From contig CALCCA010000143.1 in NCBI GenBank assembly GCA_937899725.1, positions 1-35,781 on the forward strand: DNA of 35,781 nucleotides. Reading direction: 5' to 3'. This document shows, one piece after another, positions 1 to 35,781 of this stretch. Made by a program: the position numbers and the translations under genes. The DNA comes from an uncultured Halomicronema sp. Lineage in GTDB: Bacteria > Cyanobacteriota > Cyanobacteriia > Phormidesmidales > Phormidesmidaceae. The notes beneath the pieces were generated by a model that ran no database searches, was not told the origin of the DNA, and saw nothing but the letters and a program-made list of their open reading frames with translations. Position 1 is the first letter of the stretch. Every line of letters begins with the position of its first letter.

Positions 1-30
1 AGAGCGAATTCAAGAGGCATTAAGTGTACC

Positions 31-837
31 TCACGAAGCTGAGAAGCGCTGTATGATGCCGCTGCATAATGCGGCGACAGGGCAACCAAGAAACAGCAGG
101 CGTTGCCATCCGGCGAGCGCCCAATCTTTAGAAACCTCGGCAATGATCAGCACTTCACCATTTTGTGAAATCTGAGAAACCTGAATTCGATTCGCCTTCT
201 GATCAAGATTGATCGTGCCTAACGTCGGCAAATTGCCTTGGCCTGCTAACACCTGACCGTTGCGGATATTGACATAGGCGAGAAAGCCATCGGTTCCCAA
301 GGCAGAAGATTGAGATGCGCCCCAGGGTGCCGTTAAGATCATTGGATTAACGAGGGCATTCACTTCTCCGAGTCCCTCAGTAGGCAAACTCAGAATAATG
401 GATTCTTCTCCCATGACAATGGTTCGCTTTCGCCCCACAATTTGTAGCGCTGGAGTGTGAGCATCGGAGCGATGTTCCAGATCGATCAATTCAGGTGGAC
501 TCACGACACCGAGGCTGGTTAAGACCAAAAAGCCTTGCTCATTAACAATGCCAATTTCTCGAAATAAAGGATTATCATAAACGATTCTTTCCAGTCTTTC
601 TTCAGCGTCAGGATCGTTCAGATTAACTGTGTTAGAAACATCAAGCAGAATTTCATTGCCAGTTTTCAAGACTGTATCAATGCGGCGGACTCCCTCATCA
701 ACAGCGACTTCGAGTGAGATTCTGGCACTGTTCACATATTCGTAGTAAGAGATGCCGAGGAATAAGGTAGGCGGCATCAGGCTGGCTCCTAAAATCCATC
801 CTAAAAACGGAAGATATCTCCTGAGACGACCTCTCAT
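31..837 (-). CDS. CSS-motif-type membrane sensor domain protein, C-terminus truncated or frameshifted
   Basis: The start at 837 gives about 268 residues; a TTG (873) or ATG (864) further upstream would add 9-12 residues. Seen: a basic N-terminus (RGRLRRY), one membrane segment (PFLGWILGASLMPPTLFLG), an extracytoplasmic domain of about 210 residues, and a second hydrophobic segment (LLFLGCPVAALCSGII) just before the stop. The stretch IGIVNEQGFLVLTSLG matches the place where CSS-motif domains carry Cys-Ser-Ser-Leu-Gly, but here it reads Leu-Thr-Ser. In that family the periplasmic domain lies between two membrane helices and controls a C-terminal EAL cyclic-di-GMP phosphodiesterase. Here the frame stops directly after helix 2 and only 30 bases remain in the window. 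Another frame stays open to the edge (reading SQLREVH...). The EAL part is therefore either lost or displaced by a frameshift. Family assignment is moderate, truncation is seen, and the function is inferred. Confidence 0.6.
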   Translation of the reverse strand: MRGRLRRYLPFLGWILGASLMPPTLFLGISYYEYVNSARISLEVAVDEGVRRIDTVLKTGNEILLDVSNTVNLNDPDAEERLERIVYDNPLFREIGIVNEQGFLVLTSLGVVSPPELIDLEHRSDAHTPALQIVGRKRTIVMGEESIILSLPTEGLGEVNALVNPMILTAPWGASQSSALGTDGFLAYVNIRNGQVLAGQGNLPTLGTINLDQKANRIQVSQISQNGEVLIIAEVSKDWALAGWQRLLFLGCPVAALCSGIIQRFSAS

Positions 838-859
838 ATGTCCATAACCTGAATATTGA

Positions 860-891
860 GTCATACAAATCAAAAAGCAGTTTTGTATGAC
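860..891. repeat. 10-bp perfect inverted repeat over the upstream start codons of the CSS-motif gene
   Basis: GTCATACAAA (860-869) and TTTGTATGAC (882-891) are perfectly complementary around a 12-base loop. In the minus-strand transcript the 3' arm contains an in-frame ATG (862-864), and an in-frame TTG (871-873) lies at the loop edge. If translation starts there, the hairpin would hide the start. If it starts at 837, the hairpin lies in the leader or is an operator. Confidence 0.55.
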
Positions 892-1143
892 ATTAAGGCG
901 AACTACGATGAGCTTTGCCGCGATCGCACCTTATTCCTTTCGCCAAGGCAAAGTGTACCTGATCAAAGTCCTCGCGTTCCCATGCCGCCGCCGGCGCGTC
1001 AGGCAACCCCGGGCTAGGCTCGCGAGCTTGTTGGGAGGGTGCAAGCTGCATCAGGCCTATCCACAGCTCTAGGGCATGATTTTGATGAGGAACCCCTTTG
1101 CCCACAATGCCCTCTGTCCCGATCTTCAAGCCACTATATCGCC

Positions 1144-1917
1144 TTAAGGCAGGTATCCAAGTTCCTCTGTTTGCAGCATGTCCAGGGCCTCACCCACCGT
1201 ACTTGTGCCCCAATCAGTCAACATCCGACTGGCAACTTCATCCATCAAAAAATAGCCCCCCGCATTGTTATAGATTGTTGTCACCGGAAACGGCTCACTC
1301 CCGGTTGGCCCCACACCTGTGATGTAGTCAGCAATCACCACCACCACTTCATAGCCCTGGTACATCCAAAACGAAACTGCCTGGGTTTCCCACAGCATCC
1401 AGGCATCACTATCCAGGTTGGTCGGTAACTGCTCCAGCAGTGTCCCGTCCGGCAACAGCAGGTAAATGGCTAAATCATTAACGGCAATGCTGGGATCGGA
1501 AACTGCTTCGGTGAGGACAAAGGCCACCTCGCCCATATCCCGCAGGTTGACCCAAAAGCTCTGGTCAGGATTAATCTGACGTTCTGCTACGGGCAGATTC
1601 CGTTCTACCCAGCCGAGTTCGGCGGGGGTGAGCAACCGCGACTCACCCAGTTCAAGGGCTACAGCCGTAGCTGGTGGGGTAGCCGTAGCGGGAGGCGCTG
1701 TTTGAACAGGGGCAGTTGTCGGCTCTGGGGCAGCCGGCGCAACCTCAGCCGGCGCAACTTCGGTGTTAGTGCTTTCAGCCGTCGCCGCTTCCGATGCCGA
1801 AACCTCAACAGGGGACGTTTCGGCAGTGGGTGGGGAGCCGCCACAGCTCATCAGCAGACAGGTTGTCCCCACTACAGTCAAGATGCGCCAGGGGAATAAG
1901 GCAACGGGATGGGGCAT
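1144..1917 (-). CDS. Putative lipoprotein with a low-complexity Ala/Pro/Thr linker
   Basis: About 257 residues from the ATG at 1917, which has a GAGG sequence nine bases upstream; an in-frame TTG at 1932 would add five residues. Seen: a hydrophobic signal (FPWRILTVVGTTCLL) ending in the lipobox LMSC, with the lipidated Cys near residue 25. A roughly 60-residue linker rich in Ala, Pro, Thr, Glu and Val follows, then a compact C-terminal domain of about 160 residues (SRLLTPAELGWVERNL to the end). The domain is not one I recognise. The pattern suits an envelope-anchored protein whose folded part is held off the membrane by the linker. It is transcribed toward the CSS-motif gene, with about 300 bases between them. 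No partner or pathway can be named. Confidence 0.75.
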   Translation of the reverse strand: MPHPVALFPWRILTVVGTTCLLMSCGGSPPTAETSPVEVSASEAATAESTNTEVAPAEVAPAAPEPTTAPVQTAPPATATPPATAVALELGESRLLTPAELGWVERNLPVAERQINPDQSFWVNLRDMGEVAFVLTEAVSDPSIAVNDLAIYLLLPDGTLLEQLPTNLDSDAWMLWETQAVSFWMYQGYEVVVVIADYITGVGPTGSEPFPVTTIYNNAGGYFLMDEVASRMLTDWGTSTVGEALDMLQTEELGYLP

Positions 1918-1955
1918 CGATGACAGCCTCAATTTTGGGCAAGAGAAAAAGGTGA

Positions 1956-2282
1956 AATCAGAAAAACTTCATCTCTGGATACTGGCAGGGTACCCACTTG
2001 CCCAGTGAAGGCGATGACCTGTTTGGCGTGGGGCTGGGGTTAAACGCCGACATCACCACAGCCTTCTCAGTGGAACTGGTGCAAATTATCAACCGTACCC
2101 AGCCCTATCAGCTCAACTTGCAATATCGGCTCAATCATGAACTGGGAATGGCGGCTCTACGAATTTCTCAGACGAGAGCCGCCTCTTTAGGCAATACCGC
2201 GTCAACTTTTAGAACAGATTTTGGCGCAGAGGACGTCGAGCTCAACCGATACAATAGGCTTTTGCTGAGTACGATCGCACCT
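1956..2282 (+). pseudogene. Possible relic of a beta-barrel/TamB-like C-terminus fused in frame ahead of hisA
   Basis: An open frame runs in phase into hisA from a stop at 1953. It has only a TTG (1998) as possible start. Residues from about 2010 to 2155 ([19 protein letters not shown]..., then [13 protein letters not shown]) have the alternating hydrophobic pattern and the 'x-L-x-Y-R-L-N' ending seen in C-termini of cyanobacterial TamB-like or other outer-membrane proteins. The last 40 or so codons look non-coding. HisA proteins begin at MEVIPAIDL, so this stretch is not a normal part of HisA. It may be a decayed 3' gene end. The homology is from memory and weak. Confidence 0.25.
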
Positions 2283-3053
2283 ATGGAAGTTATTCCCGCC
2301 ATTGACCTATTAGCGGGTCACTGTGTTCGCCTTTATCAGGGCGACTATGAACAATCGCAGGTCTTTGATGAAAATCCCGTTGAGGTCGCGCAGCGGTGGG
2401 CCGCCGCCGGAGCGACGCGCTTGCACCTGGTCGATTTAGATGGGGCCAAGGCGGGCCAGCCCGAAAATTGGCAGGCGATCGCGGCCATTGCCGCTGCCGT
2501 CAACGTGCCGATTGAAGTGGGGGGCGGGCTGCGCGATCGAGATCGGGTAGCGGCCCTGTTCGACCTGGGGGTGCAGTACGCCATTCTGGGCACCGCCGCC
2601 GTCGAGAAGCCTGATCTAGTCAGTACTCTCAGCGCCGAATTCCCCGGACAAATAATCGTGGGGATCGATGCCCGCGATGGCAAAGTTGCCACCCGCGGCT
2701 GGCTTGAAACCTCGGCAATCGAGGCGATCGCCCTGGCTCAAGACATGGCACAACGAGGTGCTGCCGCCATTATCTATACCGACATCAACCGCGATGGCAC
2801 CCTTAAAGGCCCCAACCTAGAAGCCCTGCGGGCGATCACTGAGGCCACGACGGTCCCTGTCATTGCCTCCGGCGGCGTCAGCTCCGTCACCGACTTGCTC
2901 AGCCTGCTGACATTAGAGAGACTTGGGGTCAACGGCATCATTGTCGGCAAAGCCTTGTACACCGGCGATATCAGCCTGAAAGAAGCGCTCCGCGCTGTCG
3001 GCCCTGGTCGCTGGCAAGATGTGCCCACCGATATCGGCCCTTCCTTTGCCTAA
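2283..3053 (+). CDS. hisA: Phosphoribosylformimino-5-aminoimidazole carboxamide ribotide isomerase (HisA)
   Basis: Cytosolic TIM-barrel enzyme of histidine synthesis. It catalyses the Amadori isomerisation of ProFAR to PRFAR, the substrate of HisF-HisH. The 256-residue length is typical. Seen in order: N-terminal [20 protein letters not shown] with the catalytic Asp at residue 8, the first phosphate-binding half [18 protein letters not shown], the second half [16 protein letters not shown] with the second catalytic Asp, [14 protein letters not shown], and the second phosphate loop ASGGV followed by GIIVGKALY. The ATG at 2283 is chosen because HisA families begin at MEVIPAID; the frame continues 5' but only to a TTG. 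It stands alone among unrelated genes, as his genes usually do in cyanobacteria. A perfect hairpin at 3229-3271 follows. Confidence 0.96.
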
Positions 3054-3228
3054 AGGGCAACATTCAAGCAAGCAACTGGACTCCACCATAAGCCGCCCGT
3101 TGGTCAAGTTAATCAGATGGCTGAAACGATTGTCTGATTAGCCTTGCCATTCCGACTGCCGACCACTGAATTCTGTAGGAAAGTGCCCTGCCCAAAAGCT
3201 GTGCTGCGATGCAACAGCCCGGCAACTA

Positions 3229-3271
3229 CTCAAAACCGGCTCGGAAATTGACTTTCCGAGCCGGTTTTGAG
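3229..3271. terminator. Perfect 19-bp hairpin, bidirectional terminator between hisA and a convergent gene
   Basis: CTCAAAACCGGCTCGGAAA (3229-3247) pairs without mismatch with 3253-3271 across a five-base loop. The outer arms carry AAAA and TTTT, so either strand gives a GC-rich stem with an A/U-rich base. It sits between the 3' ends of hisA (plus) and the phasin-like gene (minus), which is where a shared terminator is expected. Confidence 0.8.
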
Positions 3272-3307
3272 CACACAACTTAACGAGCACATCGAGCCGG
3301 TGGCTAG

Positions 3308-3700
3308 CTAGCCGTTACCTTGCTGAGCTTTCATCGTCTCAATTTCTTGACGGAGCGTTGATAGCTCCTGAGTCAGCGCGTCTAACTCAGCCTGCATTGA
3401 GGCATCAGCCACCGGACTGGCGTCGGTATCAACCGTCGCTTCTGACGCGGGTGTCGGCGCAAACGGATTTGGCATCTGCCCCATCTGACTCATGACTGAA
3501 TCCACGACCGTCCTCGCTTCTTGTTCAGTGACGGCCCCTTTGGCTTCGAGTTCTTGAGTCAGGACATCAAAATCAGTGATGGCCCCGAACTTCTCTTGAG
3601 AAGCTTGGGGATCGCGAAAGGCATCCACTAAAGATGCCGTAGCGCCAAGGGTGACGCGAAAACCTTTTTGAATTGTCTCAGTCAGCGTCTCTGGATTCAT
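3308..3700 (-). CDS. Phasin-like small coiled-coil protein, function unknown
   Basis: 130 residues from the ATG at 3700. A GTG at 3733 would add 11 residues and cannot be excluded; an AGAGG lies 14 bases before the ATG. Seen: an amphipathic first half (QKGFRVTLGATASLVDAFRDP), then FDVLTQELEAKGAVTEQEARTVVDSVM, a Pro/Ala/Thr/Asp linker, and a C-terminal heptad-rich coil (MQAELDALTQELSTLRQEIETMKAQ). This architecture resembles polyhydroxyalkanoate-granule-associated (phasin-like) or related helical proteins common in cyanobacteria. No catalytic motif is visible. It converges on hisA across the hairpin. Likely oligomeric and cytosolic; the specific role is not assignable. Confidence 0.7.
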   Translation of the reverse strand: MNPETLTETIQKGFRVTLGATASLVDAFRDPQASQEKFGAITDFDVLTQELEAKGAVTEQEARTVVDSVMSQMGQMPNPFAPTPASEATVDTDASPVADASMQAELDALTQELSTLRQEIETMKAQQGNG

Positions 3701-4412
3701 AAGAAACCGTTGAACCTCTTTAAATCTGTTCACGGATGGCGTTTCAACAGGTCGATTCTAGCGTGGGACGGCCAGGGCATCTGATACTTACTAGCGCTTT
3801 AGCCCCTGAACAGAGGCTCTTTTTAGCAGGGCAACTGACTCAGTCATTCGATGGCACGGATCTAGCAGCGAGCGAATCCACTTGGCAGCCAGTTGAAATA
3901 GCGGCCAGCCCTGATCCACAAATTATGATTATTGATGTATCGAGATTTTATTTATAAGTTCTCGATAGGGCCAGACAGCTTCAAGCCCGCTAATTGCAAT
4001 CAAGGAATAATCCTTGAGCAAGAAGGCTTTCAGCCGACGAAAGAAAATTGAACTATCAGCAAAATAGTACATTTAAACTATGAATTTCATCTTGTTTCAA
4101 TGAATGATCACTGATTTTTTCGGGCTTACGGTGGTAACCAAATTGTTTATGCGGCTACAATCATGTGAGGCAAGTCACAACTCGCAGTTTGAAGTTGGCT
4201 TGCTAACACACGCTAAAGGTTTTTTGGATAGCTAGAATCAATTCTGATCGTTTTTTGGTGAATGGTCGCCACTGTTGCCTTGGTAATTTAGGTTGTCTAA
4301 CGTACATTTTTTGAGACATCCTGCCCTGAGGTCGCAGAAAAAACGAAATGCTAAGCTGAACAAACCCTTGATTTTGAAAGCATCACGCACGAAGGAGCAC
4401 GAGGAACGCGGC
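3701..4412. other. 712-base gene-poor leader region upstream of rpoD
   Basis: A 73-codon open frame at 3736-3957 has no homology I recognise and is probably chance. The rest is AT-rich. It contains a small dyad CAAGGA-ATAA-TCCTTG (4001-4016) and a -10-like TACAAT (4156-4161), without a convincing -35 at the right distance. A long regulated rpoD leader would fit, but no promoter can be fixed by eye. Confidence 0.4.
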
Positions 4413-5537
4413 ATGACTCAAGCGAAAGAATTGCTCGGCGCAATTAAGCCACAGAATGAGTTGGAACTCTTAATTGAAGGAGACGGCAACTCATCTAAGT
4501 TCAACGATTCGGATGATGCAGCTGCGGTTAAAGCTCCCGCCAAAGCGACTAAGGGTAAAACGACTCGTCGCACCCAAACCAAAAAGAAGCACTACACCGA
4601 AGACTCCATTCGGCTTTATCTGCAAGAGATCGGTCGGATTCGCTTGCTGCGGGCTGAAGAAGAAATTGAACTGGCGCGCAAGATTGCTGACTTGCTTGAG
4701 CTTGAGCGCATTCGCGACGACTTGATGGATGGCCTCGATCATGAACCCACTGACGCTGAGTGGGCTGAGGCTGTCGATATGCCGCTACTCGCTTTTCAGA
4801 AGCGGCTTCATCTCGGCCGCCGCGCTAAAGACAAAATGGTGCAGTCCAACTTGCGATTGGTAGTCTCGATCGCTAAGAAGTATATGAACCGTGGCCTGTC
4901 TTTCCAGGATCTTATTCAGGAAGGCAGCTTGGGTCTAATTCGCGCCGCTGAGAAGTTTGACCACGAGAAAGGTTACAAGTTTTCCACCTACGCTACCTGG
5001 TGGATTCGTCAAGCCATTACCCGCGCGATCGCTGACCAGTCCCGCACGATTCGTCTGCCGGTTCACCTGTACGAGACGATTTCACGCATCAAAAAGACGA
5101 CTAAGTTGCTTTCTCAAGAGATGGGTCGCAAGCCCACCGAAGAAGAAATCGCCACTCGCATGGAAATGACCATCGAGAAGCTGCGTTTCATCGCGAAGTC
5201 GGCTCAACTCCCCATTTCGCTCGAAACTCCCATTGGTAAAGAAGAAGATTCTCGCCTGGGCGACTTCATCGAATCTGATGGTGAAACGCCTGAAGATGAG
5301 GTTTCTAAGAGCCTACTTCGGGAAGACCTCGAGGGCGTACTCGGTACCCTGAGCCCCCGCGAGCGTGACGTTTTGCGTCTCCGCTATGGTCTTGACGATG
5401 GTCGCATGAAAACGCTGGAAGAAATCGGTCAGACGTTTAACGTTACCCGTGAGCGGATTCGTCAAATCGAAGCGAAAGCTCTGCGTAAGCTGCGTCATCC
5501 CAACCGCAACAGCGTTCTCAAAGAGTACATTCGCTAA
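4413..5537 (+). CDS. rpoD: Principal RNA polymerase sigma factor (group 1, RpoD/SigA)
   Basis: 374 residues. The ATG at 4413 is chosen because GAGG lies eight bases upstream and cyanobacterial RpoD proteins begin MTQ(A/T). The frame extends 5' only to a TTG at 4293. Seen: a short acidic N-terminus without the long region 1.1 of proteobacteria; a Lys/Arg/Thr-rich linker; region 1.2 ([25 protein letters not shown]); regions 2.1-2.4 ([26 protein letters not shown], then [31 protein letters not shown]); region 3 ([19 protein letters not shown]); and region 4 with its helix-turn-helix ([29 protein letters not shown]). It directs core polymerase to housekeeping promoters. Intact region 1.2 and the canonical RpoD box mark it as the essential group 1 factor rather than a group 2 paralogue. 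Confidence 0.96.
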
Positions 5538-5577
5538 TCAAATCTAGTCGGTTCTATAAACTGACTTTGAAGCTTCC

Positions 5578-5613
5578 AAAAGCCCTAAGCAATCGCCTAG
5601 GGCTTTTTGTTTT
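5578..5613 (+). terminator. Rho-independent terminator of rpoD
   Basis: AAAAGCCCTA and TAGGGCTTTT form a stem around AGCAATCGCC and are followed by TTTTGTTTT. It lies 40 bases past the rpoD stop on the same strand. Confidence 0.88.
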
Positions 5614-5640
5614 GAATTCATCGGATTTACGCATGGCTCC

Positions 5641-5726
5641 CTTACATTCCGCGCTTGTGGGGGAGGTTGCATCCGGTTTCCCAAAAATTGGAGCTAGGAG
5701 GCCAAAACCGGATGCAACTATGTAAG
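5641..5726. repeat. Nested inverted repeat, possible MITE or IS-end relic
   Basis: Inner arms GTTGCATCCGGTTT (5666-5679) and AAACCGGATGCAAC (5705-5718) are perfectly complementary (14 bp). Outer arms CTTACAT (5641-5647) and ATGTAAG (5720-5726) are also perfect. The loop contains GGAGCTAGGAGG. No open frame lies inside. It lies beyond the rpoD terminator in a 314-base intergenic region that is otherwise empty. Confidence 0.55.
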
Positions 5727-5851
5727 TCATTCCTCGAAATGAATACGATGACTGTCACCAGATGGGATGTCGTCGTCGTGCAGCCGTCAACTTCTTGTCT
5801 GACTCAAAGCCGCCGCCATTCCGATCCTGGCTGAATTCTTGAACGATCTGC

Positions 5852-6484
5852 TCAGTCTCTAGAATCGGCGATCGCCAGTCTGAGCCCTAGTCCCATAAAC
5901 AAACTGCCTGTGATCCAGCGCTGTAGGGCAACTAATCTTGGGCGGCGGCGCAGGGTGTGCCCGGCAGCGGCGACCACCGCCGCAATGAGCGCCAACCAGA
6001 GGCTAGAAGTTGCCGCCACAATCACGCCAAGTTGCAGCGTCTGCAGCGCCATGGGACCAGCCGCCGGGTCAATAAATTGGGGAATGAAGGCGAGAAAAAA
6101 CAGCGCCGCCTTGGGATTAAGCAAATTGGTGAGAATTGCTTGATAGAAGACTTTTACCAGGCTGGCGCGGGGAGCCGTCGGCAAAGCACTGCCGTGATCG
6201 CGGTTGAGAATGGTTTGAATGCCGAGGTAAATCAAATAGGCAGCGCCCACATATTTAACGATATTGAACGCCAGCGCCGAAGTCATGAGCAGTGCCGAAA
6301 GGCCAACGGCAGCGGCGGTAGTATGGCCTAGGTTACCGACAAAAATGCCGAGCGAAGAAACCATACCCGCCAGTCGCCCCTGCTCTAAACTGCGCCCCAA
6401 CACATAGAACGTGTCGGGACCAGGGGTGACCGTAATGACAGCAACGGCGGCGAGAAAGAGAGAGAAGCTAGTCGGATCTGTCAT
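5852..6484 (-). CDS. LysE/RhtB family amino-acid exporter
   Basis: About 210 residues from the ATG at 6484. A GTG at 6511 would add nine residues; the shorter form matches the family, which usually begins close to the first membrane helix. Seen: first helix FSLFLAAVAVITVTPGPDTFYVL with the conserved TPGPD signature, a Gly-rich second helix (GMVSSLGIFVGNLGH), a third (IVKYVGAAYLIYLGIQTIL) with the typical YLG motif, a cytoplasmic linker, then FYQAILTNLLNPKAALFFLAFIPQF with the conserved N-P-K, and two further helices. Members export amino acids such as homoserine, threonine or lysine by proton antiport. The substrate cannot be told from sequence. No regulator of LysG type is adjacent. Confidence 0.9.
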   Translation of the reverse strand: MTDPTSFSLFLAAVAVITVTPGPDTFYVLGRSLEQGRLAGMVSSLGIFVGNLGHTTAAAVGLSALLMTSALAFNIVKYVGAAYLIYLGIQTILNRDHGSALPTAPRASLVKVFYQAILTNLLNPKAALFFLAFIPQFIDPAAGPMALQTLQLGVIVAATSSLWLALIAAVVAAAGHTLRRRPRLVALQRWITGSLFMGLGLRLAIADSRD

Positions 6485-6772
6485 GCTGAAGCCCAGAGAA
6501 AGTTTGCCCACTAGCCTAGCGCCTGGCAGCTCAATGCGGCAGTAGCCATCGAGGCAACCGGTAAGCAGAACTGAATCAGAGCCGCGATCGCTGGATAGTT
6601 GACCCGGTTGGCAAGCTAGAACCGTCGGTTTATCAAGTCATTCAGAGATCGCGGCAAAATGCAGAGGGATTGATTTTGAGGGGCAGGTTAGCGGCCTCGA
6701 CGTCAACCCCACGGATGGCGAGCCGCTATCTCAAGTGCTATCAATTAGGACTGCAAAACAGCCGCTACCCAA

Positions 6773-7255
6773 TCACTCTTCGATCGGGGCATAGAAAGTG
6801 CCTTCGACTTCGACGATGTCGTCTTGATTGAGGCGATCGACCTCGACAATGGTGCGGGGCGGATAGGGGCCATCGCCCCAAAGTTCTTCCTGAATTTGGT
6901 TCACGACTGGACGGTAGCGATACATGTCCGTCACGTACACCACCAGTCGTACCGCATCCTGCAGGGTCGCCCCTTCTGACTCGGCGATGAGCTGCATGTT
7001 CATAAACGCCTGTCGGACCCGACCTTCCGTATCGGGCACCAGGGTATTGGTTTCGGGATCAATGCCGCGCATCCCCGCAACGAAAACAAAGTCTCCCGCT
7101 CGCGTACCCAGGCTCCAGGTCGCAGTGGGCACGATGCCGCCTTCGGGCGTCAGGGTGACAACGCCGTTGGGCGAGACATGATCATCAGCCGCGAGTGGAG
7201 TTGCCGCCACGGCCCAACCAGCGATCGCCAGGGTCGAAAAAACAATCGATTTCAT
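6773..7255 (-). CDS. RidA/YjgF/YER057c-family protein with a signal peptide
   Basis: 160 residues from the ATG at 7255, chosen because it begins a clear signal peptide (MKSIVFSTLAIAGWAVAATPLAA, cleavage probably near ADD). Two ATG codons at about 7270 would add five or six residues. The mature part is a chorismate-mutase-like RidA fold: FVFVAGMRGIDPETNTLVP, VRQAFMNMQLIAESEGATLQDAVRLVVYVTDM, then PYPPRTIVEVDRLNQDDIVEVEGTFY. The Arg of PPRT and the Glu near the end match the residues that bind the carboxylate and water in RidA enamine/imine deaminases. RidA proteins normally work in the cytosol on 2-aminoacrylate, so an exported form likely has another substrate. It is transcribed away from the tspO-like gene. 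Confidence 0.85.
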   Translation of the reverse strand: MKSIVFSTLAIAGWAVAATPLAADDHVSPNGVVTLTPEGGIVPTATWSLGTRAGDFVFVAGMRGIDPETNTLVPDTEGRVRQAFMNMQLIAESEGATLQDAVRLVVYVTDMYRYRPVVNQIQEELWGDGPYPPRTIVEVDRLNQDDIVEVEGTFYAPIEE

Positions 7256-7485
7256 GAAGTTAAGTTCCATCACACCAAGGGGAGTGTAGGCAGTTGTCAG
7301 AGCCTTCTATGTATCCCTGGATGCTTTTTAGTTGGCCAACCGGCAAGCAACTCGCTTCACGCACTCGTTGGAGAGCCGCATTCCCCCAAACTGACATCCC
7401 CTGCACTCCGAACCCCGTCACGTTGAATGCTCAGACGTTCAATCAAACAGGTGCTGCCATCCACTTTCCCCCCCCCAGGTAAAAG

Positions 7486-7509
7486 ACCTCGATGGCTAAA
7501 GATCGAGGT
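7486..7509. repeat. 8-bp perfect inverted repeat 60 bases upstream of the tspO-like gene
   Basis: ACCTCGAT (7486-7493) and ATCGAGGT (7502-7509) flank an eight-base spacer, just after a run of eight or nine C. No T-run follows on either strand, so an operator or leader hairpin is more likely than a terminator. Confidence 0.4.
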
Positions 7510-7568
7510 AAAGTTGTCATACCGCGAGCGTTTCATTCGATCATTGTCAATCACCATTTTTAGCGCTG

Positions 7569-8300
7569 ATGGATAACAACAATCTGGTCAAAAGCGGAGT
7601 GAATGCCGTGATGGGGGTGAAAGCCGCCCGCGATACGACCGTTCCAACGGATCTGGAAAATCCCCAATGGGATCAGACCGCCACGCTGCAATATGTGGGA
7701 GCCACAATCGCCCAAACTGCTGCGATGACAGGGCTACTCTGGCTTATGGATGTCGTGTTAAGTCGCGTTAATACAGCCGCCTTACCGCCTTGGGCATTGA
7801 CGGCGATCGTCTGTGCGTTTTTTGCCTTTGTCACCTTGCGTTCTCGCTTCTTTTCGCTGTTAGACAATACGCGTAGCAATGGTCGTTACCAATCGATTCA
7901 ACGCCCCGGCTGGGCACCGCCGCCGCTGGCCTTTCCCATTGTGTGGATGAGCATTGCGGTGTTGCGGGTGGTGTCGGCCTATTTAATCTGGTCGGCCTGT
8001 GGTCAAAGCTTTTTGTGCCTGCCCTTGGTTCTTTTTGTAGGGCATCTCAGCCTAGGCGATACCTGGAATACGATTTTTACGGTGGAAGGACGTTTGGGGG
8101 CCGCTGTCCCCGTGGTGATCATCGGGCCGATGCTCTCGGTGATCGTCGTGACGATCGCTTACTTTCAGACTTTGCCACTGGCCGGTTGGATCATCTTGCT
8201 GTCTGCCGTGTGGCTGGCGATCGCCACTGCGTTGTGTATCAGCCTTTGGCAACTCAACGGTCAGGAACCGCTGTATCCAGTACGATCGAAGGCGAGCTAA
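7569..8300 (+). CDS. TspO/MBR (tryptophan-rich sensory protein) family membrane protein
   Basis: 243 residues, longer than the roughly 160 of bacterial TspO because of an N-terminal extension of about 100 residues with hydrophobic segments (YVGATIAQTAAMTGLLWLM, LPPWALTAIVCAFFAFVTL). The core follows TspO order: RPGWAPPPLAFPIVWMSIAVL (the W-x-P-P...F-x-x-V-W signature), a second helix ending in YLIWSACG, then LSLGDTWNTIFTVEGRLGAAV (the position of the N-x-x-W-x-x-x-F motif), a helix VVIIGPMLSVIVVTIAYF, and a final helix ending in SLWQLN as in the family. TspO proteins bind tetrapyrroles and sterol-like ligands and in cyanobacteria link to stress responses. The 3' end (8217-8300) is repeated at 9017-9100 beyond the next gene. 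No partner genes are adjacent. Confidence 0.8.
   Translation: MDNNNLVKSGVNAVMGVKAARDTTVPTDLENPQWDQTATLQYVGATIAQTAAMTGLLWLMDVVLSRVNTAALPPWALTAIVCAFFAFVTLRSRFFSLLDNTRSNGRYQSIQRPGWAPPPLAFPIVWMSIAVLRVVSAYLIWSACGQSFLCLPLVLFVGHLSLGDTWNTIFTVEGRLGAAVPVVIIGPMLSVIVVTIAYFQTLPLAGWIILLSAVWLAIATALCISLWQLNGQEPLYPVRSKAS
8217..8300 (+). repeat. Direct repeat copy A (3' end of the tspO-like gene)
   Basis: This 84-base segment matches 9017-9100 at 72 of 84 positions without a gap by my alignment. It encodes the last helix and C-terminal tail of the TspO-like protein, including the stop codon. Confidence 0.9.
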
Positions 8301-8438
8301 CACACCACAAAGTTAGTGTTTGTATGCGTGCCGTCTCGAACATGTTGGAGAATCAAGGAACGTACAATTGCTCAATAGAAGGAAGAAATGCGAACAGTAC
8401 AATGGAGACAATGCGCTCTCCCCTGATTGGCCAATGCC

Positions 8439-8990
8439 ATGATTGCTGTTCCTCACTACATCAGCCCTGAACAATATCTCGACCTGGAAGGTCAGAGCCC
8501 GATTCGCCATGAATATCGGCGCGGCTTAGTCTATGCCATGGCTGGCGGCACTGACAATCATGATCGGATTGCGCTGAACCTGCTCACTCTGGTCAATTTA
8601 CATCTGGGTAATTCAGAATGCCGATTTCATTCTGGGAATGTCAAAGTTAACTATCAAGATGAGTTTTATTATTACCCGGACGCTTTTGTAACCTGCGATC
8701 CTCGAGATCGAGGCGATCGCTACATTAAACGCCATCCCAAACTCATTGCCGAAGTCCTTTCCCCAAGTACCCAAGCCTTTGACCTAGACGAGAAATTTAA
8801 GGATTATCAACAACTGGATTCCCTAGAGGAGTATGTCCTGATTTTTCAGGAAAGTCAGCAGGTTGAATGCCGTCGCCGCACCGTCACGAATACTTGGGAA
8901 ACCACGACCTATACAGCAGGAGATCGGCTTTCTCTCAAAAGCATTGACCTGGAATTCGACATTTCTCAGCTATATCTCGGCATCGATTGA
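8439..8990 (+). CDS. Uma2 family (DUF820) restriction-endonuclease-fold protein
   Basis: 183 residues from the ATG at 8439; an in-frame TTG at 8427 would add four. Seen: ISPEQYLDLEGQSPIRHEYRRG at the N-terminus, AGGTDNHDRIALNLLTLV, then the PD-(D/E)xK-like core with YYPDAFVTCDPRD supplying Asp and KLIAEVLSPSTQAFD supplying the Glu-x-Leu that replaces E-x-K in many members, and DLDEKFKDYQQLDSLEEYVLI. The family is hugely expanded in cyanobacteria and its role is poorly known; a nuclease fold is clear, activity is not. The gene lies exactly between two copies of the tspO 3' end, which suggests that it arrived by a recombination event there. Confidence 0.88.
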   Translation: MIAVPHYISPEQYLDLEGQSPIRHEYRRGLVYAMAGGTDNHDRIALNLLTLVNLHLGNSECRFHSGNVKVNYQDEFYYYPDAFVTCDPRDRGDRYIKRHPKLIAEVLSPSTQAFDLDEKFKDYQQLDSLEEYVLIFQESQQVECRRRTVTNTWETTTYTAGDRLSLKSIDLEFDISQLYLGID

Positions 8991-9016
8991 AGCTGCGATC
9001 TCCCTCAACGCCTATC

Positions 9017-9100
9017 GAGATCGCCACTGCATTGTGTATCAGTCTCTGGCAACTCAATGATCACGAACCGCTGTATCCGGTGCGATCGAAGAAAAGCTAA
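9017..9100 (+). pseudogene. Detached, diverged second copy of the tspO 3' end (repeat copy B)
   Basis: Matches 8217-8300 at 72 of 84 bases. Translated in the matching frame it gives IATALCISLWQLN, then EPLYPVRS, and a stop. Five of the twelve differences are third-base silent changes and the frame is intact. This copy therefore looks like it was once under protein-level selection, as part of another tspO allele or paralogue, before losing its 5' part. Only the last 28 codons remain. Confidence 0.8.
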
Positions 9101-9126
9101 TGAATCATGCTAGGAGAAAACGCCAG

Positions 9127-10821
9127 TTACGCTCCTATAATCGACCTCAGCTTTGTTTTAAGTGCATCAATCAGCGATGTGCCTTTCGCTACTTTATCTG
9201 TTCCACCCAACTCTTTATAAAGATCATAGACAATTGCTATTGAATCCATCACTAAATCATCACTCAAATCATTTTCACTAAGTTGTGAAATTGATTTATT
9301 TTGAGGATACAAATTCTTAAGTGATCGGCATACTACCACATACAAAACATAAAATTTTATGTCAGTAATTTCTGACGCAGAAAAACGCTTGCAATTCTTG
9401 ATCTTCTCTTCTATCTTTCTCCCCCAGAAAGATACTAAATAATATGTTTTTAAGTTATTATTCTTATGAAATAGCTTGTTATATGATTGATCATCTTCCA
9501 ACAAGGTTGACGGCCTAGCCCTAGCATAATCAGGTTTTTGCAAGAGAACTGACATTAGACATTGAGATATGAATGGAATGCTAATAATCTCTTTAGGCTT
9601 TCTTCCTTCATTTTTGTAAAAATTTTTCCGCCTATCATAGAACAGATTTCTCGGCTTCAAGTAATCTTCGATTTGCCGGTGAACTTGATCTGTAGCTCTC
9701 AGTGAAGCTTTTGGAATTGGAGTTTGACTGTTAGTAGCTCTAATGATTCGATCTCTAGTTTCCTCGCTTTCAGGCACTATTACTCTGACTAGGATATCTC
9801 TTTTTTCACTATCTATCTTCTCTCGGTTTTTTGAGAAATAGCGGAATATCTCAGAAGATGTCTGTAGACCATTGACAATTTCAGGACTCACAATTATCAG
9901 CTCTTTTCCTCCAGGAGCAGAGGCTTCGCTTGCGAGAATAGTTACTCCATTATTGAGCCACCAAAACTCCTCAGAGCTTGGCTTTTCCAAGGTTTCCTGA
10001 ATCTCATTGTTGACATTTGTTTTTCCTTGGTAATCGCGAACATTTGATTCAAAAATATGTTTAACTAGTTTCCCTTCTGCATTAGTTATGAATTTAAAGT
10101 ATTCAGCCAGATTAGCAAGAGCTATAAAAACTTGTCCAGAAGTAGACAGGGGACTTTCAGACAATTTCAATCTAAAAACATCATTTACTCTTTCCTGAGT
10201 AAGCTTTACAAGTTCTTCAGCTCCAACAAAAGCGATATTAACTGATGCATTAGGAAGCTTGTCTTTGATATCCTTCTCAAGATCTTCTGCTTGCCGATTA
10301 ACGTTTGGGTGAATGTGGGAACCTTTGGATACGTAAAAAACAGTGATTTTGAGTTTAGGTCTTTTTGTTATCAATCCCACATAAGTTTCTTTAAAGTTTT
10401 CGAAAGAGGATAAAATTTTATCGTTGTAACGTCCTTCAAAATCTGAACGTTCAAAATCCAGATCGAATAAGTTCCTGCACAATCTAGATAGTTTTAACAA
10501 AGGTTCTTCCGAGAATGAGTTCTCAAATTTCGATTGAATTAGAATAAACTCAATATCAACATTTTTCTTGTATTTATCTTTAAATATTTCATTCTCTTTT
10601 ACTAAATCACCATTGACAAATAGATAAACTGCATCAGCACCACCATCATGGCTCTCGCCTGCCATTCCTGAGTATACTTCTTCATAGCTAAGTTCAAAAT
10701 CCTTGAGGACTTGCAAGGCAGAATAGAACTCAAAAAATCTGCTTAGTGATATATCTTCTTCAAGGTTATCATGTTCTTGTTTAACGATTTCTTCAAGCAA
10801 TATCTGGTTATTTCTTGACAT
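9127..10821 (-). CDS. AIPR family protein (abortive-infection phage resistance)
   Basis: 564 residues, within the family's usual range. Seen: an N-terminal nuclease-like region with DGGADAVYLF (Asp 63) and IEFILIQSKFE (Gln-x-Lys at 96-98), fitting a PD-(D/E)xK arrangement; then the AIPR core NVRDYQGKTNVNNEI (about 260-274), FWWLNNGVTILA (286-297) and PEIVNGLQTSSEI (313-325). A conserved tail of the core follows (IRATNSQTPI, DYLKPRNLFYDRRKNFY). AIPR proteins were defined from plasmid abortive-infection systems and are thought to act against phage, probably on nucleic acid. The gene is clearly more AT-rich than its neighbours and contains no HIP1 site, suggesting horizontal origin. It is flanked by two Uma2 genes. 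No partner methylase or toxin gene is adjacent, so it may act alone. Confidence 0.9.
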   Translation of the reverse strand: MSRNNQILLEEIVKQEHDNLEEDISLSRFFEFYSALQVLKDFELSYEEVYSGMAGESHDGGADAVYLFVNGDLVKENEIFKDKYKKNVDIEFILIQSKFENSFSEEPLLKLSRLCRNLFDLDFERSDFEGRYNDKILSSFENFKETYVGLITKRPKLKITVFYVSKGSHIHPNVNRQAEDLEKDIKDKLPNASVNIAFVGAEELVKLTQERVNDVFRLKLSESPLSTSGQVFIALANLAEYFKFITNAEGKLVKHIFESNVRDYQGKTNVNNEIQETLEKPSSEEFWWLNNGVTILASEASAPGGKELIIVSPEIVNGLQTSSEIFRYFSKNREKIDSEKRDILVRVIVPESEETRDRIIRATNSQTPIPKASLRATDQVHRQIEDYLKPRNLFYDRRKNFYKNEGRKPKEIISIPFISQCLMSVLLQKPDYARARPSTLLEDDQSYNKLFHKNNNLKTYYLVSFWGRKIEEKIKNCKRFSASEITDIKFYVLYVVVCRSLKNLYPQNKSISQLSENDLSDDLVMDSIAIVYDLYKELGGTDKVAKGTSLIDALKTKLRSIIGA

Positions 10822-11175
10822 GGAAAGCTGTTTTTGTTTTATACTTCTAGAGTAAATTTTCTGTATATCCTTCTAGGATATTTCTCGATAAATTCTTGCC
10901 TTGAATACACTTCAAACGCAATCATATTTTTGTTTAAGTCTATTGTAAGCGATGTTGAAATCTACTTTTATTCTCGATCATCTATGTAGAATATTGCTTC
11001 GTTTAGAGAATTAATCGACTGTGTCTTCTCAAATCCCTTTTTTATTCGAAAATCTCTCCTTCTCCCCGTCGACTCTTTCCTAAATAGGCGGAATGAGTTG
11101 TATCTTGAAACTTTTCATATATGGACACCCAAGAAAATAGACTATCGGCGACCTCTACTATGATTCTGCCATCGG
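10822..11175. other. 354-base AT-rich intergenic region with a dyad ahead of the AIPR gene
   Basis: Contains ATATCC-TTCTA-GGATAT (10865-10881), a 6-bp perfect dyad about 45 bases upstream of the AIPR start. A TATAAA-like element lies between the two on the minus strand. This is compatible with an operator and promoter. No convincing gene is seen here; composition matches the AIPR gene up to about 11,000. Confidence 0.4.
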
Positions 11176-11742
11176 CTAATTTAGCTCAAATCCTAGCAAA
11201 ACATCCTCGCCCGACAACTGTGCTGGAAAATCAATTTTCTCTACCTTGCTGTCGGTTCGATAGATCTCTACCTGCTCATCCTGCAGATTGATCAACCATC
11301 CTAATCGCAATCCACTGGCTCGATATTCCTGCATCTTTTCTTGCAGCGGCGCTAGCGAATCGGTTTTAGACCGCAGCTCAATCACAAAATCAGGACAGAG
11401 AGGAACGAATCCCGACTTTTGTTCTGCTGTTAGGGCATTCCAGCGAGATAGCTCAACCCAGGCAGCATCTGGCGAGCGATCGCCCCCTTGAGGCAGCTTA
11501 AACAGCGTCGAAGAACTAAATACTTTGCCCAGCCGGGTTTGATGATTCCAAAGCCAAAGCAAGCTAATCAGACCCGCTTCCCGTTCTCCACTTTCACCGC
11601 CAACAGGCGACATAATAATCAACGCCCCCGCCGCTGATCGTTCCAACGGCATGTCTGGATTTGCCTGACAGAGCTGATAAAACTGCTCATCCGTCAGGTT
11701 GACTTGATCTAAGCTCAACATCAATGGCAAACCCGTAGTCAT
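11176..11742 (-). CDS. Uma2 family (DUF820) restriction-endonuclease-fold protein
   Basis: 188 residues. Seen: LTDEQFYQLCQANPDMPLERSAAG, a Gly-rich loop PVGGESGEREAGLISLLWLW, the first acidic motif RSPDAAWVELSRW, and PLCPDFVIELRSKTDSLAPLQEKMQEY, where Glu occupies the catalytic position, with Arg-Ser-Lys after it. The C-terminus GLRLGWLINLQDEQVEIYR is typical of this subgroup. It belongs to a different Uma2 branch from the gene at 8439, so the two are not a recent duplication. The biochemical role is unknown. Base composition is like the host's, with a HIP1 site inside, in contrast to the AIPR gene beside it. Confidence 0.9.
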   Translation of the reverse strand: MTTGLPLMLSLDQVNLTDEQFYQLCQANPDMPLERSAAGALIIMSPVGGESGEREAGLISLLWLWNHQTRLGKVFSSSTLFKLPQGGDRSPDAAWVELSRWNALTAEQKSGFVPLCPDFVIELRSKTDSLAPLQEKMQEYRASGLRLGWLINLQDEQVEIYRTDSKVEKIDFPAQLSGEDVLLGFELN

Positions 11743-11948
11743 GCCCTATCCCTTGTTGCTGTGACTAAATATCTTAAATACTCGATTCCCAGTGATTGAT
11801 TCGGTATTTCCCAAACTTAACTGATCCTAAAACAGCTAATCAGCAGCGTCATCAGATAACGGCGACAGCTCGCCTGCGATTTCCCGACGCCGCTAAGCGA
11901 TTGTGATTTTCAACCAAGTGAGAACAATACCCACACCGCGTTCCATGA

Positions 11949-12380
11949 TCATTCCCCATTATTCTGATTTGCGACAGCCTCCCAGCCCTCTTCAGCCGAC
12001 CAGATGATCGTGCTGTCCGATCGCTCCAAACACGAAATCGATGAGTTGATCAGTTCTCGCGGGTGACGTGGCATTTCGATATGAGAAAGCACGTTCTCCT
12101 GATCGGCAAAAACGATTATGTAAACATCATCTCGCTGCTCGATGCCAGTTTCGCCTTCCGCATCCCAATCGAACCCGAACTGGGCGATCGCGGACTCATT
12201 CGTCGAGTAGGGGGCCAGCACACAGAGGCGCTCCCAATCAGAGGAACCGATGTCAGCAAGATCGATCGTTTCAACAGACGACTCTAACTGATCTGTGAGG
12301 GTGTCACGAGTCTGCGTTGCCGTACTATTGCATCCGGCCAGCAAGCTGACGAAGGCCAAAATCACGAATCGCTTCTGCAT
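11949..12380 (-). CDS. Small putative lipoprotein
   Basis: 143 residues with a short signal (MQKRFVILAFVSLLAGC); the lipobox LAGC puts the lipidated Cys at 17. The mature part begins with a Thr/Ser-rich stretch, then DIGSSDWERLCVLAPYSTNESAIAQFGFDWD, YIIVFADQENVLSHIEMPRH and a C-terminal ISCLERSDSTIIW. The WxxLCVLAPY...VIVFxD layout recurs in small bacterial lipoproteins of unknown function. Three Cys remain in the precursor, two of them possibly paired after export. No operon partner; the permease upstream at 12572 points the same way, 190 bases off. Confidence 0.75.
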   Translation of the reverse strand: MQKRFVILAFVSLLAGCNSTATQTRDTLTDQLESSVETIDLADIGSSDWERLCVLAPYSTNESAIAQFGFDWDAEGETGIEQRDDVYIIVFADQENVLSHIEMPRHPRELINSSISCLERSDSTIIWSAEEGWEAVANQNNGE

Positions 12381-12571
12381 GGCATGACTGAAATATCAAT
12401 GTCATGAGAGTGCCCAATGCCGCCCATCACGATTACCCCACGTGATGCCCCGCAACTCACCTCCAGGTTGCCCTCAGCTCAAGCGCGATCGCCCCATGCT
12501 TCTCCTTGCAATAAGTGCCCATGCTTGCCCATTCACCCAAATGTAGTGTGATGAGCCACCCGTTCTGGAGA

Positions 12572-13438
12572 TCATCCTTTTAGGCCGGTGCCCGACTCCG
12601 TGGGCACAATGTAGCGCTGCATCGCCACAAAAAAAATCAGCACCGGCAAAATCGAAATAACTGATCCGGCGGCAATCAGTCGCCAATCAAGGGAAAAACT
12701 CCCTGCCAGTTTGGCGACTCCGAGTGGAAGTGTGTAATATTCTGGACGATCAAGCAGAATTAACGGCCAGAGAAAATCACTCCAAGCGCCGATAAACACA
12801 AAGATTGCCAGCGTGACTAACGCTGGTCGAGTGGATGAGATCATGACGTTCCACCAGATGCCTAGCTCTGAGCAGCCATCAATGCGCGCCGCTTCTTCTA
12901 GCTCTTTGGGCACGCCTAAAAACGCTTGACGCATCAAAAAGATGCCAAAAGCGGACGCAATGAAGGGAAAAATCAGCCCCATATAGCTATTGCGCAGTCC
13001 CAACTGCACCGCCAACACATACAGCGGAATCATCACAATCTGAAAGGGAATCAAGATTGTCGCCACAATCACGGCAAACAACGCCTCTCGTCCCGGAAAG
13101 CGCAGCCGCGCTAGGGGATACGCTGCCAGCGAGCAAAACAAGAGGTTGAGCCCCACTGTTAGCACTGCAACGATGGTGCTGTTGATGAAGTAGCGGCCAA
13201 AGGGATTTTGCTGCCAGACGGTGACGAAGTTGCCCAGAGTTGGCGCAGTAGGAATAAATTGCGGCGGAAACGCAAAGATATTTTCATCGGGGGATTTGAA
13301 CGCGGTGCTGACGAGCCAGAGCAACGGTAGCAACATCACCAGAGCGATCGCACTCAGCAGGATATACGTGCCTACTCGCCGTAGGAAGGGCGATCGCATC
13401 AGTTGAGACCAGACTCGGGGCGCTTGCGGAGTTTGCAT
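12572..13438 (-). CDS. Carbohydrate ABC transporter permease, MalG/UgpE type
   Basis: 288 residues with the six-helix layout of MalG-like permeases: an N-terminal helix (TYILLSAIALVMLLPLLWLVSTAFKSP), a periplasmic loop (FPPQFIPTAPTLGNFVTVWQ), then helices from FINSTIVAVLTVGLNLLFCSLAAYPLA onward. The EAA loop that docks the ATPase is at about 181-200 (EEAARIDGCSELGIWW). The C-terminal helix is followed by MQRYIVPTESGTGLKG, the family's usual end. It imports a sugar or polyol together with a partner permease, a binding protein and an ATPase, none of which are in the window. Such scattered ABC genes occur in cyanobacteria; the substrate is not predictable. Confidence 0.93.
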   Translation of the reverse strand: MQTPQAPRVWSQLMRSPFLRRVGTYILLSAIALVMLLPLLWLVSTAFKSPDENIFAFPPQFIPTAPTLGNFVTVWQQNPFGRYFINSTIVAVLTVGLNLLFCSLAAYPLARLRFPGREALFAVIVATILIPFQIVMIPLYVLAVQLGLRNSYMGLIFPFIASAFGIFLMRQAFLGVPKELEEAARIDGCSELGIWWNVMISSTRPALVTLAIFVFIGAWSDFLWPLILLDRPEYYTLPLGVAKLAGSFSLDWRLIAAGSVISILPVLIFFVAMQRYIVPTESGTGLKG

Positions 13439-14076
13439 GGCCTGAGTATTTCATCTAAAAAGATCGGCGGCAAGGGCCATCGGTCTCGTTTATGACATCG
13501 ATATAGATTTCGTTGCCCATGACATTTTAGGGGCGATCGCCCGGATAATCCCTCATACGTCAGTAAATATCAGTCAGTAAGTAAATATTCCACCCAGGGG
13601 TTACGACCGAAAGATGAACATTCTGCAAAGTTCGTCTCAGATCGCAACATTTTAGGCTGCAACATTGACACTAAATATTACAGCGCGTTTACAGGTTTCG
13701 TTACCGCCGTGAGCTTGATTCTGCCAAGCCCAGCGACCCCTTAAAAATCCTTGGCTGTCATTGCTCCCTTCACCAAGGGGACTTTCGTCAGTTTCCCACG
13801 TCGAGAGTTCATCTTGATGGTTAGCAGGTCGGGATCGCCTTTAGTCAGTTGATGCATCGTCCGATCAACAGTGCTTTTTGCGGAGCATACGGTGTATCGA
13901 AAAGATCAAAGCGTACGGAGTTCAGCAATATCACTCTGTCCATTGTGAGTTAAGAGCTGTTAGAGCATTAGCAGGTCTTGAACTTAGGCCTCAGCCGCTG
14001 AGTAAAGCTGAGTGAAATCGTTTGCAGAGTGACTGGATCGAGTAATCGTTGCCGATGGCGTTAAGGGTGCGACTGA
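13439..14076. other. 638-base divergent intergenic region with short direct repeats
   Basis: It separates the permease (minus) from the kinase (plus) and holds no gene I can support. ACATTTTAGG occurs twice (13522-13531, 13647-13656), AGTAAATAT twice (13562-13570, 13580-13588) with a related CTAAATATT at 13671-13679, and a palindrome GGGCGATCGCCC sits at 13531-13542. AAGGG about 10 bases before the kinase ATG is a plausible ribosome-binding site. Promoters cannot be fixed by eye. Confidence 0.45.
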
Positions 14077-15885
14077 ATGTCTTTGCAGATTCTAGGTAGC
14101 CGATACCACATTCTCCGCCATATGGGGGGAGGCGGCTTTGGGCAGACATTTCTGGCCAACGATCTGCACTTGCCTGGCCATCCGCTCTGTGTCGTCAAAA
14201 GACTGCAACCTCGTAACACGGATGGTCTGTCGCTGGATTCGGCCCGGCGGCTTTTTGATGCCGAGGCGGAGGCGCTTTATGTGTTGGGCAGCCACAGTCA
14301 GATTCCTCGCCTTCTCGCTCACTTCGAAGAAGACGAGCACTTTTATCTGGCGCAAGAGTTTGTTGAAGGCCCGTTGCTGAGTGAAGAAATTTACATCGGT
14401 AACCGGCTCTCTGAAGCCAAAACCGTTGAGATGCTGCAGGACATCCTCACAACCTTGTGCGCTGTCCACGATCGCCAGGTGATTCACCGCGACATCAAGC
14501 CCTCCAACCTAATTCGCCGAAAAGTTGATCACAAAATCGTGCTGATCGACTTCGGGGCCGTCAAGCAAATCAGTCATCAGCTGATTCAGCCCCATGATCT
14601 GCACAGTATGACCGTGGCCATCGGCTCATTGGGTTATATGCCCAATGAGCAGCTAGCGGGCCACCCGTGCCTCAGCAGCGACGTTTATGCTGTGGGCATG
14701 TTGGCGCTGCAGGCGCTAACCGGGCTCGACCCCAAACGGCTGCCCCGTGATCCGCGCACCAGTGAGCTGATGTGGCGAGAGTTAGCGTCGGTGCGGCCCG
14801 AGTTAGCCCAGGTGTTAGATACGATGGTGCGCTACGACCATCGCCAGCGTTATGCCAATGCCAGCGAAGCGTTAAACGCGCTCAAGCAAGCGGTTTCGCC
14901 ATCCGCACCCACCTTCATTCCGCCGCTTGAACTAAGCTCCCAGGCCTTAGAGGCCCATGTCGCCTGGTTAGAACGGGCCGATGACCTGTTTGAGCAGAGC
15001 CGCTTTCATGATGCGGCCCGCTGCTATGAAAAAGTGGTCAAGGTGCAGCCTAACGCCACCACCGCCTGGTTTAAGCTCGGCATGGCCTTAGAGAACATCG
15101 AGCAATACGCCCTCGCGGTGCGCGCCTATAAAACTGTCACCCAGCGCCAGCGCGAAGATTATTTGGCCTGGCTGAAGCTGGGTAAAGCCCTAGAGCGGTG
15201 CGACAACTATAAAGAGGCCCTCGCCGCCTACGATGAAGTGCTCCAACTCCAGCCGAAAAACTATTGGGCCTGGGCCGATCGCGGGCAGCTATTAGAACAG
15301 CTAGAGCGGGTTGAAGAGGCGCTGGCCGCCTATGATCGCGCCCTCGAGCTCAAGCCCGATTTTCAGTTAGCGCAAGGCCACCGCAAACGGCTCTTGGTGG
15401 CGCTGAAGCGGGTCGATCAGCTCTATACGCTGCAGCATTACGACGACGCGATCGCGGCCTGTGATCAAGCCCTGGAGGAGACTCCTGAAGACGCCACCCT
15501 CTGGCTCATGCGAGGGATGGCGTTAGAAAATCAACAGCAGCTCGCCGAAGCCGCGATCGCTTACAACACCGTGATCAGCCTGCAGGCCAATGACCATGTG
15601 GCCTGGTTTCGTTTAGGCACGGTGCTCGAAGAGTTGGGCGTCCTTCAACGGGCAGCCAAGGCCTATGGCAACGTCACTCGCTTACAGCCCCAAAACCACT
15701 GGGCCTGGTATCAGCACGGTCGCCTGCTCGAACAGCTCAACCGCCATCGCGAGGCGATCACCGCTTACCACCAGGCGAGCCAGCTGCAGCCAGAATTTGC
15801 CCCGGCCCAAGCCGCCCATCAGCGCTTAATTGGCCAAACCCTGGCGGATCAGCCCCCGGCGGCTCCGGCACTATCGCCATCTTGA
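14077..15885 (+). CDS. Ser/Thr protein kinase with C-terminal TPR repeats
   Basis: 602 residues. Seen: the kinase domain (about 1-275) with Gly loop GGGGFGQTF, VVK with Lys 41, catalytic HRDIKPSN (137-144), metal-binding DFG (158-160), and an activation segment running through SLGYMPNEQL. Then come about seven TPR units (300-590) with the W-x-x-x-G...A-x-x-x-Y-x-x-A pattern, for example AWFKLGMALENIEQYALAV and AWADRGQLLEQLERVEEAL. Cyanobacterial kinases of this kind are cytosolic Hanks-type enzymes that phosphorylate Ser/Thr. The TPR part likely recruits substrates or partners. No phosphatase gene is nearby. The only FHA protein in the window is at 32699, about 17 kb away. All catalytic residues appear intact. 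Confidence 0.95.
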   Translation: MSLQILGSRYHILRHMGGGGFGQTFLANDLHLPGHPLCVVKRLQPRNTDGLSLDSARRLFDAEAEALYVLGSHSQIPRLLAHFEEDEHFYLAQEFVEGPLLSEEIYIGNRLSEAKTVEMLQDILTTLCAVHDRQVIHRDIKPSNLIRRKVDHKIVLIDFGAVKQISHQLIQPHDLHSMTVAIGSLGYMPNEQLAGHPCLSSDVYAVGMLALQALTGLDPKRLPRDPRTSELMWRELASVRPELAQVLDTMVRYDHRQRYANASEALNALKQAVSPSAPTFIPPLELSSQALEAHVAWLERADDLFEQSRFHDAARCYEKVVKVQPNATTAWFKLGMALENIEQYALAVRAYKTVTQRQREDYLAWLKLGKALERCDNYKEALAAYDEVLQLQPKNYWAWADRGQLLEQLERVEEALAAYDRALELKPDFQLAQGHRKRLLVALKRVDQLYTLQHYDDAIAACDQALEETPEDATLWLMRGMALENQQQLAEAAIAYNTVISLQANDHVAWFRLGTVLEELGVLQRAAKAYGNVTRLQPQNHWAWYQHGRLLEQLNRHREAITAYHQASQLQPEFAPAQAAHQRLIGQTLADQPPAAPALSPS

Positions 15886-15986
15886 CGATCGACATTCGCG
15901 GAAAGTTGTGACCGGGACTGAAGCCGACAAGTTATAGTGTGAAGAACTGTCAAGAATGGCAGTCGTGACATGCTGGACTTTGCCCT

Positions 15987-18900
15987 ATGCCTCGGTCTTC
16001 TTCCTCTGCTGAGTCTGCTTCAAAAGAAGATGTGAATGGTCAAAATGGCCATGTTCCCGCCTCGGCGAATCAGGACGACGACATCATCAGAGTTCGCGGC
16101 GCACGCCAGCACAACCTCAAAAATGTTGATCTAGAGCTGCCCCGCAACCAGCTGATTGTCTTCACCGGCGTTTCGGGTTCGGGTAAGTCTTCCCTGGCGT
16201 TTGACACTATTTTTGCCGAAGGCCAGCGGCGCTATGTGGAATCCCTTAGTGCCTACGCCCGTCAGTTTTTAGGCCAAGTTGACAAGCCCGATGTGGATGC
16301 GATCGAGGGGCTGAGTCCAGCTATTTCCATCGATCAGAAATCCACGTCGCACAACCCGCGCTCGACCGTCGGTACCGTTACCGAGATTTATGACTATTTG
16401 CGGCTGCTATTTGGTCGGGCGGGCGAACCCCACTGTCCCCATTGCGGTCGCTCCATTTCGCCCCAATCACTCGATCAAATGCTGGATCGAGTGATGGCCC
16501 TGCCCGACCGCACCCGATTTCAGATTTTGGCACCGGTGGTGCGCGGCAAAAAGGGGACTCACCAAAAGCTACTCTCCGCCTTAGCGGCTGAGGGCTTTGT
16601 CCGGGTGCGCATCAATGGCGATATTCGCGACCTCAACGACAATATTGAGCTGAACAAAAACCACGCTCACACCATTGAGGTCGTGGTGGATCGGTTGGTT
16701 AAAAAAGACGATTTGCAAGAGCGTTTAGCCGACTCTTTGACCACCTGTTTGAAGCGATCGGACGGCATCGCCGTAATTGACATCCTGGCTGAACGCCCAG
16801 CTCAGAGTGAGAACAAGGTCGTCCCCATCAATGCGAAGCCGACTCAGGCCCAGTCTGACCGGCTTCCCACCGCTGCTGAAAAAGGCGGCACCTACGCCAC
16901 AGATACTGAACCGGTAGCTGATGCCATCCCGAAGGAGCTGGTCTTTTCCGAAAACTTCGCCTGCCCTGAGCACGGCGCCGTGATGGAAGAGCTTTCACCC
17001 CGCCTGTTTTCTTTCAACTCGCCCTACGGCGCTTGCCCCCACTGTCATGGCTTGGGCAGCCTGCGGACCTTTACCGCTGAGCTGGTGGTACCTGACCCCA
17101 CATTGCCGGTTTACGCGGCGATCGCCCCCTGGTCCGAAAAAGACAACACCTACTACTTTTCACTGCTCTACAGTGTTGGCCAGGCCTTTGGGTTTGAAAT
17201 CCAGGATCGCTGGGAAACCCTCACCGCTGATCAACAGCACATCATCTTGCACGGTTCAAGCGAAAAGATTTACATCGAAACCGACTCTCGCTATCGCGAT
17301 AAAAAAGGCTACTACCGCACGTTTGAAGGCGTGCTGCCGATGCTAGAGCGCCAATATCGGGAAGCGTCATCAGAAAGCTATAAGCAAAAGCTCGAAAAGT
17401 ATCTGATTGATCAGCCCTGCGAAGTCTGCCACGGGGCCCGACTCAAGCCTGAGTCTCTCTCGGTTCGCATTGGCCCTTATTCCATCAATGAACTGACGGG
17501 CGTGTCCATTCGCGAATGCCTGAATCGCATTCAGAAACTCATGGGGGCTAATGGTGAAGCGCCTCTGCTCTCGGCACGCCAGCGGCAAATTGGCGATTTG
17601 GTGCTGCGCGAGATTCGTGCCCGCCTGCAGTTCATGCTAGATGTCGGGTTAGATTATCTGACCCTGCATCGCACGGCGATGACCCTCTCGGGCGGCGAAG
17701 CCCAACGCATTCGTCTGGCCACCCAAATTGGCTCGGGGCTGACGGGCGTCCTTTACGTGTTGGACGAACCCAGCATCGGCCTGCACCAGCGCGACAACGA
17801 TCGCCTGCTCAACACGCTGCATCACCTGCGCGACATTGGTAACACGCTCATTGTTGTCGAGCATGACGAAGACACCATCCGCGCCGCTGACCATCTCGTG
17901 GATATTGGCCCGGGGGCTGGAGTCCACGGCGGTCGTATCGTCGCGGAAGGTGATTTGCCCACGCTTTTAGCCGCGGAGGATTCGCTCACGGGGGCCTACC
18001 TGTCAGGGCGACAGTCGATTCCGACCCCGAGCGAACGGCGGCCAGGCAACAAGCGATCGCTGAAGCTGATCAACGCCCACCGCAATAATCTAAAAAATGT
18101 CGATGTCGAGATTCCTCTCGGCCAGCTAGTCTGTATCACCGGCGTATCGGGCTCGGGCAAATCTACCTTGGTGAACGATCTCTTGCATCGGGCCCTGATG
18201 CATAACTTTGGCAGCAAGATTCCCTTTCCTAATCAGTTAGAAAAAATTGTTGGTCTCAAATCCATCGATAAGGCGATCGTCATCGATCAGTCGCCAATTG
18301 GTCGCACGCCCCGCTCTAACCCCGCGACTTATACCGGTGTGTTTGACGTGATTCGGGAGTTGTTTACCACCACAGTTGAAGCAAAAGCGCGAGGTTATAA
18401 AGCCGGACAGTTTTCGTTCAACGTCAAGGGAGGGCGCTGTGAAGCCTGTAGCGGCCAGGGGGTTAACGTGATTGAGATGAACTTTCTCCCCGATGTTTAT
18501 GTCCAGTGCGAGGTCTGCAAAGGGGCCCGCTATAACCGCGAAACTTTACAGGTGAAGTACAAAGGCAAAACCATTGCCGATGTGCTGGGCATGACCGCTG
18601 AAGAAGCCCTAGATTTCTTTCAAAATATTCCTAAGGCCGCGACCCGCTTGCAGACCATGGTGGATGTCGGGCTCGGCTATGTGCGCTTGGGGCAAACTGC
18701 ACCAACGCTCTCGGGCGGTGAGGCGCAGCGGATGAAACTCGCCTCTGAACTGGCCCGACGGGCCACCGGCAAGACTCTGTACCTGATTGATGAGCCCACT
18801 ACAGGTCTGTCTTTCTATGATGTTCATAAATTGTTGGATGTCGTGCAGCGGCTGGTGGATAAGGGCAACTCGGTGTTGACGATTGAGCACAATCTAGACG

Positions 18901-19067
18901 TCATTCGCTGCTCTGACTGGATTATTGATTTAGGCCCTGAAGGCGGCGATCGCGGCGGTGAGATTATCGCCACGGGCACCCCTGAACAGGTAGCGCGAAA
19001 TCCCAATTCCTATACGGGCCGCTATTTGGCGCGGGTCTTGGCGCAGCATGCAAACGATCAGGCGTGA
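15987..19067 (+). CDS. uvrA: Excinuclease ABC subunit A (UvrA)
   Basis: 1026 residues, longer than the usual 940-980. It is the damage-recognition ATPase of nucleotide excision repair, acting as a dimer with UvrB. Seen: Walker [11 protein letters not shown] (61-70), a zinc site starting CPHCGRS, second-module cysteines CPHCHGLG and [12 protein letters not shown] signature [11 protein letters not shown] (567 on) with Walker [14 protein letters not shown], second Walker [11 protein letters not shown] (719 on), the C-terminal zinc finger CEACSGQG...[10 protein letters not shown], and second signature [11 protein letters not shown] (908 on) with [11 protein letters not shown]. The His usual after TTGL is Ser, as I recall for cyanobacterial UvrA. 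The extra length comes from a 30-residue polar N-terminus and a low-complexity insert at about 267-312 (RPAQSENK...TDTEPVADA). Confidence 0.97.
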
Positions 19068-19185
19068 GTCAAGACGCCCCGCGATCGCGGCCCTCAGTGT
19101 GGAATTCCGTCCTCTTGGGTTAAACCAATTCTCAGCTCCAGTGCGTACAGTATCCCTTGTAGGCTCCGGAGATGTGGGTTAGGGG

Positions 19186-20265
19186 ATGAATTTTGAGTAT
19201 CTGCACCTCTTTTTAAAAAATGCGGCGGTTTGGCGCGACTGGTTCATCGAAAAACTCGATTTTCGGCCGATATCGGGTCAAGCCCTCCATAGCCTGGGGG
19301 AATTTGCGGTTCAGTACGGTCCTATCATCATCCTGCTATCTTCTGAGGGCTCCGGTCGGCCAGAAGTCCGCAAGTTTTTGCAGACCTATGCAGAAGGCAT
19401 CGGTGATGTGGCGTTTCGAGTCCGCAATTTAGACGTGATCGTGGCTCGTATACGAGCCTTGGGCGGCAAAATCAGCGAGCCGATTCACGCTCTGCCAACC
19501 CGCACCGGTAGTCTGCGCTGGTGCCGCATTCGCGGTTGGGGCAGTGTTTCACATACCCTAATTGAGTCACCTCTGACTCTAGCGGCATCGTTGTCGCACC
19601 CCTCGCAGGCCGCCTCATCAGCAGCCTTGCCTTGGTTGAGCATCGACCATGCCGTACTCAACGTGCCGACTGGGGAGCTCGAGGATGCCGTCAACTGGTA
19701 CACAACCTACTTAGGCTTTACTCAACAACAGCAATTTTTAATTGAAACGCCTCGATCAGGGCTCCGCAGTACCGTCCTGAAGCATCCCAACGGCAATGCC
19801 ACCCTGCCGATTAATGAACCCACCTCTCCCAACTCACAGATTCAAGAATTTATTGACCAGCATCAAGGGGCCGGAATTCAGCACGTGGCCTTAAAAACTC
19901 AAAACCTGGTGCAAACGATCGCGGTGTTGCGCCAACGAGGGCTCTCGTTTTTATCGGTACCAGCGATCTACTATCAACAGCTGCAGACCCGACCCGGATT
20001 CTGGCCAGAGGCAGGAGACTGGGGAGCGATTGCCCGGCAGCAGATTTTGGTTGACTGGCCTGCGGCAGATGCCCAAACGCGTCTACTGCAGACCTTTACT
20101 CAACCCCTGTTCGACAAGCCCACGTTCTTTTGGGAATTTATTGAGCGGCAATCACGAATGACTCCAGCCGGTATGAGACGAGCCGATGGATTTGGCGAAG
20201 GCAATTTTCAAGCACTGTTCGAGGCGATTGAACGAGAACAACAGTTGCGAGGCAGCCTTCAGTAG
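19186..20265 (+). CDS. hppD: 4-hydroxyphenylpyruvate dioxygenase (HPPD)
   Basis: 359 residues, matching the family's length. It converts 4-hydroxyphenylpyruvate to homogentisate, the head group of tocopherol in cyanobacteria. It consists of two glyoxalase-fold halves; the N-terminal half ends around 140. The iron ligands of the C-terminal half are visible: His 155 in IDHAV, His 233 in QHVALKT, and Glu 317 in FFWEFIERQ. The family's C-terminal GFGEGNFQALFEAIEREQ closes the active site and is present. The start ATG at 19186 has AGGGG directly adjacent, closer than usual, but the sequence begins in the correct place for the fold. The gene follows uvrA by 118 bases and is probably separately expressed. 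Its 3' end meets a broken hsp20 after 42 bases. Confidence 0.9.
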   Translation: MNFEYLHLFLKNAAVWRDWFIEKLDFRPISGQALHSLGEFAVQYGPIIILLSSEGSGRPEVRKFLQTYAEGIGDVAFRVRNLDVIVARIRALGGKISEPIHALPTRTGSLRWCRIRGWGSVSHTLIESPLTLAASLSHPSQAASSAALPWLSIDHAVLNVPTGELEDAVNWYTTYLGFTQQQQFLIETPRSGLRSTVLKHPNGNATLPINEPTSPNSQIQEFIDQHQGAGIQHVALKTQNLVQTIAVLRQRGLSFLSVPAIYYQQLQTRPGFWPEAGDWGAIARQQILVDWPAADAQTRLLQTFTQPLFDKPTFFWEFIERQSRMTPAGMRRADGFGEGNFQALFEAIEREQQLRGSLQ

Positions 20266-20307
20266 TCATTCTGACCGAGCACTAAGGCGGTGCAGCGTTT
20301 ACAGCCC

Positions 20308-20532
20308 TTAGGCAGACATCACGCTTGAAAATCGATGTAGCCCACTATCAGAGCATCCCACCTCAAAGGTGACATGCTCCCCTTCGTGGGTTTCATTTAG
20401 CTCGGCAGCAGGTACAAATTCGCCTAAATTGAAGTGATCATGACGCAACGGACTCAGCTTATTAAACAAGTGATTCATTTCACGCCATAGCGTGTTGACT
20501 TCTTTAAAGGGTTCCCAACGGATAAGGGGCAT
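20308..20532 (-). pseudogene. Truncated Hsp20 (alpha-crystallin) small heat-shock gene
   Basis: 74 residues. The first 50 or so match the N-terminus of bacterial Hsp20 (MPLIRWEPFKEVNTLWREMN, then FVPAAELNETHEGEHVTFEV), ending just inside the alpha-crystallin domain. The last 20 residues are unrelated, and no other frame restores the missing 90 residues. A strong AGGAGG stands eight bases before the ATG, so expression signals are retained. The breakpoint lies 40-90 bases from the hppD stop, suggesting a deletion or rearrangement junction. A functional chaperone is unlikely. Confidence 0.8.
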
Positions 20533-21148
20533 AGGATTCTCCTCCTGTACCTTGGGGGCGAATTTCTCTGCAATGGCAAAGAGGCTCCGGCTAGCAAGAA
20601 AAGAACAGGGATGAATTCTCTAAACATTTTTCTGACTTCTCTTGATTAATACAATAGCGAAATCGGTTAAATAAAAAATTCGGTTTAAGCTACCTTTTTG
20701 ATCGAGTTTACCCATCAATGTTTTCTAAGGATTCGGTTTACCGTTCTGGTTTTACGGTAAACCGAATCCTTAGAAAAATATTCCCTAGAACTAGAAACAA
20801 CGTTTTTCTACTAGAGATAAAAAAGCAGATTGCCATGCAATTTGAGCATCGGTAGCGCGATCGCGAATAAATACGAACTATATCCATGCACCACTGCGTG
20901 ATGAATCCTTGAGTCTGAGTCGCATCGCTCCAACCTGTTCAGAGCGGCTCGCGATAGTCTGCCTAATCCATCCAGCGGCGACAGCCATAGATGAATATTT
21001 CTATCGAAGTTGTTGTGTTGGCAGGCGTTTGAATGACTTTTGTCGCTGAGTGTGAGGTTATATGTACGCAGAAACGCGATCGCCTTTTAATCACTGCAAA
21101 ATGACCTAGCGGGGATGACTCCCAATAATCCTGTTCTGGAACGCTGCT
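20533..21148. other. 616-base intergenic region between hsp20' and tetR
   Basis: No gene is supported. The first 300 bases are AT-rich and hold the large hairpin at 20721-20777 and a further dyad TAGAAA/TTTCTA (20792-20810). The second half has host-like composition with two HIP1 sites. Confidence 0.5.
20721..20777. repeat. 24-bp perfect inverted repeat with a 9-base loop
   Basis: The arms 20721-20744 and 20754-20777 are perfectly complementary, from TTTTCTAAGGATTCGG inward to TTTACCGT. The element ATTCGGTTTA is found in each arm and once more 5' at 20678-20687. It lies between divergently oriented genes, so a terminator role is not obvious. It could be a regulator-binding site, a MITE-like element or a small structured RNA. 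Confidence 0.8.
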
Positions 21149-21778
21149 ATGGTCGCCTATTACAAAACCCCCTCGACTACTCACGAAAATGAAACCGAGG
21201 TCAAGATCTTGACGGCTGCCCAGCGGCTCTTTGCGCGGCGCGGTTATGGCGGCACGACCACCCGCGATTTAGCTCAAGCGGCAGGGGTCGCTGAGGGTAC
21301 GCTGTTTCGTCACTTTGACAGCAAAAAAGCAATTTTGGTTAAGGTCGCCACCGATGGTTGGATCGAGTTGCTCACTGAGCTGCTCACCGAACTCAGCGAA
21401 ATGGCGAACTATAAAGCGATTGGCCAGGTGATGCATCGACGTCTGGGCGATTTGCCCCACCATGCGGATCTTATGCGCGTCTGTTTTATGGAAGCGCAGT
21501 TTCATCCTGAGTTGCGCGAGCAGGTGCAGGGCGAAGTGATTACGAAGATGATTGACGTCACTGAGGCGTTTTTTCAGACAGCGATGGATCGCGGGGTTTA
21601 TCGACCGATGAATCCGCGGGTGTTGGCGCGGATCTTTTTAGGTATGTTTGCGATCGCTGGGGTGAGCCAAGACACACTCGGCGAAGCCAGTGCGTCACCG
21701 AAGACCTTGCAAGATTTGGCCGAGGGTTTGGCCGATATCTTTCTCAATGGAGTATTGCTAGAGCGTGAGCTGACCTAA
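21149..21778 (+). CDS. TetR/AcrR family transcriptional regulator
   Basis: 209 residues. Seen: the N-terminal DNA-binding domain (about 17-63) with ILTAAQRLFARRGYGGTTTRDLAQAAGVAEGTLFRHFDSKKAIL, a near-consensus TetR helix-turn-helix. The C-terminal ligand and dimer domain is all-helical (for example LTELLTELSEMANYKAIGQVM and VLARIFLGMFAIAG). Members are usually repressors released by a small molecule and often control adjacent exporters or enzymes. Here nothing adjacent is an obvious target; the divergent neighbour is the broken hsp20, so the target may have been lost or lies elsewhere. The inverted repeats upstream are candidate operators. The ligand cannot be predicted. Confidence 0.92.
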   Translation: MVAYYKTPSTTHENETEVKILTAAQRLFARRGYGGTTTRDLAQAAGVAEGTLFRHFDSKKAILVKVATDGWIELLTELLTELSEMANYKAIGQVMHRRLGDLPHHADLMRVCFMEAQFHPELREQVQGEVITKMIDVTEAFFQTAMDRGVYRPMNPRVLARIFLGMFAIAGVSQDTLGEASASPKTLQDLAEGLADIFLNGVLLERELT

Positions 21779-21840
21779 CCTCACTTTTCAACGACCTCCC
21801 GATGCCATGTTGTCAATACCCGGAAGCCTAGGAGCAAGAC

Positions 21841-21886
21841 AAACGCATCTTATCCAACCAAAACCTTGAGAATATCAGATGCGTTT
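21841..21886. repeat. 10-bp inverted repeat after tetR
   Basis: AAACGCATCT (21841-21850) and AGATGCGTTT (21877-21886) are perfect complements around 26 bases. It lies 60 bases past the tetR stop and 40 bases before the IS relic. It could be a weak terminator or a former insertion hotspot; no T-run is clear. Confidence 0.45.
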
Positions 21887-21924
21887 ACCCTAAGTCGGAC
21901 GACGTCTCGCTCACAAAGTCGCTC

Positions 21925-22914
21925 AGAGCTAATTTATAAACGAAATCTTAAGCCGCCAGACGACGCAGCATCAGCCGAATTAAGGCTCCATAAATCATCC
22001 CTTCGCTGTGGTCGGTGTACAGCTCGTAATCCTGGCTCAGCCGCCGATAGCGGTTGAGCCAGCCAAAAGTACGTTCGACAATCTAACGCTTCGGTAACAC
22101 CTCGAAGGTTTTGGCGGTGCGTTGGATGACTTCTATGCGCACCTGCTTCCCACAAACTTGGCGCACCGCTGAGGCAAAGTTCTCCCCGGAATCCCCTTGA
22201 TCAACCCAAACCACTTCTAGCCTCGACAAGCGCCCACGGGCTGCGTGAACAACAATGACGGCTCCCAGTCGCTCTGAGGCATTGGCTTCGCTGGCTAAAA
22301 CGCCCAACACGAGGCCCTGACTGTCTACGACAATATGGCGCTTACGGCCTTTAACTTTCTTGCCGCCGTCAAAACCGTAGACGGCCCCCTGACTTGGTGC
22401 GCGTTCCCTAGCGCCGGAAACCGACGCGGGGTCGCATCCGCTTTTTCCGTCATTTTGACGGACTGCGAATCGGCTATTGCCACACTAGAGTCCTCCTCGC
22501 GGTTCATCTCGCGTCGCACCTCAGCCCGCAACTCGTCATGAACGGTCTGCCAAATCCCTTTGCGCTGCCACTTGCGTTGGCGTAGCCTGCCTGAAAGGCT
22601 TAAGCATTTGTAGACCGTCTGATGGGGCGAAAAGTCATGGGGCAGCATCTCCCACTGACAACCGCTACGTTGCACGTAGAAGATGGCGTTGAGCACTTCT
22701 CGTAGGGCCACGGCTTAATCCCTTAGGAGCAGGCAATTTAGGTTTAATCTCTAACCATTCAACATCACTCCGATCGCTAGGATAAAGCTTGCGAGTTGAG
22801 TGGACGACTGTAGGTAGAGGGCTCATCGTGGCATCAGAAAATCGACAGCTTTACAATCAAGGCACTACTTCAACTACGCTTGTGCACTTCAACTTCTCTT
22901 TAGAAGTCAGCTCT
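21925..22914 (-). mobile_element. Degenerate IS5-type insertion sequence
   Basis: Imperfect terminal repeats AGAGCTAATTTATAAA (21925-21940) and the complement of 22899-22914 agree at 13 of 16 positions, giving an element of about 990 bases. It encloses one broken DDE transposase on the minus strand. I see no target-site duplication. Length and gene content fit IS5-family elements; the subgroup is not assigned. Confidence 0.6.
21948..22826 (-). pseudogene. IS5-type DDE transposase, inactivated by frameshifts and an amber codon
   Basis: The reading starts at 22826 (MSPLPTVVHSTRKLYPSDRSD, then EWLEIKPKLPAPKG). It shifts frame at about 22715 into ALREVLNAIFYVQRSGCQWEML...HDFSPHQTVY and reaches the first catalytic Asp in IADSQSV. 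It shifts again near the C-run at 22385-22389 into GFDGGKKVKGRKRHIVVD, then carries the second Asp in VVWVDQGDSG. A TAG at 22083-22085 replaces the Trp expected in the [10 protein letters not shown] motif, which holds the catalytic Glu. The rest, [13 protein letters not shown] to LMLRRLAA, is intact to the stop at 21948. A programmed shift is known in some IS5 subgroups, but the amber and the first shift make this a dead copy. Confidence 0.85.
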
Positions 22915-23369
22915 TAGAAGAGCGCGAGAGTGTTATGTTCATTGGCTTCCGTCCTGTGCAGCGAACGTCTCTGGTATTCAATGTCTTTTAGACTGGCTGG
23001 TAGTTTAGTGTAGTGTGTTTTTCTGTTGATGACTGCCGTTTATGCAGTCAAATATTTCAGTTGATTCTTACTCAATATCAATTCCCTTAGAGAGTTCTTG
23101 TTGAATAAAGGCTTAACGTCTTGTGTAAATCCACTTTCGCCTGATCTCGCGAATCGACTTCACCTATCATCCCGTCGGAATTAGGAAAGGTTGCTGTGTG
23201 TTTTGGATCACACACAGTCAGGGTATGAAGCCGTAAAACTGAAAATCAAAACAATATTTTTAAGTTGATGAGAGACTGTCTTAGCTTTAATAAAAGCTAG
23301 GTTTGGGTTACCGATGTTTTTAGGGGGAGCTGCGTTGAGTAGTTTTCTGAAAGTTTGGTTTCTAAAGCA
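22915..23369. other. 455-base leader of the signalling operon with two small dyads
   Basis: No gene is supported. CTGTGTG-N10-CACACAG (23194-23217) and TAGCTTT-AATA-AAAGCTA (23282-23299) are perfect dyads and candidate operators or leader hairpins for the kinase gene. GGGGGAG at about 23324 is too far from either kinase start to be its ribosome-binding site. Another frame from the ATG at 23314 is open to about 23448 but does not match the kinase. Confidence 0.4.
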
Positions 23370-26036
23370 ATGGCTATTTTCAGCCTATTTCAGGCAGTAC
23401 TTCTTGTCGGGAACATGCCAAGAGAGCAATGTTATCTCTGGCAGCAGGAATTAATTGGGTTGCATGCGACGTCTGATGCGATCATTGCTCTTGCCTATTT
23501 TTTCATATCAGTAACGCTTTTCCACTTCACACGTCGTGAATGGAGCGTGCCAATCAGAAAGATTCTCTTCCTGTTATCTGTGTTCACGCTGGCTTGCGGT
23601 GCGGCATGTTTGCTGGAAATTTGGGCACTCTGGCACCCAATCTACTGGGCTTCTGGAGGATTAAAAGCGCTCATAGCATTGGTAATGGTCGGACTTGTCG
23701 GTTTAGCCTTTCCATCAATAGGTCTACGTCAGCTGGATAAACTTGTTGCGAATGAAAAAGCGCTAAAGGCAGAAGTTGTGCAACTCCGAGACGTCGCTGC
23801 AGCTTTAGAGGAGAGTCATCTCCGTTTTAACAGTGCTTTTGAATATGCAGCCATTGGTATGGCGCTGGTCTCTTTGGAGGGCGCTTGGTTAGATGTCAAC
23901 AATTCGCTCGGTAAATTAGTTGGCTATACGGCCCAAGAGTTGAAAACTAAGACGTTTCAGGACATTACGCATCCAGATGATCTGGCAACAGACTTGGCCT
24001 ATCTTCGACAAATGCTCAAAGGTGAGCGACTGACTTACCAAATGGAAAAGCGATATTTCCATAAACAAGGACACATTGTTTGGGTTTCGCTCAGTGTTTC
24101 CTTGGTTCACAATTCTGAGGGAAAACCCCTATACTTTGTTTCCCAAATTCAGGATATATCTGCACGCAAGCAAGCTGAAGAAGCGTTACTTCAAAGTGAG
24201 GCAACCAATCGAGCAGTTTTTGAGCAGGCTGGAATTGGCATTAATCAAGCTGATCCCGAGACTGGAATTTATATTCGAGCCAATCAGCGCTTCTGTGAAT
24301 TGCTGGACTATACGAACGACGAACTCAGACAGCTCACCTATCAAGAGGTCACACATCCAGAAGATCGAGATCGAAACATTGAGCAAATTCATCAAGTTTT
24401 AGGCGGTACAAGAAAATCTTTCACCCAAGAAAAGCGCTACATTCGTAAAGATGGAACCTATGTATGGGTAGAGATAACAGTTTCCAGAATTTGCAGCGAC
24501 CAAGATCACATTATTTCTTATCTAGCTATCGTTCAAGATATTAATGATCGAAAAGCGACTGAAATCACTCTTGCAACTAAGACAGAGCAGTTAGATGGTT
24601 TCTTTTCACTGGCTTTAGACTTACTCTGCATTACCAGCGCCAGCGGACATTTCCTTCGACTTAATAATATATGGGAGCAAACGCTAGGTTATTCCTTATC
24701 AGAGCTCGAAGGAACTGAGTTTATCAGTTATGTACACCCCGATGATGTGGCGAACACGTTGCATGCGGCCTCTCAGCTAGAAGCTGGTGAGCAGGTACTC
24801 AGTTTTATTAACCGTTACCGTTGTTACGATGGCTCCTATCGCTGGATTGAATGGCGGAGCCGCCCGAGTGGCGAACTGGTTTATTCAGCGGCGCGAGACG
24901 TGACTGAGCGGGTGCAGGCAGAAAAAAGCTTGCCTCAGTTATCTGACAGCCTAGACTTGGCCATAGCCTCCAATGACATTGGCCTTTGGGATTGGAATGT
25001 TAGGCAGAATACTTTCCTCTATGACCAACGAACCCAGGAGCTATATGACGTTGACCCAGGCTGCTGCAACAGTCTTTATGAAATGTGGGCTGACCGGCTT
25101 CATGGTGCTGATTATGCTGCCGCAACAACTGCTTTGCAATTGGCCATCGAAGGGCAGCAGGATTTTAACCAGGAGCTTCGAGTCCTTCAGGCTGACGATA
25201 CTGTCCGCTTTGTTAGAGCCGGCGCCCTTATCCAGCGTGATGCTCAAAATCGCCCCAAGCGGATTATTGGGATTAGCTACGATATTACCGAGCGCAAACG
25301 TGCGCAAGAGCTGGTCCGACAATATGCAGCTCAGCTAAAGGCTTCTAATCAGGAGCTAGAAGCCTTCGCCTACTCTGTCTCTCATGACCTCAGAGCGCCT
25401 TTGCGAGCAATTGATGGTTTTAGCCAAGCGCTCATTGAGGACTATGGAGAACGTTTTGATGCAGAGGGGCAAGATTACTTTGATCGTATTCGTAAGAATG
25501 TGGCTCGTATGGGCCTCCTCATTGATGATCTGCTGAGACTATCACGGGTTTCTCGTTCGAAAATCAGCTATACAGGTGTCGATTTGGGCATGTTAGCCCA
25601 AGACCTGATGAAGGATTTTCAGGCTTCTGAACCTGAGCGGCATGTCGAGTTTGTAAATGCTTCCACAGGTATCATCCAAGCTGATGCCACTTTAATGCAG
25701 GTCGTCCTGCTCAATCTGCTACAAAACGCCTGGAAATTTACGAGCCATCACGCTACTGCCCGTATTGAATTTGGCTTAGTCCTTCAGTTAGAGGAGCCAA
25801 CTTACTTTGTTCGAGATGATGGTGCTGGCTTTGATATGACATACGTCAATAAGCTCTTTGGGGTCTTTCAACGCTTACACAGGGCGGATGAATTCTCCGG
25901 TACAGGTATTGGGCTGGCGACCGTTCAAAGAGCTATTTCCCGCCATGGTGGACGGGTATGGGCGGAAAGCACTATCGAAGAAGGCGCGACATTCTATTTC
26001 ACTGTCCCTGGCATAAATCTTGAGAGAGCTTCTTAA
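23370..26036 (+). CDS. Ethylene-receptor-like N-terminus, multi-PAS sensor histidine kinase
   Basis: 888 residues from the ATG at 23370; an in-frame TTG at 23355 is the alternative. No good ribosome-binding site is seen for either. Residues 18-115 form three membrane helices of the ETR1-like type (CYLWQQELIGLHATSDAIIALAYF, then WALWHPIYWASGGLKALIALV). Against ETR1, Asp 36 and Tyr 43 are kept, as is the copper-binding Cys (Cys 76), but the His four residues on is Cys 80 and the Pro after the Tyr is Ser 47. Four PAS domains follow (about 150-655), then a phytochrome-like HisKA with His 672 (SVSHDLRAPLRAIDG) and an HATPase with LLQNAWKF, DDGAGFD and GTGIGLATV. There is no receiver domain; the next gene, three bases on, encodes one. 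Confidence 0.9.
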   Translation: MAIFSLFQAVLLVGNMPREQCYLWQQELIGLHATSDAIIALAYFFISVTLFHFTRREWSVPIRKILFLLSVFTLACGAACLLEIWALWHPIYWASGGLKALIALVMVGLVGLAFPSIGLRQLDKLVANEKALKAEVVQLRDVAAALEESHLRFNSAFEYAAIGMALVSLEGAWLDVNNSLGKLVGYTAQELKTKTFQDITHPDDLATDLAYLRQMLKGERLTYQMEKRYFHKQGHIVWVSLSVSLVHNSEGKPLYFVSQIQDISARKQAEEALLQSEATNRAVFEQAGIGINQADPETGIYIRANQRFCELLDYTNDELRQLTYQEVTHPEDRDRNIEQIHQVLGGTRKSFTQEKRYIRKDGTYVWVEITVSRICSDQDHIISYLAIVQDINDRKATEITLATKTEQLDGFFSLALDLLCITSASGHFLRLNNIWEQTLGYSLSELEGTEFISYVHPDDVANTLHAASQLEAGEQVLSFINRYRCYDGSYRWIEWRSRPSGELVYSAARDVTERVQAEKSLPQLSDSLDLAIASNDIGLWDWNVRQNTFLYDQRTQELYDVDPGCCNSLYEMWADRLHGADYAAATTALQLAIEGQQDFNQELRVLQADDTVRFVRAGALIQRDAQNRPKRIIGISYDITERKRAQELVRQYAAQLKASNQELEAFAYSVSHDLRAPLRAIDGFSQALIEDYGERFDAEGQDYFDRIRKNVARMGLLIDDLLRLSRVSRSKISYTGVDLGMLAQDLMKDFQASEPERHVEFVNASTGIIQADATLMQVVLLNLLQNAWKFTSHHATARIEFGLVLQLEEPTYFVRDDGAGFDMTYVNKLFGVFQRLHRADEFSGTGIGLATVQRAISRHGGRVWAESTIEEGATFYFTVPGINLERAS

Positions 26037-26039
26037 ATC

Positions 26040-26462
26040 ATGGCCTCCTTACGCCCGATTGTATTAGTTGAAGATAATCCTGATGATGAAATGCTGACCA
26101 TGCGGGCGTTGCAACGCAGTAAGTTGAAGAACCCAATTCTGATTGCCAGAGATGGGGCTGAAGCTTTAAACACCATATTTGCGGCAAATCCGCTACCTAG
26201 CGTTGTCTTACTGGATTTGAAATTACCGAAAGTAAACGGTTTAGAGGTTTTGCGCCATCTCAGGGCTGATGCTAGAACTCGACTGTTGCCCGTGGTGATG
26301 CTGACCTCATCGACTGAAGAACAGGACATCCTTGATAGCTATGACCTAGGCGCAAATAGCTATGTGCGGAAGCCAGTGGAGTTTAGTCAGTTTACCGAGG
26401 CTGTGACTCAGTTAGGACTGTATTGGGTACTCGTCAGTGAACAGTTACCTGAGGAAGTGTAA
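26040..26462 (+). CDS. Single-domain response regulator, Rcp1-like
   Basis: 140 residues, a lone CheY-like receiver of the type paired with phytochrome-class kinases. Seen: VLVEDNPDDEML with the acidic pair (11-12), phospho-acceptor Asp 59 in LLDLKLPKVNG, the Thr/Ser of VVMLTSS at about 89-90, and Lys 111 in YVRKPV. The C-terminus FTEAVTQLGLYWVLVSEQLP is typical of the Rcp1 group. It starts three bases after the PAS kinase and ends two bases before the hybrid kinase, so all three are probably one transcript. It likely takes phosphate from His 672 of the upstream kinase and shuttles it, perhaps to the HPt of the next protein. It has no output domain. Confidence 0.95.
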   Translation: MASLRPIVLVEDNPDDEMLTMRALQRSKLKNPILIARDGAEALNTIFAANPLPSVVLLDLKLPKVNGLEVLRHLRADARTRLLPVVMLTSSTEEQDILDSYDLGANSYVRKPVEFSQFTEAVTQLGLYWVLVSEQLPEEV

Positions 26463-26464
26463 CT

Positions 26465-29400
26465 ATGAGCGAGGTCCTTAACGTTTTAATTATTGAAGAC
26501 TCAGAGGATGATGCCCTGCTCGTTGTTCGAGCATTGTGCCGGGGCCAGCTTCAACCTAACTGGGAGCGCGTTCAAACAGCTGAGTCGGTCTACGAGATGC
26601 TGACCACCGGCTCATGGGATATTGTGCTCTCTGATTACAATTTACCCGGCTTTGATGCTCCTGCAGCGCTAGAAATCGTTAAGCGACTCAAGCCTGAACT
26701 CCCATTTATTGTTATTTCGGGAACTATCGGCGAAGAACGAGCTGTAGCAATGATGCGCTTAGGAGTCAATGACTATCTAATGAAAGATAGCTTGGCTCGA
26801 CTACCAGAGGCCGTGCGACGCGAAGTGCAAGAGGCTCAGAATCGAGTTGAGAATCAGAAAACCAGAGCTGAGCTAAGTCAAAGCAAGGCCACAAGCAGCG
26901 CAATTATTAATGCGATTCCTGATCTATTAATGAGCATGAACCGAAATGGCCATTACCGCTATATGGGTAATGGTGGTGGGATTACTAGCATCTGTCCTTA
27001 CGATGAAAATGCTGTTTTTTCAGTCAATACAACATTGCCGCCAGAGATGGCTGAAAAACGTCTTGCGGCAACTTCAAGGGCTTTGGACACAGGAGTGTTA
27101 CAGGTTTATGAGCAAGCGCTACAGATCGATGGCATCGATTGTTACGAAGAGGTTCGAGTCGCCCCGCTAAACGATGATCAGGTCTTGATTATGGTTCGTG
27201 ATGTGAGCGATCGCAGGCGAGCAGAGAATGGCTTACGTGATGCAGAAGAGTGCTATCGCAACATGTTTCAGGGGGCATTGGTCGGAATTTATCAGAGCAC
27301 ACTCAGTGGTCAGTATCTTGAGGTTAACCCAGCACTCGCAAAAATTTATGGCTATGACTCTCCACAAATACTTAAAGCAGAAATAAACGATATTGATCAG
27401 CAGATATATGTCGATCCAGTAGCGCGAAAAGACTTGCTGCGTCAAATCCAAAACAATGGCAGCAGCACTAGTTTTCAGTGCCAAGTCTTTCAAAAAGATG
27501 GTCGCAAAATTTGGATTAATGAAACTGGAAAATTCATTATGAACTCCAATGGTGAGCCTGTATATTATGAAGGATTTGTTCAAGATATTACGACTCAGAA
27601 GGAATCAGAGCTTACTCTCAGGCGGCTAGTCACTGGCACAGCTGCTTTCACTGGAGAAGCATTTTTTCCGATATTAGCGCGCTGTCTTACAGAAGTACTT
27701 GATGTCCGCCACGCCATTATTGCTGAGTATGAAAATAACTCCCTGAATCCGCTATCTTTTTGGTCAGACAAAGCGCGTCAGGAGCCATACTCGCTACCAT
27801 TAAATGCTTCGTACTGCTGCCAAGAGACCTTAAGAAGGCAGTTCTTTAAGCATGCCATCAAAAAAACTGATAACCCCACTGACACTATATTGCACACCCA
27901 CCTAAATTCTAAAGGTTTTTTAGGCATCGCGTTACTCAACTCAGACTTGCGACCTATTGGACTTCTTTGTGTACTTGATGACGATCCTATTTTAGACCCA
28001 TCTCAACAGGCCGATGCAATTTTGCAGGTTTTTGCCGCCCGTGCCTCTGCAGAACTAGAGCAGCAGCAGACCAATCGTCAGCTCTCAGATCTAGCTCAAT
28101 CTCTGGAAGAGAAAGTTGCTGAGCGCACCATTGCCTTAACGAAATCGAATAAAGATTTACATGATGCGATTCAGCATTATCAAGAGACTGAAAAGGCGTT
28201 GAGGTTAAGCGAAACTGGATATCGTTTGGCTAGAGACGAAGCAGAAAAAGCAAATCAGGCTAAGAGTGAATTTTTGGCGCTGATGAGCCATGAAATCAGA
28301 ACGCCAATGAATGCCATTTTAGGCCTGCTTTACTTGACACTTAAAACGCCAGTTAGTCTAGTGCAAAAAGATTATTTGGAAAAATCTCAAGTAGCAGCCA
28401 AATCCCTGTTGAAAATCATCAATGATATCCTTGATTTTTCTAAAATTGAAGCAGGAAAATTTGAACTAGAATCTTACGAGTTTTCCTTGAATAAAGTTTT
28501 GCGTCAAGTCACAGATATGATGCTTCATAAAGCATCACAGAAACATCTGGAAGTATTATTGGATACTCACCCGGCCATTCCCGACATACTAATCGGGGAT
28601 AGTTTGAGGCTTGCGCAGATCATCACCAACTTAACCAGTAATAGCCTTAAGTTTACAGATAATGGTGAAGTGGTGATTATAGTCAAGCCAATTAAGCAAA
28701 GCACCACAGAAATTACGCTGAGGTTTGGTGTTAGAGATACTGGCATCGGCATGTCAAAAGAGCAAACTCAAAGATTATTTGAACCCTTTACTCAGGTAGA
28801 TATCTCTGCTAAGCGTCGATACGAAGGGACAGGCCTCGGGCTAAGTATCTGCAAACGGTTGGTCGAACAAATGCAGGGGAAAATTTGGGTTGAGAGCCAA
28901 CTTAATTGCGGTAGTGTTTTCTGGTTTGATATTGTTTTAGGTGTAGGCGCTCAGAAATTCACTTTAACTTTGTCGCCAGGTTCTTTGCCGCAGAGCCTGC
29001 AAAAACTATCATGCTTAGTTGTCGATAACAATCCAACTTCTCAGGAGATCCTTAAGCATCAACTTATGGCAATGGGCTATCAAGTTGACTGTGCCATTTC
29101 AGGGGTAGAAGCCCTGCGAAAAATTAAGCAGAATGAGGATACTCCCTATCAGCTTATGATAATAGATTTGTGGATGCCAATGATGAGTGGATTAGAGTTG
29201 ATTCAATCTATTCAGAAACAGGCAAACGTATTGTCATCTAAGATTGTATTGGTTACTGCTTACAGTGGCAATGATCTTGTTGCTCAAGCCGAGAATCTAG
29301 GGATATCTACTATTCTGCAAAAGCCAATTACTGCAAATACATTGTTATTGGGTATTTCTGAGGCTTTCGGTATTTCCCAACAACTGACTTGTCAGACTCG

Positions 29401-30511
29401 CTTTATATCAACTATCAGGACTACCGATTTTTCAGTTATTAAAGGTGGGAAAGTACTGTTGGTTGAGGACAATGAAAATAATCAACAAATTGCTGTTGAA
29501 ATACTAGGTAGTACTGGGCTAGAGATTGAGGTTGCAAGAAATGGTCAAGAAGCTATGGACAGGGTAAAGATGCTCTGTTTTGACTTGATTTTAATGGACA
29601 TTCGGATGCCAGGAATGGATGGTCTTGAAGTAACCCGTCGAATTCGCGATCTGGCGCGCGAAGGAGAAGTTGCATCAGAACGGTTTGCTACGGTTCCCAT
29701 CGTGGCCATGAGCGCTAATGCGCTGCAGGGAGATCGTGAAGCCGGTTTGGCAGCTGGGATGAACGATTACTTAACGAAGCCCATTGATCCCGAGCGACTT
29801 TACTCCGCCCTATTGCGGTGGATTCCCAGACAGCACTTAGAGAGGCAATCTGCTGTCCCTTCTGAAAGAATGATGAGCCAAAAGTCAGAGGCAGATCTGT
29901 CTAATCTCCCAGTCTTAGACTGTTATGCAGCCTTAAAACGCTTAGGAGGAAACCAGGAGATATATCAGGGTGTCCTCAAGCAATTTGTGCAGCAACACCA
30001 AAACAGTACTGACTTATTCCGAATAGCTGAGCAGCATCAAGACTGGCAAGCTGGGGGAGAACTGGCGCATTCTATTAAAGGCATAAGTGCTAATATCGGA
30101 GCCCAAAGCCTTGCTAATATTGCAATGAACCTTGAATCGGCTTTTGATAGTTGCCAAACCGAAGTGATTCTAGTTCTACTCCCTATATTTTCCCAACAAT
30201 TAGAGAGTGTGATTGAGGCAATCAAGGAATTCGGCGTTGATTCTGAAAGCAAAAATTTATTAAAAATCCAAAAAGAGTTTAATGAAGAAGAAACTAGGGC
30301 ACTATTATGTCAGCTAGAAAATGCATTAAAAGCTGATTTGGGTGCAGTTACGGAAAAAATCAAACAACTGAGACAGCCGCTGCAAAGTGTTGGCCTTGCT
30401 ACAGAGCTACAAGCGGTTGAGAATTATTTCATCAATCTGGATATGATATCTGCTGCTCAAGCATTGAAGCACATTGAAAATAGCTTAAGAGAGAGCAATT
30501 TCTCTGGCTAA
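26465..30511 (+). CDS. Hybrid histidine kinase: REC-PAS-PAS-GAF-HisKA-HATPase-REC-REC-HPt
   Basis: 1348 residues, without membrane segments. Order: REC1 with Asp 57 in LSDYNLPGFD; PAS1 about 145-255; PAS2 about 262-385 (MFQGALVGIYQS...FVQDITTQK); a GAF-like region 385-545; a coiled coil; HisKA with His 609 (LALMSHEIRTPMNAILG); HATPase with DTGIGMS and GTGLGLSIC; REC2 with Asp 901 (IIDLWMPMMSG); REC3 with Asp 1045 (LMDIRMPGMDG); HPt with His 1202 (LAHSIKG). REC2 has VVDNNP where VVDDNP is usual, so one Mg-binding acidic residue is Asn. The leading REC makes it a likely acceptor of signal from upstream kinases, and the HPt allows onward transfer, perhaps to the REC-GGDEF-EAL protein next door. 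The gene is AT-rich; one HIP1 site (27207-27214) was seen. Confidence 0.94.
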   Translation: MSEVLNVLIIEDSEDDALLVVRALCRGQLQPNWERVQTAESVYEMLTTGSWDIVLSDYNLPGFDAPAALEIVKRLKPELPFIVISGTIGEERAVAMMRLGVNDYLMKDSLARLPEAVRREVQEAQNRVENQKTRAELSQSKATSSAIINAIPDLLMSMNRNGHYRYMGNGGGITSICPYDENAVFSVNTTLPPEMAEKRLAATSRALDTGVLQVYEQALQIDGIDCYEEVRVAPLNDDQVLIMVRDVSDRRRAENGLRDAEECYRNMFQGALVGIYQSTLSGQYLEVNPALAKIYGYDSPQILKAEINDIDQQIYVDPVARKDLLRQIQNNGSSTSFQCQVFQKDGRKIWINETGKFIMNSNGEPVYYEGFVQDITTQKESELTLRRLVTGTAAFTGEAFFPILARCLTEVLDVRHAIIAEYENNSLNPLSFWSDKARQEPYSLPLNASYCCQETLRRQFFKHAIKKTDNPTDTILHTHLNSKGFLGIALLNSDLRPIGLLCVLDDDPILDPSQQADAILQVFAARASAELEQQQTNRQLSDLAQSLEEKVAERTIALTKSNKDLHDAIQHYQETEKALRLSETGYRLARDEAEKANQAKSEFLALMSHEIRTPMNAILGLLYLTLKTPVSLVQKDYLEKSQVAAKSLLKIINDILDFSKIEAGKFELESYEFSLNKVLRQVTDMMLHKASQKHLEVLLDTHPAIPDILIGDSLRLAQIITNLTSNSLKFTDNGEVVIIVKPIKQSTTEITLRFGVRDTGIGMSKEQTQRLFEPFTQVDISAKRRYEGTGLGLSICKRLVEQMQGKIWVESQLNCGSVFWFDIVLGVGAQKFTLTLSPGSLPQSLQKLSCLVVDNNPTSQEILKHQLMAMGYQVDCAISGVEALRKIKQNEDTPYQLMIIDLWMPMMSGLELIQSIQKQANVLSSKIVLVTAYSGNDLVAQAENLGISTILQKPITANTLLLGISEAFGISQQLTCQTRFISTIRTTDFSVIKGGKVLLVEDNENNQQIAVEILGSTGLEIEVARNGQEAMDRVKMLCFDLILMDIRMPGMDGLEVTRRIRDLAREGEVASERFATVPIVAMSANALQGDREAGLAAGMNDYLTKPIDPERLYSALLRWIPRQHLERQSAVPSERMMSQKSEADLSNLPVLDCYAALKRLGGNQEIYQGVLKQFVQQHQNSTDLFRIAEQHQDWQAGGELAHSIKGISANIGAQSLANIAMNLESAFDSCQTEVILVLLPIFSQQLESVIEAIKEFGVDSESKNLLKIQKEFNEEETRALLCQLENALKADLGAVTEKIKQLRQPLQSVGLATELQAVENYFINLDMISAAQALKHIENSLRESNFSG

Positions 30512-30602
30512 ATCTAGGATCTAGGTGGATTTATCTAGAGTTCTAAATTCAATTCTATATTCATGTAACTGTAAAGTTCATCTTGGATGTAAGAGATAGT
30601 CA

Positions 30603-32378
30603 ATGACAATAACAAAACCAACCATCTTAATTGTGGATGATGAACCTACTAACATCCATTTTCTTATTGAAATACTGAAAAATGATTATGCAGTATTGGC
30701 CGCAGTAAATGGGCGTGAAGCAATTCGATTGGCTTCAGGCTGTCAGAGGCCTGATCTAATACTGCTTGACGTAAGGATGCCAGAGCTAGATGGCTATTCT
30801 GTTTGTAAGTTGCTCAAAGATACGCAAAAGACTCAAGATATCCCCATTGTTTTTGTGACTGCTCTTGGGGAAGCAGAGGATGAAACCAAAGGATTTGATC
30901 TTGGTGCCATTGACTATATCGTGAAACCTGTCAACCCGGCTATTGTTCATGCTAGGGTCAGCAGCCAAATTCAACTTTCTCAACTCAATCGGCAGCTTCA
31001 AGAACTCAATGTCTCTCTAGAGAAGCGCGTTGAAGAGCGAACTGCTCAGCTTCAAACCCTGGTCATGTTCGATAATTTAACCGGCTTACCCAGTCGAGCT
31101 GCTCTGCTGCGTCATCTTCAAGAACTTCTGATTGTTTCTGATCCAGATAAAGTCATTACTTTATTGTCAATTGATATTGACAATTTTAGTTTAATAAATG
31201 ACTCTTTGGGGCACAAGATTGGCGATCAAATTTTAATTGTCTTTGGACAACATCTAGAAAAAATCATAAACGCTGATAACTTGCTAGTTAGGGTTAGTGA
31301 AGATAGCTTTTATCTGCTTGCAGACGATATCAATACGCTTCAACAGGCAGCAGCCTTTACTGATCAAATATTTGCAAGCCTAAAGTCACCTATTAAAGTT
31401 CAAAACTATGATTTCTGGCTGTCAGTTAGTGTAGGAATTGTCGTAGAAAAAGTATCAAGTTATGAAAATTCATTAGAGCTGCTAAGGGCTGCTGATATTG
31501 CGCTGCATAAAGCCAAAAGCAACGGTAAAAACTGTTCTTACACTTATAAAGCAGAAATGCAGACTCTGATTTATAAGCGCCTGCAATTAGAGAATGATTT
31601 AAGAACTGCTATTAAAGAGAAGCAGTTTCAGGTTTATTATCAACCTATCATTGATTTGAGCGATGGGAAAATCTCTGGCTTTGAGGCGCTTGCACGCTGG
31701 CAGCACCCTGAACAGGGTATGATTTCGCCTGATGTATTTATTCCCTGTCTTGAGGAAACAGGTCTAATTATTCCTGCTAGCCTCAGTATTTTTGAGATTG
31801 CTTGTAACCAGTTAGCTAATTGGAACAGACAATATTCACAGCATCTGAACCTAAGCTTAAATTTATCTAATCATCAGTTTTCATACCCAGACTTACTTCA
31901 AGACATCACACGGATTATTCAATTGACAGGTATAGCTCCAGCTAGGTTAAAGCTTGAAATTACAGAAAGCACGATTATTAAAAATCTGAAACGTGCACTC
32001 AGCATCTTAGAGAATTTAAAAAACCAAGGCATAGAAATCAGTATTGATGATTTTGGGACAGGTTATTCTTCCCTCAGCTATCTTAATCAGCTTTCTGTAA
32101 GTAGCCTCAAGGTTGATAGGAGCTTTATTCAAAGTATCGGAGAAGAGGAAGAAAACTCGGAGCTTGCTCGGGCAATCATTGATCTTGGTCATACCTTAGG
32201 AATGAGCATTATTGCTGAAGGGTGCGAGACTGAGAAACAACTCAACTTTCTGCGAAAATTAGGGTGTGAATTTGCTCAAGGCTACTTTTTCTCAAAACCA
32301 TTAGATTGCGAAAGTTCAACTGCCTTTTTGGAATCGTCTCCTCGGTGGGAAAAATCAGAACCTATTTTCTCATTCTAG
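30603..32378 (+). CDS. REC-GGDEF-EAL protein, probable cyclic-di-GMP phosphodiesterase
   Basis: 591 residues. REC has Asp 56 (LLDVRMPELDG) and Lys 108 (YIVKPV). A coiled coil (LEKRVEERTAQLQTL) leads to a GGDEF domain starting FDNLTGLPSR whose active-site motif is SEDSF (232-236), with the two glycines and other key residues lost, so no cyclase activity is expected. The EAL domain is complete: FEALARW (Glu 361), LEITES, DDFGTGYSSLSYL (482-494), KVDRSF, AEGCET and QGYFFSKPL, the residues needed for metal and for hydrolysis of c-di-GMP. It begins 91 bases after the hybrid kinase. It likely receives phosphate on REC and lowers c-di-GMP; the dead GGDEF may bind GTP as a regulator. Confidence 0.93.
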   Translation: MTITKPTILIVDDEPTNIHFLIEILKNDYAVLAAVNGREAIRLASGCQRPDLILLDVRMPELDGYSVCKLLKDTQKTQDIPIVFVTALGEAEDETKGFDLGAIDYIVKPVNPAIVHARVSSQIQLSQLNRQLQELNVSLEKRVEERTAQLQTLVMFDNLTGLPSRAALLRHLQELLIVSDPDKVITLLSIDIDNFSLINDSLGHKIGDQILIVFGQHLEKIINADNLLVRVSEDSFYLLADDINTLQQAAAFTDQIFASLKSPIKVQNYDFWLSVSVGIVVEKVSSYENSLELLRAADIALHKAKSNGKNCSYTYKAEMQTLIYKRLQLENDLRTAIKEKQFQVYYQPIIDLSDGKISGFEALARWQHPEQGMISPDVFIPCLEETGLIIPASLSIFEIACNQLANWNRQYSQHLNLSLNLSNHQFSYPDLLQDITRIIQLTGIAPARLKLEITESTIIKNLKRALSILENLKNQGIEISIDDFGTGYSSLSYLNQLSVSSLKVDRSFIQSIGEEEENSELARAIIDLGHTLGMSIIAEGCETEKQLNFLRKLGCEFAQGYFFSKPLDCESSTAFLESSPRWEKSEPIFSF

Positions 32379-32698
32379 CTTTTAACTTCAATAATTTAAT
32401 TTTACATTTTGCCTAGGAAAAACTAGAGAATATAGGTAGAAGAGAAAGTAGAGGTCTAATTAGAAATTTCAGAGATGTTAAGCTGTGGGTAAAGGGACTG
32501 GGCAAGCTAATTACATTGAGCGCTTTAACTGTACCTTTCAATAATGAGTTTTATAGCTAATGAGGAAGACGTTGTTCTTCCCAAAAAAAAACAAAGAATC
32601 GTAGTCGTGCCACTTAGCATTAAATTCACCGCTGCAGAAATGCATCTTTGCCTTTTTAATATCCTCCAGTTCCATGAATAGTATTGAACCCTAGATAG
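32379..32698. other. 320-base AT-rich gap between the two GGDEF-EAL genes
   Basis: No gene, clear terminator or strong dyad is seen. The gap is much longer than others in the cluster, so the FHA gene may have its own promoter. Confidence 0.4.
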
Positions 32699-34507
32699 AT
32701 GTGTAGCCTACCCAATAAAAATCTAGAGATGATGAATTCTAATGGCATTCTAATCATTCGAGAAAAGGGAAAGACATGTTTTGAATTACTAGAGGAGAAA
32801 CTTTATAAGATTGGTCGTGCGTCGTCTGATGAAATCTTTCTGAGCTCCAAGGGAATTTCCAGAACTCATGCATCCATATACTTCTCAGACGAGAAATTTT
32901 GGCTGGTTGATGGGAGTCTTAAAGGGAAAACAAGTACAAATGGTCTTTTTGTTAATGACGAGAAGATCTCTGTGCATCAATTGAAGAGTTATGATGTTAT
33001 TACTTTTCATGAAAATATTCAAGCGATTTTTGTTCAGTGCGGAGATGAGATTCAGTTGAACGGAAGCCTTGAAAAATTTCTGACTAAGACGTTTGATTTC
33101 TTGAATGTAAAGCAGGAAGAGCAAAAAAAGAATGCTTCAAACATTGAGGAAGGCATGGGGCAAGCCCAGAGTGCCCTACGCCTTCCTCAGATAGATGATT
33201 TAACAGGCTTACCTAACAGGCCAGCTTTTGTCTCAAGGGTGCAGAAATCCCTGGCGGTCAAAAATACACTTTTAGAAGATCATCAGTTTGTCATATTTTT
33301 CATTGATGTTGATCGGTTTAAAATGATCAATGATAGTCTTGGACACTTGGCGGGGGATCAGTTTCTGATTCAGCTAGCTGAACGATTTAAAGCCTGCATC
33401 CGTCCCTATGACATGGCAGCTCGACTAAGTGGTGATGAGTTTGCAATTTTACTTGATAACTTAGAAAGCTTAGATGAAGCGATTATTGTGGCAAAACGAC
33501 TACAAAATAATATCTCTAAACCATTATTTCTGGGTAATCAAGAAGTCTATCCTAGTATTAGTATTGGCATTGCATCTAGTCAGCTTCAATATCAAACGGT
33601 AGAAGAGATTTTGAGAGACGCTGATACAGCGATGTATCACGCGAAAAGAGCTGGAAGATCGAGGTTTATTGTTTTTGACGAAAGCATGCACCAAAAAGCG
33701 AAAGAACTCCTCCAGCTTGATGGTGATTTAAGGCACGCAATTGAACACCAACAGCTACAGCTTTATTATCAACCTATTATTTCTTTGGGCTTGAGGCATT
33801 TGGTGGGATTTGAAGCGTTGATTCGCTGGAATCACCCTGAGCGAGGTTTGATTGATTCAGATATTTTCATCCCAATTGCAGAAGAAACGAACCTAATTTA
33901 TCAGATTGGGATGTGGACTATTCAAGAAGCATGCCGACAACTCGCCAACTGGAAACAAATCCCTGCTATTCAAATTCCACTGTCTGTTAATGTTAATCTT
34001 TCCGCTCGACAACTATCAGATACAAACTTGGTGAGGTGTGTTAAGGATCTGATTGAGAAATACAAGATTGCCGATGATGAACTTAAGCTTGAAATTACTG
34101 AGAGCATCGCTATGGAAAATAGCCAGCAAACGATCAAAGTCTTCAATCAACTGAGGCAAATTGGTATTCCCTTGGTTATTGATGACTTTGGTACAGGCTA
34201 TTCTTCTTTGAGCTACCTGAATCGTTTCCCAATCGATACCCTCAAAATAGATCGCTCTTTTGTTTCAAGAGTTAATCCGAATACTGAAAATACAAGCGTT
34301 AGTATTATCCATTCCATTATCGGTTTGGCTCATAGTCTTGGTGTTAAGGTCGTCGCTGAGGGAATTGAGAAAGAAGAGCATATGGATTATTTGCGACAAG
34401 CCCGGTGTGACTATGGCCAAGGTTACTTATTTGCGCAGCCCTTGACCGCTGAAAATGCTACTGCCTGGGCAGAGCGCGGTTTAGATTGGCGCTGGGTGCC
34501 AATCTAA
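32699..34507 (+). CDS. FHA-GGDEF-EAL protein, bifunctional-looking c-di-GMP enzyme
   Basis: 602 residues from the ATG at 32699; tandem ATGs at 32729 and 32732 would drop 10-11 residues. The FHA domain (about 15-112) has the phosphothreonine-binding set: GR at 39-40, SRTH 54-57 and TNG ending at 82. GGDEF starts DDLTGLPNR; its motif is SGDEF (244-248), with an RPYD inhibitory site five residues upstream, so cyclase activity is possible. EAL is complete: FEALIRW (Glu 372), LEITES, DDFGTGYSSLSYL, KIDRSF, AEGIEK and QGYLFAQPL. FHA domains read Thr phosphorylation by Hanks-type kinases, so this may link Ser/Thr signalling to c-di-GMP. The GGDEF-EAL halves of this protein and the previous one are clearly paralogous, but the input domains differ (FHA instead of REC). 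Confidence 0.93.
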   Translation: MCSLPNKNLEMMNSNGILIIREKGKTCFELLEEKLYKIGRASSDEIFLSSKGISRTHASIYFSDEKFWLVDGSLKGKTSTNGLFVNDEKISVHQLKSYDVITFHENIQAIFVQCGDEIQLNGSLEKFLTKTFDFLNVKQEEQKKNASNIEEGMGQAQSALRLPQIDDLTGLPNRPAFVSRVQKSLAVKNTLLEDHQFVIFFIDVDRFKMINDSLGHLAGDQFLIQLAERFKACIRPYDMAARLSGDEFAILLDNLESLDEAIIVAKRLQNNISKPLFLGNQEVYPSISIGIASSQLQYQTVEEILRDADTAMYHAKRAGRSRFIVFDESMHQKAKELLQLDGDLRHAIEHQQLQLYYQPIISLGLRHLVGFEALIRWNHPERGLIDSDIFIPIAEETNLIYQIGMWTIQEACRQLANWKQIPAIQIPLSVNVNLSARQLSDTNLVRCVKDLIEKYKIADDELKLEITESIAMENSQQTIKVFNQLRQIGIPLVIDDFGTGYSSLSYLNRFPIDTLKIDRSFVSRVNPNTENTSVSIIHSIIGLAHSLGVKVVAEGIEKEEHMDYLRQARCDYGQGYLFAQPLTAENATAWAERGLDWRWVPI

Positions 34508-34696
34508 AGACCATTAGATTTTGAGTATCTGAGGAAAACGATCAGTCGAATAAAGCGCCCCACTAACTGCTTGAAAAATAGGAGTTTGCTGATTTAGGAG
34601 ATGCTTCTAGTTGATAAAGGAACTGCCCAGAATCTCAACTAGTTGAGCTTAGCGCGAATCAGGCTACCCTTTAAGGCCGTCATAGAGGTTCCTCTT

Positions 34697-35000
34697 ATGG
34701 CTCGCCTCGCTCCCACCCCTCCTACGCCTATCCGACCAAGAACGAGCAGACTGCACCCTGCTCAGTCGCCATCGTACAGCGCAACAGATTGCCCTGTACG
34801 ATGAAGGCAAAAATCATCGAGAGATTGCCCGAGAGTTGAACATTAGCCGAGATATGGCCCGACTCTGGCGTCAGCGTTGACTAGCGCTAGCGCCCACCGA
34901 TCTACCCAGTCGCCGAACGCTTAGCCTGGACTGTGGACAATCAGGGCGAAAGAAAAGCAGGAAAGTGGTAGAGATTCTAAAACTCTATGCTCTACCACTC
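34697..35000 (+). pseudogene. IS630-type transposase N-terminal relic
   Basis: An ATG at 34697 reads MARLAPTPPTP. A frameshift near 34720 leads to LSDQERADC...LLSRHRTAQQ and a helix-turn-helix EIARELNISRDMARLWRQR, ending in a TGA (34878-34880) where such proteins usually continue with a Trp or similar. Further 3' the reading decays, with VVEILKLYAL (about 34965-34994) as a possible last trace. The catalytic domain is absent; another transposase relic begins at 35001. The family call rests on the N-terminal HTH pattern. Confidence 0.6.
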
Positions 35001-35781
35001 ATGTCAGATCATCTTGACGCGCTGCGCCAATTTCGCCAAGGGATTTATGCAAGTTTTCCGTATCGTCGGGATAGCTTGCTGGATTTGCTGGATGCCTTCA
35101 GCCGTAATGACCGCGCCCGCTCAACCGTGGAGTTGAATCTGAATCCCTGCTTTCGTCGGCAATACAGCGCGTTGTACAAAGCAATTTCTCAGGCTTACGT
35201 CGAGAGCGACTATCCAGTGTGCAGCTTCGCAGCCTATCAGCAAGGCCGGGTGATGTTGAACACCTTGCCCGCGCCGAGCGAGGATGCCTACCGTCTTTGG
35301 TCTGGATGAGACGCCCCACGAACGGCGGTCTACTCGTTGTCTGAGCGACCGCCAAAACATCCATCCCGCCTCGCCCGTAGCGGCCCAACGGCCGGTCAGT
35401 GAAGGGCACAACGATCCGGTCTTAGCCGCCTTTCCAGAAGTTGGCGCGGATGAGTGGTCCTGATGGGAGTTACCCATAAGTGTGGAGCGGGTCAGTAGCC
35501 TGAGCAATACTATCGAGGTGGCGCACCACCAAATTGTGCAACTGATGAGCTACCGGCAAAGCGTCCCCCCACCGCTCCTGGTGTTGACGGTGGATAGTCG
35601 CTATCCGACCCCGGCCTTTTTGTCTGGCTTGCGGGACTATCCGGATTTGCTGGTAATTGCCCAGGTGCGCTGCAAGCGGAGTTTCTATCAATTGCCCGAA
35701 GCGGGGCGCAGCTCGACCCGTCCGCATGCAAAATCGCGCCAACTTCGGGGTCTTGGCAACTTTTGGTGATCCAAATGCCAC
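35001..35781 (+). pseudogene. Degraded IS701/IS4-like transposase (cyanobacterial NF041680-like), runs off the window
   Basis: From the ATG at 35001: MSDHLDALRQFRQGIYASFP, then LLDLLDAFSRNDRARSTVELNLNPCFRRQYSALY, a pattern I know from a cyanobacterial transposase group. The frame shifts near 35290 into FGLDETPHERRSTRCLSDR, which holds the first catalytic Asp region. It meets a TGA at 35461-35463 and continues in the same frame as WELPISVERVSS...LLVLTVDSRYPTPAFLSGL with the second Asp region. It then loses similarity at about 35710 and stops at 35767. One frameshift and one internal stop make it inactive. Confidence 0.75.

Follow-up and report, generated by a model that had tools for sequence, protein, structure and literature searches.

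The locus described here raises the question of how a Uma2 gene came to stand between two copies of the end of another gene, and what such an arrangement tells about the movement of small accessory genes. It lies in a stretch of 35,781 nucleotides (the window) from the genome of an uncultured Halomicronema sp. (G000). The tspO gene (TspO/MBR, 7569..8300, plus strand) is intact, its match to the profile PF03073 (E 9.8e-19) spanning 7569-8297. Its last 84 bases, still on the gene (8217..8300, copy 1), recur in direct orientation at 9017..9100 (copy 2), with a spacing of 800, and in both copies, which read on the plus strand, the last base is the end of the stop codon. The copies are identical at 72 of 84 bases, as the first-pass annotation had it, and the 82-base core of the repeat is found by blastn with E ~1e-20 to 1e-22; the match is far beyond chance. 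Copy 2 translates as EIATALCISLWQLNDHEPLYPVRSKKS followed by a stop, thus retaining the tspO frame and TAA, also as first described, and the readings that the second segment is tspO and that the arrangement is the footprint of a gene insertion both hold. The number of silent differences, given earlier as five of twelve, is six (8231, 8243, 8246, 8258, 8279, 8282), the other six being non-silent. Among the codons altered are Gly15, which is Gly in all 23 intact genes compared, and Gln16, which is Gln in 21 of the 23. These changes at conserved codons fit a functionless relic, that is, a displaced and decaying tspO 3' end, and are a poor fit to a donor tspO allele kept under selection, although decay after arrival is possible.

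The cargo between the copies is a Uma2 gene (8427..8990, plus strand; PF05685, E 4.7e-34), whose likely start is the ATG at 8439. The profile match covers 8427-8987 with 117.8 bits against a cut-off of 27, and the gene also matches the PADLOC candidate PDC-S03 (E 1.7e-26); it is the sole convincing ORF there, in agreement with the first reading. Between tspO and Uma2 lies a spacer (8301..8426, plus strand), and between the Uma2 stop and copy 2 a junction (8991..9018, plus strand), upstream of which tspO similarity does not resume. The HIP1 octamer GCGATCGC stands at 8217..8224, the 5' edge of the repeated stretch, at offset -2 from the start of the 82-base repeat. No integrase was found between the copies or, up to position 19067, in the 14 ORFs of the window that were tested. 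A classical transposon or IS at tspO was rejected, as no transposase is encoded at 8301-9016 and the inverted repeats seen nearby are weak and do not delimit Uma2. A dispersed short repeat is likewise ruled out, as there is no third copy of the tspO tail among the 216 contigs of the genome (next best match E 0.13); a search of plasmids with the tail copy gave no match. The tail matched 17 of 59 genomes (own included) at E <=0.0012, and among these 17 only G000 has a copy outside a long open frame. A tandem tspO paralogue, which had been offered as the source of copy 2, is not borne out: there is one tspO at each of 25 loci and one long-frame match in each of the 17 genomes.

The age of the arrangement can be judged from the nearest relative, an uncultured Halomicronema MAG (G002), whose contig 612 (L032) was the only one of 25 tspO loci tested to share the neighbouring proteins of the window. 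Its TspO is 94% identical in amino acid sequence, and the order of genes is lysE, ridA, tspO, then a related spacer (partly common to both in the alignment), then the first 29 codons of Uma2, with 83% of residues identical to those of the window gene. Behind this piece the DNA is unrelated, and similarity returns at window position 11749. Since the same Uma2 start stands behind tspO in L032, the tspO-Uma2 junction is older than the split of the two lineages, and the entry of Uma2 that was first suggested cannot have been a fresh one. L032 has one tspO tail only, but the stretch it lacks covers the site where a second would be. Over the 84 bases copy 1 and copy 2 differ at 12 positions, copy 1 and L032 at 11, and copy 2 and L032 at 11; with copy 2 nearly equidistant from both tspO alleles, it would be either about as old as the split or derived from a third lineage. 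Derived states, read by eye from the codon table, are common to copy 2 and L032 in about three cases, to copy 1 and copy 2 in two, and to copy 1 and L032 in one. A phylogeny of the 84-base stretches, also proposed in the first-pass annotation, gave no resolution. A pre-insertion site was sought via ridA: close relatives of that gene are present in G005, G006, G008, G012 and G019, and no tspO is found in the stretch examined around them.

We consider it fairly probable that copy 2 is a tspO 3'-end remnant displaced by the insertion of an accessory segment, and that such tails then serve in cargo exchange. A small accessory segment would have been inserted at the end of tspO. On one side the homology of the gene 3' end would have been used, leaving tspO whole; on the other, an illegitimate joint would have formed inside the 3' end, in the case of tspO at the HIP1 octamer, with the last 84 bases doubled as the outcome. 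Afterwards RecA-type recombination could use the gene-tail repeats to excise cargo, to put it back and to exchange it from strain to strain. In this process tspO would be the two-copy case, and the array at an accessory cysS gene, described below, the many-copy case. The repeats, their identity as gene 3' ends, their recurrence, the interchangeable cysS cargos and the HIP1 excess are observed directly; we infer from them the recombination steps and their order, as well as which copy is native, the direction of events at tspO and how old they are. It counts against this account that the tspO locus is visible in two genomes only, G000 and G002, with no empty site or donor among them.

The DNA behind copy 2 bears on another, less probable origin of the second tail. 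An AT-rich segment (9101..11140, G+C ~0.35, right edge approximate) starts right after it, the fall in G+C being located near the copy 2 stop (0.47 in Uma2 against 0.35 in the next gene). That gene (9127..10821, minus strand; PF10592) belongs to the AIPR family and is, to judge by its profile matches, best described as an abortive infection gene of the AbiU type: the PADLOC AbiU profile matches residues 4-559 of 564 with 658.5 bits (E 2.7e-198), while NCBIfam gives a weak MzaE match only. Its product is 56% identical to that of a Serratia plasmid gene, in comparison with at most 36% (best score 118 bits) for the AIPR matches in 9 of 38 other genomes, and therefore the segment is probably foreign; at the DNA level the gene has no match in 58 other genomes. 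A second Uma2 gene of the variable region follows (11176..11742, minus strand; PF05685, E 3.4e-41), and then the right-hand flank common to G002/L032 (11749..12322, minus strand, 79%), which covers most of a lipoprotein-like ORF at 11949-12380. Copy 2 may have arrived with AbiU from a tspO-AbiU donor, through homology on the right and an illegitimate joint behind Uma2 on the left. The convergent AbiU gene lies 26 bases beyond copy 2, the G+C step coincides with the copy 2 stop, and copy 2 is about equally far from both known alleles, all as this would predict. We nevertheless think it unlikely, as no tspO-AbiU pair was found, the 58 genomes offering no AbiU DNA and only distant AIPR matches being seen, and as copy 2 alters codons conserved in intact genes, unless these decayed after arrival.

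The arrangement seen at tspO is met again at other genes of the genome, which speaks for the insertion account. In G000 a direct repeat was found within 700 bases on either side of 5 of 54 Uma2 ORFs compared with 1 of 205 control ORFs (p 0.0017), the controls being similar-sized ORFs from 40 stretches picked by contig number and length, not randomly, and the 54 coming from 58 loci that cover 60 matches, with four loci left out whose ORF was not assignable. The names given to genes at these loci are from Pfam, the GNAT, ABC-ATPase and antitoxin readings being made by eye. The last 134 bases of cysS (also named by eye), up to the stop, are repeated after Uma2, and the second copy has an in-frame stop. 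Some 99 bases of a Peripla_BP_2 gene recur across a Uma2 gene on the opposite strand, and ~250 bases of an NMT1-like gene (L179) across Uma2, a GNAT-like ORF and a small ORF. In G005 (C1:6609440-6612636) the order of the Uma2 and GNAT-like genes between the NMT1-like gene and its 3'-end copy is the reverse of that in L179. At L144, a small ORF and a DUF3368 gene separate two copies of 92 bases from an ABC-ATPase-like gene, and Uma2 lies beyond; the single flanked control ORF (L242) again involves a small ORF and a DUF3368 gene. At two of the five flanked Uma2 loci (L185 and L199) no gene end could be recognised in the repeat. The L199 repeats, ~40 bases long (1205-1243 and 2102-2141), resemble what we take to be part of a tRNA-Phe gene; ARAGORN found no tRNA gene in them.

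The association proved to be wider than Uma2. In 40 Uma2-centred stretches of G003 and G005, such repeats lay around 3 of 52 Uma2 ORFs and around 9 of 258 other ORFs (p 0.43), where two paralogue-type controls were left out, two of the nine control rows are one repeat pair, and the score and length limits differ slightly from those used for G000. Repeat flanking is therefore not Uma2-specific, and the idea of a Uma2-specific mobility is weakened. The first-pass annotation saw in the tspO locus direct evidence for how a Uma2 gene moved; the insertion footprint stands, and the restriction to Uma2 does not, since toxin-antitoxin-like, methyltransferase, zinc-uptake and other genes also lie between repeats of the same kind. 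The flanked non-Uma2 ORFs of G003 and G005 lie behind glmS-like (SIS, GATase), MmeI and transglutaminase genes. At L341 (G005, 2773-3045 and 4044-4317) a TMEM164-family ORF has on each side a copy of the glmS-like end and of the 126 bases that follow it. At L337 (G005, 7058-10696) there are three more copies of part of the 3' end of the transglutaminase gene with different ORFs between them, a second array like that of cysS. Direct-repeat arrays of four and three copies, ~120-180 bases long at spacings of 1-2 kb, occur at L342 and L352 (G005). By our own count at least 17 of 29 genomes contain copies, often several, of a ~170-base stretch at L186:2348-2535, which is probably a dispersed small repeat.

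When 19 repeat-flanked cases were classified, one copy of the repeat lay at a gene 3' end in ten, at a 5' end in one and at neither in eight; among the ten, two are on short ORFs (L340, L344) and two (L179, L144) come from an unsystematic look at the Uma2 loci and not from the flank test. A scan of 758 kb of G000 (561 ORFs, window included) found seven 3'-end duplications, two of them not paralogous, and four 5'-end duplications, none paralogous; in 184 kb around Uma2 genes (155 ORFs) the figures were four (three not paralogous) and zero. As the 758-kb scan shows no 3'-end excess over 5' ends, it is among repeat-flanked inserts that 3' ends are preferred, and not among duplications in general.

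The edges of the repeats carry a second regularity. The repeats of tspO, L242 and the glmS-like gene start inside GCGATCGC, and in none of the three is similarity taken up again further upstream. At the ABC-ATPase-like gene of L144 the repeat lies directly behind HIP1, at the MmeI gene HIP1 is at the repeat edge of the tail copy, and at L330, L329, L357 and L352 it is at the edge in at least one copy. It is not at the edge in five 3'-end cases (L198, L179, L340, L337, L219). A scan of 1.73 Mb gave 73 raw direct-repeat pairs, which merging and the dropping of repeats present at more than four places reduced to 52 low-copy pairs. HIP1 lay at an edge in 13 of the 52, where 5.9% was expected (p 7e-6); among the 13, two loci are counted twice, an intragenic repeat accounts for one pair, and in another the octamer is confined to one copy. 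Eleven have it at the low-coordinate edge and two at the other. HIP1 has been linked earlier to site-specific and illegitimate recombination in cyanobacteria, including HIP1-associated recombination (Robinson 1997 and Akiyama 1998, as cited in PMC4390886); the same source states that no evidence ties HIP1 to homologous recombination, and gene-tail duplications flanking accessory genes are not among the content of its accessible part. With such an excess at repeat edges, an octamer that is still a puzzle would be seen taking part in recombination.

The strongest evidence for the gene-tail cargo pattern is the cysS array. With a C-terminal peptide of the accessory kind of cysS as query, 63 genomes of the order were searched. 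A distant class, 43-59% identical to the query, occurs once each in 56 of the 63; its open frame is never shorter than 230 codons, and no short second copy was seen, although a query of the accessory kind could miss badly decayed tails. The accessory kind is present in 19 genomes with 47 copies of its 3' end at 25 loci, 15 in frames of at least 250 codons and 32 others, several of the latter being short matches (34-80 bases) and one a copy cut by a contig end. Extra 3'-end copies, or tails, are found in 16 of the 19, G010 being counted by the copy cut at a contig end and a 79-base match only; G002, G011 and G020 have one copy each, and the contigs of G002 and G020 end ~1.0 and 0.4 kb behind it. 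Between and behind the copies are Uma2, methyltransferase, SelO, zinc-uptake and GmrSD-type genes, a PIN-type ORF and a transposase. Just behind Uma2 on contig 53 of G003 (L316) lie the N- and C-terminal parts of a broken integron-type integrase (TIGR02249; 3142-3387 and 3663-4220).

These cysS cargos are interchangeable. Uma2 stands ahead of the methyltransferase in G005 and behind it in G003, and the zinc-uptake genes come first in G006 and last in G005. By single linkage, what comes after the copies falls into six groups with at least two members, four of which mix long-frame and tail copies. For Uma2, the leader of the unit comes after the intact cysS in G000 and G005 but after a tail in G003; for the methyltransferase, it comes after the gene in G003 and G012 but after a tail in G005. 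Cargo thus shifts its place relative to the repeated cysS end, as is to be expected if gene ends recombine with each other. Uma2 is 88% identical between G000 and G008, in comparison with 76-77% between the cysS ends in view in G008, whose intact cysS lies outside the view, and the gene end of G000, a weak hint of transfer of the unit. A tree of 15 cysS ends gave no resolution (10 of 12 inner branches below 80). The starts of the tails vary within this one target gene, many of them being alignment edges. A HIP1 edge was considered for these tails and rejected: a short stretch, absent from 81 other loci searched, interrupts the similarity at HIP1, and many tails hence start at base 61, while a HIP1-containing 10-base match resumes upstream of the interruption.

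Integrase-type elements such as phage 21 and e14 are found in icd. By analogy, an element could have brought its own tspO 3' end and restored the gene, the native end becoming copy 2, and could later have shrunk to Uma2. The frame kept by copy 2 up to the stop codon, the broken integron-integrase pieces of the G003 cysS array and the tRNA-like fragments that in our own reading flank the L199 Uma2 (where ARAGORN finds no gene) would all suit such an origin. We regard it as quite improbable, given that integrase is absent from the space between the tspO copies and from the 14 ORFs tested, that many different genes serve as targets, and that a fixed crossover would give the cysS tails one start instead of several, even if many starts are alignment edges. 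The least probable account, a local tandem duplication of the tspO 3' end and Uma2 followed by deletion of the second Uma2, needs no foreign DNA and suits the direct orientation and spacing of the copies, but makes it a coincidence that copy 2 stops at the stop codon without the spacer seen behind copy 1 and the L032 tspO, and leaves the different cargos between cysS tails unexplained.

If the insertion account of copy 2 is extended to all these loci, a more speculative picture emerges, which we put forward tentatively. Filamentous cyanobacteria may possess integrase-free cassettes, with small accessory genes (Uma2, toxin-antitoxin, methyltransferase and others) as cargo, in which each unit ends in the last 80-250 bases of a host gene as its docking tail; HIP1 would be the joint at which new units form, and homologous recombination would shuffle the units among strains and genera while keeping the host gene whole. 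Uma2 genes are numerous, with 60 matches in G000 and 19 to 75 in five genomes of the genus. Gene-tail repeats and exchangeable cysS cargo provide a concrete and testable route by which small accessory genes may spread without a visible mobile element.

Several known systems resemble this one in part. Integron cassette arrays also consist of interchangeable cargos separated by a repeated element, whereas the repeat here is a piece of a host gene, and no intact integrase was found in the loci tested. Homology-facilitated illegitimate recombination, with one homologous and one illegitimate side, is known from laboratory transformation, and was reportedly described in natural transformation by de Vries and Wackernagel in 2002 and by others; the same two-sided scheme is proposed here from footprints only. 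Integrase-free hotspots with frequent homologous recombination (2017, PMC5635113) share with our loci the turnover of cargo by homology outside it and without recognisable mobile elements, but as presented in the accessible part of that work they involve double recombination at both flanking core genes, whereas here the 3' end of one gene is multiplied between cargos. Variable segments flanked by direct repeats are known from other bacteria, with repeats mostly below 30 bases according to section 10 of PMC2884548, and deletion-coupled insertions at identical positions are noted for Haloquadratum in the part of PMC3119063 available to us. Gene-tail arrays with exchangeable cargo and a HIP1 excess are new as far as we have seen; a search by titles and beginnings of abstracts, its coverage excluding most subscription journals, found no literature on arrays of gene 3'-end tails in cyanobacteria.

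The closest parallel is insertion with long target duplication, described for restriction-modification genes of Helicobacter pylori (Nobusato et al. 2000; Furuta et al. 2010; PMC3874152, PMC1643837). As far as the available parts of these sources go, there too the inserted genes are accessory, often for restriction or defence, the duplications are variable and ~100 bases long, and no known mobile element is involved. The insert at tspO has target-derived direct repeats of this order (84 bases), by which such insertions are recognised, and the repeats are of 134 bases at cysS and ~250 at the NMT1-like gene. Unlike in Helicobacter pylori, many copies here consist of a gene 3' end that runs as far as the stop codon, HIP1 marks the start of several, arrays with exchangeable cargo are built at one gene, and the host is a cyanobacterium. 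Taken most simply, the tspO locus would be an insertion at a gene 3' end, homologous on one side and illegitimate on the other, and thereby an instance of insertion with long target duplication.
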